A stretch of DNA of 64,000 nucleotides from an uncultured Ruegeria sp. (GCF_947497005.1 NZ_CANMFF010000019.1:24175-88174), one strand, 5' to 3'. Positions 1 through 64,000 are shown, numbered from the stretch's first letter. Notes: generated by a model from the letters alone, not told the origin. Made by a program: numbers and translations.

Positions 1-494
1 TCGCATTTCCCCTGTAACAGTCTCTGTTCCATCGCAACTTTGGCACCGCGATAGCTTTGCACATCTTCCGGAGTGATCGGGCTGTGTTCGGTGATCGGCC
101 CGTTGGGCCAGCTGTCATAGACCACAGCGGAACTCAGATGCACGATGCGTTTGCAGGACCCGTCTTTGGCGGCTTTGATGAGCGCGTCGAAGGCTGCAAG
201 GTTGTCCGCGCCGGAGGCCCGGAAATCATAAGCCAGATGAAACAGAGCCGCCGCACCGTCCAGCGCCTGCGTCAGGGTCGGGCCGGGATGCAGGGGGCAA
301 ACCAGTGTCTTTGCCCCGGCCTGTTCCAACGCGGCAGCCCCGTGGCGCGTGCGCAGCAAGGCGGTCACGTCACATCCCGACTTCAGCAGCGCAGCGATCA
401 GACGCTGGCCGATAAAGCCGGTTGCGCCGGTCACGATCACGCGCTGGCCTGCAAGGCCGTCGCCGGGGCGGGTGTCCATGTGTTTTTCGGTCAT
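1..494 (-). CDS. NAD-dependent epimerase/dehydratase (SDR), C-terminally truncated by window edge
   Basis: Manual reverse translation from ATG at 494: MTEKHMDTRPGDGLAGQRVIVTGATGFIGQRLIAALLKSG...HLSSAVVYDSWPNGPITE...YRGAKVAMEQ; Rossmann TGATGFIG and YxxxK. Absent from ORF track because it has no stop in the window. Confidence 0.85.
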   Translation of the reverse strand, partial: MTEKHMDTRPGDGLAGQRVIVTGATGFIGQRLIAALLKSGCDVTALLRTRHGAAALEQAGAKTLVCPLHPGPTLTQALDGAAALFHLAYDFRASGADNLAAFDALIKAAKDGSCKRIVHLSSAVVYDSWPNGPITEHSPITPEDVQSYRGAKVAMEQRLLQGKC

Positions 495-665
495 CTTCGC
501 AAGTTCAACATTCTTAATGCGTTGTGCAACAATTCAGCCCTTTTTCCAAAACTGTGCAGGCCCGGCCTGTCAGTGCACCATAGTGGTATCTACCATTTGG
601 TGGCCACAGATCCCTATGCTAAGCCTGTGGCATTAGAGTGGATTCTGTTGGTACGAGGGTTTTTC

Positions 666-1637
666 ATGCAAATATTGATCACAGGCGGGGCCGGTTTTAT
701 CGGGTCGCATCTGGCCGAGCGTCTGATTGGCAATGGGCATGAGGTGACGGTGCTGGATGACCTGTCCACCGGATCGCTGCAAAACCTGTCTTCTGTTCAG
801 GATCATTCCGCCTTTCATTTTGTCGAAGGCAGCGTCTTGGATTCCGGGCTGGTCGAACAGCTGGTTGGGGCCGCCGACGCGGTGTTTCATCTGGCTGCCG
901 CCGTCGGGGTAAAGCTGATCATGGATCAGCCCAGCCAGTCGATTGCGACCAATGTTGACGGCACGCAGAACGTGTTGCGCGCGGCTCTGCGTCATAAACC
1001 ACTGGTCTTCATTGCCTCCAGTTCCGAGGTTTACGGGAAGGCATCAAAATTCCCGTTCAATGAAGATGACGATCTGACGATCGGCGCCACAAGCATTCTG
1101 CGCTGGTCCTATGCCTGCGCCAAGACGTTGGATGAGTTCATGGCGCTGGCCTATGCGCGCGAGGTGGATCTGCCGGTGGTCGTGCTGCGCTTTTTCAACA
1201 CGACCGGCCCACGCCAGACTGGGCGTTATGGCATGGTTGTTCCGAACTTCATCGAAGCGGCCCTGGCCGGCCAGCCGATTCAGGTTCATGGCACCGGTGA
1301 GCAATCGCGCTGTTTCAGCCATGTGGCCGATGTGGTAGAGGCGCTTATGCGTCTGCTCGATGTTCCCGAAGCCCGGGGGCAGGTCTTCAATATCGGTGGT
1401 GAGCAGGAAGTGACGATCCGGGGGCTGGCCGAAAAGGTGATTGCCGCAACGGGGTCCGCATCCGAGATCCGCCTGGTGCCCTATGAAGAGGTCTATCCCG
1501 AAGGGTTCGAAGACATGGCCCGCCGTCTGCCGGATGTCTCGAAGCTGCGGCGCTTTACCGGGTTCAGCCCGGCGCGCACGTTGGACGACATCATCGCTGA
1601 CATCATGGCCGAGAAACGCGCCAAAGCTTACGCATGA
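666..1637 (+). CDS. NAD-dependent epimerase/dehydratase (SDR, GalE/RmlB-like)
   Basis: MQILITGGAGFIGSHLAERLIGNGHEVTVLDDLSTG, SSSEVYG, SYACAKT, FFNTTGPRQ; true start inside the longer track ORF 57..1637. Confidence 0.92.
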   Translation: MQILITGGAGFIGSHLAERLIGNGHEVTVLDDLSTGSLQNLSSVQDHSAFHFVEGSVLDSGLVEQLVGAADAVFHLAAAVGVKLIMDQPSQSIATNVDGTQNVLRAALRHKPLVFIASSSEVYGKASKFPFNEDDDLTIGATSILRWSYACAKTLDEFMALAYAREVDLPVVVLRFFNTTGPRQTGRYGMVVPNFIEAALAGQPIQVHGTGEQSRCFSHVADVVEALMRLLDVPEARGQVFNIGGEQEVTIRGLAEKVIAATGSASEIRLVPYEEVYPEGFEDMARRLPDVSKLRRFTGFSPARTLDDIIADIMAEKRAKAYA

Positions 1638-1650
1638 AGAGCCAAACACG

Positions 1651-2430
1651 ATGACACCGGGACAAAGAGTTGAAAAGCTGGTGCGCGACACCGCGACCGT
1701 GCTGCTGCCGGACCGGCTGCGCAAATGGATCCGTAAGCAACAGCGATTGCACAATCTTCAGTCGGTGCCGGTTGGGTCGGTCGATTTCGGCGGGCTGCGG
1801 CGGTTGTCGCCGATCAGCGCCGTGTTCGGGCAGGATCGCGATCTGCTGACCATCGAACGCCATTACATGGAAGAGTTCCTGCAAAACCACAGTGACGACA
1901 TCCGTGGCCGGGTTCTGGAATTCGGCGATCCGGCCTATACGAAGAAATTTGGCGGCGACCGGGTCACGCAGGCGGATGTGCTGAGCTATGTTGAAGGCAA
2001 TCCGCAAGCGACTATCGTGGCGGATATCACCGATGCGCCGCATATTCCCGACAACAGTTTTGACTGCATCATCATCACGCAGACCCTGCAGATGATCTTT
2101 GAAGTGGGCAAAGCGATCGCAACGCTCGAACGTATTTTGAAACCCGGTGGTGTGGTGCTGTGCACCTCGCACGGGATGACCCGGGTGGCGCGGCGCGAAG
2201 GGGTGGATGACTGGGGCGAATACTGGCATTTCACCAGCCAGTCCAAGCGCCATTTGTTCCGGGCGGTCTTTCCGGCAGAGAATGTCAAGGTGTCGACCGT
2301 TGGCAATGTCTTTACCTGCATCTGCAACCTGCATGGCCTTGGGGCCAGCGAAATTGCGCCCGAAGAACTGTCCACCCATGATCCCAACTATGAAATGCTG
2401 GTTCTGGTCCGGGCAGTAAAGGCGCAGTGA
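1651..2430 (+). CDS. class I SAM-dependent methyltransferase
   Basis: MTPGQRVEKLVRDTATVLLPDRLRKW...GRVLEFGDPAYTKKFGG...TLERILKPGGVVLCTSHG; start chosen just after upstream stop. Confidence 0.82.
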   Translation: MTPGQRVEKLVRDTATVLLPDRLRKWIRKQQRLHNLQSVPVGSVDFGGLRRLSPISAVFGQDRDLLTIERHYMEEFLQNHSDDIRGRVLEFGDPAYTKKFGGDRVTQADVLSYVEGNPQATIVADITDAPHIPDNSFDCIIITQTLQMIFEVGKAIATLERILKPGGVVLCTSHGMTRVARREGVDDWGEYWHFTSQSKRHLFRAVFPAENVKVSTVGNVFTCICNLHGLGASEIAPEELSTHDPNYEMLVLVRAVKAQ

Positions 2431-3968
2431 GCGATCTTGTCATAGGGTCCGGGCCAGCCGGGGTTTCCGTTGCCCGGGCCTTGCTGGCGCGGGGACGAAC
2501 AGTCACGATGCTGGATGCCGGGGCGGAACCAGGGCCCGGGGTCACGGACCGGGTGCAGCAGATGTCCCGAACCCGCGCCGAAGACTGGAACACCGAGGCG
2601 CGTGCGGCCTGGATGGAGCCTCAGTTTCAGGCCCCGGACGGCGAGGTGTGGCGCTATGGATCCGGTTATGCGCTGGCCTCACCTGCGCACACACTGGCGG
2701 AAGGGGCGGATTGGTTTGCCCTGCGCGCCTCGCGGGCGGCGGGCGGGCTGTCCAATGTCTGGGGCGCTGCGGTCTTGCCGTATCGGCAGGCAGATATCGA
2801 TGATTGGCCCATAACGACCGATGATCTTGCCCCACATTACAAAGCGGTGGCGGAGATAATGCCTGTGTCCGGGCAAAAGGACGGGCTGCAGGATCTCTTT
2901 CCCGCCTGCGATATGACAGGCCGAACACCCGTTCCGCCAACCGCGCAGGCCGGGATGCTGCTGGCCCGTTCCAGGCAGAAGGCGAAGGCATTGCAGGGGG
3001 CTGGGATGCATGTCGGTCTGGCGCGGCAGGCGGTTGGATCGGGTTGCCAGACCTGTGGGCTGTGTCTGCACGGGTGCCCGTGGTCGCTGATCTGGTCTGC
3101 AAGACAGGCCCGTGCGGAGTTGCAGGCAGAGCCGGGCTTTACCTACCGTGCGGATCACGTGGTGCGGCAGGTCCGCGAGGAAGGCGACGATGTTGTCGTC
3201 ACTCTGGCAGATGGCAGTGATGTCCGGGCAAGCCGGGTGTTTCTGGCCACCGGGGTGCTTGAAAGCGCGCGCATCCTGTTGGCGTCACCCGGTTTGCGGG
3301 GCAAGGAGCTGATGTTGAAAGACAGCCAACAGGCCTTTCTGCCGATGCTGCATCGCTGGCGGGCGCCCAGACGGCCCGACGTTTTGCCTTATCAGACGCT
3401 GCCGCAGCTTTTTGCGGAACTGGACGATGCGGCGGTGTCGCAGCGGCTGGTTCATGCCCAGATCTATACCTGGAACGAATATTACGCCCGGGATCTGAAA
3501 CAGAACTATGGCCGCCGGATACCCGGCAGCGGGCCGCTGCTTGAGGCCTTGGCCCGACGTCTGATCGTGGCGCAGGTTTTTCTGCATTCCGATCATTCGC
3601 ATGAAATAGCCTTGCGTCTGGCAGGGGATGGGCGGTTGCGTCCCGAACTGAACGAAAATCCCGCAACCGCCGGGACACTGCGCGCAGTGCTTGCGCGCTA
3701 TGGTCAGGCCTTGCGGGGGCTTGGTCTGACCAGCCTGTCTTTTGCAGCGCGGTTCGGGGCGCCGGGGGCCAGTTTCCATGTCGGAGGTGATCTGCCGATG
3801 TCAGATGCCCCGGGCCCAGGTGAAAGCGATGTGTTGGGGCGCCCGCATGGCGCGACGCGCATTCATGTGGTGGATGCCTCTGTCCTGCCAACCATCCCGG
3901 CGACGACAATTACCTTCAGTGTGATGGCGAATGCCCACCGGATCGGAACGCTTGCACCCGAAGCCTGA
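2427..3968 (+). CDS. GMC-family FAD-dependent oxidoreductase
   Basis: N-terminal GSGPAGVSVARALLARG; C-terminal PHGATRIHVVDASVLPTIPATTITFSVMANAHRI typical of GMC C domain; GTG start overlaps upstream stop by 4 nt. Confidence 0.85.
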   Translation: MSDLVIGSGPAGVSVARALLARGRTVTMLDAGAEPGPGVTDRVQQMSRTRAEDWNTEARAAWMEPQFQAPDGEVWRYGSGYALASPAHTLAEGADWFALRASRAAGGLSNVWGAAVLPYRQADIDDWPITTDDLAPHYKAVAEIMPVSGQKDGLQDLFPACDMTGRTPVPPTAQAGMLLARSRQKAKALQGAGMHVGLARQAVGSGCQTCGLCLHGCPWSLIWSARQARAELQAEPGFTYRADHVVRQVREEGDDVVVTLADGSDVRASRVFLATGVLESARILLASPGLRGKELMLKDSQQAFLPMLHRWRAPRRPDVLPYQTLPQLFAELDDAAVSQRLVHAQIYTWNEYYARDLKQNYGRRIPGSGPLLEALARRLIVAQVFLHSDHSHEIALRLAGDGRLRPELNENPATAGTLRAVLARYGQALRGLGLTSLSFAARFGAPGASFHVGGDLPMSDAPGPGESDVLGRPHGATRIHVVDASVLPTIPATTITFSVMANAHRIGTLAPEA

Positions 3969-3971
3969 CAC

Positions 3972-4721
3972 TCAGTTGATGGGCAGCACCTTGCTCAACC
4001 CGCTCCGCACGCCGCGCATCAGTTTGCGGGCCGCCAGATAGGGCCCGCCGCGCCCGGCCAGATGTGCCTGCCAGCGGGCGATGTCGGAGAAATAGAACAT
4101 CTCGAGCCGGGGCAGATCGTGGATGTCATCCTTTGGTCCGGCCACGCCCAGCCTTGTTCCGACCGAGGTGTCGTAATGCCGGGCGATCTGTGCGCGTACA
4201 TTCGGATTCGACGCGCCATATGGTGGTGCGAAATGCCGGACAGGCTGACCAAGCCGGGCGGCGATGTCCTGACCGGAACCGGTGACTTCTTCTTCCAGCA
4301 TGAGCGCATCCAATGTGGAAAGATCGGGATGGTTGACACTATGCGCGCCAAAGCTAACCCCTTCACTGGCCAGCGTCTCGACCTTGTCCCAATCCATCAG
4401 GGGGCGGGGCGGGATATTGCCCCCGGCCCAGCTGTCGGTGTCGCCCATCAGGCCCGAAGGCAGATAGACGATCGGGCAAAAGCCGTGATCGCGCAGGATC
4501 GGCCAGGCGGTATCGGCGAAGTCCTGGAATCCGTCATCGAAACTGATGATGACCACGCGGGGGCCGGGCGGGTTGGCCAGCGCGTCCGGTGTCACCACCG
4601 GCAGGCCGGATGCCGCCAGCGCCTGCATCTGTGCGGCAAAGATGTCTGGCGCAATCGAGGTTGGCCCCGGCGCATCCGAAATCGAATGATACATCAGGAT
4701 ATCGGCCTGCCAGGCGGGCAT
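3972..4721 (-). CDS. polysaccharide deacetylase family protein (NodB homology)
   Basis: ILMYHSISD, VVIISFDDGFQDFADTAWPIL, SFGAHSVNHPDLS, FAPPYGASN. Confidence 0.9.
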   Translation of the reverse strand: MPAWQADILMYHSISDAPGPTSIAPDIFAAQMQALAASGLPVVTPDALANPPGPRVVIISFDDGFQDFADTAWPILRDHGFCPIVYLPSGLMGDTDSWAGGNIPPRPLMDWDKVETLASEGVSFGAHSVNHPDLSTLDALMLEEEVTGSGQDIAARLGQPVRHFAPPYGASNPNVRAQIARHYDTSVGTRLGVAGPKDDIHDLPRLEMFYFSDIARWQAHLAGRGGPYLAARKLMRGVRSGLSKVLPIN

Positions 4722-4724
4722 GGG

Positions 4725-6164
4725 TCAGTCTTCCACCACATGGGTGGCAAAGACCTCGCGATAGCGGTTCCATTTCGCGCGGTCGACATTGCCCTTGTCG
4801 TCGATGCAATCCGCCGCGCCATAGGCCATGGCAAAGGCGTGGTGCGTGTTGTCATGGGCAAACAGGCCCTGCCGACCGAATACGAGCAATCCGTCCAGAT
4901 TTGAGAGCCACTGATCGACGGTATCGAACCGCTCTTCATAGCCCATGTCGTAAACCGGATAGGCATGGCTCAGCCGTCGGGTTTCGCAGCGGCGTACGGG
5001 AACCGTGACCGGCAGGCCCAACTGGCCCAGCCATTTGGTGAATTCCTGCCCCAGTTCCTCGTCGGACATGGACCACCATTTTTCGTCCGGGTCACAGGGC
5101 AGTTCGGCGCACAGCACGGTGACGCCCTCTGGCGTGCCGCTGGCGTTATAGTTCTTGGGCTCCGACATCCGGCTGATCGGGATCGACAGTTCCGGGAAGT
5201 AATGCGCGTCGAACTCGGTGAACTGGTCGGTTTCCAGCACCAGATACAGCAGGATCATGCCGCGGAAGCGGATGGCGCGGGCGGCCTCGACCACCTCTGC
5301 CGGAGGGTCGCCGATCAGGCGCGTCAGCCCGGTCAGCGGGATGGTCGACAGGATCAGATCGCCGGTCAGGTGCCGCTCGCCCTCTTCGTCGCGGATCGTC
5401 AACCCGGTGATGCGATTGCCGTCCCGCTCGATGGCGGTGATTTCGGTGTTGAACAGGAAGCTGGCGCCGTTGGCCTCGGCACTGTTGCGCATCGCGTCCG
5501 AGATCTGCCCGAACCCCTTGCGCGGATAAAAGAACCGCCCGGCGGTTTCACTGCGCAGCCCCGGCAACAGGCGCAGCATCTTCATCAGGATCTTGCCGAC
5601 CGAGCCACTGCCGACGCGGCGCTCGGCCAGTTTCACCGCTAGCTTGTCCGGATCCAGCCCCCACAGCTTGCGCACATACGGGAAATAGAAATTGTCCGAA
5701 ATCGTCGGACCCAGCCCGTCATAAAGCACGGTCGAGAATGTCTCGGGTCCGGTGCTTTTCTTGCGGAAGGGCTTCAGCACCATGTCCCCGATCAGCGACG
5801 CGGCAAAGGGTTTGGGCAGGCGCAGCAGCGCATCGGTCAGTTTCAGCGGGAAGTGAATCCACTTGCCGCCCAGTCGAATGCGCCCATGGCGCGGACGCAG
5901 CAGCAGATCGTCCCCCAGCAGGGCTTTTACATCGGCCAGTACCTCGGGCTCTGCGGCCGGGTGAAACCGGTGCGAGCCATAATCGCAGATCACGCCCTCA
6001 ATCGGGAACGAGGCCGAATTTCCGCCCGCAATAGGCGCGCGTTCGATCACGGTCACTTTCGCCTGCCCGGTCAGGGCATGGGCCGCGGCCAGACCGGCAG
6101 GCCCGGCCCCGAGGATAATGATTTCAGGCTTGTCGCCGCCTGTTGGTCGGGAAACATCCGTCAC
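4725..6164 (-). CDS. NAD(P)/FAD-dependent oxidoreductase, UDP-galactopyranose mutase / protoporphyrinogen-oxidase-like
   Basis: VTDVSRPTGGDKPEIIILGAGPAGLAAAHALTGQAKVTVIERAPIAGGNSAS; GTG start at 6164 overlaps the stop of the upstream gene (GTGA). Track ORF is artificially extended. Confidence 0.88.
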   Translation of the reverse strand: MTDVSRPTGGDKPEIIILGAGPAGLAAAHALTGQAKVTVIERAPIAGGNSASFPIEGVICDYGSHRFHPAAEPEVLADVKALLGDDLLLRPRHGRIRLGGKWIHFPLKLTDALLRLPKPFAASLIGDMVLKPFRKKSTGPETFSTVLYDGLGPTISDNFYFPYVRKLWGLDPDKLAVKLAERRVGSGSVGKILMKMLRLLPGLRSETAGRFFYPRKGFGQISDAMRNSAEANGASFLFNTEITAIERDGNRITGLTIRDEEGERHLTGDLILSTIPLTGLTRLIGDPPAEVVEAARAIRFRGMILLYLVLETDQFTEFDAHYFPELSIPISRMSEPKNYNASGTPEGVTVLCAELPCDPDEKWWSMSDEELGQEFTKWLGQLGLPVTVPVRRCETRRLSHAYPVYDMGYEERFDTVDQWLSNLDGLLVFGRQGLFAHDNTHHAFAMAYGAADCIDDKGNVDRAKWNRYREVFATHVVED

Positions 6165-7132
6165 TTGCACTCTTCCTTTTGGGAATTTGTCGGGGCGCTG
6201 AACCGCATCCCGGACATGGTCAGAACCAGCGCGCCAAACCCGCCCGCTGTAAACAACACAACCTGCCAGACCAGCCCGGCGGCCACGACCGCGGGCGCGC
6301 TGGCGCCGAAGGGGACCAGAAAACTGGCCAATGTGGCTTCGCGCAAGCCAAGCCCGTTCAGCGATACCGGCAGCACGGCGATGATCTTGGCCAGTGGCCA
6401 GGCGAAAATCCATGGCCCGGCGGCCACATCGACACCCGCCGAGATGGCCAGCCACCAGGCCAGCAGAACCAGCAACAGCTGGATCAGCACCGATGCGATG
6501 AAAGCGATCGCCAGTGTGCCGGGTTTGCGGCCCATCCCGGCCAGCGCATCGGCCAGACGATGAGCAAAGCCTTTGCCGGGCAGCGACGGGAGATAGCGCC
6601 AGGGCAGGGGCAGCAGGCGCGGTAATGCAACCATACCCGCCAGTGCGGTCAGCAGGATCAGCGCCACTGGCCAGATCATATGCCCGCCCGCAGCGCTTTC
6701 CCATGTCAGCACCAGACCCAAACAGGACAAGGTTAACAGCGCCACCATGTCAATCAGCCGGTCCACAGTCGCGCCCGCAACAACCTGCGCGCCGTCTTTC
6801 ATTGCGGCTTGCGCCAGACCGGCCCGCACCGTATCGCCGCCGATTGCGCCGGGCAGGCACAGGTTGGCCGCCAGCCCGGCAAAATGGGCCCGGATGGCCA
6901 GCGGGGCGGCAAACCCGCGTCCCAGCAGCAGCCACCATTTCAATGCAGCGGCGACATGGGCCAGCAGGAACAGGACGAGCACGCAGGCAAAAACCCAGAT
7001 TGGGATCGCCTTTAGCGCGGCCACGATGGCCTCGGCGGGCAGAATCCAGAACAGGACCGCCAGTACCAGAACTGATCCGGCCACCCGGATCAGCCAGCGC
7101 CGTTGGCTTGGATCGGAAAGCATACCGCTCAC
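6161..7132 (-). CDS. lysylphosphatidylglycerol synthase TM-region / flippase-like membrane protein (UPF0104)
   Basis: Polytopic; LPGAIGGDTVRAGLAQ, DRLIDMVALLTLS, PVSLNGLGLREATLASFL. Confidence 0.86.
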   Translation of the reverse strand: MSGMLSDPSQRRWLIRVAGSVLVLAVLFWILPAEAIVAALKAIPIWVFACVLVLFLLAHVAAALKWWLLLGRGFAAPLAIRAHFAGLAANLCLPGAIGGDTVRAGLAQAAMKDGAQVVAGATVDRLIDMVALLTLSCLGLVLTWESAAGGHMIWPVALILLTALAGMVALPRLLPLPWRYLPSLPGKGFAHRLADALAGMGRKPGTLAIAFIASVLIQLLLVLLAWWLAISAGVDVAAGPWIFAWPLAKIIAVLPVSLNGLGLREATLASFLVPFGASAPAVVAAGLVWQVVLFTAGGFGALVLTMSGMRFSAPTNSQKEECK

Positions 7133-7133
7133 C

Positions 7134-8060
7134 TCACGGTCTGAGATGCAGCCGCGAGATCATGTCGGCGATCAGCCCCAGCGACCAGATCATGATCGCC
7201 GCCAGGAACGAGAACACCGCCGTTTCGCTGAGATTCCAGTAGAACATGTCGATAATGAACTTCACCGTGCCCAGCGTGAAGAACGCCAGACCCAGCGGGA
7301 TGAACACCCGCAGCGGATTAAACAGCGTGCTGATGCGCAGGATCAGGATGATGAAGTTCAGAAAATCAATCGGCCGGATCTTCGATTTGCCCACCCGCTT
7401 GCCGTATTCAATCGGCGTATAGATCATCCGCTTGCCGTTCGAGGTCATGCACAGCGTGATCGTGGTGGTGAACGAGAAGTTCTGCGGCAGCAGCGGCAGG
7501 AACGGGATCAGCTCGGATTTGCGGAACACCCGCAGGCCCGAGTTCAGATCGTTGATCTTGCGCTCGGCCAGGAACGAGGCAAAGGCGAACAGGAATTTCT
7601 TGGCCGGTCTGCGCAGCAGCGGCACGTTTTTCATCGCCGCGCCCCGGTCGCCCACGACCATGTCCTGATCGCGGCACATGGCCAGCATTCCGGGCAGATA
7701 GCGCGCGGGGTAGGTGCTGTCGGCATCCAGAATGGCCACATATTCATGCTGCGCCATCCGAACACCGCGCTTGAGGCTGGCCCCATAGCCGGAATTGACA
7801 TCGTTGAAAGTGACGGTTGCCCCGCTGGCCTCGGCCTCGGCGCGGGTGTTGTCCTGACTGGCATCGTCCACCACGATGATCTCGTAGGGAATGCCCAGCG
7901 GTTCGAGATGGGTGCGAACATCCTCGACCGTGTGGCGCACGGCGTTTTCCTCGTTATAGGCGGGGATAACCACGCTCAGGCTCATGCCGGCGGTTTCCGA
8001 TGCGATCAGCTCTTCGGGTGTGGTGCTGTTCGTCTCCATCGGCTCTGCGACTTTGTTCAT
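7134..8060 (-). CDS. glycosyltransferase family 2 (polyprenyl-P-mannose synthase-like, with C-terminal TM)
   Basis: LSVVIPAYNEENAVRHTVEDVR, EIIVVDDASQDNT, AILDADSTYPARYLP, NDLNSGLRVFRK. Confidence 0.93.
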   Translation of the reverse strand: MNKVAEPMETNSTTPEELIASETAGMSLSVVIPAYNEENAVRHTVEDVRTHLEPLGIPYEIIVVDDASQDNTRAEAEASGATVTFNDVNSGYGASLKRGVRMAQHEYVAILDADSTYPARYLPGMLAMCRDQDMVVGDRGAAMKNVPLLRRPAKKFLFAFASFLAERKINDLNSGLRVFRKSELIPFLPLLPQNFSFTTTITLCMTSNGKRMIYTPIEYGKRVGKSKIRPIDFLNFIILILRISTLFNPLRVFIPLGLAFFTLGTVKFIIDMFYWNLSETAVFSFLAAIMIWSLGLIADMISRLHLRP

Positions 8061-8280
8061 GAAAATGAAAACCTTTTATTCACTTAATAGTCCCTGCCCT
8101 AGACCCTGCTGCATGGTTTGCATGGTGCATAGAGCGCGACGGGCTTAATTCCCTGTATTGCGTATAGTATTCGAACACGTACAGACTGAACATAGACAAT
8201 AAATTTGACCAAATTCGACCGTTAAGGCGTCAAGTTTGTAATTACGTATACTGTGCGCAACAGGTGTGAGTGATTGAGCC

Positions 8281-9804
8281 ATGTGTCCATCGGCACTTGG
8301 CGGGGTTCGGGCAACAGGAAGGAAACGGGTGTCAGGGCGGCAGAGTTTCAGCAGCGGAGTTGCCTGGATGTCGGCTGGGATCTGGGTCGAGCAGGCGTTC
8401 AATTTCATCATTTTTGCCATTCTTGCCCGTATTTTAGGGGTCGAAGCCTTTGGTCTTCTGGCGATGGTGGCAGCCTTTGTGCTGTTTTCCGAATTCCTGG
8501 TACGCGAAACGATTTCCGACATTCTGCTGACCCGTGAGGCGCTGTCGCCAGAGCGGTTGAACTCGGTTTTCTGGCTGTTGGCGCTGCTGGGCGGCGTGTT
8601 GACGATTGGGTTGTATCTGGGCGCGGGACCGGTCTCGGATTTCTACAATGAGCCGGTTGCGAGTGAATTGTTGATTGGATTATCCCCAACGGTGCTGATG
8701 ATTTCACTGACGGCGGTGCCGGTGGCGATCCTGCGTCGGGAAATGCAGTTCCGTGTTCTGGCCATCCGCGCAGCGCTTGGTGCGGCGGTTGGGGGGGGCG
8801 TGGGCATCACCATGGCACTGACCGGATACGGGGTCTGGGCCCTGGTCGGTCAGCGGCTGGCGATGACGGCCACCAATATCGTGATGGCCTGGGGGGCGGT
8901 CTCCTGGCGCCCGGCTTTCCACGCGTCGCGGGATCACATGCGCACGATCCTGCATTTCGGTCACCGGATTCTGGGTTTGCGCGCGGCAGAACTGGCTGCG
9001 GTGCAGTCGCCTGCGGTCATCATCGGGGCAATGCTGGGGCCGGTGCAGGCGGGGTATTATGCAATTGCCTGGCGGGTGATCGAGACCGCCTCGTTTCTCA
9101 TGATCACACCGCTGCGCACCGTGGCGCAACCCGCTTTTGGCGCGGCAGCGCGCGATGGTGGTCAGGCGGCGGATCTGCTGATGGACGTCATGCGCCTGAC
9201 CGGGTTTCTGGCCTTTCCGGCCTTTGCCGGGCTGGCGGTTCTGTCGGAACCGGCGCTGGTGCTGCTGTTCGGCCAGAAATGGGCGCCCGCCGCTCCGGTG
9301 CTGAGCCTGATGTCGGTGTTTGGCATGTATCTGTGCGCCGAAAAGGTGCAGCAGACTTTTTGCCTGGCGGCGGGTCAGGCCGGGCGTCTGGCGATTCTGT
9401 CCTGGGTCGAAGTGGCGCTGGCGGCGGCAGTGATCGCGGCGCTCGCCCCTTATGGCTTGCCGGTCGTCACAGCCGGTTTTGTGGCTGTCTTTCTGCTGAT
9501 CTGGCCGCTTAAATTTGCCAATCTGGGACATATTGCGAAGCTGTCCGGCCTGACTTTGATGCGGCAGCATCTTGCGCCGCTTCTGCTGTCGGGGGGGATG
9601 GTGGTCGCAGTGCAGGGGGTCGTGTGGCAACTGGACGGCCTGCCCCCGGCATTGCTCTTACTTGTTGGCACGGCGGTGGGCATCCTGATCTATGGTTTTC
9701 TGGCTTTTCTGCTCCAGCGGGACAGGCTGCGCCTGCTGGTCTCAATGCTCTGGCCACAAGAAGAGCATCTGCCCGCAACTGATACTCAGGGGATTGAGAG
9801 ATAG
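8281..9804 (+). CDS. oligosaccharide flippase / lipopolysaccharide biosynthesis protein (Wzx-like)
   Basis: Multi-TM; VAWMSAGIWVEQAFNFIIFAILARILGVEAFGLLAMV typical of PST-family flippase N-terminus; exact start uncertain (ATG 8281 or a downstream start). Confidence 0.88.
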   Translation: MCPSALGGVRATGRKRVSGRQSFSSGVAWMSAGIWVEQAFNFIIFAILARILGVEAFGLLAMVAAFVLFSEFLVRETISDILLTREALSPERLNSVFWLLALLGGVLTIGLYLGAGPVSDFYNEPVASELLIGLSPTVLMISLTAVPVAILRREMQFRVLAIRAALGAAVGGGVGITMALTGYGVWALVGQRLAMTATNIVMAWGAVSWRPAFHASRDHMRTILHFGHRILGLRAAELAAVQSPAVIIGAMLGPVQAGYYAIAWRVIETASFLMITPLRTVAQPAFGAAARDGGQAADLLMDVMRLTGFLAFPAFAGLAVLSEPALVLLFGQKWAPAAPVLSLMSVFGMYLCAEKVQQTFCLAAGQAGRLAILSWVEVALAAAVIAALAPYGLPVVTAGFVAVFLLIWPLKFANLGHIAKLSGLTLMRQHLAPLLLSGGMVVAVQGVVWQLDGLPPALLLLVGTAVGILIYGFLAFLLQRDRLRLLVSMLWPQEEHLPATDTQGIER

Positions 9805-11073
9805 ATGAAATCTTTGCGTATTTTGATGTTCACCACATTTTATCCCCCCTATTCCTTTGGTGGCGACGCCATTGGCATTCAGCGCATGGCCCGGGCGCTG
9901 GCGGCGCGGGGCCACGATGTGACGGTGGTGCATGACGAAGACAGCTATCTGATCCTCGGTGGTAAACCGCAACCCGAAGGTGCCCCTGACGGGGTCCGGC
10001 GGATCGGGCTGCGCAGCCGCAACGGCATGATGTCGAACCTGTTGACCCAACAGTTGGGCCGCCCGGTGGTTCATGGGGGCCGCATTCGCGAGATATTGGC
10101 CGCGCGGCAACCGGATATCATCTGGCACAACAACACATCCCTGATCGGCGGGCCGGGCCTGTTGCCGATGGGTGAGGGGCTGAAGGTCTATGAGGCGCAT
10201 GAGCACTGGCTGGTCTGTCCCACCCATGTTCTGTGGCGGCACGGGCGCGAGCTGTGCGATGATCGCCAGTGCCTGCGCTGTGTGCTGAAACACAAACGCC
10301 CGCCGCAGCTGTGGCGTTATACCGGCGCGTTGGACCGGGCGCTGGATCACATGGATCTGATCATCGCCAAAAGCGAATTCAGCCGTGCCAAGCATCGCGA
10401 ATTCGGCCTGCGACAGGACATGCAGGTGCTGCCCTATTTCCTGCCCGATCTGGATCAGAGCGCTTTGCCGGAACCGGCAGCACATGACCGCCCTTATTTC
10501 CTGTTTGTCGGGCGATTGGAAAAGATCAAAGGGTTGCAGGATGTCTTCCCCGCCTTTGATCGTTACCCGGATGCCGATCTGCTGATCCTTGGTGATGGCG
10601 ATTACGCGGATGAGCTGAAGAAACAGGCGGCGGGCAATGACCGGATCAAATTCCTGGGCCGCAAGACACCTGACGAGTTGAACGCTTACTATCGTGGTGC
10701 ACTGGGGCTGATCGTGCCGTCGGTCTGTTATGAAACTTTCGGCATCATCCTGATCGAAAGCTTCCGGCTGGGCACACCGGTGATCGCCCGGCGACTGGGC
10801 CCGTTCCCCGAGATTGTCGAGCGGGCAGGGGGCGGAGAGCTGTTCGAAACCGAGGATGAGCTGATTGCGGCGATGCGCCGTTTTCAGGACGGAGGTGCCG
10901 CGCGGGATCAGATGGCCGCAGCGGCACGGCAGGGGTTTGAGACACTCTGGCGCGAAGATCAGGTATTGGGCCGGTTTGGCGCGGCTTTTGCGCAGGCAGC
11001 GCATGGTGCAGGCCGGACCGATCTGGCCCGCGCGTTAGAAGCTGGCGCTTTTGAGAACGGCGCGGCGGAATAA
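9805..11073 (+). CDS. glycosyltransferase family 4
   Basis: RILMFTTFYPPYSFGGDAIGIQRMARALAARGHDV ... YFLFVGRLEKIKGLQDVFPAF ... VPSVCYETFGIILIESFRLGTPVIARRLG. Confidence 0.93.
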   Translation: MKSLRILMFTTFYPPYSFGGDAIGIQRMARALAARGHDVTVVHDEDSYLILGGKPQPEGAPDGVRRIGLRSRNGMMSNLLTQQLGRPVVHGGRIREILAARQPDIIWHNNTSLIGGPGLLPMGEGLKVYEAHEHWLVCPTHVLWRHGRELCDDRQCLRCVLKHKRPPQLWRYTGALDRALDHMDLIIAKSEFSRAKHREFGLRQDMQVLPYFLPDLDQSALPEPAAHDRPYFLFVGRLEKIKGLQDVFPAFDRYPDADLLILGDGDYADELKKQAAGNDRIKFLGRKTPDELNAYYRGALGLIVPSVCYETFGIILIESFRLGTPVIARRLGPFPEIVERAGGGELFETEDELIAAMRRFQDGGAARDQMAAAARQGFETLWREDQVLGRFGAAFAQAAHGAGRTDLARALEAGAFENGAAE

Positions 11074-11080
11074 TCGGGAG

Positions 11081-12265
11081 TTATCCCTGCCCGGCCAGCT
11101 GCCGATACAGCTTTTCAAACCCGCTATGCACATGGGTTGGCGAAAACCGGTCTTCCTCACCACGGGCCGTGGCATTGGTACTCAGCCGGTCATATTCGGC
11201 GCGGTCGCGGCAAAGATCGCGCAACGCCTGAGACAGGCCGTCCAGATCATCGACCGCACACAGGCGTCCGACATCGTTATCCACCAGCTCGCGCACACCG
11301 CCGCAATCGGTGGCAATCACCGGCAGCCCGGCGCGGAACGCCTCGACAATTGAAATCGGCAGAGCCTCCCACCGGGATGTCAGCAGATAAAGATCCGAAG
11401 CCGCAAGATAGGTGGCGACATCCGAGATCACACCGGGGAAACGGATGATGTCTGAAACCCCGGCCTCTTCGGCCCAGGCCTCGACCTGACCGCGCAGCAC
11501 GCCTTCGCCCCCGACAACGATCCGCAGACCGGGAAGATCCTGCCGCACACGCCGGGCCACCTCGATCATCGCGTCGAGGCCTTTTTGGTGATCCAGCCGG
11601 GACAGTGACAGAACCAGATGTGTGCCATCTTCGCCCAGCAGGTCCCGCCGTAGGGCGGCAGCGGCGGCAGGGTCGGCTGGTGGGTTGGGGTGAACACCCA
11701 AAAGCATTACCCGTGCCTTGTCGGGATCGACCTGGCGCTCCAGCAGGGATTGCATGACCGTTTTGCTGGGGCAGAGCGCCAGATCAGCTCGCTTCCGGCA
11801 CGCGCGGGCCACCGCGTTGAGGCGGTCGGGCGACGAGCCGTGATAGGTCATCACAATGGGAATCCCCATCCCCAGACTGGCCAGGCGGGCTGTCAGAAGC
11901 GGCGCGGTTTCATGCGCATGGATGATATCGACCTTATGTGCCTTGAGCGCCCGGCGCAGGGTCAAAGCCGAGCGCGCCAGCCAGTACATTCTAAGGGCCG
12001 GGTTGAGCTTGCCATTCGCGCTGTGGTCGCTGACCCGGTCAAGCCGCAAAGGTACAAAGACACTGCCATCCGCGGTATCGCCAAGTTCGCCGGGGGCACC
12101 AGCCTTGATCACCTTGTGTCCATGCGCCATCAGGGACCCGCCCAGATCGGTAATGTGACGCTGAATGCCCCCGCCGAACGAGAAATACGAACACATCTGC
12201 AGGATGCTCAGCTGTTCCTTAAGAGTTCTCTCATTTGTCAGGGGGAGTGTTGTTTCACTTACCAT
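11081..12265 (-). CDS. glycosyltransferase family 4
   Basis: LQMCSYFSFGGGIQRHITDLGGSLMAHGH ... LSLSRLDHQKGLDAMIEVARR ... LLTSRWEALPISIVEAFRAGLPVIATDCGGVREL. Confidence 0.93.
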   Translation of the reverse strand: MVSETTLPLTNERTLKEQLSILQMCSYFSFGGGIQRHITDLGGSLMAHGHKVIKAGAPGELGDTADGSVFVPLRLDRVSDHSANGKLNPALRMYWLARSALTLRRALKAHKVDIIHAHETAPLLTARLASLGMGIPIVMTYHGSSPDRLNAVARACRKRADLALCPSKTVMQSLLERQVDPDKARVMLLGVHPNPPADPAAAAALRRDLLGEDGTHLVLSLSRLDHQKGLDAMIEVARRVRQDLPGLRIVVGGEGVLRGQVEAWAEEAGVSDIIRFPGVISDVATYLAASDLYLLTSRWEALPISIVEAFRAGLPVIATDCGGVRELVDNDVGRLCAVDDLDGLSQALRDLCRDRAEYDRLSTNATARGEEDRFSPTHVHSGFEKLYRQLAGQG

Positions 12266-13764
12266 ATCGGCTGTCCCAGTCGGAACGTGATGATTTTGTC
12301 CGCACCATCCGGTTTTGTCAGGCGAGCTGTGATCTGATTGGCTGTATCATTGGGCGTGATGCGAAAAAATGCCTGGGCCTTTTCGCCGTTCTGTATCAGC
12401 TCAACGGGCTGCGCGGCCTCTCTATCTGTTGTTATAGATGCCGCGGTGATACCGGCTTCCCCAATATGCATTTCGATATCAAGCGGGGTATCGCGGCGCA
12501 GAGGTGCAGACAGGATCAGATAGGCTGCCGCGCCAGGTGCATCGATTGGAAAGACCCCAACTCTCTGGTGGCTGCCCGGCCCAAAGCGCTGATACGCGGT
12601 CAGCAGAATGCCCAGAAGGATCAGCAGATAGATCCAGCGGGACATCCCCAACCCACGCCAGATGCGTCGGAGCGGGCCGTATTGTGCCGCCTCAGGGGCC
12701 AGCCGTGCCGCAAAGATCAAGGCGCCTGTCAGGGCAACGCCGGCGGCCAAAAGGCCTGACAGAACCCAGAGACCCAGTGAAACTGCGCCGCCCCAGGTGC
12801 CGAAATGCAATGTGTTCATCAGTGCCTTCCAGCGTGCGAAGCCGCGGGTATCATCCGGGGTGAACGCGCCGAGCACCTCAAGGGTCACCGGATCGACCGA
12901 CACGCTGCCCCATCCGCTCGTTTTCGCAAAACCGGCCACTGGGCCTTCAAAGCCAAAAGTACCGGACGGATCGCCGGGCAGCACCATGACAAGCGGCTCC
13001 AGGCCAGGCAAGGCGGCAACAGCGCTTGCCTCGGCCTGTTCAAGGGTGTCGGAACTGAAACCGATAGGCAGGGTGGTGTCACGGGCGGAAGTGGGCTGAG
13101 GTTTTGGGGTTGTACCTTCGAACCCCAGGCCGCCGAGCATGAAATAGAAGCTGGTGATTGCAATCAGGATCAGAAGGGGCGCGGCCCAGAGGGCCGTCAG
13201 CCGGTGCGTGGCACCGGACCAGGATCTGAACCCCCCGGCGCGTTTGGGCCAGCGGAAAAATCCTTTCCAGAAACGCCGGTAGGTAATCAGCCCGCTGACG
13301 ATCTGATACAGAAGCAGAACAGATGTTGCCGAGATCAGGATGAAGATGGGGCGTTTGGTGGTCAGAAACGTATCATGCAGATCGCGCAGGATATCGCGAA
13401 ACCCGCCATCCCTCGTTTCGTAAACGACTGCTCCGGTCGCCGGGTCGGTCCAGAAGCTGATGTTTTCGCCCCAGCCGGTTCGCCCGAAGGTGCGATCTGC
13501 AAACCAGGGGGCGGGGTATTTCTCGATGACGAACACAGTGCTTTCGGGATGGGTGGTTTTAATGCCGTCATAGATTTCCGCAAAACTGGCGGTTCGGTCT
13601 TCTTTGGCAATGGTGGTCCAGATTTCCGGTCGGGCAATGGATTCAACCTCGATACCGACGACAAGCACCGTCCCCGTCAGGAACATAAAGGTAAAGAAGA
13701 TCGACAGGTGTAACCCCAACCAGGTGTGCAGGGAAAATAGCCAGTTGCGAAAGGTTCGGTTCAT
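12259..13764 (-). CDS. PepSY-associated TM helix domain protein
   Basis: RNWLFSLHTWLGLHLSIFFTFMFLTGTVLVVGIEVE, LHDTFLTTKRPIFILISATSVLLLYQIVSGLITYRRFWKGFFRWPKR; PepSY_TM signature. Confidence 0.86.
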   Translation of the reverse strand: MNRTFRNWLFSLHTWLGLHLSIFFTFMFLTGTVLVVGIEVESIARPEIWTTIAKEDRTASFAEIYDGIKTTHPESTVFVIEKYPAPWFADRTFGRTGWGENISFWTDPATGAVVYETRDGGFRDILRDLHDTFLTTKRPIFILISATSVLLLYQIVSGLITYRRFWKGFFRWPKRAGGFRSWSGATHRLTALWAAPLLILIAITSFYFMLGGLGFEGTTPKPQPTSARDTTLPIGFSSDTLEQAEASAVAALPGLEPLVMVLPGDPSGTFGFEGPVAGFAKTSGWGSVSVDPVTLEVLGAFTPDDTRGFARWKALMNTLHFGTWGGAVSLGLWVLSGLLAAGVALTGALIFAARLAPEAAQYGPLRRIWRGLGMSRWIYLLILLGILLTAYQRFGPGSHQRVGVFPIDAPGAAAYLILSAPLRRDTPLDIEMHIGEAGITAASITTDREAAQPVELIQNGEKAQAFFRITPNDTANQITARLTKPDGADKIITFRLGQPIW

Positions 13765-13982
13765 TTGAAACGCTGACAGCTGATAAATTTACCGGCACAC
13801 TAAATGAAACTGATGTTTAAGAAACAAGGGGTCGGAGAGAACTGACTGTTTTAGACGCGTGAATCCGGCAGAAGATGTGGCGGTGAGCGCACGTTATTGC
13901 AAAATATTCCTGTACTTTGGGCGATGGGCGAATCCGATACTGCCCCGGATGATACAATCGTTCCAACTTGGAGGTTGGGTAA

Positions 13983-14993
13983 TTGGTGTCTTCAAATTTA
14001 GAACAAAGTCGTAAAACCATTTCTATTGTTTCGCCGTGCTTCAACGAAGAAGACAATGTGGCGAATTGCTATGAAACTGTAAAAGCGATTTTTGAGGAAA
14101 ATCTGCCGGGCTATAGGTGCGAGCATATCTTTGTCGATAATGCATCCTCCGACCGGACTGTCGAGATCCTGCGTGAGATCGCTGAAAAAGATCAGAATGT
14201 GAAGGTTGTCGTAAACGCCCGCAACTTTGGTGTGTTCCGATCTGCCTTCAACGGGTTGCGTTATGCCGAAGGGGATGCCGTGGTCGTCATCCTGCCCGTC
14301 GACCTTCAGGACCCGCCGGACATGATCCCGGAGTTCGTGCAGTTATGGGAAAGCGGTTATGATGTGGTGGCGGGTGCCCGCACCACCCGCGAAGAGGGGA
14401 TCGTGATGCGCGTGGCACGCGGCATCTTCTACACGATCGTCAATCGGCTGTCCGATGTCTGGCTGGAGCCGTCAGTGGGCGAGTTCCAACTTGTCGATCG
14501 CAAAGTGCTAAATGCGGTGTTGTCGCATAACGATCACTACCCCTATATCCGCGGCATCATCGCCAGCTGTGGATTTCGCCGCATCATCGTCCCATATGTC
14601 TGGCGGGCCCGCAAAAGAGGTGTTTCCAAGCACAATCTGATGGCGCTGACCGATCAGGCGCTGAATGCGATCTTCTCTTTCACACGCGCCCCAATGCGGT
14701 TCTGTACGCTCAGCGGGCTGGTGATCGCCACCAGCTGTATTCTGTTCTCTCTCATTTCAGTGGTGTTTTATTTATTCAACCCGGACCTGGCTCCGCGAGG
14801 GACCACGACAATCATCGTCGCGCTGTTCTTCCTGTCGGGCATCCAGATGCTGTTTATCGGCATGTTGGGGGAATACATAACCTCGATCCATAATCAGGTG
14901 CGGGGCGGCCCGATCGTTACCGAACAGGAGCGCATCAATATCGAAGGTCCCGCACGGGATCCGGCGATTGTCAAAGACGAGCATATGGCATGA
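13983..14993 (+). CDS. glycosyltransferase family 2 with two C-terminal TM helices (DPM1/GtrB-like)
   Basis: TISIVSPCFNEEDNVANCYETVKAIF, HIFVDNASSDRT, ILPVDLQDPPDMIPEFV, GMLGEYITSIHNQVRGGPIV. Confidence 0.93.
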   Translation: MVSSNLEQSRKTISIVSPCFNEEDNVANCYETVKAIFEENLPGYRCEHIFVDNASSDRTVEILREIAEKDQNVKVVVNARNFGVFRSAFNGLRYAEGDAVVVILPVDLQDPPDMIPEFVQLWESGYDVVAGARTTREEGIVMRVARGIFYTIVNRLSDVWLEPSVGEFQLVDRKVLNAVLSHNDHYPYIRGIIASCGFRRIIVPYVWRARKRGVSKHNLMALTDQALNAIFSFTRAPMRFCTLSGLVIATSCILFSLISVVFYLFNPDLAPRGTTTIIVALFFLSGIQMLFIGMLGEYITSIHNQVRGGPIVTEQERINIEGPARDPAIVKDEHMA

Positions 14994-17032
14994 ACATGCG
15001 CTCGGGTCGGGCGATGTGGCTCTGTGCCGGGGGGATGGCCTTATGCGGCAGTTCGGCTTGGGCCGCAGATATTCCGAACAGCAATGCCACACTGACTGAA
15101 CTGCGCCTTTGGTTTGCAGCCATGGCGATCGCTGCGCTGCTTGTGGTGGGTGTTTTCCGGCAGCGCGGCCAGCTTCTTTTTGGCCTGCTTGGCGCGGCGC
15201 TGCTTTTGGGCAGTGCGGCCCGGTTGTGGTTGACCCAGCCCCTTTGGTTCCCACGGCTCGAAATTTCCGCAACCCCCCCGGAGAACCTGATCATGCTGGC
15301 GATACTGGCGGGGCAGACGGTGCTGACGGGCTTTGTACTTGTGCGCCCGCAGGGAAGGGCGGCCATAACGGGCCTGATGGCAGAAGCAGGACGGTGGCGG
15401 CTGATCCTCTTGCTGGGGCTGGTTGCGGCCTTTTGCGTTTCGGCAACGCCTTATGTGGCTTACGGGTATTATCTGGCCTTCGGTCTGCAGATCGGGATCG
15501 GCGGTGCGCTGAACCTTGTGCAGATGGCGACGCTGGTCGCGGCTTTCACCGTTTCCGGGCCTGACCGGGCACCCCGCATTCCGGTTCCGGCCCTGGCGGT
15601 CTTTGCGACGCTGGCCAGCGCGGTTCTGGCCTGGGCCGCATTCGACCGCGTGCCTCATGTCGAGGATGAGGTGGCCTATCTGTTTCAGGCGCGCACCTTT
15701 GCCGCCGGCGTCCTCGGAAGCCCGGCCCCACCCGAAGCGGCTCAGCCCGCATTGGAATACTACCTTTTCGATATTCGCGGCGATCAGTGGATCGGCGTGC
15801 CGGCGCAGGGTTGGGCCATCGTGCTGAGCCTTGGCGTGCTGGCCGGGGTGCCCTGGCTGGTCAACCCTGTGTTGACCGGGGTTTCTGTCTGGCTGGCGCA
15901 TGGCATCGTGTGCCGGGCTGTCAGTCGCGAACGTGCCGATCTGGTCGCATTGCTGATGGCCACGTCGCCCTGGGTGCTTGCCGTTGGGGGCACGCTGATG
16001 GCGCATTCCACAACATTGGTGATGGTGCTGCTGGGATGGTGGTGCCTGCTCAGAGCCGGAGAGGGGTCAACGCGCAGGGACGTCATGCTCGCGCTTGTTG
16101 CGGGTTTGGCTTTGGGCTGGGCCTTTGTCACCCGACAGCTTGATGGGTTGATCATAAGCGTTTTGACCGGCCTGTGGTTGCTGCGGCGCCTGCCGGGGGG
16201 GATCGGACAGGTGGTCGCCTGTGCATTGGGCGGTGTTCTGTCGGGTGGGGTCTTTTTACTGCTCAACCTGACGATCACCGGAGATGCGCTGCTGACCCCG
16301 CAAGCGGATTACCTGAGCCGGTTATGGCCCGACACGCAGAATGCCTATGGGTTTGGTCCCCATGTAGGGCCACCGGCCGAGAGCTGGGGCGCGCTCGATA
16401 TCTGGGTCGGGCACAGCCCTGCCGAGGGTCTGTTGAATCTGATCAATGGTTTTACCGCGCTCAATTACGAACTTCTGGGCTGGACATTCGGGTCCCTGGT
16501 TCCGGTGTGGATTGTGTTCATATGGGGCAAAAAGCTGACCGGGTTCGACCGGGCCATGCTGGTGGTGTTCGCGATTCTTGTGGGGGCACTGTTTTTTTAC
16601 TGGTTTACGGGCACGTTCTATCTTGGGCCGCGCTACTGGCATACGGCATTGTTGCCGGCGCTGGCCTTGGCGGCGGCCGGGATCGAGACCATCCGGGACC
16701 GGTTGCCTGAACAGCATCGCGGCCGTCTGCATTGCGTCATCCTATTGCTGTGCGCGGTGTCTGTTGTCAGTTTCACCCCGTGGCGCGGGGTGTCGAAATA
16801 CAATGGGTATGGTGGCTATACCGGCGACATAAGACGGCAGGCCGCCGGGCTTGGAAACGCTTTGGTCTTTGTCTCGACACAGGGCGATATCGGGTCTGCG
16901 CTTTATCTCAACGACCCGTTCCTGCCCGAGGGCAAACCGATTTTCCTGCGTGATATGGGCCCCGAGCAGAACGCAGCCATCATCGCGGCCTTCCCGGGAC
17001 GCGAAGCTGTCTATCTGAAGGATAGCGAATAG
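14990..17032 (+). CDS. polytopic membrane protein, possible GT-C fold (ArnT/PMT-like) glycosyltransferase
   Basis: ~12 hydrophobic segments; luminal-loop style FDRVPHVEDEVAYLFQARTFAAG; ATGA overlap with upstream GT2. Confidence 0.65.
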   Translation: MNMRSGRAMWLCAGGMALCGSSAWAADIPNSNATLTELRLWFAAMAIAALLVVGVFRQRGQLLFGLLGAALLLGSAARLWLTQPLWFPRLEISATPPENLIMLAILAGQTVLTGFVLVRPQGRAAITGLMAEAGRWRLILLLGLVAAFCVSATPYVAYGYYLAFGLQIGIGGALNLVQMATLVAAFTVSGPDRAPRIPVPALAVFATLASAVLAWAAFDRVPHVEDEVAYLFQARTFAAGVLGSPAPPEAAQPALEYYLFDIRGDQWIGVPAQGWAIVLSLGVLAGVPWLVNPVLTGVSVWLAHGIVCRAVSRERADLVALLMATSPWVLAVGGTLMAHSTTLVMVLLGWWCLLRAGEGSTRRDVMLALVAGLALGWAFVTRQLDGLIISVLTGLWLLRRLPGGIGQVVACALGGVLSGGVFLLLNLTITGDALLTPQADYLSRLWPDTQNAYGFGPHVGPPAESWGALDIWVGHSPAEGLLNLINGFTALNYELLGWTFGSLVPVWIVFIWGKKLTGFDRAMLVVFAILVGALFFYWFTGTFYLGPRYWHTALLPALALAAAGIETIRDRLPEQHRGRLHCVILLLCAVSVVSFTPWRGVSKYNGYGGYTGDIRRQAAGLGNALVFVSTQGDIGSALYLNDPFLPEGKPIFLRDMGPEQNAAIIAAFPGREAVYLKDSE

Positions 17033-17047
17033 GCCCGGGGCCTATTC
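17027..17047. terminator. perfect inverted repeat spanning both stop codons of convergent genes (possible bidirectional terminator)
   Basis: GAATAGGCC-CGG-GGCCTATTC, 9-bp stem, 3-nt loop; no U-tract. Confidence 0.5.
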
Positions 17048-19078
17048 TGCCGCATGCTGATTTTCGCCCGACACGAAGTGGCGCCGGAAATCATTGGCGA
17101 ACATCGTTCGGGTAAACCGGCCGAGCCCCGAGGCATGTTCGCCAAAGGTTTCGATCCGTGACAGCAGGGTGGTTTTCACCCGTTGATCGACCTGGGTCTG
17201 GAATTTGCGGGGCGCGTCGAACTGGTAATCCTGCAGCACGCCTTCATATCCCGAATTCCGCCAGGCCTCGACATCGAAGGACGAGCTCCAGACGGGTTCA
17301 TGTTCCAGGGTTTCCGAGAAGGGCACATGCAACATCACGGCGCTGTAGTAATTGATGATCGTATCGAGCATCGCGTGCGCTTCGTGGTCGTCCTTGTCCA
17401 GAAGGTCGCTGATGGCCCGTTTCAGGAAATCAAGCGCCTCGTCCAGCACGATGAAGCGGCCAATCATCGAGTATTTGCTGAGCAGATTACCCCCCAACTC
17501 ACCGCTGATCAGGTCATCATAATTGTCCTGCGCCCAGGCGACGCAATCGGCGCGGGATTCAAACAGTTCCTGCTGGTTTTCTTCCAGATACCCGGCCACC
17601 GCGTCCCGGAAGGGCTCGGGGGCCTGATCAAGGATCTCCTGCATATGTTTGACGATCAGGAAAGGCCGGATGCCACGGGACCGCGCCAGCCGGAAGGCTT
17701 CTTCGAAATTGTCTTCGTAATAGAAGATCGTCAGCAGCAGGTGGAAAACGCGGGTGTCCAGGTAATCCTGGAACGAGAAATTCTCAGACTGCACCACCAT
17801 TTCCTCGGTTTCGACGACGGTTGGACCGTTATATTGGCCCAGGCATCGGGCAACGACCCGGTGCAGGGTTTTGAACCCGAATTTTTCGCGGCTGTCGGGA
17901 TTGGCCAGCGGTGCGCCGTGCAGCAGCATCAACTGGTGCGCAGCCACCCGGCTGACACCGGTTTCGATCAGCTGATCGACGGCATCCATGAAGGATTCCC
18001 TGGTTTCACCGGGCATGCACAGGATCAGCTCTCCATAGGATTGCATACCCTTTGAATGCAGCTCCTGCTGTACTTCGGCATAGGTATCCAGGCTGATATT
18101 GTCGCGTTTGATATTTTTCAGGACTTCCGGATTCAGAGACTGAACCGACGAGGTCATCGGTAACCGGCCCTTGGCCTTGCGCATCACCTTGATGATCCGG
18201 TCGCCCCGGTTCTTGCCCGTGGTTGTCCGGATGTATTTGGGCCAGTCGTACCGATCCATCAGATGGCCCAGATAATCGGCCACCTCTTCATCCTGCACGT
18301 ACATGCCGAAATTGTCGTCAGCAAAACACAGCGGGCTGGCATGGTTGATGCGGGCCACGATGTAATCCAGATCGGCCTTGGTGCGTTCGAACGAGTGGCG
18401 GAACACTTTCGAGTTCGATTTCACTGCCGAATTGCAGAAGGCACAGGTGAACGGGCAGCCCCGCGCCAGCTGCATCAGTGCAAACAGGCCGGTGTCAAAG
18501 AACTTGTCCATCAGCCCGGCCAGATAGGGCGAGGGGATCTCGTCCAGATCGCGGATACGGGGCGGTTCGTCCCCACGCAGGATCTCTCCGGTTTTGGGGT
18601 GGACGTAAAGCGCACCCTCGACCGCTTCTTCCCACATGCCTTCGCGGCGGGCGCCGACATCAATGAAGCGCTGTAGCGTGCTCAGAAAAGCGCGCTCGCC
18701 CTCATAGGTGGGGCCGCGTACATGCATGTCGATCTGCGGCATGGTCCGGATCCAGCTGTCCTGTTCGTCTTCGGTCAGTGGAAAGTTGGGGCCACCCATC
18801 AGGGTCAGGCTGTCGGGGTTAACTGCCTTGGCATAGTCAGCAAAAGACAGGGCCAGATGGTGGTTCCAGGAATAGCTGGAAAAGCCGATCACATCCGGGG
18901 CGGCCGTGTCGATGGCCGTCTTGAGCTCTTTCGGATCACGAAAGATCGCGACTTCGATCGGTGTGGGGCTTTTTGCATGGGCCTGGGCATAGGTCGCAAG
19001 ATTTCCAACGCCCAATGGGTAAGTGTCCGACGTGGCGGTAACAAGGTTATGTCCAAGATCAGCAAGATAAAGACGCAT
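17042..19078 (-). CDS. B12-binding domain-containing radical SAM protein
   Basis: N-terminal DVIGFSSYSWNHHLALSFADYAKAVNPDSLTLMGGPNFP (B12-binding-like) and ARGCPFTCAFCNSA (CX3CX2C cluster motif). Confidence 0.9.
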   Translation of the reverse strand: MRLYLADLGHNLVTATSDTYPLGVGNLATYAQAHAKSPTPIEVAIFRDPKELKTAIDTAAPDVIGFSSYSWNHHLALSFADYAKAVNPDSLTLMGGPNFPLTEDEQDSWIRTMPQIDMHVRGPTYEGERAFLSTLQRFIDVGARREGMWEEAVEGALYVHPKTGEILRGDEPPRIRDLDEIPSPYLAGLMDKFFDTGLFALMQLARGCPFTCAFCNSAVKSNSKVFRHSFERTKADLDYIVARINHASPLCFADDNFGMYVQDEEVADYLGHLMDRYDWPKYIRTTTGKNRGDRIIKVMRKAKGRLPMTSSVQSLNPEVLKNIKRDNISLDTYAEVQQELHSKGMQSYGELILCMPGETRESFMDAVDQLIETGVSRVAAHQLMLLHGAPLANPDSREKFGFKTLHRVVARCLGQYNGPTVVETEEMVVQSENFSFQDYLDTRVFHLLLTIFYYEDNFEEAFRLARSRGIRPFLIVKHMQEILDQAPEPFRDAVAGYLEENQQELFESRADCVAWAQDNYDDLISGELGGNLLSKYSMIGRFIVLDEALDFLKRAISDLLDKDDHEAHAMLDTIINYYSAVMLHVPFSETLEHEPVWSSSFDVEAWRNSGYEGVLQDYQFDAPRKFQTQVDQRVKTTLLSRIETFGEHASGLGRFTRTMFANDFRRHFVSGENQHAAE

Positions 19079-19194
19079 TGACGATTATCCTTCCAGCACT
19101 GGTACCAAATACATTTAACGGTCCATATTCCATTATATCAGATGGACCGGTTGCGGATCGAAATTGTTTTAGTCTGTCGTTTTGAGGCATTATA

Positions 19195-19596
19195 TCAGAC
19201 CTCCGACTGCCACGGGAAGCGATCGGTCAGCGCCCGGGAAACAAGGATGAAGGCCAGAACGGCAGCAGGTAGAACCAGCAGACCTTGTGCAACGATCGGA
19301 TGCAGCCCTGCGATCAGAAGAGCTTCGAGCGAAAAGGCGTTGAAACCGTAAACCATGACATAGGCCAGCAGGTAGAAGGGCAATTTCCTGAACCCTTTGG
19401 TGTCGAACACAATCCGGGCGTGGGTCATGAAATTCCACGCCACGCCGATGACGAACGAGATCGCAAGAGCCGCCTGTGCCGGCAATCCCGACAGGCTCAG
19501 AACAGAAAAAACCGCATACCCAAAGGCCGTATTCACAATACCGACCAGAGCAAAAAGCATGAAGGATTGCTTGCGTAGAAAAGATGAAGATTTCAT
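19195..19596 (-). CDS. GtrA family membrane protein
   Basis: MKSSSFLRKQSFMLFALVGIVNTAFGYAVFSVL, FVIGVAWNFMTHARIVF; start overlaps upstream stop (ATGA). Confidence 0.87.
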   Translation of the reverse strand: MKSSSFLRKQSFMLFALVGIVNTAFGYAVFSVLSLSGLPAQAALAISFVIGVAWNFMTHARIVFDTKGFRKLPFYLLAYVMVYGFNAFSLEALLIAGLHPIVAQGLLVLPAAVLAFILVSRALTDRFPWQSEV

Positions 19597-20471
19597 ACGG
19601 CCTCCTCCTTTAACCGAAGACACCGGGCGACTCCGGACGGAATGTCATATTGTGGCATAAAACCGGTCTTGTCCCGCAACCGGGTCACGTCCGCTGCCAG
19701 CCGGGGCGGGTCATCGGGGGCGCGGGCGATGGCCCCCAGCCGGATCAGATCGGGGTGGTGCATCTGGTTTGCGACCTCTTCAATCAAATCCCGCACCGGG
19801 ATTGCGACACCGCTGGCAACATTGACCGGACCGGTCAGATCGCTTTCCAGCACGCGCAACAAGGCACGGGCCAGATCATCGACATGCAGGAAATCCCGTT
19901 CCTGCCGCCCATCGGTACAATCAACCGGTCGTCCTGCCCCGAGGTTTGAAATCAGATCGCCAAACAGTCGGCCCTGCGGCTCATCCGGCCCGTAGACAAA
20001 AAAGATGCGCGCCCATGCCAAGGACAGGCCAAGCGTCTGCTGGCCCGCGCACAGTGCCAGACCGGCCCCGGCCTTGGCCGCCCCATAAAGGGTGCGGGGG
20101 CGCAGGGGGCTGGTTTCGGCCAGGTCCGGCACAGACCAATCATATTCGGCACAGCTTCCGGCGCAGACTGCGCGCTGGCCGCCTGTGCGCGCGAATTCCC
20201 GCACCAGATGCAGCGTGGCGGCCATCCAGTCCAGATTGGCCGGGGAAGCCCAGCGGTCGCGCGGCCCGTCATGCCAGGCCAGATGAACCAGATGGCTGGC
20301 GCGGGCTGTTTCAAGGGCTGTCGTGGTGGCGCTGGGGTCCAGCAGATCGCAGGTGATGTCGTTTGCCGGGTCGCGACCCAGCGTCACCACCTCATGGCCC
20401 GCCTCTGTCAGAGCCGGGACTGTCGCGCGCCCGATCAATCCGGTTGCGCCGGTCAGCAGAACCTGTGCCAT
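19593..20471 (-). CDS. NAD-dependent epimerase/dehydratase (SDR)
   Basis: MAQVLLTGATGLIGRATVPALTEAGHEVVTLGRDP; LYGAAKAGAG; DFLHVDDLARALL. Confidence 0.9.
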   Translation of the reverse strand: MAQVLLTGATGLIGRATVPALTEAGHEVVTLGRDPANDITCDLLDPSATTTALETARASHLVHLAWHDGPRDRWASPANLDWMAATLHLVREFARTGGQRAVCAGSCAEYDWSVPDLAETSPLRPRTLYGAAKAGAGLALCAGQQTLGLSLAWARIFFVYGPDEPQGRLFGDLISNLGAGRPVDCTDGRQERDFLHVDDLARALLRVLESDLTGPVNVASGVAIPVRDLIEEVANQMHHPDLIRLGAIARAPDDPPRLAADVTRLRDKTGFMPQYDIPSGVARCLRLKEEAV

Positions 20472-21703
20472 CAGCTGATCCTGACCTCCGGCACGGCGGT
20501 TACGAACCGGGTACCGTGCGCCTTCAGGTCGGACAGTTGATCCGTGACCTCATCCCGGATGTTCCAGGGCAGGATCAGCACGTAATCGGGCGGGGCCTCG
20601 CGCAGGGCTTCGACCCCATGCACAGGGATATGGCTGCCAGGCAGCAGCGTGTTCTGCTTGGCCGGGTTGCGGTCAACACAGTAGGAAATCAGATCGGGGC
20701 CGATCCCGGCATAGTTCAGCAGCGTGTTGCCCTTGGCAGCCGCCCCATAAGCGGCAACCGTGTCGCCCCGGGCCTTTGTCGCACGCAGGAAGGCGAGCAA
20801 CCCGTCGCGCAGCGCTTCGACCTGCGTGGTGAAATTCATGTAGCCTTCTGGCTGGTCGAACCGGGCTGCCGCCTCATCGGCGCGGACCTTGGCCAGACCG
20901 GGCCCTTCGGGGTGGCTGGCATCCTCAAGGCAGGCGAACACCCGCAGCGAACCGCCATGGGTGGGCAGTTCTTCGACGTCGAAGACGCGCAGGCCCGCTT
21001 TGGCAAAGACCTTCTCGACCGCCAGCAGCGACAGATAGGAATAATGTTCGTGATAGATCGTGTCGAACTGCACTTCGTTGATCAGGTTCAGAAGGTGCGG
21101 GAATTCGACCGTATAGACCGCATCACCCGTCAGCAGGGTGGCGATTCCGGTGACGAAATCGTTGATATCGGGCACATGTGCCAGCACATTGGCCGATGCG
21201 ATCAGGGACGGAGGTTTCTCGGTCTCGGCCACCTTCCGGGCCAGTGCCTCGCCAAAGTAATCGACCAGCGTGCGCACGCCTTTTTCTTCGGCCGCTGCCG
21301 CCACGCTGCCCGAAGGCTCGATCCCCAGAACCGGGATGCCTTTCTCGACGAAATACTGCAGCAGATATCCGTCATTCGAGGCGATCTCGATCACCAGATC
21401 ATCTGGTCCCAGATCAAGCCGGTCGACCATCTTTTCGACATAGGCCTTGGCATGGGCCAGCCAGCTGTCCGAATAGCTGGAGAAATAGGCGTAATCGGCA
21501 TTGAAAATCTCGTCCGCCGGTACCGCATCTTCGACCTGCACCAGATAGCAGTCGTTGCAGACCCAGGCATGCAGCGGATATCGCGGACAGGCCGTGCCCG
21601 CGCGCTCGGGCGGGACATAGGAATTGGCTAGCGGTGAAAGCCCCAGATCGACCAGCGTCTGGGTCAGGGCTGCGCCACAGCTCCGGCAAGCGGGGTGTGT
21701 CAT
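20471..21703 (-). CDS. class I SAM-dependent C-methyltransferase (NDP-hexose C-methyltransferase type with N-terminal zinc-binding region)
   Basis: CRSCGAALTQTLVDLGLSPLANSYVPPE ... DLVIEIASNDGYLLQYFVEKGIPVLGIEPS ... VETIYHEHYSYLSL-like block (DTIYHEHYSYLSLLAVEKVFAKAGLRVFDVEELPTHGGSLRVF). Confidence 0.92.
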   Translation of the reverse strand: MTHPACRSCGAALTQTLVDLGLSPLANSYVPPERAGTACPRYPLHAWVCNDCYLVQVEDAVPADEIFNADYAYFSSYSDSWLAHAKAYVEKMVDRLDLGPDDLVIEIASNDGYLLQYFVEKGIPVLGIEPSGSVAAAAEEKGVRTLVDYFGEALARKVAETEKPPSLIASANVLAHVPDINDFVTGIATLLTGDAVYTVEFPHLLNLINEVQFDTIYHEHYSYLSLLAVEKVFAKAGLRVFDVEELPTHGGSLRVFACLEDASHPEGPGLAKVRADEAAARFDQPEGYMNFTTQVEALRDGLLAFLRATKARGDTVAAYGAAAKGNTLLNYAGIGPDLISYCVDRNPAKQNTLLPGSHIPVHGVEALREAPPDYVLILPWNIRDEVTDQLSDLKAHGTRFVTAVPEVRIS

Positions 21704-22770
21704 TGCGGCATCCTCCAGCGCAGATCCTCGCTCAGCGTGCCAGTGCGGATATGCTCTTCGAGCGCTTTCAACCGCATCAGCGGGGATGACCTGAAATCGG
21801 CGTCGCCAAAGTTGATATCGTTCAGCAATTGCAACAGATCCCGGATGGTGCCTTCAAGCGTCTGAACCGGCTGATGTTCGGGTGCCAGTTGTTTGTAGAG
21901 CGAAAAGTCGACCTTGTACGACCGGTTGTCGGGTGAGGCATCGGGATTGATCGAATAGCTGGCCCCGGGGACCGCTTCGGCCACGGCCTGCGCCAGATCG
22001 CGGATCTGGTAATTCCACACATCCGACCCGGCATTTACCGCCAGCCACTGGCCCCCGGCATCCTCGGTCCGGGTGATCGCCCAGTCGATGGCCCGCGCCA
22101 TGTCGCGGACATCGATCAGTGGCCGCCACGGGCTGCCATCGCTGAGCACGGTGATCTTGCCTGCGGTGGTGGCGCAGGCGGCAAAGTCGTTCAGCACCAG
22201 GTCCAGCCGCAGCCGGGGCGACGGCCCGCAGGCGGTGGCAAAACGCAACGCGGTGCGCAGCATCCCGGGCGTATCCATGGCCTCAAGCGCGCGCTCGGTC
22301 CCGATTTTGCTGCGGGCATAAGCGGTCAGCGGGTTCAGGGGCGCATCCTCGGATCGCGCATCGCCTTCGGCGAAGCCATAGACCGAGCAGCTGGAGGCAA
22401 ACACAAAGCGTGATACTCCGGCTTCGGCGGCCAGATGTGCCGCCTGGACGATGGCGACCTGATTGATCTCGGTGGTGACGGTTTCGAACCGCGCGCCCAT
22501 CGGATCGTTCGAGATGGCGGCCAACGCAACAACCGCATCGGCCCCCTGAAACAGCGAGGCGTCAATGTCACGAATATCCGCGATGATCTGCTGGTTCAGA
22601 ACCCGTTCGGGCCACGCATCATGTGTGGTCAGCCGGTCCGAGAAAAATCCGGGGTCAAGGCCGATCAGATTGGCGTTGGGGTAAGATTTCCGCAAGGCCG
22701 CCGCCACGACCGGGCCAATATAGCCCAGATTGCCAAGCAGGATAATTTTCGGAGCCGAACCCAGCGTCAT
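21700..22770 (-). CDS. NAD-dependent epimerase/dehydratase (SDR), nucleotide-sugar modifying
   Basis: KIILLGNLGYIGPVVAAALRKSYPN, FASSCSVYG, AYARSKIGTE, RPLIDVRDMARAI; ATGA overlaps on both sides. Confidence 0.9.
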   Translation of the reverse strand: MTLGSAPKIILLGNLGYIGPVVAAALRKSYPNANLIGLDPGFFSDRLTTHDAWPERVLNQQIIADIRDIDASLFQGADAVVALAAISNDPMGARFETVTTEINQVAIVQAAHLAAEAGVSRFVFASSCSVYGFAEGDARSEDAPLNPLTAYARSKIGTERALEAMDTPGMLRTALRFATACGPSPRLRLDLVLNDFAACATTAGKITVLSDGSPWRPLIDVRDMARAIDWAITRTEDAGGQWLAVNAGSDVWNYQIRDLAQAVAEAVPGASYSINPDASPDNRSYKVDFSLYKQLAPEHQPVQTLEGTIRDLLQLLNDINFGDADFRSSPLMRLKALEEHIRTGTLSEDLRWRMPQ

Positions 22771-23543
22771 TCCCAGACCTTCCATGGAGCATTGCCTTCC
22801 TGCCAGCGCGCTTCAAGCTGCCGCCGGTCGCGGAGCGTATCCATCGGCTGCCAGAAGCCTTTATGGCGGAACGCCATCAGATCGCCGTCTGCGGCCAGGG
22901 TTTCAAGCGGGGCGCGTTCCCAGATCGCGCCGTCCTCGTCCAGCAGTTCAGCAACCGAAGGATGCAGCACGAAGAACCCGCCATTGATAAAACCACCATC
23001 CCCGCCCGGCTTTTCGGCAAAGCGTTCGATCTGGTCGCCAGCCAGCTCCAGCGCGCCAAAACGCCCCGGCGGTACGACTGCCGTCAGAGTGGCGCGTTTG
23101 CCGTGGCTCTTGTGGAAGGCAACCAGCGAACTGACATCAATATTCCCGACCCCGTCGCCATAGGTCATGCAAAAGGCCTCTTCATCCTTGAGCAGATGCA
23201 TGACACGGCGCAGCCGCCCTCCGGTCTGGCTGTCCTCGCCGGTGTCGACCAGTGTCACGCGCCAGGGTTCCGATTTGCTGTTTGCAATCTCAAGCCCGCC
23301 ATTGGCCAGATCGATCGTGACGTCCGAGCTGTGCAGAAAGAAATTCGCGAAGTATTCCTTGATCACGTAGCCCTTGTAGCCGAGGCAGACGATGAAATCC
23401 GTGATGCCGTGGGTCGCGTAGATTTTCATGATATGCCAGATGATCGGTTTGCCGCCGATCTCGACCATGGGCTTTGGAATCTTGACGGTTTCTTCGCTGA
23501 GCCGGGTTCCTAAGCCACCGGCCAGAATAACGCATTTCATCAA
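22767..23543 (-). CDS. rfbF: glucose-1-phosphate cytidylyltransferase
   Basis: MMKCVILAGGLGTRLSEETVKIPKPMVEIGGKPIIWHIMKIYATHGITDFIVCLGYKGYVIKEYF - highly characteristic RfbF N-terminus. Confidence 0.95.
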   Translation of the reverse strand: MMKCVILAGGLGTRLSEETVKIPKPMVEIGGKPIIWHIMKIYATHGITDFIVCLGYKGYVIKEYFANFFLHSSDVTIDLANGGLEIANSKSEPWRVTLVDTGEDSQTGGRLRRVMHLLKDEEAFCMTYGDGVGNIDVSSLVAFHKSHGKRATLTAVVPPGRFGALELAGDQIERFAEKPGGDGGFINGGFFVLHPSVAELLDEDGAIWERAPLETLAADGDLMAFRHKGFWQPMDTLRDRRQLEARWQEGNAPWKVWE

Positions 23544-23977
23544 ATTGCTCCCTCGTTAACAACGAGACTGGCTACCAATTCACTCGTTTTAACCCAGACC
23601 CGATATATCTGAGCTTTTCTAAACATTCGCATGCATTAGGACGGCAGCACTGCCATCGTGTCAAGATTCACAGGACGACGAGTCATGAGGCGCTGAATTT
23701 CCTGATGCTCTGGCGCTCAACCATGCACAATGCGAGAAAAGTCACAGCATTGTTGATGCGCCCTTTCGGCCCGCCAATACAGTGAAGGACATCACAGAGG
23801 CAGCGTAAAAAAACGGTCATGCTTCAAGTGAAGCCCGTCGTATCAGAGATGTGCGGGTCTGAAGTATGTTTTATTTCCGGGGAGGTATTTTGACAGGGCT
23901 GTGCTGGTCAGAAATCATCGTTATGATTCAGGGTATTGAGGAAAGCGTAAACTGTTTTCGGCCGTGTGTAAGACCAA

Positions 23978-23999
23978 CGGTTCCGCAAAGTCGGAACCG
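23978..23999 (+). other. perfect 8-bp stem / 6-nt loop inverted repeat CGGTTCCG-CAAAGT-CGGAACCG in long intergenic region
   Basis: Read directly from sequence; neighbouring CCGGTTC (24018..24024) can alternatively pair with GAACCGG of the 3' arm. Confidence 0.6.
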
Positions 24000-24198
24000 G
24001 CTTTCGGGACAGGCGATCCGGTTCGGGTCTGTCATCAATTTGCACAAAGAGGCGCGGGTGCGGTTCGTCAAACCGGATGGCTGGTTCTTCTGCGCAGAGG
24101 GAATGGACCTCAAAGCGCAGAAGCCCTGTTTCAGGAAGTGACAGGATTTTGTTGTGAATCCCAGAGAACCTCTTGTAGCCTTAGGTCAGTGTTTTGGT

Positions 24199-25698
24199 AT
24201 GGGTGTTAGTCATTTGAAAAAAGATATTGTTCCCGTTGTCGTCATTGGTGGTGGCCCCGCAGGGCTGACAGCAGCCTATGAACTTCAGAAACTGAGCGAT
24301 ACACATGTTCCCCGGGTCTTTGAGGCCTCGGACATGGTTGGTGGCATCTCGCGTACCGAAACGCATAAGGGCTACCGCTTTGACATTGGCGGCCACCGGT
24401 TTTTTACCAAGGTGCGCGAAGTCGAGGATATGTGGCACGAGGTGATGGGGGATGATTTCATCACCGTACAACGTCTGAGCCGCATCTTCTATCGCAACAA
24501 GTTCTACGATTACCCGCTGCGTATCTTCAACGCTCTTGGCAATATTGGCCCTTACGAGACGTATAAGATTGTCGGCAGCTTCATCAAATGGAAGCTGCGG
24601 CCGAAGCCGCAGGAAGACACGTTCGAAGAATGGGTAATCAACCGTTTCGGCGGACGGCTCTACATGCATTTCTTCCACAGCTATACAAAGAAGGTCTGGG
24701 GTATTCCGCCGTCGGAAATCCGCGCCGACTGGGCCGCGCAGCGGATCAAGAACCTGTCCTTGCCCAAGGCGGTCTGGAACGCGATTTCCGGGGCCAATGA
24801 CACGGCCAGCCTGATCGAGGAATTCCAATATCCCCGTCTGGGGCCCGGTATGATGTGGGAAAAGACCCGCGATCTGATCGGGGAAAAGGGCGGTTCGGTC
24901 GAAACCCATTCCGAAGTGATCCAGGTGAACCGCGATGGCAATCGCGTCACCTCGATCGATGTGCGCCACTGGACCGAGGATGGCGAAAAGCACACCGAGC
25001 GGGTGGAGGGCGCAGAGTTCATCAACTCGATGGCGGTGCGCGATCTGATCCACGCTTTTGATCCGCCGCCGCCGCCCGAAGTTGTCGAGGCGGCAGACCG
25101 TCTGCGGTATCGTGACTTCCTGATCGTGACCCTGATCCTGGATCACGCAGACCCGTTCCCGGACAACTGGATTTACATCCACAGCCCGCAGGTGAAGGTT
25201 GGCCGTATCCAGAATTTCCGGGCTTGGTCCGCAGAAATGCTGCCCGATCAGAACACCGCCTCGATCGGGATGGAGTATTTCTGCCAGAAGGGTGACGGGT
25301 TGTGGTCGTCAAGCGACGAAGACCTCAGGCATCTTGCCAGTGAAGAGCTTGAAAAGCTTGGTCTGGCCAAGGCCAGCGATGTCATCGATCACGCAGTTAT
25401 CCGGCAGCCCAAGGCTTATCCGGTCTATGACAGCGAATACAAGGACGCCCTGGACACGGTCAGCGACTGGCTGAAGACGTTGGAAAACTTCCAGACTGTG
25501 GGTCGCAATGGTTTGCACCGCTACAACAACCAAGATCATTCAATGCTGTCGGCGATGTACGCGGCGCGCAATATCCTGGGCGAAAATCATGACGTCTGGG
25601 ATGTCAATGTTGAGCGCTCTTATCACGAAGAGTTTGAATCCAAGCCCAAGAAGAAGGCTGCCCCGCAAACAGCCGTCCGCAAAAGCACGGCTCTCTGA
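24199..25698 (+). CDS. NAD(P)/FAD-dependent oxidoreductase, UDP-galactopyranose mutase-like
   Basis: MGVSHLKKDIVPVVVIGGGPAGLTAAYELQKL ... GGISRTETHKGYRFDIGGHRFFTKV; alternative GTG start at 24154 possible. Confidence 0.88.
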   Translation: MGVSHLKKDIVPVVVIGGGPAGLTAAYELQKLSDTHVPRVFEASDMVGGISRTETHKGYRFDIGGHRFFTKVREVEDMWHEVMGDDFITVQRLSRIFYRNKFYDYPLRIFNALGNIGPYETYKIVGSFIKWKLRPKPQEDTFEEWVINRFGGRLYMHFFHSYTKKVWGIPPSEIRADWAAQRIKNLSLPKAVWNAISGANDTASLIEEFQYPRLGPGMMWEKTRDLIGEKGGSVETHSEVIQVNRDGNRVTSIDVRHWTEDGEKHTERVEGAEFINSMAVRDLIHAFDPPPPPEVVEAADRLRYRDFLIVTLILDHADPFPDNWIYIHSPQVKVGRIQNFRAWSAEMLPDQNTASIGMEYFCQKGDGLWSSSDEDLRHLASEELEKLGLAKASDVIDHAVIRQPKAYPVYDSEYKDALDTVSDWLKTLENFQTVGRNGLHRYNNQDHSMLSAMYAARNILGENHDVWDVNVERSYHEEFESKPKKKAAPQTAVRKSTAL

Positions 25699-25711
25699 GG
25701 AGGGGCGGCCT

Positions 25712-27658
25712 TCAATTGCGGACCGCCGCGCCTACAGGTTTTTTGACCGGGGCGGGTTTGGGGCGGAATCTGTCCGGCCGGATGCTGACATGATCGCGTA
25801 ATCTGCTGATTTCGCGATCTTCGTCCTGGTGATCCAGCCGGCATCGCAGCCACACCTCGGTCAACAGAAGCCGTAACCGAAGGTCCGGGCTGGCCTCTTC
25901 AATTGTCTCTGCTACCTGTGCTCGGGTCAGGCTGAAAAGATCCCCCAGATGGGCATTTCTGAAGTAATCCGGTCGGATATCAAGTCGCTGAAACACCGTC
26001 GTCCAGAAGCCGATCTTGATGCGCTGGCTCAGGTTGTTGGGGATATAGCGGTTGGCAACTTCCCGGACCACCCATTTATCGCGGATAAAGGGATGGGCCT
26101 TTTCAAAAACGAACGGAGATCTTCTGAGTTTGTAGCGCGTTGGCAGATTGACCCCAAAACGGGCAACCTGGGTGTCCAGAAACGGGAACCGCGCTTCGAT
26201 TCCGGCAGCCATGCCCATTGTATCGTTGCGATGTAAAAGCGTCCGCAGATGGTGGTGCATGTAATCCAGCGACCATTGTCTGCCATTTTCCTGAAATTTG
26301 CGAGGCAGCTGTGCCAGGCTATTGGTCACAGCCAGCTTATCACTCGCCATCTCGCGACCATTCAGGATGTTGCGGACGCTTTCCATGTTTCCGATCCGGT
26401 CAGGCGCCAGGATCGGACCAATCCCCGGCAGGGCCCGTATCGCCGAGGCCAGCCCTCCGATCATCCGGTCATACCCATCTGTCAGGCGCTTTCGGCCAAG
26501 CCACGGGTAGCCCAGAAACAGCTCATCCGACCCTTCGCCGGACAACAGTCCCTTGATCCCCGAATCCGCCGCGAGCTGGGCGATCATCATCAGCGGCGCG
26601 CAATTGGGATGATAGGAAAACGGGTATTCGTAGTGGCGCATCACACGCGGTATCATGTCGACGAAATCCTGCTCTTCGGCTTCCACGACATGCAGATCAA
26701 GTTTCAGGCTTTTGGCCAGTTCCGAGGCCGCGTTCACCTCGCTCCAGGCCCCTTTCACATTGGCGTGGAACAGGGCGATGTTCTGATGCTGGGCCGCTGC
26801 GATGGCGACGATCAGGGATGAATCCACCCCACCTGAACAAAACGCGCCAACCGGTGCATCCGCGAATAAATGCGAGGCCACGGATTTATGCATGAGATCC
26901 GCATATTCATCGACGATATCCGCAGCCGACAGGCCATCAAGACGGGCCATTTCATCGGGGTCGAGAAAATCGGTCAAGTGGAAGAAAGACGAGATGTCGA
27001 TATTGCCTGATCCGTCATGCCACAGATAGGTGCCGGGTGTCAGACTGCGGATCCCCTGATAGAAGGTCGGGCCGCTGGTCGGGCCACCGAATTTCATCAG
27101 GTAAGCCGCGATCGAGTCGACATTGGGCTGCAGGGTTATCCAGGGCTCGAAGGCCTTGATTTCTGAACCGAACAGAAAGGCGGGGCCTTGCTCGGTCATA
27201 CCTTGCATCCAATAGAGAGGCTTCATGCCGAACCGGTCCCGGGCCAGCAGAACCCGGTGTGTCTGTCGGTCGATAAAGGCAAGCCCGAACATGCCATCGA
27301 ACCGGGCAAGCGCGTCTTCGCCCCATTGGATCAGGCTGTGCAGCACCACTTCGGTGTCCGAGGTTGTGCGGAACGGAACACCCAATGCCTCAAGCTCGGA
27401 ACGCAGGGTTCTGAAATTGTAGACTTCACCATTGTAGACAAGGATGTAACGCCCGGTCGGATCCGCAAATGGCTGGTCCGACCGGGTGTCGGTATCAACC
27501 AGAGACAGACGCTGGTGGGCTAGGCCAAGGCCGGGCTCGCTCAGAATTTTGCTGGCATCGGGGCCGCGGTGCCGAATGGCGAAGCCACTTTGACGAAGCC
27601 GTGTGACATCAGGAGACGAGCTTGTATTCTCTGGGAAGATTCCAAACAGACCGCACAT
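25712..27658 (-). CDS. asnB: asparagine synthase (glutamine-hydrolysing)
   Basis: MCGLFGIF with catalytic Cys2 (start must be at 27658, not the track start 27670), RHRGPDAS, YNGEVYNF, CSGGVDSSL, LLSGEGSDELFLGY. Confidence 0.93.
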   Translation of the reverse strand: MCGLFGIFPENTSSSPDVTRLRQSGFAIRHRGPDASKILSEPGLGLAHQRLSLVDTDTRSDQPFADPTGRYILVYNGEVYNFRTLRSELEALGVPFRTTSDTEVVLHSLIQWGEDALARFDGMFGLAFIDRQTHRVLLARDRFGMKPLYWMQGMTEQGPAFLFGSEIKAFEPWITLQPNVDSIAAYLMKFGGPTSGPTFYQGIRSLTPGTYLWHDGSGNIDISSFFHLTDFLDPDEMARLDGLSAADIVDEYADLMHKSVASHLFADAPVGAFCSGGVDSSLIVAIAAAQHQNIALFHANVKGAWSEVNAASELAKSLKLDLHVVEAEEQDFVDMIPRVMRHYEYPFSYHPNCAPLMMIAQLAADSGIKGLLSGEGSDELFLGYPWLGRKRLTDGYDRMIGGLASAIRALPGIGPILAPDRIGNMESVRNILNGREMASDKLAVTNSLAQLPRKFQENGRQWSLDYMHHHLRTLLHRNDTMGMAAGIEARFPFLDTQVARFGVNLPTRYKLRRSPFVFEKAHPFIRDKWVVREVANRYIPNNLSQRIKIGFWTTVFQRLDIRPDYFRNAHLGDLFSLTRAQVAETIEEASPDLRLRLLLTEVWLRCRLDHQDEDREISRLRDHVSIRPDRFRPKPAPVKKPVGAAVRN

Positions 27659-27815
27659 CCGGCACCTCAAATCGTTAAAACTAAATTTCCATTCCGGAAA
27701 CGGATCGCTTTCGACAACCGATCAGGTGAAATATATAAAAGCGGGGGTGAACGGTGCATGTCGGGTCTTGTCATGCTGTGTTCATGTTTGGGCCGTTTGT
27801 CCCGTATGAGGGTTT

Positions 27816-28481
27816 ATGAAGGTACTGGTTGCGGAAGATGACGATACACTGGGCGGTGATCTTGAACGTTTGCTGCGTGCCCGGGGTGATATCGTAAGAC
27901 TGTCAGGAAACGGCAATGACGTGCTGTTTCTGGGAGAGACCGAGGATTGGGATGCAATCGTGCTGGATCTGGGGCTGCCGGGGCTGGACGGGTTGTCGAT
28001 CCTGCGGGAATGGCGCAGCCGAAATGTGGCCGCGCCGGTTCTGATCCTGTCGGCGCGTGACAGCTGGAACGATATCGTTTCCGGATTGCGCAGCGGGGCT
28101 GATGATTACCTGTCAAAGCCGTTTCATTCGGAAGAGCTTCTGGCGCGGCTTGAAGCTCTGGTGCGCCGTGCAAGCGGGCGCGGTACACCCTCGATCAATG
28201 TCGGAGATCTCTCGGTTCTGCCGGATGAAAAAGCCGCCTTTTTCAAGGGGCGCGGCGTGTCGCTGACCGCTTTCGAGTTTCGGGCGCTGGAGCATCTCGC
28301 CCGGCATGCGGGATCTGTCGTCAGCCGGGCAGATCTGATCGAACATATCTATGCCGAGGATATGGATCTGCAATCAAACGTCATTGATGTCCTTGTCTCA
28401 CGTTTGCGGCGGAAAACTTCGGCGGGGATGGTGGAAACCGTGCGGGGGCATGGGTATCGGATTCCGGTAGATGACGCATAA
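27816..28481 (+). CDS. OmpR/PhoP-family response regulator
   Basis: MKVLVAEDDDTLGGDLERLL, IVLDLGLPGLDGLSILREWR, GADDYLSKPF, C-terminal winged helix SAGMVETVRGHGYRI. Confidence 0.95.
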   Translation: MKVLVAEDDDTLGGDLERLLRARGDIVRLSGNGNDVLFLGETEDWDAIVLDLGLPGLDGLSILREWRSRNVAAPVLILSARDSWNDIVSGLRSGADDYLSKPFHSEELLARLEALVRRASGRGTPSINVGDLSVLPDEKAAFFKGRGVSLTAFEFRALEHLARHAGSVVSRADLIEHIYAEDMDLQSNVIDVLVSRLRRKTSAGMVETVRGHGYRIPVDDA

Positions 28482-29856
28482 TTGGGCCACGATCCCCCGT
28501 CGCGTTTCGATTGCCACGATCGCGATCTGCTGCGCCATATTGGGTATCGGGGCCATGATCTGCATTCAGGTCTATCGAGCTCATGAAATCGGCGAAATGG
28601 ACTTACTGCTTGGGCAGGACCTGTTGATCGAAGCCAGACGGATCGCCTATGACGGGGCACGGGCTGAAATACTCCAGAGCGTCGGGCAAAGCCCTTACGA
28701 TCTGACCAGTGAGCAATGGTTCTGGCAACTGACGCGCGACGGGTCTGACGAAATCCTGATTCAATCCCCGTCTCTTGGTCCTGTTACCGCAGAAAGCCGG
28801 GTTCTGGCTGTCCCGGAAGCCGGAGGGAATTTTGTCATCCCGGGCGGAGATGTTCTGCGCGGAAAGCGGGCTGCGTTCCCCGGGGCGGAACCGGATGAGG
28901 CATTGACCTTCCGGATTGCGGCTCCGCTGATGCATGTCACGGAAGAGATCCGCCGGGCGGGAAAACTGATTGCATTGATTTTCTTTGGCCTTGCCATGTT
29001 GGTTTCGGTTTCGGTTTACATCACCGTGAACAGGGGGCTGGTGCCGCTCAAGCGGCTCAGCAAATCTGTAAAGGCCATGCGCAAAAGCGACACCATCATA
29101 GACGATCAGAAATGGCCCCCCGATCTGGTTCCCGTGGTTGAGGAATTGCGCGAGCTGCACTGGCGCAACGGTACGATCATCGAGAAACACCGTCGAAAAA
29201 ATGCAGAACTGGCTCATGGCCTGAAAACGCCGCTGGCGGCATTGGCGCGCGTCGCCGAAGAGCTTGAGGGAGACAGAGGAGAACAGATAACGGATCTTGT
29301 GGGGCGTATGACCGGTGTGATCAAACGCAACCTCAGCCGTGCCCGTACCGAACGCCCCTATGGAAAATCCTCTCCGGTGCACGCCAGCGCCGAAGATGTG
29401 ACGTTTGCGCTTGGCATCACATTTCGAAACAGAATGCCGGGTATCGAAAACAGTATAGACGCCGGAACCATCTTTTGGGGTGAAGAGGCCGATATTCAGG
29501 AGATTTTGGGCAATCTGCTTGAAAACGCCTGTCTCTGGGCCAAAAGCCGTGTGCGCATATCCGTCGCAACACCCGAACCGGGCATGTTCACTCTGAGTGT
29601 CGAGGATGACGGCCCCGGCATGGGGACGGGTAAATCAGAGGTTCCGGCCCGGAAAGACGGCAATGATGAGCCCGAAGGGCATGGGCTGGGGCTTTTGATT
29701 GTGCAGGATATCGCGGAGCTTTACGGCGGATCCGTCAATATCGGGACATCCTCTCTGGGTGGTGCGCGCGTTTCGGTAACGCTGCCCGGGCAAATCGAAG
29801 CTTACAGAAAATCCGGAACGCGGCCCCTCAAAGGAAACTTACGCAGGACAAATTGA
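28471..29856 (+). CDS. sensor histidine kinase (PhoQ-like)
   Basis: Two TM segments, H-box ELAHGLKTPLAALARV, ATPase NLLENACLWAKSRV ... VEDDGPGMG ... GHGLGLLIVQDIAELYGG; overlaps the regulator gene. Confidence 0.93.
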   Translation: MTHNWATIPRRVSIATIAICCAILGIGAMICIQVYRAHEIGEMDLLLGQDLLIEARRIAYDGARAEILQSVGQSPYDLTSEQWFWQLTRDGSDEILIQSPSLGPVTAESRVLAVPEAGGNFVIPGGDVLRGKRAAFPGAEPDEALTFRIAAPLMHVTEEIRRAGKLIALIFFGLAMLVSVSVYITVNRGLVPLKRLSKSVKAMRKSDTIIDDQKWPPDLVPVVEELRELHWRNGTIIEKHRRKNAELAHGLKTPLAALARVAEELEGDRGEQITDLVGRMTGVIKRNLSRARTERPYGKSSPVHASAEDVTFALGITFRNRMPGIENSIDAGTIFWGEEADIQEILGNLLENACLWAKSRVRISVATPEPGMFTLSVEDDGPGMGTGKSEVPARKDGNDEPEGHGLGLLIVQDIAELYGGSVNIGTSSLGGARVSVTLPGQIEAYRKSGTRPLKGNLRRTN

Positions 29857-29894
29857 TCGGTTTACCCGGTTTTCGGCAGGTGAAACCGGACAGG

Positions 29895-30917
29895 CTAACT
29901 GCGCCTGACCGATAAGTTCTGTCGTCTTCCCAGCATGTGATATTCGAACAGGCACCAGACATAGATGGTGGCCGAGTAGACGTAATAGACCTGATGGTAG
30001 AGCAGACATTTGAACGCAAACCACGGCCCGTCATGCCCGGACATGGCGCGGACCAGATCGAGATTGGCGACAAAGGCCGCAGCCAGTAACACAAAAGGCA
30101 AAGGCCAGCTTCCGGGCCAGAACGGCAGGGCCAGAAGCGACAGCAACAGCAGCCCGGCAATTGCGGCCCGTGCGCGTTCAGCCATTGAGGTGTTCAGGTC
30201 ATCCGTCAGCCCCTCGCGCGAGATCATCAGCCGGGCCCAGGGCAGGGCGCGACAGAAGATATCCGTGCTCAGGCTGTTGCGGATGGTCCAGACTTTCAGA
30301 TGCTTGCCCTGCAAAAGCGGCTCGACCAGGATGCGGCGACCGGTGCCCGCGATCCGATAGCCCAGTTCGATATCCTCGATCGAGGGGACCTCATAGGTTT
30401 TCACGTCGAACCCGCCAACCTCAAGAAACACATCGCGCCGGATGGCGCCGCACCCGGCCCAGAAGGTGCGCGCCTCGCGGCGGGCGCGCTGATGGTGATA
30501 GCGATGCAGAAGGTTCTTGTAGCGTGAAAACCAGGCCTGCCCGTCCGGAGCATCGTCATAAGATCCGAACACGGCGCCTACATTGTCTTCGGACATCGCC
30601 CGGCGAATATGGTCCGGCCCGTCCGGCCAGGCGATGACATCGGAATCCACAAACCACAGAATATCGCCCGTGGCCTGCTGCGCCGCCAGATTGCGGGCGG
30701 CACCTGGGCCGCCATTGACCGGGGTGGTCAGAACGGTCGCGCCCATTTCCCGGGCCAGCGCCGCGGTGCCGTCCGGGGACTGGTCATCCACCACCAGAAC
30801 CTGCTGTACCTGCCCGGTATTCAGCATTTCAATCAATGGCGGCAAAACGCGCGGCAGCAGATGTTCGGCGTTATAGGCGGGCATGACCACGCTGATGGAA
30901 GGGGATTGATCTGACAT
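29895..30917 (-). CDS. glycosyltransferase family 2
   Basis: MSDQSPSISVVMPAYNAEHLLPRVLPPLIEMLN ... VVDDQSPDGT ... WFVDSDVIAWPDG; start at 30917 overlaps upstream stop (ATGA). Confidence 0.92.
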   Translation of the reverse strand: MSDQSPSISVVMPAYNAEHLLPRVLPPLIEMLNTGQVQQVLVVDDQSPDGTAALAREMGATVLTTPVNGGPGAARNLAAQQATGDILWFVDSDVIAWPDGPDHIRRAMSEDNVGAVFGSYDDAPDGQAWFSRYKNLLHRYHHQRARREARTFWAGCGAIRRDVFLEVGGFDVKTYEVPSIEDIELGYRIAGTGRRILVEPLLQGKHLKVWTIRNSLSTDIFCRALPWARLMISREGLTDDLNTSMAERARAAIAGLLLLSLLALPFWPGSWPLPFVLLAAAFVANLDLVRAMSGHDGPWFAFKCLLYHQVYYVYSATIYVWCLFEYHMLGRRQNLSVRRS

Positions 30918-32410
30918 CACGGGGCTTCTCCGGCCGTATCTTGCGGCGCTGATGAACGTTGAACAAGAAAAAGAAAGGCGGCCGTAAAGGGCAATAACCA
31001 CATCACGCGGGCGCCATATCGGTCTGCGGGTTGCGAGACCCCGCCACAGACCAGTGCGTTGACTGCGATTCCGATCAGGATGAACAGCGCAAACAGCTTC
31101 ATGTCCCGCGATACACGACCCGGCCGGAGCAAAACAAAGACGATAAAGGCAAAAGACACGGCATAGATCACGCCATGCACGATATCGATGGTTTCGATCC
31201 AGGCCCTGTCCCGAGATAACAAACCGCCCTGCAACATATCGGGCCGCGTGTCTTCCATTCTGGCCAGCCAGCGGGCGTTTTCCAGCTCCACATCTGTCGG
31301 GATCGTCATGGTGATGCTATGGCGCAATACCTGATGATAGCCGTTTCTGGCCAATGCGAAAGACGTCGCAATCGGTCTGGACAGGAAGACCGCCTTGGCA
31401 AAGTCCTGCTGCGCCAGCGCCACCTGTTTTTGCTCTTCCGGCGACAGCAGCCGGAATGATCCCAACCGGGAGGAGCGCTCGAAAATGATATGGGATGGGG
31501 TCAGTCTGTAAGGGTCATCCGACCATGAAAGCGCCTCATACAGCGCGCAGGTCGGTATATCTGCATCCGGGCAGACATCACTCAGATAATCCATCCCCGG
31601 CCCGTCAACGATGAGCCGGGCGGTGATATGCGGCGTATAGACGACCTCTTTGTTGGTAGCGATTTCCACGGTGACCTGAAACGCCTTACGCTCGGCCAGT
31701 GCCAGTGCCAGAACCATCATCATCAGGATCGTTGCACGCCAGCGCCGCGATCGTTTCTCGCTGAGCGCTGCCAAAGCCACAAAGGGGATCATCAACGCTG
31801 CAACCGCCAGATGAGACGGGTGCAGAAGTGCGCTGAACAGGGCCAGAGCGGATATCAGCAAAAGCTCCCAGGTCTGCATTATCCGCCCAAAAGCCGTCAG
31901 TGAGGCAATCACGATCAGCAACACCGGGGCAAAAATATCCGGCATCATATAGGCGATGTAAAACGGCAAAGAGGTGCTGGCCGCCGCCAGAAGGGGGATT
32001 GCGGTCATCAGCATTGTGTTCTGGGTGCCGTCCAGAGATTGGCCGGCCGTCCGGGCCAGCAACCAGACCGCAAAAAACGTGGCAGCCAGATGGATGATCG
32101 GAACAGCGTAAAGGGCGTCGGCGCGAAAAAACGCAGCTATGATGAGGCCATAGATCAGCGAGCGGGAGCCGGTTGCAGTCCCGTCATCATCTGCGGTGTA
32201 CGTGCCGCCCGTCGTGGTGGTCTCGTTCACCGGCGGCAGCAGGCTGTTCAGGGCCACGCTGCCCTGTCGAATGTAACTGCCTGTGTCAAAGTAATAGAGC
32301 GGACCGCCGTTGATCAGAAACACGGACAGACAGGCAAGACCCGCCAGTACGACCAGCAGGACCGACCGGGTCTGCCAGGACAGCTTGTCTGAGGGCATCG
32401 ATACGCTCAT
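30917..32410 (-). CDS. hypothetical polytopic membrane protein
   Basis: Many hydrophobic segments; conserved-looking YYFDTGSYIRQG after TM1; no confident family. Confidence 0.7.
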   Translation of the reverse strand: MSVSMPSDKLSWQTRSVLLVVLAGLACLSVFLINGGPLYYFDTGSYIRQGSVALNSLLPPVNETTTTGGTYTADDDGTATGSRSLIYGLIIAAFFRADALYAVPIIHLAATFFAVWLLARTAGQSLDGTQNTMLMTAIPLLAAASTSLPFYIAYMMPDIFAPVLLIVIASLTAFGRIMQTWELLLISALALFSALLHPSHLAVAALMIPFVALAALSEKRSRRWRATILMMMVLALALAERKAFQVTVEIATNKEVVYTPHITARLIVDGPGMDYLSDVCPDADIPTCALYEALSWSDDPYRLTPSHIIFERSSRLGSFRLLSPEEQKQVALAQQDFAKAVFLSRPIATSFALARNGYHQVLRHSITMTIPTDVELENARWLARMEDTRPDMLQGGLLSRDRAWIETIDIVHGVIYAVSFAFIVFVLLRPGRVSRDMKLFALFILIGIAVNALVCGGVSQPADRYGARVMWLLPFTAAFLFLVQRSSAPQDTAGEAP

Positions 32411-32594
32411 GTCGTTTCCGCAGCATTTGGTCCGGTCACGCAGGATGCGGTCGTGCCCGGACTGCGCCCGATGCTTGGGCGCATGTTATCGAGATTCGAA
32501 ACAGACATGTTCATCAGCGTTTCTGGCTGCCTCCGTACAGCGGGCTGTGGGGCCGAGTTCTACTATGGCCATCGCCCGAAATCGCGCTAAGCAA

Positions 32595-33305
32595 TCATTT
32601 GATCGCAAGAAAACCTTCAAAACAAATATATTTCTGAATGCTCATCACATCCTTGAAGCCGGCCCGGCCCAGCAGATCCAGATTGCCCTGGGTGGAAAAC
32701 GGCTCCAGCACGCTTTTCAGACTGCGCGCCTTTTCGACAATTTCTTCGCTTGAGAACCCGTGGCCGATTTTGAACTCGTTATAGAGTTGGGTCACAAGAT
32801 CCTGAAACCGCGCATCCGGCCCCCGGACCTTTTCGAACATGACAAACGCACCACCCCAGTTCAGGGTGTTGTAGATCTTGGTGAACAGTTCTTGCCGGTA
32901 CCGGGGCGGGATGAACTGCATTGTATAATAGCTGACGATCATGTCCGCCTTTTCCATCTCCATATGACGGGCATCGTCATGAAGAATGGAAATGTTCGGG
33001 ACATCCGCACAATGAGCTTCGGCGACTTTCACCATTTCGGGTTCGACATCGATGCCGATCCAGCGCGCATCCGGCTTTCCGGCATTATGTTCTGCCAGCT
33101 TGCGGATCAATTCACCTGTCGATGTGCCGATTTCATAACAAAGGCTGTCATTGCGGACGAAAAAATCCGAAACCTGACAGATCAGGCCGTGGCCCATTTC
33201 GTAAAGAGGAACAGATAATTTGATGTGGTCTACAAACGTATCGGGAACATCGCCCCCAAAGGTCCAGTTCGCATTCTCAGCGGCTATGTTCTGGCCAACA
33301 CCCAT
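32595..33305 (-). CDS. class I SAM-dependent methyltransferase, CmoA-like
   Basis: MGVGQNIAAENANWTFGGDVPDTFVDHIKLSVPLYE ... CYEIGTSTGELIRKLAEHN ... WIGIDVEPEMV ... MQFIPPRYRQELFTKIYNTLNWGGAFVMFEKV; start inside longer track ORF. Confidence 0.85.
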   Translation of the reverse strand: MGVGQNIAAENANWTFGGDVPDTFVDHIKLSVPLYEMGHGLICQVSDFFVRNDSLCYEIGTSTGELIRKLAEHNAGKPDARWIGIDVEPEMVKVAEAHCADVPNISILHDDARHMEMEKADMIVSYYTMQFIPPRYRQELFTKIYNTLNWGGAFVMFEKVRGPDARFQDLVTQLYNEFKIGHGFSSEEIVEKARSLKSVLEPFSTQGNLDLLGRAGFKDVMSIQKYICFEGFLAIK

Positions 33306-33936
33306 GCGTAACGTCTCCTCGCTAATAGGCAGGCACAAGGAACAAACGGCTAAAAACAACTTCCGATTGAGGATGCGTGCCTGAACTTGGTACAATAACA
33401 GTCCAAGGCTACACGAAACTTTCGGGTCGTCGAAGGAGAAATATGGCCGCCCCCGGGTTTCTGGTCTTTTTCTCTTCTGGCGTGGTCTGCTGGTCCTTTG
33501 TGAAGTGCTGAAAATGGACAGTGCATCGAAATGATTTGCATTGTTTCCCGCCCTGTGCGGCACGCAGGCGCGCGCCATGTGAAAAGGTTGTTTCGGTTGC
33601 ACCTTATCGCGGAGAGATCGAGTACAGTTTTGCACCGTTTAAACCTGCTCGGATTATGTGTGGTGCCGTGCCAGAACGCTCGGAATCGCTGGAAGTCGGC
33701 ATGTTTTTCCAGACGCAGATTCGCCTTATTTGGGCGATTCTGGTTCACGTTAAAGAAACAAACTGTAATCAATGAACTTATTGTGCTGGCCAAAGGGGCA
33801 TTGCGCCAAAAAAAAGCCACAGTTCCGAGGAAAATCCTTCGCAATCAAATAGAAATGAATTATTAATGTTTGCAGTAGGTGCCCTGCCGGGATTTCGAGC
33901 GGGTTGTGTGTATAAAAATCAAAGGTGGGACTTTGT

Positions 33937-34503
33937 ATGTTTAGAAGTTTGAAAATGATGGCGGCAGGGGTTGTTGCTGCTGTAATGATGGCCGGATCGG
34001 CCAGTGCGCTGACCTCGGTGTCAGCGGGTGGCGGCCCTCTGGCAGGGGGTGGATATGACATCACCTCCGACACGCTCTTCTCTGGTACGGTTTCCACAAT
34101 GGGTGGACCGGGATCGTACGCAATCAACTTCCAGTCGCCCATTGATCCTCTTTCTGGTGTTGCGAACGCTTCGATCACCATCAATTTGCTGAGTACGTTC
34201 ACAGGTCTGACGGTGAGCTGGGTCGACGCATTGAACCCTGCCAACGTTTTGGCATCGACGTTTGTTCTGGGCGGTGTTCAGACAACACTCAGCACACTGT
34301 TCAGCAGTGTCAGCCCGAACACCCTAAGCCAGAACTTAGTGTTCAGCTGGGCCAACTCTCAAGGGGCGACAGATTCCAATGGTAACCTGGTTCCGGTTAC
34401 GTTTGACTTCGACGTGGCTCCGGTTCCGCTGCCCGCCGGTGGTTTGCTGCTTCTGACTGCGCTTGGCGGTTTGGCTCTGACGCGCCGCCGCAAGGCCGCC
34501 TGA
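33937..34503 (+). CDS. VPLPA-CTERM sorting-domain protein (exosortase substrate)
   Basis: Signal peptide MFRSLKMMAAGVVAAVMMAGSASA; C-terminus VAPVPLPAGGLLLLTALGGLALTRRRKAA = VPLPA motif + TM + Arg cluster; RBS-like aaaggtggga upstream. Confidence 0.95.
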   Translation: MFRSLKMMAAGVVAAVMMAGSASALTSVSAGGGPLAGGGYDITSDTLFSGTVSTMGGPGSYAINFQSPIDPLSGVANASITINLLSTFTGLTVSWVDALNPANVLASTFVLGGVQTTLSTLFSSVSPNTLSQNLVFSWANSQGATDSNGNLVPVTFDFDVAPVPLPAGGLLLLTALGGLALTRRRKAA

Positions 34504-34531
34504 GCGGACACACAAACCTGACAGACAAAGC

Positions 34532-34564
34532 AAGGGGCCGTTTTCACGGTCCCTTTTCTTTTGG
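34532..34564 (+). terminator. rho-independent terminator after VPLPA-CTERM gene
   Basis: AAGGGGCCG-TTTTCA-CGGTCCCTT stem (9 bp, one G-T) followed by TTCTTTT. Confidence 0.85.
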
Positions 34565-35449
34565 TCAGATGTTGCCGCCCGTTGCCTGATGCAGCATCCA
34601 GATCATCCTCTGGCATCTGAGCCGGAACAATGTGGAGATCGCCCGCCATGTTTCGCCTGCCGAGGCCAGCTTGTCGCTGGAGATGACCTTTGGCGTATGC
34701 ACGATCGCGCTGGCGGGCATGGCCAACCCCCGGATTGCCCACCGTAGCCGCGCACCGGGATTGGTGCCATGCAGCAGATACGCCTCTTGTGTCGTGCGCC
34801 GCCACTTGGCTTTGAGCGCGGGCCAATCCTGCCGGGATGGATGGCTGACGCGAAAGTCATCCCGGTATATCAGGTTATAACCCCGTGCGACCGCGCGCAT
34901 GGTCCATTCCCGATCTTCCGATACACCGTTGATGAAGCCGCCGATCGCATCGAACACATCCCGCCGGGTCAACAGGTTGCCCGCACCGGAAAACCCCTGA
35001 ACCTCGATATACCTGCGGAAGTTGAATGCAAAAACAGCCTCGAACGCTTCGGCACCGCTGCGGGGTGACGGGGTTTCGTCAAAAACATCCACCCGGCCGC
35101 CGATCAGATCGGCCTGATCCGCGACCTGTCGCCCGACGGTCAACCAGTCCGGCGCGGGCACACAATCGGCATCGATGAAGAACAACCGCTGTGCCGTGGT
35201 CTCGGCAACCCCACGGTTGCGCGCATGAGCTGCACCTTTTTGGTGTTCGGTGACAAAACGCATTTCGGGAAAGGACTGCCGTATCGCCTCCAGCGATACC
35301 GGAGAATTGTTGTCGACAACGATGACTTCCGTCGCCGTCAGATCATTCTCTCTCAGGGCAAGAAGGCACCGCTCCAGCCGGGGCAGATCATTGTAATGGG
35401 GAATGATCACCGCATCGATCGGAGCTGCGTCAGTAGGATCCGTACTCAT
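34565..35449 (-). CDS. glycosyltransferase family 2
   Basis: AVIIPHYNDLPRLERCLLALREN, EVIVVDNNSP, LFFIDADCVPAPDWL, ISEDREW-like GVSEDREWTMRAV; start at 35449 or 35455. Confidence 0.92.
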   Translation of the reverse strand: MSTDPTDAAPIDAVIIPHYNDLPRLERCLLALRENDLTATEVIVVDNNSPVSLEAIRQSFPEMRFVTEHQKGAAHARNRGVAETTAQRLFFIDADCVPAPDWLTVGRQVADQADLIGGRVDVFDETPSPRSGAEAFEAVFAFNFRRYIEVQGFSGAGNLLTRRDVFDAIGGFINGVSEDREWTMRAVARGYNLIYRDDFRVSHPSRQDWPALKAKWRRTTQEAYLLHGTNPGARLRWAIRGLAMPASAIVHTPKVISSDKLASAGETWRAISTLFRLRCQRMIWMLHQATGGNI

Positions 35450-36263
35450 TGCCAAACGTCCCGCTGATGTACCGGCATTTGTTCAACACGATCCCCATGA
35501 CGCTGGTCAATCCCGCCAGTTGCTGCTCGGCAACGTCGATATGATCTATGCTGGTCTCTTCGGCCGCCGCCAGAAGCAGGGCGCAATCGACATTCCTGAG
35601 AAATCCGTGGCTGTCATCGCTCATCATCAGGGGGGGCGTGTCGAACAGAATGATGTCGGGTTTGTAGTCCGCCTCGAGCTGCTCAAGAAATTCGATTGCC
35701 CGTCGGCTTTGCAGAACTTCCGCCGGGTTGCGTGTCGATGCGTAATTTAACCCGAAGAGCACATTGTTCCCATAACGCAATGCATGTTCGTGGAACGGTA
35801 CCTTCCCCTGAATAACGTCTGCCATGCTGTGGCTGCCGGTTTGTTTCAGGATCTCGGCCAGCCCTCGACGCCGCATGTCGAAATCGATCACGATCGTGCG
35901 CAATTCGTCCTGCCGCCCCAGGCTGAAGGCCAGATTGGCGGTCGTCGTGCTTTTGCCGCATCCGCTGTAAGGGGATGTCAGTGCGATCCGGTGCCAGTCA
36001 TTGGAGAGAGTCTGCTGCAGCATCTTGGTGCGCAGCATGTCATAAGGGGATGCGTCTGCGCCGCCATGGAATGACATCAACCGGTTGCGCGAGATGAGGC
36101 GCTGCTCGATCTGTATCTCGGGCACACTCAGCCAAATATCTTCCCCGGCGCTTTCCTGCGGTGTCGGGGGCTGTTGAATTTCTGCGGCAGGCACAGGCTG
36201 AGATTGCTGCCGACTGTTGCGTTCTTCACGCGCTTTCTGAATCGCTTGCTGAAGACGGTCCAT
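35430..36263 (-). CDS. CpsD/CapB-type BY-kinase / exosortase-locus tyrosine-kinase-like ATPase
   Basis: Walker A SPYSGCGKSTTTANLAFSLG, TIVIDFDMRRRGLAE, DIILFDTPPLM, C-terminal tyrosines CRYISGTFGNEYGSY. Confidence 0.9.
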   Translation of the reverse strand: MDRLQQAIQKAREERNSRQQSQPVPAAEIQQPPTPQESAGEDIWLSVPEIQIEQRLISRNRLMSFHGGADASPYDMLRTKMLQQTLSNDWHRIALTSPYSGCGKSTTTANLAFSLGRQDELRTIVIDFDMRRRGLAEILKQTGSHSMADVIQGKVPFHEHALRYGNNVLFGLNYASTRNPAEVLQSRRAIEFLEQLEADYKPDIILFDTPPLMMSDDSHGFLRNVDCALLLAAAEETSIDHIDVAEQQLAGLTSVMGIVLNKCRYISGTFGNEYGSY

Positions 36264-36294
36264 TACATTTCCACCAAATCAATCGAAACAATAC

Positions 36295-37836
36295 TCACCA
36301 GAAGGTCTCCAGCTTATCCATGACTCTCTCTGCAATAAGATCGAGGGGCAGGTAATAGATGTGCACCGCCCAAACCGCTGCGGGAACTCCGACCAGAATG
36401 GCCAATATAATGCCACCCCATACGGTTCGTTGCATGATCACTTCGCCGCGTGACGGGGCATAGGGAATGGTGGCAATCGGCCAGACTTCAAGCTTGCTGA
36501 TCAAATCTTCGGGCCGACGTACGGACCGGTTCAGGATCTCCAGCAGAACCACAAGTCCCAGCCCCAGTGCGATGCCAAAGGCGGCCCCCCCTCCGGCGAT
36601 CATCAATCGGTTCGGTTTGGCCGGTTCGGTTGGTGTGGACGGGTGTTCAATGACGGAAATACGCTGCCCCTGGGACGTGACTTCGATCCGTTCTCCGGTC
36701 GAGGCCTCGGCTAGCCGGCTGATCGCGACGTTATACTGGTTTTGTATATTGTCGTGCTCGCGCTGCAATTCTGCAAGCGTGATGGCGTTGGCGGGGGTCT
36801 GGTCAATCGTCAGGGTCAGCGCGTCGAGCCGGTTCTGGGTCACGCGGCGCTGATCTTCGAGCGCAGAAATCTGCGAGTCGACCTGAGCCAGTTGTAGATC
36901 CAGAGTTGAATTGCCTGTCTGTGTGTTGGGTGAGGTGGGGGCGGTCGCTTGCTCGGCGGCCACGACCTGCTCAAGCTTTTCGATTCTGGCGCGGAGCAGT
37001 TTGATCTGGGGGCTGTTCTCGGAATAGACCACGAGCTGATTGTCGAGCTGTGATTGCAATTGACTTAGCTGTTGTTGTGCCGGGGTCTGGTTTTGCTGTG
37101 GGGGGGGGACAACCTGCCCTGTCGAGCTGAAGATACTCATGAGATTTTCCCGCTGCGACTTAAGGGAAAATATCTGCTGATCGGTCTGTTCAAGATTGGT
37201 TTGCAACGCTCCTTGCTGAGCCAGCCTGAATTGCAGGCTGTCGGGGAGCGCATCAGAATTGTCATTCTTGAACTCGAGAATGCGGGCGCTGCGCCTGCTC
37301 AGCTCGTTGCTCAGGCGGTCAACTTCCAGCTGAAAGAAGGCCAGCGTGTCGGTCGCGCGTTCCTTGCGGTACGCGACATCCAGTTTCTGGATCTCCGTCA
37401 GATATGCATTCAATACGCCAGCCGCGATCTGGCCGGTCCGTGCCTCGAAACTGATTGTCATCAGGTTGGCCTGATTGAGACCACCAGAAGTCCAGATCGA
37501 GGTGTTCTTGCGCATGGCTTTGACAATCTGGTCAGGGCTTGCCTCATCCTGGTTGGGCAGAACCTGAAACTCACGTGCTATCTCCAGAAGGACCGGACGG
37601 GTCAGCAGGCGTTGTTCGATGATCTGAAGCTGTTCCGCCGCAGGTGTCGTGACGGTACTGGCCGCCAGATTACCCGGAATCTGAGGCGATTCAACAATCA
37701 GGCGCATCGTCGAAACATATGTGGCAGGCAGTGATCTGGCGACAATGAAGGACGCAACAGACACGATCAGGGCGACGATCAGAAAATACGGAAACCGTCT
37801 GAGGAAAATGGAGAAATAATAGCGTACAGGACCCAT
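36295..37836 (-). CDS. Wzz-type polysaccharide chain-length determinant (exosortase-locus type)
   Basis: N-terminal TM FLIVALIVSVASFIVARSLPATYVSTMRLIVESPQIP, long coiled coil, C-terminal P-rich TM EHPSTPTEPAKPNRLMIAGGGAAFGIALGLGLVVLLEILNRSVRRPEDL. Confidence 0.92.
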   Translation of the reverse strand: MGPVRYYFSIFLRRFPYFLIVALIVSVASFIVARSLPATYVSTMRLIVESPQIPGNLAASTVTTPAAEQLQIIEQRLLTRPVLLEIAREFQVLPNQDEASPDQIVKAMRKNTSIWTSGGLNQANLMTISFEARTGQIAAGVLNAYLTEIQKLDVAYRKERATDTLAFFQLEVDRLSNELSRRSARILEFKNDNSDALPDSLQFRLAQQGALQTNLEQTDQQIFSLKSQRENLMSIFSSTGQVVPPPQQNQTPAQQQLSQLQSQLDNQLVVYSENSPQIKLLRARIEKLEQVVAAEQATAPTSPNTQTGNSTLDLQLAQVDSQISALEDQRRVTQNRLDALTLTIDQTPANAITLAELQREHDNIQNQYNVAISRLAEASTGERIEVTSQGQRISVIEHPSTPTEPAKPNRLMIAGGGAAFGIALGLGLVVLLEILNRSVRRPEDLISKLEVWPIATIPYAPSRGEVIMQRTVWGGIILAILVGVPAAVWAVHIYYLPLDLIAERVMDKLETFW

Positions 37837-37837
37837 C

Positions 37838-38761
37838 TTAGACCGTCAGTTCTTTCTCGAGTGAATTTCCGCCAAAGAATACACCATCATCAGCCACCTG
37901 ATTGATGATGGTTTCATCGACTTTATCCGCTTCATTTGTCCAGGCGTAAAGCAGGGCGAAATCGCAAAATTGGTTGACCAGGCGCGGGACCCCGCGGGTC
38001 TGTTGAAAAATCAGCTTGCAGGCCTCTTCCGAAAACTCGTCCCCTGAACCGCCCGCCGTTTTCATCCTGTGCCTGATATAGGCTTCGACCGACGGCTCAT
38101 CCATCCGTTCCAGGTGAAAGCTTGCGGCGACGCGCTGCGTCAGCTGACGCATTTTTGGATCCAGAACCATGTCGCGCAATTCGGGCTGGCCCACCAGAAC
38201 AAGCTGGATCAGCTCATCCGTGTTCGAGTTGATATTGGTCAGCATCCGGATTTCTTCCAACCCTTCGACAGTCAGGTTCTGCGCTTCGTCAAAGATCAGA
38301 ACCACCCGCCGACCTTCGGCGTATTCCGCGACAAGGAAATCCTGCAGCGCCCGGAATATCTGGACATAGCTTGCATCCGCCTCAATCGGCAGACCCAGCG
38401 CGTGCAGGACCCATTGCAGCAATTCTCCGCGACCGCCCTGTGCATTCGAGATCAGCCCAACGGTGATCGAATCTTCCATTTCGCTCAGCAGATGCTGCAC
38501 CAGGGTTGTTTTCCCGGCCCCGATCTCTCCGGTCAGCACCGTGATGGGGGCGCAGCTCATGACGCCGAATTGCAGCACCGAGTAACCGCGTTTGTGCAGC
38601 GGTGACCAGTACATGAATCCGGGATCCGGAAGCAGCGTGAAGGGCCGCCGGTCAAGCCCGAAATAATCTAGATAAAACCCGTCACTGGACGCCATTGCAC
38701 CTCGGTTGCCTTCCGCCTTGTCAAACCTCGCACTGGCCCCCCGGAGATTATCCAAACTCAT
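37838..38761 (-). CDS. ExeA-like AAA ATPase (exosortase-associated)
   Basis: YLDYFGLDRRPFTLLPDPGFMYWSPLHKRGYSVLQFG, VLTGEIGAGKTTLVQHLL, VLIFDEAQNLTVEGLEEIRMLTN; start MSLDNL at 38761 (or MASSD at 38695). Confidence 0.9.
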   Translation of the reverse strand: MSLDNLRGASARFDKAEGNRGAMASSDGFYLDYFGLDRRPFTLLPDPGFMYWSPLHKRGYSVLQFGVMSCAPITVLTGEIGAGKTTLVQHLLSEMEDSITVGLISNAQGGRGELLQWVLHALGLPIEADASYVQIFRALQDFLVAEYAEGRRVVLIFDEAQNLTVEGLEEIRMLTNINSNTDELIQLVLVGQPELRDMVLDPKMRQLTQRVAASFHLERMDEPSVEAYIRHRMKTAGGSGDEFSEEACKLIFQQTRGVPRLVNQFCDFALLYAWTNEADKVDETIINQVADDGVFFGGNSLEKELTV

Positions 38762-38974
38762 ACTCTGAACCACCAGAAATCCCTTACACAACGAACACAT
38801 CACATAAACAAAACGTACTTGGGTACTACCTTGCCATAAAATCAAGATAGCAGGCATCACTAAACTGCACACGCGGTGAATTGACCTGCCCGCCCTCTCA
38901 ATCGGAGGTATTTGATGTGATTGTTTCCGTCACGTCCTCAGTGATTGCCCGGGAAAGATGCGACCATAACCCGA

Positions 38975-38984
38975 TGTGATCACA
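38975..38984. promoter_or_regulatory. perfect palindrome TGTGATCACA in divergent intergenic control region
   Basis: Read directly; lies between the divergent ATPase (-) and sugar transferase (+) genes. Function is inference. Confidence 0.35.
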
Positions 38985-39191
38985 GATCAAAAAAGGGATT
39001 CTGGAGGGCGAAATCAAATCCAAAGAATCAAAATTCCATCCATTGTGTCCCTGGAGGAAACGAAAATTCATGAATTTGCGACGGATCAGCCGGGTGCAGT
39101 TTCACGATACCGTTAGAAAACGCTTCTATTCAGTGGTCAGAGAACATGTTTGCCAGCATTAATGTTTTGCAAGGCAGGTGGAATTTGTTAA

Positions 39192-39244
39192 CACTTGGCT
39201 ACGGGAAAGTGGCCTCGCGGGCGAGTAAGCGCAGGGCCGAAGTG
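39192..39244 (+). other. candidate structured 5' leader element upstream of sugar transferase
   Basis: Nested complementary segments CACTT...AAGTG, GGCC...GGCC, CTCGC-GG-GCGAG. Confidence 0.35.
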
Positions 39245-39351
39245 GTATAGAAATATAAGATTTTAATCATATGTAGTTGAGGCCGAGCGTGTTTTGTTCG
39301 TGAGTTTGGTGAGTGGTTCGTGAGTAATTGTGTGTGTTGGGGGTTTAAATA

Positions 39352-40041
39352 GTGACAAGTCATTCGAAAGAAGTGGCCAACGCTGGCGCGGGCTACTCCG
39401 GTATTTCTGTTGTACCTGCCTCGGTGTCATATCCCGGGATCTACAGAAGCGGTGGCAAGCGTCTTTTTGACATAGCATTCGCAGTGCTTGCAGCGCCTTT
39501 TGTCGTGCCGGCGGTGCTGTTGCTGGCCGCGTTCCTTGCGTGTCAGGGCGTGACCCCGTTTTACCGGCAGGAACGGGTCGGCAAGAATGGCAAAGCCTTC
39601 AAGATGCTTAAATTGCGTACCATGGTGCATGATGCTGAAACCGTGCTGCAAGAGCATCTGGCAACGAATCCCGAAGCCCAGGAAGAATGGGACCGCGATC
39701 AGAAGCTGCGCAATGACCCGCGGATCATCAAATTCGGAACTTTGCTGCGCAAATCCTCGATGGATGAACTGCCGCAGTTCTGGAACGTTTTTATCGGTGA
39801 AATGTCCGTGGTCGGCCCCCGCCCGATGATGGTGAACCAGAAAGAAATGTATCCTGGAAAATTCTATACCGCCATGCGCCCCGGCCTTTCGGGACCCTGG
39901 CAGGTTTCAAAGCGCAACCAGTCCACATTTGCTGAGCGCGCGTTTCACGATACCGAATATTGGAAAAGCATGTCGTTCGGTACGGATGTTTCAATCGTGT
40001 TCCGGACCATTCTTGTTGTTTTGCGCGGCACGGGCTGCTGA
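39352..40041 (+). CDS. undecaprenyl-phosphate sugar transferase (initiating bacterial sugar transferase, WcaJ/ExoY-like)
   Basis: GGKRLFDIAFAVLAAPFVVPAVLLLAAF, FYRQERVGKNGKAFKMLKLRTMV, KSSMDELPQFWNVFIGEMSVVGPRP; GTG start. Confidence 0.95.
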   Translation: MTSHSKEVANAGAGYSGISVVPASVSYPGIYRSGGKRLFDIAFAVLAAPFVVPAVLLLAAFLACQGVTPFYRQERVGKNGKAFKMLKLRTMVHDAETVLQEHLATNPEAQEEWDRDQKLRNDPRIIKFGTLLRKSSMDELPQFWNVFIGEMSVVGPRPMMVNQKEMYPGKFYTAMRPGLSGPWQVSKRNQSTFAERAFHDTEYWKSMSFGTDVSIVFRTILVVLRGTGC

Positions 40042-40111
40042 GAACGGGCCGTGCGACCGAACAGATTGATTGGCTGTATGCTTTTTTCATAAATTTTGCG
40101 GGAGAACAGCA

Positions 40112-42565
40112 ATGAGCTGGATCGTACCTCCTATTGGTGCACGACTGCTTGTCGCCTTTTTTGCGGCAACGCTCTTGCTGAGCGCGTGCGACTCGGCCGA
40201 GGAACGGGCCGAAGCGCATTTTCAGGCAGGGCTTGCCCATCTGGAAGCCGGTGATGTCGAGCGCGCACTTGTTGAGTTCAGGAATGTCTTCAATCTCAAT
40301 GGCGAGCACAAAGAAGCCCGGCTGACCTTTGCCAGGCTGGAGCGTGAGCGTGGCAACATCTCGGTTGCATATGGTCAGTATCTGCGGCTGGTAGAACAGT
40401 ATCCGGACAACCTTGAGGGTCACCGCAACCTTGCCGAGATGGCTCTGGAATTGGGCAATTGGGAAGATGTCAGACGTCACGGCGCAGTGGCGGGTACTCT
40501 GGCTCCGGATGATATGGAAATCAAATCCATCAACAATATGCTGACCTATACCGATGCGGTCAGGAACGGAGATTTCGCAGGTGTGGACGTCACCGTCCAT
40601 AAGGCCCGGGGGATGATCAAAAGCCACCCGGAACTGATGACCGCGCGCCAGATCGTAATTGATCATCTGATCCGTGATGAGGACTGGTCCGGCGTTCTGC
40701 AGGAAACAGAGGTGGCCATAGCCACCGATCCATTGGAAGAAAGCCTTTATGGAATCCGGCTCCGCGCCCTTCAGGAACTGGATATGCCTGCTGAGATCGA
40801 GGCATTTCTCAAGCAGATGGCCGTGACATTCCCTGACGATGAGGGCGTCGAGCAGTTGCTTGTGCAACATTATATCGACCGGGGAAATCTGGATGCGGCA
40901 GAACTGATGCTGCGGGCCGAGGTGGATCCGCTCGCTGAAGACCACATGCCGACACAGCGGCTGATCGCCTTTCTGAACGATAACCGCGACTCAGCAGCGG
41001 CAATTGCCGAGCTGGATACGATCATCGCCCGGAATGGCCCGAACACGTTCCAATTCAAGACGGTGCGTGCAGCGCTGAAATTCCGATCGGGTGATGAACA
41101 CGCCGCGATCACCGAGATGCGGGCGCTGCTTGAAGGGGCGGAAAGAAATATACAGACCCGGGCCAGTGAGGTAGAGTTTGCTCTCATGCTGTTCCAGTCC
41201 GGCAAACCCGACGAAGCCCGCGCTTTGGTTGAAAACGTCCTGTCAGAGGATGCCGCCCAGGTTGGCGCGCTCAAGTTCAAGGCGTCATGGCTGATTGACG
41301 AGGACAAGACCGGCGATGCGATTGTGCTTTTGCGCGAAGCGCTGGGTCAGGCGCCCCGCGATCCGCAATTGATGACACTGATGGCCCAGGCGCATGAGCG
41401 TAATGGAGACAGGGAGCTGATGGGCGAGATGCTGGCCCTGGCGACAGAAATTTCCGGTAATGCGCCGGACGAAACACTGCGCTATGTCCGATTTCTGATC
41501 GCGGACGGCGACCTGGAGATCGCCGAGCGTGTTTTGACCCATGCCCTGCGCCAGACCCCGGACCATTCCGAGCTTCTGCTGCTGTTGGGTGAGGTTTATC
41601 TGAGCATGCAGAATTGGGACCGCCTGGAAACCGTACTTCTTGCCATCAGGGATCTGGACAGCCCGGAAACACGGCGCGCTGCGAATGAACTCAGGGCCCA
41701 TATGCTGGCCGCACAGCAACGCACACAGGAGCTGACCTCGTTTCTGAACGAGTTGGCGGCTGATCCTGAATTTGGCTTGCCCGCCGATATCGCGCTTATT
41801 CGCCTGATGCTGACAAAAGGGCAGACAGCAGAAGCCTTTGCCCACCTTGACCAGTTGCTTGCGGAAGATCCGGATTCTTTGCCAATCCGCCTGATCAAAG
41901 CCCGCGCCCTGATCGGTGAAGACAAACGCGGCGAAGCGGAACAGCTCTATCGTGTCATTCTCGAAGATTATCCGACCACAACACGGGCATGGATTGCGCT
42001 GCACGGATTGGCAACGGAACGGAATGCGCCGGATCAGGCCAGAGAAATTTTGACCGAGGCCCTGGCCAATCTGCCTGAAAGCCCGGCTCTGCTCATGCTG
42101 CAGGCGGCCGATTACGAACGCACCGGGGACCTGGATCAGGCAATCGCAACATACGAAAAGCTTTATCCGATCACCAATCGCTCGCTGATTGTGGTCAACA
42201 ATCTCGCAAGCCTGCTGACAACACATCGCGACGATGACGAGAGTCTGCGGCGTGCGCAGGTTCTGGCGCAACGTCTGCGCGGCACGCAAGAACCGGTCTT
42301 TCAGGAAACATACGGCTGGGTGGCCTACCGGATGGGAAATTATGAAGAGGCGGTCACCTATCTCGAATCTGCGGCGACAGCATTTCCCGAGCATCCGCTG
42401 GTTCTGTATCATCTGGGAAAAACATACGCGGCTTTGTCTCGGAACGAAGACGCTCTGCGCATTTTCCACAAAGCCAGGGCTTTTGGCGGCGCTTCTACAG
42501 AAATCGCATCATTGGTTGAAACCGAGATTGAACAGCTGGGCGCTGCATCCGACACCAGCCACTAA
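40112..42565 (+). CDS. PEP-CTERM-system TPR-repeat lipoprotein (PrsT-like)
   Basis: Lipoprotein signal with lipobox LLLSAC at start MSWIVPPIGARLLVAFFAATLLLSACDS, then many TPR-like repeats to the C-terminus. Confidence 0.88.
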   Translation: MSWIVPPIGARLLVAFFAATLLLSACDSAEERAEAHFQAGLAHLEAGDVERALVEFRNVFNLNGEHKEARLTFARLERERGNISVAYGQYLRLVEQYPDNLEGHRNLAEMALELGNWEDVRRHGAVAGTLAPDDMEIKSINNMLTYTDAVRNGDFAGVDVTVHKARGMIKSHPELMTARQIVIDHLIRDEDWSGVLQETEVAIATDPLEESLYGIRLRALQELDMPAEIEAFLKQMAVTFPDDEGVEQLLVQHYIDRGNLDAAELMLRAEVDPLAEDHMPTQRLIAFLNDNRDSAAAIAELDTIIARNGPNTFQFKTVRAALKFRSGDEHAAITEMRALLEGAERNIQTRASEVEFALMLFQSGKPDEARALVENVLSEDAAQVGALKFKASWLIDEDKTGDAIVLLREALGQAPRDPQLMTLMAQAHERNGDRELMGEMLALATEISGNAPDETLRYVRFLIADGDLEIAERVLTHALRQTPDHSELLLLLGEVYLSMQNWDRLETVLLAIRDLDSPETRRAANELRAHMLAAQQRTQELTSFLNELAADPEFGLPADIALIRLMLTKGQTAEAFAHLDQLLAEDPDSLPIRLIKARALIGEDKRGEAEQLYRVILEDYPTTTRAWIALHGLATERNAPDQAREILTEALANLPESPALLMLQAADYERTGDLDQAIATYEKLYPITNRSLIVVNNLASLLTTHRDDDESLRRAQVLAQRLRGTQEPVFQETYGWVAYRMGNYEEAVTYLESAATAFPEHPLVLYHLGKTYAALSRNEDALRIFHKARAFGGASTEIASLVETEIEQLGAASDTSH

Positions 42566-42677
42566 CACAGCTGATGACGCCGCTGCATTTCTGCCGCATC
42601 TTGTGTGTATCAGACTCGCTGCAGATTGTTTTGTATCCTGTAGGGCGGCATAAAGAAAGAAAGTGAGAGATTTGAAT

Positions 42678-43289
42678 ATGCGTACAGTTATCGGATCATT
42701 GATCGCTCTTGTCATTACCATGATCGCGGCCACCGGAGCGTGGGCGCAATCGTATCAGATTCAGCCGGGCGATGCATTGCAGGTTGAGGTTCTCGAAGAT
42801 CCCACCCTGAACCGGACCATTCTGGTTCTGCCGGACGGATCCATCAACTTTCCGCTTGCCGGTTCGATCCGGGCGGCCGGCCAGTCAACCAACGGATTGA
42901 GCTCGGCGCTCTCATCGGCGCTGGCTTCGAACTTCAATACGCCGCCGACAGTCTTTATTTCAGTGGCGTCGCTGGCCCCGCCACCGCTTCTGGGCGGACA
43001 GGCCGCATCCGGACCAACCATCGATGTTTTCATCATGGGCGAGGTCAATGTGCCCGGCAAGCATCTGGCAACCGAAGGCACAACAATTCTTCAGGTTTTG
43101 GCTCAGGCTGGTGGTCTGACCAATTTCGCGGCCCGCAAGCGCATCGAATTGCGCCGGGCTGACAGTAAAACAGGCGTGATGAGAAAATATACTTATAACT
43201 ACAAAGGCTCGGGCGGTGGCATCCAAGGCAATACAGTGCTTAGACCCGGAGACGTGGTTGTCGTACCAGCACGCCGCTTGTTCGAATAG
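42678..43289 (+). CDS. polysaccharide biosynthesis/export family protein (Wza-like OMA)
   Basis: Signal peptide, then QSYQIQPGDALQVEVLEDPTLNRTILVLPDGSINFPLAGSIRAAG ... VFIMGEVNVPGKHLATEGTTILQVLAQAGGLTNFA. Confidence 0.93.
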   Translation: MRTVIGSLIALVITMIAATGAWAQSYQIQPGDALQVEVLEDPTLNRTILVLPDGSINFPLAGSIRAAGQSTNGLSSALSSALASNFNTPPTVFISVASLAPPPLLGGQAASGPTIDVFIMGEVNVPGKHLATEGTTILQVLAQAGGLTNFAARKRIELRRADSKTGVMRKYTYNYKGSGGGIQGNTVLRPGDVVVVPARRLFE

Positions 43290-43301
43290 GGGCTGATACA
43301 G

Positions 43302-44879
43302 GTGGGGAAATCCAGGAGCAGACTGTCCACCATTCTGGGGGGCGGGATCGCTGTCATAAGTTCGTTTACACCGGCCGTCGGGCAGCAAGCTTCGACCCAG
43401 CAAACGACTGCGCAGCAGACACAGACCTCGACACAGCAAACATCCGTGCAGCAGACCACAGTTGCTTCGACGGTCGTGCAGCAAACGCCCAGCCAGCAAT
43501 TGATCGCACAACGGGCACAGCGAAACCCGGCCCGCAGGGTCGGTCTGCCAACCGGTCAGCAGCTTGGCACTGGTACCGGCCTGAGTGTGACCCTGGATTA
43601 CCTGTCATCCCTCAGACATGACGATAACCTGCGCCTGACCGATCCTTCGCTTGGCTCGACTACGTGGTGGGAAAACACATTAGCCCTGAACGTGCTGAAA
43701 CAGACAGCAGACTCCAGGTTATCATTCGATCTGTCGGGGCTTTACCGGATCGCCAACGAACCGATTATTGGAACGGATTCCAGCTTCTCAGATCCGCTCG
43801 CACGGCTGGATTATCAACGGACGCGCTCAAATAGTCAGCTTGGACTCCTGCTGGAATATAGCGAACGGGATCTGGCCTTCAACCGCTCACTGACCGATAC
43901 CAACCTGGATGGGGTCATCGATATTGCAGATGTGATCGGCACCATCGGAGATCAGGTCGACACACGCGGAGATCTGGACTGGCAAACCGGTTTGAACGAT
44001 CCGCTGGGATTCCAGTTCACCTACAGTCATCGCGAACGTTCATATACGAACACAATTGACCCGAACCTATTCGAAAACAGAATTGACGACTACTCGGCGA
44101 CGGCATTTTTTCGGTTTTCGCCGGTTTTTCAGAGTGATTTGCGTATCGCATATTCTGAATTTGCCGCCGAAGATAGCGTGCGAACAGATGAGCAAACGAC
44201 GGTTGTATCCATCGGAGGAACATATGATGTTTCCCCCATTACCACCATCAACGCAAGCATCGGCTACAGCCAGGTTGACGACACCCAGCGCGCGACAAAC
44301 ACAACGACGGTAACAGAGGATTTTGTCTGGAGCTTTGCCTGGACGAAAACTTTGCCAGACGGCTCTGCCGATTTTCAGATTGATCAACTCTTTGGCGTGA
44401 ACGGCTCGCGGATAAATGCAACGGCTGGCCGCAGTTATCAGCGGCCCAATAGCGTTTTGAGCTTCAACGCCGGGTTTACCCGAGGGCCCTTTGACGAGGT
44501 AACGCCAATTGGCCAGATCGATTACAGATACCAGTTGGCAAGTTCTCAGTTAGGAGCAACCCTGCAGCGCCGGGTTGCCACAAGCACACAAAGTCTCGAG
44601 ACACGTCAAACGGTTGCCTTTCTGACCTATGATTATTTCATCAATCAGGTCTCCGGCCTGTCCTTCACCGTCAACTATATCGATCAGGAAGACGAAGGGC
44701 CTGGCCCAACCAACCCACGCGATCGCAGCACGTTCACAGCCTCCTATACGCGTGCGATTACCCGAGACTGGGCTTTGAATGTGGGGTACCAATACGAACG
44801 GGATGATCAGAATGGCTTTGCAGCAACGTCGGACTCTGTCTTTGTGACGCTGGGGCGGCGGTTCACCCTTAAACCCTGA
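43302..44879 (+). CDS. outer-membrane beta-barrel protein (exosortase-locus porin-like)
   Basis: Signal-like N-terminus, Q/T-rich segment, then alternating beta-strand pattern ending in ...SVFVTLGRRFTLKP. Confidence 0.82.
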   Translation: MGKSRSRLSTILGGGIAVISSFTPAVGQQASTQQTTAQQTQTSTQQTSVQQTTVASTVVQQTPSQQLIAQRAQRNPARRVGLPTGQQLGTGTGLSVTLDYLSSLRHDDNLRLTDPSLGSTTWWENTLALNVLKQTADSRLSFDLSGLYRIANEPIIGTDSSFSDPLARLDYQRTRSNSQLGLLLEYSERDLAFNRSLTDTNLDGVIDIADVIGTIGDQVDTRGDLDWQTGLNDPLGFQFTYSHRERSYTNTIDPNLFENRIDDYSATAFFRFSPVFQSDLRIAYSEFAAEDSVRTDEQTTVVSIGGTYDVSPITTINASIGYSQVDDTQRATNTTTVTEDFVWSFAWTKTLPDGSADFQIDQLFGVNGSRINATAGRSYQRPNSVLSFNAGFTRGPFDEVTPIGQIDYRYQLASSQLGATLQRRVATSTQSLETRQTVAFLTYDYFINQVSGLSFTVNYIDQEDEGPGPTNPRDRSTFTASYTRAITRDWALNVGYQYERDDQNGFAATSDSVFVTLGRRFTLKP

Positions 44880-45010
44880 CTTTCAGTTTCGCGGCCTGCA
44901 GTATCCACAATCAGGGCATTCCGCGCTCAATGTCCCGAAACGGATCAAAATAGCGGGAGCTTGAGCCGTCATAATTTCAGTCCGCACCTTATTATGCATG
45001 ATGGGCAGTG

Positions 45011-46630
45011 ATGCATCGTTCCGATTCTAAAAACAGCCGCAGCAATATCCTTGAAGCGGCCCGGGCGGGTCTGCCGGTCATAAACACCGTCGGGCTGTTC
45101 TGGTTTGTCCTGTTGCTGCTTGGGTCGGTGCCCGTTTTCTGGATCGGGATCGTGTCTCTGGGGGCCGCATGGAGCACCCCTGAATACAGCCATGGCCCGC
45201 TGATTCCGATCATTTCGCTGTATCTGTTCCTGCGCGAATTGCGGGACATGCCGCCACCCAATCCGGTTGTGCATGATCGCTGGCCCGGTGTGGCGGTGAT
45301 TGCCGTTGCCCTGCTCATCGCCATTCTGGGTAATCTGGCCCGCATCCCCGATATCGTCACCTATGCGATGATCATCTGGGTGGGCGGTGTCATGCTGACC
45401 GTGTTCGGCTGGCAGCGGGGCAAATACCATCAGCTGCCCGTGCTGCATCTGGTGTTCATGCTGCCCCTGCCACAGTTCGTCTATTGGAAGCTCACGATCT
45501 TCCTGCAATGGATTTCCTCCGAGCTGGGTGTCTGGTTCGTGCAAATGGCCGGTGTTTCGGTCTTTATCGAAGGCAACATCATCGATCTGGGGGTCTACAA
45601 ACTGCAGGTGGCCGAGGCCTGTTCCGGGCTGCGCTACCTGTTCCCGATCCTCAGTTTCTCGTACCTCTTTGCCCTGCTTTATCGGGGGCCGATCTGGCAC
45701 AAGGCGGTTCTGTTGATCTCGGCAGCCCCTTTGACCGTGTTGATGAACTCGATCCGCATCGGCGTCATCGGCGTGCTGGTCAATCAGCACGGCATCGAGC
45801 AGGCCGAAGGCTTCATGCATTTCTTTGAAGGCTGGATCATCTTCCTGCTCTGCGTCGCCATTCTGTTCCTGATGGCAATCGGCTTGCAGCGTCTGGCTCC
45901 GAACCCGCAACCCTTCAGCGAGACCATCGATCTGGATACTCAGGGGCTGGGGTCTGTTGCGTTGCGGATCGTTGGCATTCGCGCATCGATGGCGCTGGCC
46001 GTTGCGGCCCTTCTGACGCTTGTGGTTTCAACCGCCTGGACCCTGCGGCCCGCTTCCGAAGTGCAGCCTGTCGAGCGTGATCCGTTTGTTCTCTATCCAC
46101 GGCAACTTGGCCCCTGGTCCGGGTCGACCACCACGCTGGATGCGCAGGTTGAGCAGGTATTGGGCGCCAGCGATTACCTCAATGCCACCTATATCAATAC
46201 CGGATCGGGCGATTTTGTGAACATGTTCGTGGCCTTCTACGACAAGCAAACCGAAGGTGACGGCATCCATTCACCCGAGGTGTGTCTGCCGGTTGGCGGC
46301 TGGGAAATCTTCAGCCTCGAACCGTATGAGATCAACCCCGGCGACACGCCATATGGCAGCTTTACGGTCAACCGCGCGGTGATCCAGAAAGAACTGTCAA
46401 AACAGCTGGTCTATTACTGGTTCGAACAGCGCGGCAAACGTATGGTCAACGATTTCCGTGCCAAGATGAGCGTCATTCAAGACGGCTTCACCATGGGTCG
46501 CACTGATGGGGCCATGGTCCGTTATGTGACCCCTATCCTACCCGGCGAAACCGAAGCGGATGCGGATGCAAGATTGCAGAGGTTCATGGAACCAAGCCTG
46601 AACCGTCTGCCGCGGTTTGTACCATTTTAA
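45011..46630 (+). CDS. xrtD: VPLPA-CTERM-specific exosortase fused to EpsI domain (XrtD type)
   Basis: Catalytic triad context [13 protein letters not shown] / [12 protein letters not shown] / [17 protein letters not shown]-terminal Eps[18 protein letters not shown]. Start ATG 45011 or GTG 45008. Confidence 0.95.
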
Positions 46631-46772
46631 GAAAGGGGTTCAGTGTTTGGGTTTCCAAGCCTTCGACGCCAGATCTTCGTGGACGGATTTCGAGTGGCTG
46701 CGGCAAGAAAAATAGATTGCATAATGATGTGCTATTGATACCTGATGAAACAGTTTTTTTAGTTTTTAGTGT

Positions 46773-48347
46773 ATGGTTAGAAAAGTGCTTGCGGCCGAAA
46801 TGACTACGACATACCAAAGCCGTTCTTTGCGATCAGTTCTGGCACTAACGCTGCTCGCCAGCATCATTCCCTTGTGCGTGACACCCGTTTTGCCGCTGAC
46901 GGATTTCTACGCCCATATTGCCCGTTATTACATTCTAGCCAATCTTCCGGACTCGGCCATACTGCAACAGAACTATGAGGCCGCCTGGCAATTGCTGCCC
47001 AATCTCGGACTGGATGTTCTGGGCACAGGTATCATGAAAGTGCTGCCCCCGCTTTTGGGTGCCAAGCTGATTGCCGGTCTGATCATTGCAGCCCCCTTCA
47101 CGGGTATTTTGTACCTGTCACGTGTTCTGCATGGGCATTTGTCGGTGCTGACCGTGTTTCTGGCCGGTCTGGTGGCATATAACCATATCCTAATCTGGGG
47201 CTTTTCGAATTTCCTGCTTGGATTGGGAGTTCTGCTGGGCGCAACCGGCTATTGGATTGCGGCGCAGGACCGGCCTGTCCGGCAGCTGACCATCACAGCC
47301 TGCCTGGGGCTGCTTCTTTTCTTTATTCACGGATTGGCCTTTGCGCTGTGGGGGCTGCTGCTGGGTATGGTCGAATTGTCGCTTGCGCTCAGATCAGGCT
47401 ATCCGGGGTTGTCGGTTTTGATACGCAAAGCCGCGAGGCTTGCATTCATCGCCGTCGCGCCGGCTGTGGTCTTTCTACAAACGAAAACCGCAAGCGGTGG
47501 AGACGCCTCACCTGTCTCAAGCCTTCTGACCCATGCCGAGCAAGGAACATTATGGACACGCCTGAGCACTGAAGTCCATCTGCGTATCGACGGTTTCCTG
47601 CGCGTGGCCGAATCCACGTGGCGCACGTTCGATTGGGGCTTTGGCATCCTGTTATGGGGCGTGCTGATCGGGGGCCTCATCGTCGGGATATGGCGGATCG
47701 ATTGGCGTATGAAGCTTGCCGTGACGCTATGCCTGCTGCTGATCCTGATCATGCCTCCGACCCTGTTCGGTGTCGGACACCTGAGCGAGCGCATCCCGCT
47801 TCTGTTGCTGGCGCTTCTGGCTGCAAGCCTGTCTTTGGATCCCAGTGCGAAATCATCGACCCGCAAAACCGCCCTTGCCGTGATCGCCGGCCTGTTTCTG
47901 GCCCGAAACTTGCTGCTGAGCATCGGATGGTATCAGGATGGCAGAAGCTACACCTCTTATCTTGACGCACTTGATCGTCATGACACGCGCAGCCTGGGCG
48001 CGGGCGCTTATGTGGAGGATGCCAGGGATTCATGGGTTTTCAAACCCAACTGCAAGCCTCTGTCCTTTCTCATGATCTTCAACAGCACTGCCGTCCCGAC
48101 CTTTGCCAACCCGACACAACAGCCGCTGCGCATCATTGGGCCGTTGAGCCATGTAAATGACATGGTACACAGTATCGCATTGAGTGCTAATCACACAGTG
48201 TCATCGGCTCTGAGCCTGCTGCAGGGTACCGAAGTCGATACAATCGTTGTCTGCTCAAAAAAAACGCCTCCTGTGCAGGCCCATGGTTTCGAGATAGTTG
48301 CGACAACTGCGCCATGGGCTTTGTATCAAAGGGCGGTTTCCCAATAA
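46773..48347 (+). CDS. hypothetical polytopic membrane protein
   Basis: Multiple TM segments with N-terminal PVLPLTDFYAHIARYYILANL; GT-C-like feel but no confident family. Confidence 0.68.
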   Translation: MVRKVLAAEMTTTYQSRSLRSVLALTLLASIIPLCVTPVLPLTDFYAHIARYYILANLPDSAILQQNYEAAWQLLPNLGLDVLGTGIMKVLPPLLGAKLIAGLIIAAPFTGILYLSRVLHGHLSVLTVFLAGLVAYNHILIWGFSNFLLGLGVLLGATGYWIAAQDRPVRQLTITACLGLLLFFIHGLAFALWGLLLGMVELSLALRSGYPGLSVLIRKAARLAFIAVAPAVVFLQTKTASGGDASPVSSLLTHAEQGTLWTRLSTEVHLRIDGFLRVAESTWRTFDWGFGILLWGVLIGGLIVGIWRIDWRMKLAVTLCLLLILIMPPTLFGVGHLSERIPLLLLALLAASLSLDPSAKSSTRKTALAVIAGLFLARNLLLSIGWYQDGRSYTSYLDALDRHDTRSLGAGAYVEDARDSWVFKPNCKPLSFLMIFNSTAVPTFANPTQQPLRIIGPLSHVNDMVHSIALSANHTVSSALSLLQGTEVDTIVVCSKKTPPVQAHGFEIVATTAPWALYQRAVSQ

Positions 48348-48483
48348 TCACTGGTCTGACCCTGCATTGAGCCCCTCACCCTGTCCTGCGTTGTCTTGGC
48401 ATCTTATCGAAGCGTCAGCCGTGAAGAAGAAAGCGCATGGGCGGGCAGGAACAAAACAAGCGGCGAAATAGCGATCTGGCTGA

Positions 48484-49740
48484 TTACCCTTTCCAGATGC
48501 GCTTATAGGCAGCAATCAGCGCGGGCACCTGATGGGGCCAGGCCATTTCCGCCTCGACCCGGGCGCGACCGTAACGGCCCATGACAGCGCGACGGTCGTC
48601 ATCGGCCAGCAACTCGGTGATCTTGTCGGCCATATCCACCGGATCGTTGGCCTTTGCATAAAGCGAGGCCTCTTGTGCCGAAAACCGCCCTTCGGTCACA
48701 TCAAACTGAACGATGGGCTTTTCGAACGCCATGTATTCGAGGATCTTGTTCATGGTGGATTTGTCGTTCATCTCGTTCACCCGGTCCGGGTTCACGCAGA
48801 CATCGGCGGTCGATAGAATCTCGAACAGATCCTGATCGGGCGCGCGGCCGGTGAAGGTGACGTAATCCGACAGACCCATTTCGGCAGATTGTTCCTGCAG
48901 CTTGTCAAGGCTGGGGCCCCCGCCCACAAGGCAGAACTGGATGTCGTCGCGGCCCTGAACCTTGACCAGATGCGCGACAGACTCCAACAGCAGGTCGATG
49001 CCTTCCTGATCGCCCATGACGCCGACATAGCCCACCATATATTTCCGCCCGTTGCGCCAGTCCGGGTTCGACGGCAGGTGCTGCAGGCGGCTGAGGTCAG
49101 GACCGGACCGGACGATAAACACATCCTCGGGCGCCATGCCGCCGCGTTCGATGGCGATCTTGCGATAACTTTCATTGGTGGCAATCGACACCCGGGCCGA
49201 GGCGAAGGTCAGCCGTTCAAACGTCTTCATCAGCTTCCAGAAGAAACCGCGCTTGTCGAATTTCGCCTCGTAAAGCTCGGGATTGATGTCGTGGTGATCA
49301 AACAGATAACGCACGCCAAACAGCTTGAAGGGCAGCGCCACCAGAAAGATCAGATCGGGCGGGTTGCAGCCATGGATGACGTGAAAGCCACGGGTGAATT
49401 TGATCTTCAGCGCCAGCCAGCTTTCCCAGAACAGCGCCGCGCCATATTCCAGCAGGTACCCCAGCGCGCCGCTGGCATCCAAAGGCAGCGGGTGGCGATA
49501 GACCTTGATGCCTTCGTCTTCCCACACGCGCTCCTCATGCCCCTTGCCGGTGGGGCAGATGACCGAGACCAGCGCGCCCGCGGCGGCCAGCGTGCGCGCC
49601 TCCATCCACACACGGCGGTCGAAGGGCACGGGCAGGTTTTCCACCACGATCAGAACCTTCAGCCCTTTCAGGGGCTGGCTCTGGCGCAGTTCCTCGAATG
49701 AGATCGGCTGAACGGCAGATACGGGGCTAGTCATATTCAT
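48484..49740 (-). CDS. glycosyltransferase family 4
   Basis: KVLIVVENLPVPFDRRVWMEARTLAAAGALVSVICPTGKG ... GYVGVMGDQEGIDLLLESV ... MNDKSTMNKILEYMAFEKPIVQFDVTEGRFS. Confidence 0.94.
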   Translation of the reverse strand: MNMTSPVSAVQPISFEELRQSQPLKGLKVLIVVENLPVPFDRRVWMEARTLAAAGALVSVICPTGKGHEERVWEDEGIKVYRHPLPLDASGALGYLLEYGAALFWESWLALKIKFTRGFHVIHGCNPPDLIFLVALPFKLFGVRYLFDHHDINPELYEAKFDKRGFFWKLMKTFERLTFASARVSIATNESYRKIAIERGGMAPEDVFIVRSGPDLSRLQHLPSNPDWRNGRKYMVGYVGVMGDQEGIDLLLESVAHLVKVQGRDDIQFCLVGGGPSLDKLQEQSAEMGLSDYVTFTGRAPDQDLFEILSTADVCVNPDRVNEMNDKSTMNKILEYMAFEKPIVQFDVTEGRFSAQEASLYAKANDPVDMADKITELLADDDRRAVMGRYGRARVEAEMAWPHQVPALIAAYKRIWKG

Positions 49741-50989
49741 AGGTTCTTACCACCTCTGTGTCGCCAAGGGTCAGCTCGTTCACGATCCGGTTCGATCCGA
49801 TCACCAGATCCCAGGGCCCGGCCTCGGCCTCGGCCCGATCCACCAGCAGGCTGCCCACTGTAGGCAGATGGGTAAAGGTATAGCCCAGGTTTTGACCCCG
49901 CAGATCGGCGGGTTTGATCGCCGGATCATAGACCGACAGCTGATACCCCGCCTGCAGCAAGCGCCGGGCGATGTCGACATTGGGGCTTTCGCGCAGATCG
50001 TCGGTTCCCGCCTTGAAGGCCAGCCCCGCCATCAGCACCCTGCCGCCCTCGGGCAGCCGGTCCATGATGTCCTGCGCCTGATAGGTCTTATGCGCCTGAT
50101 TGGTCTGCAACAGGCTGTCGATCAGATGGGTATGCGCGCCCACCTCACCGGCGATATGCTGCAGCGCACGCACATCCTTGGGCAGGCACGAGCCCCCGAA
50201 CGCCCCCCCCGGACGGGTGTAATAGGGTGAGATGTTCAGCTTGGTGTCCGACACGAAAATCTCGTGCATGGTTTTGGCCGACACACCCATGCTGTGGCAG
50301 ATCCGGCCGACCTCATTGGCAAAAGCCACCTTGGTCGCGTGCCAGGTGTTGTCGACGAACTTGGTGATCTCGGCCTCTTCGAACGCGGTGTAGAACACCG
50401 GCGCGTCCAGACCTTCGTGCATTTCGTCCATCACCGCCGAGCGATTGCCGTCTGCCGTGCCGACAACGATCTTGGGCGGGTTGAAGAAATCATCCACCGC
50501 CGAAGCCTCGCGCAGGAATTCGGGGTTATAGACGATCTCGACCGCCTGTGCTGTCCGCTCACCCAGAGTGCTGCGGAAGATCGGCTCGATCAGTTGGCGC
50601 ACGGTGCCGGGGCGGAAGGTCGACCGGTATGCCACGGTCAGCGGTCGCGCCCGGTCGGGCGAGACGGCCTTGGCAATCTGGCGCGTCACCTCGGCCACGA
50701 AATTCATGTTATGCGAGCCATCGGTTGAACTGGGCGTGCCGACGCAGACAATGGCCAGATCCACATCGGACAGATCGGGGATTTCGACCGTCGCGCGGAT
50801 CAGGTTCTTTGCAAGCGCCCCGGCCAGCAGTTCGGCCACCTTGGGTTCCTTGATCGGGGGTTGCCCCGCGTTGATTTCGGAAACCTTGTCAGCGTTCACA
50901 TCGACGCCGATCACCTCGTGCCCTTCACGGGTCAGACAGCACGCCGCCGTGAACCCGACATATCCCAAACCGAAAATCGCAATCTTCAT
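49727..50989 (-). CDS. nucleotide sugar dehydrogenase (UDP-glucose/GDP-mannose dehydrogenase family)
   Basis: MKIAIFGLGYVGFTAACCLTREGHEVIGVDVNADKVSEINAG ... GGAFGGSCLPKDVRAL ... LAFKAGTDDLRESPNVDIARRL. Confidence 0.95.
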   Translation of the reverse strand: MKIAIFGLGYVGFTAACCLTREGHEVIGVDVNADKVSEINAGQPPIKEPKVAELLAGALAKNLIRATVEIPDLSDVDLAIVCVGTPSSTDGSHNMNFVAEVTRQIAKAVSPDRARPLTVAYRSTFRPGTVRQLIEPIFRSTLGERTAQAVEIVYNPEFLREASAVDDFFNPPKIVVGTADGNRSAVMDEMHEGLDAPVFYTAFEEAEITKFVDNTWHATKVAFANEVGRICHSMGVSAKTMHEIFVSDTKLNISPYYTRPGGAFGGSCLPKDVRALQHIAGEVGAHTHLIDSLLQTNQAHKTYQAQDIMDRLPEGGRVLMAGLAFKAGTDDLRESPNVDIARRLLQAGYQLSVYDPAIKPADLRGQNLGYTFTHLPTVGSLLVDRAEAEAGPWDLVIGSNRIVNELTLGDTEVVRTYEYD

Positions 50990-51346
50990 ACTGTCATACC
51001 ATCTTGAAAACAGGCGCCGGGTCCAGAAAACACCGGGCTCTTCTACTTGTTACCCTTGCGCAGTCAGAATCCAATCTGAGACACTGAGGTGAAACTTCAT
51101 TTTGCTGTGTAATATTTTGTGCCGACTCGCCGCGACGGTACTGGGTGAAACATAGTGTACCTTTCAGACATTGGAAAAACATGCGATTTCAACACAAAAA
51201 TATGTTTAGTGGTTTGACTAGCAGCCAGCCGACTAAATTTCTAGAACAGCAAGTGCGGGTTTTTTGAAGCACCGCCGAGAGTGGCCAGATTAGAAACATT
51301 GGTACGTTGATGAGTTTTTTGTTCCGAGTATGGAAAGGCAAACCTT

Positions 51347-52897
51347 TTGAAGCCTCCAGCTAAACCAGGCGTGACGATCGCCCCGGGCACACCCGATCAC
51401 AGCGCGACCCTTACCAGGGGGGCCGCAACATTGTTTGCGTCCGGTATTTTCAGCCAGTTTCTGGGCGTTTTGACATTGGTTGTAACGGCCCGTCTTCTGA
51501 CGCCGACGGATTTCGGGATCATCGCCTATTTCATAATCGCTGCCGCGTTTCTGGAAATCGTCCAGCGGGCCGTTTCCATGATCCTGATCCGCCAGCCCGA
51601 GATCACCGACGATCACCTGAATACCGTGTTCACAATGCAACTGCTGCTTGGGGTCTTTTCGGCGCTGCTGATCTGGGCCAGCGCACCTCTGATGACATTT
51701 TTCGGGCTTGCGGAGCTGACATCGCTTATTCCCGCGCTTTGCTTCATTGCCATCGCAAGTTCCGTCAAAAGCACGCGCTTTCCACTTTTGGAAAGAGATC
51801 TCCGGTTCGGTTTCATCGCAGGCGAAGAAACGACCAGCAGAATTGCATATACCCTGATGGCCGTCAGCCTCACATGGATATGGCGCGATTACTGGGCCAT
51901 CGTGGTTGCCAGCGTCATCACACAGGTCATCCGGGTCATCTGGAGCTTTTCCGTCGCCCCGATGCGGCCCAGGTTAACGCTCAGGTGCTGGCATGATTGC
52001 ATTGATGTGTCGTCATGGTCACTGGGGGCCCAGATCACCCAGTTTCTGATCAACAACATGCCCCAGATCGTCATCGGAAGCTCATTAGGGCTGGCCGATG
52101 CGGGGATTTTCAGGGTTGGCTATCGCCTTGTGATCCTGTTCACCAGTCAGATCATCGGCCCATTGGAGCGGGTGGTCTATCCAAGCCTTGCCAATACCTC
52201 CAGGACCCAGGGCTCCAGCCGGGAAGCCTTCGAACAGGTCAATGCCATCCTTTTGGGGATCATCGTTCCCGCCAGTGTCGGCATGGCCCTGGTCGCCAAC
52301 CACCTGATCGTTGTCGTGGCCGGGTATCAATGGCTGGCTGCCGCACAAGTCATCTGGGTGCTTGCTCCGCTAAAAGCAATCGAGACGTTGCAGGCCAATG
52401 TCCGATCTGCCAGCTATGTCGAAGGCTCTACAAAGCGCCTGTTCCTGCGCAACATGATCCTGCTGATCGCTACAACTGCGCTGACGGTGCTGGGATCAAG
52501 CTATGGCTTCACCGGCGCGATCCTGGGCTCCGGAGCCGCCAGCCTGTTTGCAATCGGTCTGGCGTTAAGCATGGCCAAGGATTTCGGGACCGGCGGATTT
52601 CTGACACCAATCTTGGAGGCTTGGCGTACATTTGTATCGACCTTTGTCATGTTGCTTGCCGTTCTATTTGTCAGCAGCGCCTACGGCAGCGGCGACGCGG
52701 TGGGATGGGCTTACGAGACAGCGGAAGACTTGCCATTACTGCGCATCCGGTTTTCGATCAAAGTATTAGTCGGGGTTTTTGTATATGTCGGCACGCATTT
52801 GCTACTCTGGCGCCTTGCCGGGAAGCCAAAGGGCTTTGAAAGTCTAGCACTGGATATGGCCGCCAAAGCCAAAGCCAGGTTTATTCCGGCAAATTAA
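51347..52897 (+). CDS. oligosaccharide flippase / lipopolysaccharide biosynthesis protein (Wzx-like)
   Basis: GAATLFASGIFSQFLGVLTLVVTARLLTPTDFGIIAYF; ~12-14 TM; TTG start with ggaaagg upstream. Confidence 0.88.
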   Translation: MKPPAKPGVTIAPGTPDHSATLTRGAATLFASGIFSQFLGVLTLVVTARLLTPTDFGIIAYFIIAAAFLEIVQRAVSMILIRQPEITDDHLNTVFTMQLLLGVFSALLIWASAPLMTFFGLAELTSLIPALCFIAIASSVKSTRFPLLERDLRFGFIAGEETTSRIAYTLMAVSLTWIWRDYWAIVVASVITQVIRVIWSFSVAPMRPRLTLRCWHDCIDVSSWSLGAQITQFLINNMPQIVIGSSLGLADAGIFRVGYRLVILFTSQIIGPLERVVYPSLANTSRTQGSSREAFEQVNAILLGIIVPASVGMALVANHLIVVVAGYQWLAAAQVIWVLAPLKAIETLQANVRSASYVEGSTKRLFLRNMILLIATTALTVLGSSYGFTGAILGSGAASLFAIGLALSMAKDFGTGGFLTPILEAWRTFVSTFVMLLAVLFVSSAYGSGDAVGWAYETAEDLPLLRIRFSIKVLVGVFVYVGTHLLLWRLAGKPKGFESLALDMAAKAKARFIPAN

Positions 52898-52902
52898 GGC
52901 AC

Positions 52903-52924
52903 CGCCTGTTTCGAGGCGTTTTTT
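52903..52924 (+). terminator. rho-independent terminator
   Basis: CGCCT-GTTTCG-AGGCG followed by TTTTTT just after the flippase stop. Confidence 0.8.
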
Positions 52925-52932
52925 CCTGTAGC

Positions 52933-54099
52933 TCAGGTTGCAAGCGCCTCTTTCAGCGCAAAAACAATGTAATCAACGTGCGCACCTGTGAGAGATTGGT
53001 GCAACGGCAGTGCCACAACGCTGTTCTTAATCGCCATCGCTTGATCCTGACCTGTCCAGTTCAGATTGCTGTTGAAGCCTGCCCACCAAGGCGTCGCCCC
53101 GATCCCCCAACTCTGCAACTGTTGTACAATCCTGTCTCTGTCCGCGACCATGATCGGCATGTTGAGCGGGCAGGTCCCGGACGCAAGCTCTGGTAACAGC
53201 ATACGTACTCCGACCATACCATCCAGCAGATTCCGATAACGTTCCCAGTGCGCTCTTCTGGCTGAAATGGCTTCTGAAACGGAAAATGCACGCAGCGGTC
53301 GTGACGCAAAAACACTCATTCGGGCATTCCGAAGGGTCGGATCGAAATAGTAATGTGAGGGAATATCTTCGAGTTGTTCTTCACCAGTGTTGACTACTGC
53401 GTCAACCTGATCCGGTCCACGCAATGCCCGCTTCAGCCTTTTTATGCGCTGTTGACCCAAGACATTTGCCAAGCCGGCGCGCGCCAGTTTCTTTGCGACT
53501 TTTTTACGTGGAGGAGATCGCGAAAACGGGTGTGCAAGCGCCAAATCCGCTGCATTAACAACAAGCGCTCCTCCTTCCAGAACGGGGACGAACTTGTGAA
53601 AGCAGAAGACCGAGACGTCCCCAACACGCCCCTCGGCCGGAGAAGCGCCGCTCAGAAGGCTGAGCGCGCAATCCTCGATCAGACGCAGCCCGTGTCGATC
53701 ACACAACGCGCGCAGTTCTGCCAGAGCGGGCTGAATCACTCCAAAGTAATGCGTCACATAGATGGCCCGTGTCTGTCTGGTGATAAGCGGTTCAATCCGC
53801 GCGGGATCGGCAAGCAGGTTTTCGGTGACCGGGTACAACCGGACAGAAAGGTCGGCATCAATCAGCGGGTCAATCTCTGACCCGCAATTATAGGCTGGTA
53901 CCAGCACCTCATCCCCTGACTTCAGTTCAAGAAGATCGCAAGCCGCCCGGATCGCCACACGCGTGTTGAAACTCCAGAAAACGGAACGCTCCCTGAACAG
54001 CGCCATAAACCCGCCCGCAGGATCGCGGCGAAACAAATTAGCCAGCCGCATCGAAGGGTCGTCGCAATAAAGCGTGCTCTTGCCTGTGCCGTTTCTCAT
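52933..54099 (-). CDS. DegT/DnrJ/EryC1/StrS-family PLP aminotransferase
   Basis: EVLVPAYNCGSEIDPLIDAD, LIEDCALSLLSG, DVSVFCFHKFVPVLEGGALVV (PLP-Lys context). Confidence 0.87.
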   Translation of the reverse strand: MRNGTGKSTLYCDDPSMRLANLFRRDPAGGFMALFRERSVFWSFNTRVAIRAACDLLELKSGDEVLVPAYNCGSEIDPLIDADLSVRLYPVTENLLADPARIEPLITRQTRAIYVTHYFGVIQPALAELRALCDRHGLRLIEDCALSLLSGASPAEGRVGDVSVFCFHKFVPVLEGGALVVNAADLALAHPFSRSPPRKKVAKKLARAGLANVLGQQRIKRLKRALRGPDQVDAVVNTGEEQLEDIPSHYYFDPTLRNARMSVFASRPLRAFSVSEAISARRAHWERYRNLLDGMVGVRMLLPELASGTCPLNMPIMVADRDRIVQQLQSWGIGATPWWAGFNSNLNWTGQDQAMAIKNSVVALPLHQSLTGAHVDYIVFALKEALAT

Positions 54100-54200
54100 C
54101 CCCGCTCCACAATTCAGTAACCCGCCAAGTCCGACGGCGTGTCAGACAGTTCTCATAACAATGTCCAAAAGGCTCAAGCCCTATTTTCCAAGTATTGAGC

Positions 54201-55304
54201 CTAGCCAGTAACGGCCTGTTTGACCTTTTTCAGCTGCCCCCGGATCAAGCTGCGGATGTTTCCCGTCAGATAGACATGTCTGTTCACAATCCTTTCCCGC
54301 GCAGAGATACGTCGGACAACCTGCGGATTGAATTCTGATTTGTATTTGTGAATGTTAAATTTCTTTTCGCCTGGGGCAGGTTCACGATATCCTTCGACAT
54401 CCAGAATGCCGCATCCTCTTTCCTTGGCCCATCTCATCGCCTCCAACCACAAGGCCGGCGCAATGCGCAGATTGCCGGCGGCCCGCAAATGATCCGGCTC
54501 GGTGGTGAAGTGCCGACCATGTACAATGTCCCTGCTACGATACACCAAAAGCCCGGCCAGAAAGGTCTCTTGCTGCCAGGCCAGGATCGCGGTGCCTATC
54601 TCGTCCTGCTGCAATATGTCCTCAAACATCGCCTCATAGGCGGGAAGGCTCAGCTCGGGCAGCCTACGCGAGACGCGCAGTCGGTTCATGCTCTCGAGGA
54701 AAATGCGGAACTCTTCCGGGTTCTGCGCGCTTTGGAAGGTCACACCCTGCCGTTCTGCGCGTCTGACCTCGCGCCGGGCGCTTTTGGAAAATGCCGCCAT
54801 GATCTCTTCGCTCGTGACCGAGATGTCGACCCATCCGGTTTCACGAAACTGGCTTTCTTCGGCCACGCGCCATCCCGCATGGGCCAGTGCAGTGTCCAGT
54901 GTGTCGGCCTCTTCTTCGGTCCAGAACGGTGTAACCGTCAGGCTGCCAACCCTTGAAAGCTCAGGCTGCCTACACAGCCCGTTCAGAAACGCCACCATTT
55001 CGGTGGCATCGTCGCAAACCGGGCCGCTCAGGCAATGGGCCCGGGACCAAGCACCGGGCAGATATGGGTGCGGTTCAAGCGAGATCAGGCCGACACCCAC
55101 AAGCACACCCTCGCGCCGCGCCAGGGCATAAATCACCTTGTTTCCCAGTTTTTGTTCCGAATTTGCAAACAATAGTGATTGTCGGGGGTGCTGGCGTTTG
55201 GCTCCATTCAGGAATGCTACCCATTCATCATGTTGCTCTGCACTCAGGGCCTCAGTGCATTCAATCTTAACGCTGTCTTGCCCCACAAATTGTTGCACTG
55301 CCAA
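54201..55304 (-). CDS. FemAB/GNAT-like acyltransferase (Acetyltransf_6 type)
   Basis: FSKSARREVRRAERQGVTFQSAQNPEEFRIFLESMNRLRVSRRLPELS ... HYRD-like ILDVEGYREPAPGEKKFNIHKYKSEFN. Confidence 0.82.
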   Translation of the reverse strand: MAVQQFVGQDSVKIECTEALSAEQHDEWVAFLNGAKRQHPRQSLLFANSEQKLGNKVIYALARREGVLVGVGLISLEPHPYLPGAWSRAHCLSGPVCDDATEMVAFLNGLCRQPELSRVGSLTVTPFWTEEEADTLDTALAHAGWRVAEESQFRETGWVDISVTSEEIMAAFSKSARREVRRAERQGVTFQSAQNPEEFRIFLESMNRLRVSRRLPELSLPAYEAMFEDILQQDEIGTAILAWQQETFLAGLLVYRSRDIVHGRHFTTEPDHLRAAGNLRIAPALWLEAMRWAKERGCGILDVEGYREPAPGEKKFNIHKYKSEFNPQVVRRISARERIVNRHVYLTGNIRSLIRGQLKKVKQAVTG

Positions 55305-55454
55305 ACTAATACCTCAATGCACTGATATATTTACTTCGAATTTCACAGCTACTTTTTCACAACAGTCATCATGTGACCGACTTCAGTGTATTCATAGATC
55401 AGAACAATGGCTAAACAATTTGAAAATGTAAGTGATTAACGAGAACAGAGTTTC

Positions 55455-56414
55455 ATGACTTCACCGTCGCACGGCACGCAGAGCGAATGCGCTGTTTCCA
55501 TTGTCATCGTGAACTGGAACACCCGGGATATTCTTCGGGACTGCCTGATATCCATTTCACAGCAAACCCGGAAGCCGCATGAGATTATCGTCGTCGACAA
55601 TGCATCAAGCGACGGCTCCGCCGATCTTGTCCGCAACGAATTCCCTGATGTCCTGCTGATCACCAATGACACGAACCGGGGATTTGCCGCCGCCAACAAT
55701 CAGGGACTGGAAATCGTGCAGGGTGACAATCTGCTGTTGCTCAATCCCGACACTATCATTCTGGATGGCGCGATCGACACCATGCTGGACTGGCTGGATC
55801 AGCACCCGGATGTTGGCTGCGTCGGCTGTCAGGTCCTGGAGGACGAAACCACCATCCAGCGCACCTGTTTTGCCGACCCCGGACCCGGCAATCTGGCCCT
55901 GACTGAATTCGGTCTGCACCGCCTGTCACCGCACAATCAGCTTCTGGCCCGAGCCGAGTACGGAGACTGGGATCGACGGTCGCAACGCGAGGTCGACGTC
56001 GTCTCGGGCATGTTCATGCTGGTGCCCCGTCGCGTCTTCGATACTGTGGGTCCTCTGGATGAAGCATTCTTCGTCTACTCGGAAGAGGCCGACTGGTGCC
56101 GCCGCATCCGCAATGCCGGCTGGAAATGCGTATTCGCACCCGAGGCGCAGATTCTGCACCTTGAGGGGGGTGGCAAAAGCACCGCTCAGATCCGTTCGCG
56201 GATGTATGTTCAAATGCAGAAAAGCAAGATAATCTATCTGCACAAGCATTATGGCCCTTGGGGCGTATTCCGGGGCCGGATGGTCTTTGTGGGGTCCTCC
56301 ATATTGCGCTTTGTCATGTCAGTCGCAAACCAACGGGAAGAAGCCGCCGCGCGGCGGCGTCTGGCCCGGGCCTCGCTGCGCTATCACCTGACCAGCCAGG
56401 AGCCGACAGAGTGA
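55455..56414 (+). CDS. glycosyltransferase family 2 (rhamnosyltransferase-like)
   Basis: VSIVIVNWNTRDILRDCLISI, EIIVVDNASSDGSADLV, GFAAANNQGL, LLLNPDTIILDGA, YSEEADWCRRIRNAGW. Confidence 0.95.
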   Translation: MTSPSHGTQSECAVSIVIVNWNTRDILRDCLISISQQTRKPHEIIVVDNASSDGSADLVRNEFPDVLLITNDTNRGFAAANNQGLEIVQGDNLLLLNPDTIILDGAIDTMLDWLDQHPDVGCVGCQVLEDETTIQRTCFADPGPGNLALTEFGLHRLSPHNQLLARAEYGDWDRRSQREVDVVSGMFMLVPRRVFDTVGPLDEAFFVYSEEADWCRRIRNAGWKCVFAPEAQILHLEGGGKSTAQIRSRMYVQMQKSKIIYLHKHYGPWGVFRGRMVFVGSSILRFVMSVANQREEAAARRRLARASLRYHLTSQEPTE

Positions 56415-57619
56415 CCGACACAGACGTCCGGCTGACATTCAAATGGGTTGATGGGGTCAAGGGCCTTGAACGCATGGCCCATGCGTGGGCCACACTGGCC
56501 CGGCAGACCGGCGCGGACATCTATGCCACCCCGGTCTGGGTCCTCACCTGGTGGGCCCATTTTGGACGCGGCAAAACACTTCGGACCCTTGTGGCGCACG
56601 ACGCTCAGGGGAAGCTGGTCGCCTTGCTCCCGTTCATGATCTATCCAGTTTGGCTGGGTCCTGTGAGGATCCGTATCGCCAAACTGGCAGCAACCGATCC
56701 CAACACGGTGATTTTCCAATTGGCCGCTACGGAAACCGCGCTAAAGAGCAGTTGTACCGAGGCTCTGAACGGCCTTCTCGGCGATGGCCGGGTGCATCTG
56801 GTCAGTTTCACCCCTGCCTCGGAACACGGCACCATGCTGGCTGCTATCCGCGATGGGGTAACCACGGCGCCGGGGCTGACCCTGACCGATACGCCCGCTG
56901 GCACCCATACGGTTTTTGAACTGCCCGATACGTTTGACAACTATCTTGCCAACCTGTCCAAGAAACGCCGGGGTCAGTATCGACGGGATCTGAAGCATCT
57001 ACAGGATGACCACGGCCTGACAACACAGATGGTCCATCCTGATGCGCATCAGTTCGGGGATTTTGTCGGCTTTCACAACCGGCAATGGCAGGAGGTTGGA
57101 AAAGGAGGCCATTTCGTGGACTGGCCTGGCAGCACCGCCTTCTACAGCGATCTGGCAGATGCCACCTTGCAGGGGCAAGAGACCTGGTTCGTCGAACAAC
57201 ATGGTCGAAACGGCCCTCTTGCCACTCAATTCTGTCTGGTCGCGGGGCAGACCTGCCATTGGCGGTTGCCCGCCAGATCAACCGACCCGGAGCTTGAGCG
57301 GCTCAGCCTTGGGAAAATCGGCTTGATCCAGATGATCGAACAACTGATCAGCGCGGGCGTGACGCGGATCGAGGCCGGGATTGGCGCATATGGTTACAAG
57401 CTGGTCTATGGCGGTGAATCGGTGCCCACTCATCGCCTGATCGCCTCAAGGCGATCAGGAATATCCCCGGTCTTGCTGAAGCTCTGCCTTGGCTGGTCGC
57501 GCCTATTGCATCTGGCCTATTACAGACTCTGGTTCGGCCGGATTGCGCCACGGCTGAGGGCAGTGATCCCGCTGAAACACACGTCGCTGTGGCCCAGTTG
57601 GATCAGAACAAGGATATGA
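56411..57619 (+). CDS. GNAT / CelD-BcsL-like (Acetyltransf_6) protein
   Basis: ATPVWVLTWWAHFGRGKTLRTLVAHDAQGKLVALLPFMIYP ... LSKKRRGQYRRDLKHL; GTG start overlaps GT2 stop (GTGA); track ORF is over-extended. Confidence 0.85.
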   Translation: MTDTDVRLTFKWVDGVKGLERMAHAWATLARQTGADIYATPVWVLTWWAHFGRGKTLRTLVAHDAQGKLVALLPFMIYPVWLGPVRIRIAKLAATDPNTVIFQLAATETALKSSCTEALNGLLGDGRVHLVSFTPASEHGTMLAAIRDGVTTAPGLTLTDTPAGTHTVFELPDTFDNYLANLSKKRRGQYRRDLKHLQDDHGLTTQMVHPDAHQFGDFVGFHNRQWQEVGKGGHFVDWPGSTAFYSDLADATLQGQETWFVEQHGRNGPLATQFCLVAGQTCHWRLPARSTDPELERLSLGKIGLIQMIEQLISAGVTRIEAGIGAYGYKLVYGGESVPTHRLIASRRSGISPVLLKLCLGWSRLLHLAYYRLWFGRIAPRLRAVIPLKHTSLWPSWIRTRI

Positions 57620-57626
57620 GGAGGAC

Positions 57627-58670
57627 ATGATCGCAGATCAACTCTTTGCACAGGTTCTCCCTGAAGAGGACTGGCCCGCCCTCAGCGCGTCGTTCCGGGA
57701 TCTGACCCTTGAACACAGCCTGACCTATGCCCGCGCGGCGGCCAGACGGATCGGGGCAGAGGCACAGTTTCTGATGCTGGCCACCCCGGACGGGCAGCCT
57801 GTTGCCGCTGCATGTCTGCGCATCAAACATGTTCCCGGTTTGCGGCGCGGCATTGCATGGCTTGCCGCCGGACCGCTGGTGCAGCATGTTGATCGGCCGG
57901 ACCCCGACACAGCAACACTGCGCGCTGTGCTGGTTGCGCTGCGTACGTATGCTCAGGAGAACGGGCATATCTTGCGCCTGCGGTTCCCGGCCACACCCTG
58001 GCATGATGTTGCCTTGCTGGATCAACTGGCCCACAGCGAAGGGTTTTTGCCCACCGATCGATCCCCCGCCTATCGGACCGTAGTCGTGGATTGCGAACAG
58101 AACGAAGACACGCTGATGCGTGCCCTGCACGGGAAATGGCGCAACCCCCTGCGCAATGCGCTGAAAGCCGGTCTTGACCTGGATATCGTACCGATTGCAC
58201 AAGCGGCCGACCGGTTTCATCCTATGTATACTGAGGTTCAGGCAGCCAAAGGCTTTCGACCGGATATCCCGCCAGAATTCTACTATACACTTCAGGGGTC
58301 GGATTTTGCTCATGAGGTTCTGTTTGCCCGCAAGGACGGGGCCGACATTGCCGCAATGACATTGGGCCGGGCTGGGTCGAATGCCGTCTACTTGTTCGGC
58401 GCCACTCTGGACACCGGGAGGCGCCTGAATGCCGGGCATTATCTGATGTGGCATTCCATACTGCGTTGTCGTGAACTGGGCCTGAAGTATTTCGATCTGG
58501 GCGGGATAGATCCTGAAGCCAATCCTTCCGTCACACGTTACAAGCTCCGCACAGGCGGCACAGAGCTGCGCGCGGCGGGCCCGTACGAGTTCCGCCCCAC
58601 CGGCGCAGCCTCTACCCTGATCAGCGTTGCCGAAACCGTTCACGCCCGTCTAAAGAAACTGCGCTCATGA
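57627..58670 (+). CDS. FemAB-like / peptidoglycan-bridge-type GNAT protein
   Basis: GKWRNPLRNALKAGLDLDIVPIAQAADRF ... LGLKYFDLGGIDPEANPSVTRYKLRTGGTEL. Confidence 0.88.
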   Translation: MIADQLFAQVLPEEDWPALSASFRDLTLEHSLTYARAAARRIGAEAQFLMLATPDGQPVAAACLRIKHVPGLRRGIAWLAAGPLVQHVDRPDPDTATLRAVLVALRTYAQENGHILRLRFPATPWHDVALLDQLAHSEGFLPTDRSPAYRTVVVDCEQNEDTLMRALHGKWRNPLRNALKAGLDLDIVPIAQAADRFHPMYTEVQAAKGFRPDIPPEFYYTLQGSDFAHEVLFARKDGADIAAMTLGRAGSNAVYLFGATLDTGRRLNAGHYLMWHSILRCRELGLKYFDLGGIDPEANPSVTRYKLRTGGTELRAAGPYEFRPTGAASTLISVAETVHARLKKLRS

Positions 58671-59347
58671 CAAGACCCATCGGCATCAACTTTCACGGCA
58701 TCGGAACGCCTGAGCGTCCTCTGGAGCCGGGCGAAGCCCCCTATTGGCTTTCAGTCGAGCAATTCGAACGGGTTCTGGACCGGATCGCCACAGCCCCCGA
58801 TACGAACCGGTTCACCATTACCTTCGATGACAGCAATCTTTCGGATCATGATATCGCCCTGCCAGCGCTGTCGGCCCGGGGGCTTCGGGCACGGTTCTTT
58901 GTCCTGACCGGGCGGATCGGGCAGGCCGGGTCATTGGATACCGGACATCTGCACGCATTGCAGGCCGCCGGCATGATAATCGGCAGCCATGGGGTCGACC
59001 ATCTTGCCTGGCCAACACTGGATGACGCCGTTCTGGTCCGAGAACTCAGCGAATCCCGCGCACAGTTGGAAACGATATGCGGCTGCCCGGTGGTCGAAGC
59101 GGGCATTCCCTTTGGCCGCTACGATACACGGGTGTTACGTGCGCTGCGCGATGCGGGCTACACTACGGCCTGGTCAAGCGACGGAGGCATCTGGCGCAAA
59201 AACGCATTTATACGCCCCCGCACATCGCTGCGCGAGGATATGAGCGATCAGGATTTGAAGGCGATCTTGTCGGGTCACATGCCGCTCGCGCGCCGCTTTC
59301 GGCGCGCATTGGGCATGACCCGTCGGCGCTGGACGACCACAGGTTAG
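58667..59347 (+). CDS. polysaccharide deacetylase family protein
   Basis: FTITFDDSNLSDHDIALPAL, GMIIGSHGVDHLAWPTL, VVEAGIPFGRYDTRVLRAL; ATGA overlap with upstream gene. Confidence 0.88.
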   Translation: MTRPIGINFHGIGTPERPLEPGEAPYWLSVEQFERVLDRIATAPDTNRFTITFDDSNLSDHDIALPALSARGLRARFFVLTGRIGQAGSLDTGHLHALQAAGMIIGSHGVDHLAWPTLDDAVLVRELSESRAQLETICGCPVVEAGIPFGRYDTRVLRALRDAGYTTAWSSDGGIWRKNAFIRPRTSLREDMSDQDLKAILSGHMPLARRFRRALGMTRRRWTTTG

Positions 59348-60708
59348 CGGGCGCGTGCGACGCGCCCGGTAGACAGCTCGCCAGGCAGGGCCTGAGAAAA
59401 CCGGGTATATCGCACCTTTTTGTCTGCCTGGTCGGCCTGTGCCTGATCCCCGTCCTGCCCGGATTCGTCACCCGCATCCAAAAACCAGACCCCCGCCCCA
59501 AGAAAGAACATCAAGAAACAGAACGTGGCGTCCCACAAATGCACCGTAACGGCTGACATGATCAGACCGAACAATGAGATCAGATATCCCAGACGGGCAT
59601 CCGCCGTCGCCCCACTGAGTTGCTTGCCCCCAACCCGGAAGAAAAGGATAGCCACTGCACCAACCAGCAGGAGCAACCCTGGAAGCCCGTGCCGCAAGGC
59701 GATCACAAGCCAGAAATTATCGACACTGCTTATTGTCCACATCCATGCTGGGCGGGTCCAGTCATTAAGGCCAATCCCAAATATTGGATTTCTCAGAACA
59801 TCGTCTGAGGCAAAATTGAAGATGTGAATTCGCATCCATGCTGTTCCGGGTGACAACGTGAAATGCGTGGCAAAGATCTGAAACATGCTCCGGTTGGATA
59901 ATATTTCACCTAAAAAAAACAGCACGCCAAATCCGATAATCAGAATTTTCCACTTGCTCTTGAGGAATTGAAAACACCAACTCCAAGCCATCAACATCAT
60001 CTGAATGATGACATTCAGAAAGGCACCCGATGAAAGCGAAAAGAAAACAACACCCGCGACAACGGATGTAAGGCTGGCCCTAGAATAGAACGATTTTCCC
60101 CATCCTAGAACATACCAAGTCAGCGCAAAAGCCGGTGCACAAAATACCCCGAACAGGATCGGGTGTGGCATTGTTGTCTGAGCTCGCATCAAACCCAACC
60201 GTGGCGGGAATTTCCACCCCTGCCAAGGATACACATTCAGGGCCTTGCCGAAGATATCCAGCAGCGGCGCTTTGCCCGTACTAGCCTCAAAAGCGGCAAA
60301 TGGCAGAAGGATCAACATAAGAATAAAGAAGCATTTCACGAAATACCTAAATGCTCCAAGATTGCGTATATATGTCCGGGCTATAAAATATGGTGCGAGA
60401 GTTTCGATCATGAACATCCCGATAAATTCCCACAGTGTCCCGAGGCCATGGTTCACGGCAAGAGAAAGCGCCGCCCAAAACGCAAAGCCAATGACCAGAA
60501 AATCGATTCCTCTAATCTTTCCGGCGCGACCGCTAAGCCAGCCAAAAACAGCGGGGAACATGAAGATGATCAAAATCGTCCGGTACCCGTTGAGCTTCAA
60601 CCCGCCCAAAAGAAAGAAGAATGGCATTGCAAAGGAAAATATCAAAAGCCCCAGCACAAGCGGCTTTGTCACCTCGGCTTTGGCTTTTGCTGATAGAAGC
60701 GTAGTCAT
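59344..60708 (-). CDS. O-antigen ligase / Wzy-like polymerase family membrane protein
   Basis: Polytopic; NPIFGIGLNDWTRPAWM ... VIALRHGLPGLLLLVGAVAILFFR typical of Wzy_C region; start MTTLLSAKAKAEV at 60708 or upstream 60750. Confidence 0.85.
   Translation of the reverse strand: MTTLLSAKAKAEVTKPLVLGLLIFSFAMPFFFLLGGLKLNGYRTILIIFMFPAVFGWLSGRAGKIRGIDFLVIGFAFWAALSLAVNHGLGTLWEFIGMFMIETLAPYFIARTYIRNLGAFRYFVKCFFILMLILLPFAAFEASTGKAPLLDIFGKALNVYPWQGWKFPPRLGLMRAQTTMPHPILFGVFCAPAFALTWYVLGWGKSFYSRASLTSVVAGVVFFSLSSGAFLNVIIQMMLMAWSWCFQFLKSKWKILIIGFGVLFFLGEILSNRSMFQIFATHFTLSPGTAWMRIHIFNFASDDVLRNPIFGIGLNDWTRPAWMWTISSVDNFWLVIALRHGLPGLLLLVGAVAILFFRVGGKQLSGATADARLGYLISLFGLIMSAVTVHLWDATFCFLMFFLGAGVWFLDAGDESGQDGDQAQADQADKKVRYTRFSQALPGELSTGRVARAR
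59348..59368. terminator. perfect inverted repeat at convergent gene junction (possible terminator)
   Basis: CGGGCGCGT-GCG-ACGCGCCCG, 9-bp stem, 3-nt loop, immediately 3' of the + strand stop; no U-tract. Confidence 0.45.
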
Positions 60709-60833
60709 CCAAATCTTTGCTCTCTTGTGACCGGGTTGGCTGAACCACATACATCCAGATGTTCACCTATGGACCGATCTACCTCATGGCCTGTCGACGC
60801 CAAGCCAGATGCCAACATTTCCGCTATCATGTC

Positions 60834-62108
60834 TTACCTGCGCGAAGGATATGTTTCCGCCAATGTCGACCCGGCTTGCAACTGATCGATCACCCCCCCC
60901 TGGCGCACACCGTATTCATTGTATCCGTTTCGGCGACCAATCGCATAATAGATGAACTCATTATCGTAATAGCCGCCTCGCGACGGGCTTTGATCCTGAA
61001 TGATTGCATTGTTGAGAACCACCCAATCGCGCTGCCCTTCATACCCTATTATCGGCGCCGTCGCATTCTGTTCGATCACCACGGATGTTGAATCCGATGA
61101 AATGTTGATGGTTGGAACTGAATGTCCTCCTGGAACATGGATTAATGTATTTTTTCGAACAGATATATTGTCCGAACCATGAATCGAGATGCCATGGATA
61201 TGACCATTGTAGATTATGTTGTTCTCGATCAGCACATTCCGGTGCCGCATTTGGCGGTCCCCTAGGTCCTGACCATCACCACCCGCCCAGATCGTTTGGG
61301 TGAAACCACCGACGCCCATGTCAAAAATATTGCCCCGGATAGTAATATTCATGCTTCCGCTTTTATTCGCACGCTGAATCTGGATCATGTCACGATGATC
61401 TTGTGAGCCGGCTTTGCTACCGAAATCGTGAAAATAGTTCCGCTCGACCCAGATGTCATCGACATTATCGAAAACCAAACCATCAGAACGGATCGAATGA
61501 ACATGACTGTCGGTAATACTGACCTCACTTGAATTGATTGCCATAATCCCCTTCCACCAGTTTTTGAATTCTGTATTCTCGATATCAACATCCGTTGTGT
61601 ATAGGATCAGCAGACCAAGCCCGGTACCATCACCATCAGCAAGTGTTTCTGTACCTTCAGCCTGATCTCCTCCAAAAACTGAGTTTGAAATTTTAACCTT
61701 ACTGCTGTTCTGAATAGCGAAGTAAGCAATGTGTTCCGGCTCTCCGCGCTTGAAAATGTAGTCAAAGTAGATGCCATCCAGATGAAGATTACTGGTCTCT
61801 TTGATCTCCATACGATTAAAGCAAGCTGGCTTTCGAGGATCTGCCGATCTAATCACGACAGCTGACGGAAATGCCTTGCCCAGCTTCAGAGTGCCATAGT
61901 TGCCGGGTGCAAGCAGATAGGTCTCACCGCCACGGGCATTCTGTAAAGCACCTGCTAGTGCAGCTGCGTCAGAAATGACCTGGCCTTCGGTCTGGGCCGT
62001 AAATCTGGGTTTGAAATGCTGTATATCGCAGGGCGTCTTCGCATGCAGGGCAGGGCTTAACAGCAGCAGGATCGTACCTGCCAGCGCAAGAATACGTGAT
62101 CTGGGCAT
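60834..62108 (-). CDS. secreted right-handed parallel beta-helix protein (PL6/epimerase-like fold)
   Basis: Sec signal MPRSRILALAGTILLLLSPALHA; repeated beta-helix turns SSEVSITDSHVHSIRSDGLVFDNVDDIWVERNYFHDFG ... QDHRDMIQIQRAN. Confidence 0.88.
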   Translation of the reverse strand: MPRSRILALAGTILLLLSPALHAKTPCDIQHFKPRFTAQTEGQVISDAAALAGALQNARGGETYLLAPGNYGTLKLGKAFPSAVVIRSADPRKPACFNRMEIKETSNLHLDGIYFDYIFKRGEPEHIAYFAIQNSSKVKISNSVFGGDQAEGTETLADGDGTGLGLLILYTTDVDIENTEFKNWWKGIMAINSSEVSITDSHVHSIRSDGLVFDNVDDIWVERNYFHDFGSKAGSQDHRDMIQIQRANKSGSMNITIRGNIFDMGVGGFTQTIWAGGDGQDLGDRQMRHRNVLIENNIIYNGHIHGISIHGSDNISVRKNTLIHVPGGHSVPTINISSDSTSVVIEQNATAPIIGYEGQRDWVVLNNAIIQDQSPSRGGYYDNEFIYYAIGRRNGYNEYGVRQGGVIDQLQAGSTLAETYPSRR

Positions 62109-62600
62109 GACGCACCTTTCTGATCTGCGGCCGTTCGAAAGCTTAGGCGAACCGCCGCATGCTGTCTATTGTGGCGCGCCTCGGATCTCATGACATTTCC
62201 GGGACACCGCCCGGGATCAAAGCGGTGCTTTTCCGGGCTGGCTTTCATTAAATCTGCAAGTTTCCGTTGGGGCACCGGGCAATTCATTGCCGACAGTTAT
62301 CAGAGATACGCAAGGACGCGCCGGAATAATGGCGATTATGTGTTCATTGTTGCTTAAAAGGAATCAGTTAGTCAAATACGCGGCAACCGCCAAGGGAAGT
62401 GGAACAATTCCCAGTATCGAGTATCGAGTTCACTCGGAAATGAAAGCGCAGGGGCAGAATTGTCCCCATACGGGCAACAATTTCCAAACATAGCCATATT
62501 TAGGCCACTCTGCCGCCCTCACGCGGCTGTTCCATTCGTCCTGGGTGTGCGGGAACTCGTGCGCTGCCACTCACAGCGCCTATGAAACAGAAGGTGAAAT

Positions 62601-64000
62601 ATGTCGACGACAATCACGGTAACCTCTGCGGCAGAGCTGAACCAGGCCTTGTCACAGGCGACAGGTGGGGAAACGATACTGCTTGCAGCTGGCGACTACG
62701 GCAAGCTCAGCCTGAACGGTACACAGTTTTCATCCTACGTAACGATTAAATCCGCTGATCCGAATGTGCCGGCAAGCTTTTCGGCGGTCGGCCTCAGCCA
62801 GGCATCAAATATCACGTTTGATACCATCTTGTTTGACTACACCGCCAGTTCCGGTGATCCAGAGCATCTAAGCGTTTTTAGCGTTTATAACAGCTCGAAT
62901 GTCACCTTCACCAACTCGGTCTTCGACGGCGATATTTCCAGCGGTACTGGCACCGGCACCGGTTTGCTCATCAACGGTTCCAGCAACATTGACATTAACA
63001 ACACCGAGTTCAAAAACTGGTGGAAGGCCGTCATCACCGTGAATACCAACGGCATTGATGTCACTGGCAACGATATTCATTCGATCCGATCAGATGGCCT
63101 AGTCTTCGACAACGTAGATAATATCAAGGTCGAGCAGAACTATATTCACGATTTCGGTGGTCTGGCCGGTTCCGGCGACCATCGCGACATGATTCAGATC
63201 CAGCGCGCCAATGGTAGCGGCAGCGACAACATCATCATTCGCGACAATGTCTTCGATATGGGCCAGGGGGATTTCACCCAAACCATTTGGGCTGGCGGCG
63301 ACGGCAAAGACACCAGCAATCCGAATGTCCAGCACAAAAACTTACTGATAGAAGGCAATGTAATTTACAATGGTCACCTCCACGGCATTTCTCTTTATGG
63401 CGTGGATGGATTGACGATCCGAAAAAACACTGTTCTGCACGTAGATGATAAGACTCTGACAGGTAGTGTCGAGGTGCCAGTCATTAACGTTTCGTCAGAT
63501 TCACAGAACGTCACGATCACCCAAAATATCACATCGCAGATTCTGGGGCATAATGGCCAGGCGGGCTGGACTGTTGCCGACAACGTCCTGATCAAGCCCA
63601 CCGAATACGACCAGCACTTTACCTACCAGGCTACGGCGCAGACGGACGGCTATAATCAGTACGTCGTCAAACCAGGAAGCCCGGCCGCTTTGCTCAGTGC
63701 AGGCTCTGACCTCGCAAACAGCATTTCGGGCACGTACTTTGATTGGCTGAATAGCAACGGGCATTCCGGGGCCGGTACGCCGTCTCAGCCCAATACCCCA
63801 ACGAACCCACCCAATATCGGATCGAACCCACCACCTGATACCGGGGGTGACCAACCCGCAACCGGGGGTGACCAGCCCACGACCGGGGATGACCAGCCCA
63901 CGACCGGGGATGACCAGCCCACAGCCGGGGATGACCAGCCCACAGCCGGGGACGACCAGCCCACAGCCGGGGATGACCAGCCCACAGCCGGGGACGACCA
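62601..64000 (+). CDS. right-handed parallel beta-helix protein without Sec signal, 3' end beyond window
   Basis: Manual translation MSTTITVTSAAELNQALSQATGGETILLAAGDYGKLSLNG ... NNTEFKNWWKAVITVNTNGIDVTGNDIHSIRSDGLVFDNVDNIKVEQNYIHDFG ... GDHRDMIQIQRANGSGS; open at window end, so missing from ORF track. Confidence 0.88.
   Translation, partial: MSTTITVTSAAELNQALSQATGGETILLAAGDYGKLSLNGTQFSSYVTIKSADPNVPASFSAVGLSQASNITFDTILFDYTASSGDPEHLSVFSVYNSSNVTFTNSVFDGDISSGTGTGTGLLINGSSNIDINNTEFKNWWKAVITVNTNGIDVTGNDIHSIRSDGLVFDNVDNIKVEQNYIHDFGGLAGSGDHRDMIQIQRANGSGSDNIIIRDNVFDMGQGDFTQTIWAGGDGKDTSNPNVQHKNLLIEGNVIYNGHLHGISLYGVDGLTIRKNTVLHVDDKTLTGSVEVPVINVSSDSQNVTITQNITSQILGHNGQAGWTVADNVLIKPTEYDQHFTYQATAQTDGYNQYVVKPGSPAALLSAGSDLANSISGTYFDWLNSNGHSGAGTPSQPNTPTNPPNIGSNPPPDTGGDQPATGGDQPTTGDDQPTTGDDQPTAGDDQPTAGDDQPTAGDDQPTAGDD
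63846..64000 (+). repeat. 21-bp tandem repeat, 7 full units + 8 bp, encoding (G/D)DQP(A/T)(T/A)G
   Basis: Units such as gatgaccagcccacagccggg at 63846, 63867, 63888, 63909, 63930, 63951, 63972; continues past window edge. Confidence 0.97.

Follow-up and report, generated by a model that had tools for sequence, protein, structure and literature searches.

What would an exopolysaccharide locus of a Ruegeria gain from two closely related beta-helix proteins, encoded back to back, of which one begins with a Sec signal and the other does not? The pair lies at the end of the 64,000-nucleotide stretch of DNA from an uncultured Ruegeria sp. that we analysed (the window):

59344-60750, minus strand: O-antigen ligase or Wzy-like polymerase (Wzy_C PF04932, E 1.4e-6, just below the gathering score)
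60834-62108, minus strand: beta-helix protein of 424 residues, predicted periplasmic, here the Sec copy (open reading frame, Pfam PF13229, structural model, orthologs)
62037-62108, minus strand: Sec-type signal peptide of this protein, residues ~1-24 (hydropathy)
62109-62600, no strand: divergent intergenic region between both genes, 492 bp (open reading frame coordinates)
62601-64000, plus strand: N-terminal part of the exported copy, cut by the contig end (open reading frame, contig mapping, BLASTP, hydropathy)

The original prediction, that the two proteins are paralogs along their whole core, was borne out: both reading frames are present, all the sequence blocks that it had quoted were found, and BLASTP aligns the minus and plus proteins over 382 residues with 52% identity and 68% positives (E 7e-138). 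An ortholog of the Sec copy is present in ten Ruegeria genomes, and the divergent arrangement of the pair is kept in Ruegeria relatives. What had been said of the termini and the setting also held. The minus protein begins MPRSRILALAGTILLLLSPALHA-, with a hydropathy peak of 2.86 over 12 residues and a probable cleavage at ALHA-K, and 83 bp separate the end of its gene from the Wzy_C-like gene that follows in the same orientation. The plus protein begins MSTTITVTS- and goes straight into the helix (62610-63704, then a linker), with an N-terminal hydropathy of 0.53 and hence without a Sec signal, and it carries a repeat tail encoded by a 21-bp array.

Both copies match the Pfam Beta_helix model PF13229 (43.8 and 43.0 bits, cut-off 25.9; E 2.7e-11 for the minus copy), as do 70 of 70 family members, which makes them right-handed beta-helix proteins, and an NCBIfam search of the pair matched generic beta-helix models alone. 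The minus copy also scores above the cut-off for copper-binding NosD (PF05048, 28.2 against 23.6), but this reflects generic beta-helix overlap, and we rejected a NosD identity because the locus is of the EPS/exosortase type with no nos cluster. A VPLPA sorting segment was found at neither C-terminus (...TYPSRR in the minus and ...LYADLFA in the plus protein), and neither matched TIGR03370.

The end of the exported copy had to be read across the ends of its contig, C19, at the following repeat:

63840-64000, plus strand: linker of 7-residue tandem repeats (GDDQPTA), continuing at the other contig end (TRF; C19:1-116)

The window corresponds to C19:24175-88174, and position 64000 is the last base of this 88174-bp contig and falls inside the 21-bp repeat (7.7 copies with 93% matches within the window). 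The repeat recurs, still in frame, in bases 1-116 of C19, and the frame stays open until a stop at C19:510. An intact plus-copy ortholog of 688 residues occurs in a related genome (G028), and the methyltransferase and glycosyltransferase genes 3' of it are those near the start of C19. Since repeat and frame resume at the other contig end and the gene order of G028 agrees, C19, which carries an RPA replication initiator (E 6e-102), ParA and ParB, is almost certainly one circular plasmid of ~88 kb opened within the coding repeat. The truncation of the plus gene is an effect of assembly and not biological, and because the contig was opened inside a coding repeat, annotation will give two truncated genes.

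Extension past position 64000, which the original prediction had proposed as a search for RTX repeats or a type I secretion (T1SS) signal, gave a divided answer. No GGxGxD repeat occurs in the plus copy or its continued tail, and the stop comes within ~170 codons of the join; an RTX tail was rejected. The C-terminus is nevertheless of a non-RTX kind, acidic and then hydrophobic up to the terminal ...LYADLFA, and together with a start that has no hydrophobic stretch this gives the plus copy the features of a T1SS substrate. Between repeat and stop (C19:117-510) are ~130 residues that align patchily to the jelly-roll domain of G028, so that this domain is shortened or degraded in the window strain relative to G028. 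In a further genome (G001) the jelly roll is likewise eroded, and the last residues (YADLFA / LYDLFA) nevertheless remain alike, as if the export signal alone had been retained. The tail region of other Ruegeria copies models as a ConA/LamG-type jelly roll with moderate confidence (pLDDT 71), and Pfam recognises PKD and LamG tail domains in further relatives; the 7-residue repeat itself is a low-complexity sequence that orthologs lack or have in another form. Of the family members whose ends are complete, only two Amylibacter proteins and one distant row contain GGxGxD. In the Amylibacter loci (L032:5755-9272 and L028:5502-9018) two non-Sec helix genes stand in tandem; the leading gene of each encodes GGxGxD four times, which makes these the clearest examples of RTX among the members.

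The wider family has more than 100 relatives in Rhodobacterales. From genome contigs we recovered 72 loci, almost all in Rhodobacterales, and the family is carried by 20 of 148 relative genomes and by 42 of 298 genomes of the host's taxonomic family (41 genera). Assigned by N-terminal hydropathy, its members split almost evenly into Sec and non-Sec classes, the latter with a median length of 734 residues. By Fisher and Mann-Whitney values that ignore relatedness, the classes differ in the presence of T1SS ABC/HlyD/TolC genes immediately 5' on the same strand (15/46 non-Sec against 1/38 Sec, Fisher p 5e-4) and in C-terminal charge (median -6 against 0, p 6e-15); an acidic-then-hydrophobic terminal motif is found in 39/50 non-Sec against 5/58 Sec proteins, and 37/56 against 16/58 are free of cysteine. 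In phylogenetically independent pairs the C-terminal trend was 3-4 to 0 (p 0.125) and T1SS adjacency was uninformative. The acidic-then-hydrophobic motif agrees with what has been described for the extreme C-terminus of T1SS lipases and proteases (PMC2642768). Pairs of a Sec and a non-Sec copy occur in about eight genera, namely Ruegeria, Puniceibacterium, Rubellimicrobium, Roseivivax, Cypionkella, Actibacterium, Flavimaricola and other Rhodobacteraceae. No T1SS genes were found on C19 itself, the nearest ABC and HlyD proteins of the window genome (44% and 36% to the Aliiroseovarius pair) being encoded on other contigs, and most Ruegeria pair loci showed none within the ~15-20 kb stretches searched. 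The Sec-type helix gene of Pseudorhodobacter turbinis is annotated as two reading frames (L010:11923-12450 and 12471-13178), probably a frameshifted or decayed copy. In IMG/VR viral contigs there were two matches alone (L139 and L140, relatives at 36% and 33%), which may be parts of plasmids or chromosomes wrongly filed as viral, or may reflect genuine carriage by phages.

How did the Ruegeria pair come about? In the tree most Sec copies fall in one large set; the ten Ruegeria Sec copies, however, nest among the Ruegeria members of the non-Sec clade (21 rows, SH-aLRT 100), and a constraint to a single Sec clade was rejected, likewise when the other odd Sec rows were left out (AU p 6.8e-5). From this placement within the exported clade, the pair appears to have formed again in Ruegeria; in the simplest reading a T1SS-type gene was duplicated as an inverted tandem, and one copy acquired a signal peptide and lost its tail. 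Among the ten Ruegeria rows listed, each of nine Sec copies has two cysteines at fixed sites (C27 and C96 in the window Sec copy) and the window plus copy has none, a pattern that would fit an oxidising periplasm on one side and type I export on the other. Two further groupings were seen. The Sec copy of Ruegeria HKCCSA071 (L016:6244-10028) branches with the helix gene beside it and not with other Ruegeria Sec copies, which suggests gene conversion or a further duplication. Gemmobacter megaterium (L034, L068) has both types on one contig, and there the Sec-type copy clusters with its non-Sec partner (SH-aLRT 99); the export route may have changed here independently for a third time.

The substrate is best approached through the surrounding genes, which make this an exosortase EPS locus:

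33925-34503, plus strand: VPLPA-CTERM protein, likely XrtD substrate (TIGR03370, 35.3 bits, cut-off 25.35)
45008-46630, plus strand: VPLPA-CTERM exosortase XrtD (TIGR04152, 684 bits, cut-off 400)
49727-50989, minus strand: predicted AlgD-like GDP-mannose 6-dehydrogenase (best PDB match 1mfz AlgD)
51347-52897, plus strand: Wzx-type flippase of the same EPS locus (PF13440, E 2.3e-51)

Also encoded are PrsT-like, chain-length and export proteins, a polysaccharide deacetylase and GNAT/FemAB-type transferases; between 54201 and 58670 three GNAT/FemAB-type acyltransferase genes stand beside the deacetylase gene. The link to XrtD extends across the family: the exosortase is present in 37/42 helix-carrying genomes against 32/256 others (p 9e-23), and in 24 of these 37 it shares a contig with the helix gene. 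The AlgD-like product, whose gene is ~11 kb from the pair, matches AlgD (1mfz) at E 1.9e-92 compared with 1.4e-60 for the next PDB match, a UDP-glucose dehydrogenase. An AlgD of this type occurs in 14/42 helix genomes against 5/256 others, and among genomes with XrtD in 13/37 with a helix gene against 1/32 without (p 9e-4); it is on the same contig in 10/10 Ruegeria genomes with the pair. Mannuronate as a universal substrate is nonetheless weakened, since the other 28 of the 42 helix genomes have no such gene and no AlgD-type match was found in two Ruegeria genomes (G027 and G046) with a single helix copy adjoining T1SS genes.

Which reaction the pair might carry out was judged from the fold and from the residues of its groove. 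AlphaFold models residues 25-424 of the Sec copy as a single-domain beta-helix (mean pLDDT 92.9), on which conserved polar residues map as follows:

61479-61490, minus strand: groove motif 1, R207-S-D209-G (R in 99%, D in 100% of 70 rows)
61380-61400, minus strand: groove motif 2, D237-H238-R-D240-M-I-Q243 (D in 99%, H/D/Q in 100% of 70 rows)
61296-61301, minus strand: groove motif 3, T270-Q271 (90% and 96% of 70 rows)
61191-61208, minus strand: groove motif 4, N301-G-H303-I-H305-G (N 97%, H 91%, H 94%)
63087-63098, plus strand: groove motif 1 of the plus copy, RSDG (alignment, sequence)
63177-63197, plus strand: groove motif 2 of the plus copy, DHRDMIQ (alignment, sequence)

By model and 70-row conservation, R207/D209, D237/H238/D240/Q243, T270/Q271 and N301/H303/H305 take the same turn-strand position on four successive coils, the position in which beta-helix lyases and epimerases have their active sites, and both window copies retain this polar array. 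No conserved groove Lys or Tyr was found in the 70-row alignment, and as a sequence signature the array (R-D / DHxDxxQ / TQ / NxHxH) differs from those of PL6 and AlgG/AlgE. Foldseek with the model returned only generic beta-helix enzymes and adhesins (TM 0.3-0.55), and the plus copy by itself matched nothing in the PDB. The comparison with PL6 and AlgG/AlgE that the original prediction had called for thus recovered the fold, at TM of 0.55 or less, but not their catalytic residues. Chain cleavage, by a lyase or a hydrolase, emerges as the most likely reaction, a choice that we hold at about even confidence, and C5-epimerisation comes second.

Within cleavage, a pair of uronate lyases with the mechanism of PL6 or of Vibrio RbmB is unlikely when taken singly. 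Chondroitinase B gives the best TM (0.55), RbmB is in the fold list, and the N-terminal cap yields a segmental profile match to PL6 AlyGC (E 1e-9); PL6 lyases and chondroitinase B further have the right-handed helix, an asparagine ladder and a similar cap in common with the Ruegeria family. The likeness is, however, limited to the cap (Pfam Chondroitinas_B matches 13/70 members with a best E of 3.5e-5, and in L048, E 0.006, the N-terminal cap only), and of the catalytic Lys/Arg pair of PL6 (PMC6879350) the motif-1 Arg is conserved but the Lys has no conserved groove counterpart; PL6 membership was rejected. RbmB, the Vibrio cholerae matrix lyase, is likewise a beta-helix enzyme from a biofilm polysaccharide cluster, with biofilm-dispersing activity (PMC11637428), but it is a single copy and no sequence relation to it was found. 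Equally improbable by itself is that the two are inverting glycoside hydrolases with three aspartates in the groove, like the GH28, GH87 and GH110 beta-helix enzymes. All three of these families are among the fold or profile matches, a hydrolase would suit loci of varied sugar make-up, and the invariant D209, followed on the next coil by D237 and D240, together with HxHG, could supply its groove; yet the aspartates are spaced 28 and 31 residues apart, with two residues between D237 and D240, unlike the adjacent DD pair of GH28, GH87 and GH110, and no full-length match was obtained.

More doubtful still is a pair of C5-epimerases acting on mannuronate, or another uronate, in a mannuronate-containing EPS, the analogy with AlgG and AlgE drawn in the original prediction. 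As an analogy of organisation it is fair: periplasmic AlgG and the T1SS-exported AlgE1-7 have in common with the Ruegeria pair the beta-helix fold, two compartments and a nearby AlgD-type dehydrogenase gene, here present in every Ruegeria pair carrier and enriched even among XrtD genomes, and AlgE6 and AlgE4 are among the fold and profile matches. The chemistry was not supported. The AlgG/AlgE motif, Tyr plus DPHD/E (PMC8824271, PMC4444821), is absent, the alignment showing DHxDMIQ and no conserved groove Tyr, and the AlgE matches are weak and fold-level (E 0.008 and 0.026 for AlgE6 and AlgE4, range 0.008-0.03), covering ~50 positions outside the catalytic motif and not the catalytic module. 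Moreover, calcium-binding RTX/R-modules as in exported epimerases are lacking, and most helix genomes have no AlgD of this type. We rejected AlgG/AlgE membership; AlgG and AlgE also have low overall similarity to one another, compared with 52% identity in the Ruegeria pair. Least likely are non-catalytic polysaccharide-binding scaffolds, one chaperoning chains past the polymerase and the other a matrix adhesin, for which the LamG/PKD lectin-like tails and the PfbA adhesin among the structural matches speak, but an invariant D/H/Q/R array in a groove is what active sites typically show, and both copies keep it even where tails degrade.

The use of two routes is not without precedent. ExoK and ExsH of Sinorhizobium meliloti are homologous GH16-type glucanases, not beta-helix proteins, and ExoK uses the Sec route. 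As in the Ruegeria pair, these are two EPS enzymes of one bacterium on the same polymer; the Ruegeria genes differ in being adjacent, divergent and inside a Wzy/XrtD locus, and in that the Sec copy derives from a T1SS-type copy. The Sinorhizobium enzymes act on succinoglycan, and one is exported by the type I system PrsDE (PMC1403797, PMC4916376). PlyA and PlyB of Rhizobium leguminosarum, compared by description, are T1SS-linked EPS glycanases that also do without classical RTX architecture; a 'novel heptapeptide repeat' is named in the title of one of the references of PMC1403797.

Taken together, our data point, with the balance about level, to a pair of EPS-cleaving beta-helix enzymes that work in two compartments on the same polysaccharide. 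The localisation is the stronger half of this claim and quite probable: because of T1SS adjacency, the C-terminal signature, the cysteine pattern, the recurring pairs and the Wzy/exosortase locus, the earlier view of one copy in the periplasm and one outside, on one polysaccharide, is well supported by comparison. Its sequence basis is the paralogy, the fold class, the conserved groove, the different termini, the locus context and the family-wide XrtD linkage, from which we infer the place of each copy, dependence on T1SS in this strain, catalysis and substrate. Both copies would act on the exopolysaccharide made by the plasmid's XrtD-type Wzx/Wzy locus. The minus copy, exported by Sec and with a predicted disulfide gained, would stay in the periplasm beside Wzy and trim or clear nascent chains there. 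The plus copy would cross both membranes by type I secretion, using its non-RTX C-terminal signal, and trim or remodel the matrix outside, where the low-complexity linker, with PKD/LamG lectin-like domains in relatives, may keep it on the extracellular polymer.

Somewhat short of even confidence, we propose that these proteins form an undescribed carbohydrate-active family (RxDG ... DHxDMIQ ... TQ ... NxHxHG), tied to XrtD, whose pair of periplasmic and type-I-secreted members was assembled at least twice, the second time by turning a Ruegeria T1SS copy into a disulfide-bearing Sec copy. Our literature search found no description of the family, its signature, the XrtD tie or the re-derived Sec copy. 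If true, this would identify a partner enzyme for the XrtD exosortase/EPS locus in marine Rhodobacterales and offer a way into biofilm and plasmid-borne life on surfaces. It would also present a natural re-targeting experiment, in which a catalytic fold switched from the type I route to the Sec route and underwent the changes expected of such a move (a signal gained, a tail lost and two cysteines gained), and would make it testable why bacteria need one EPS enzyme on either side of their outer membrane.
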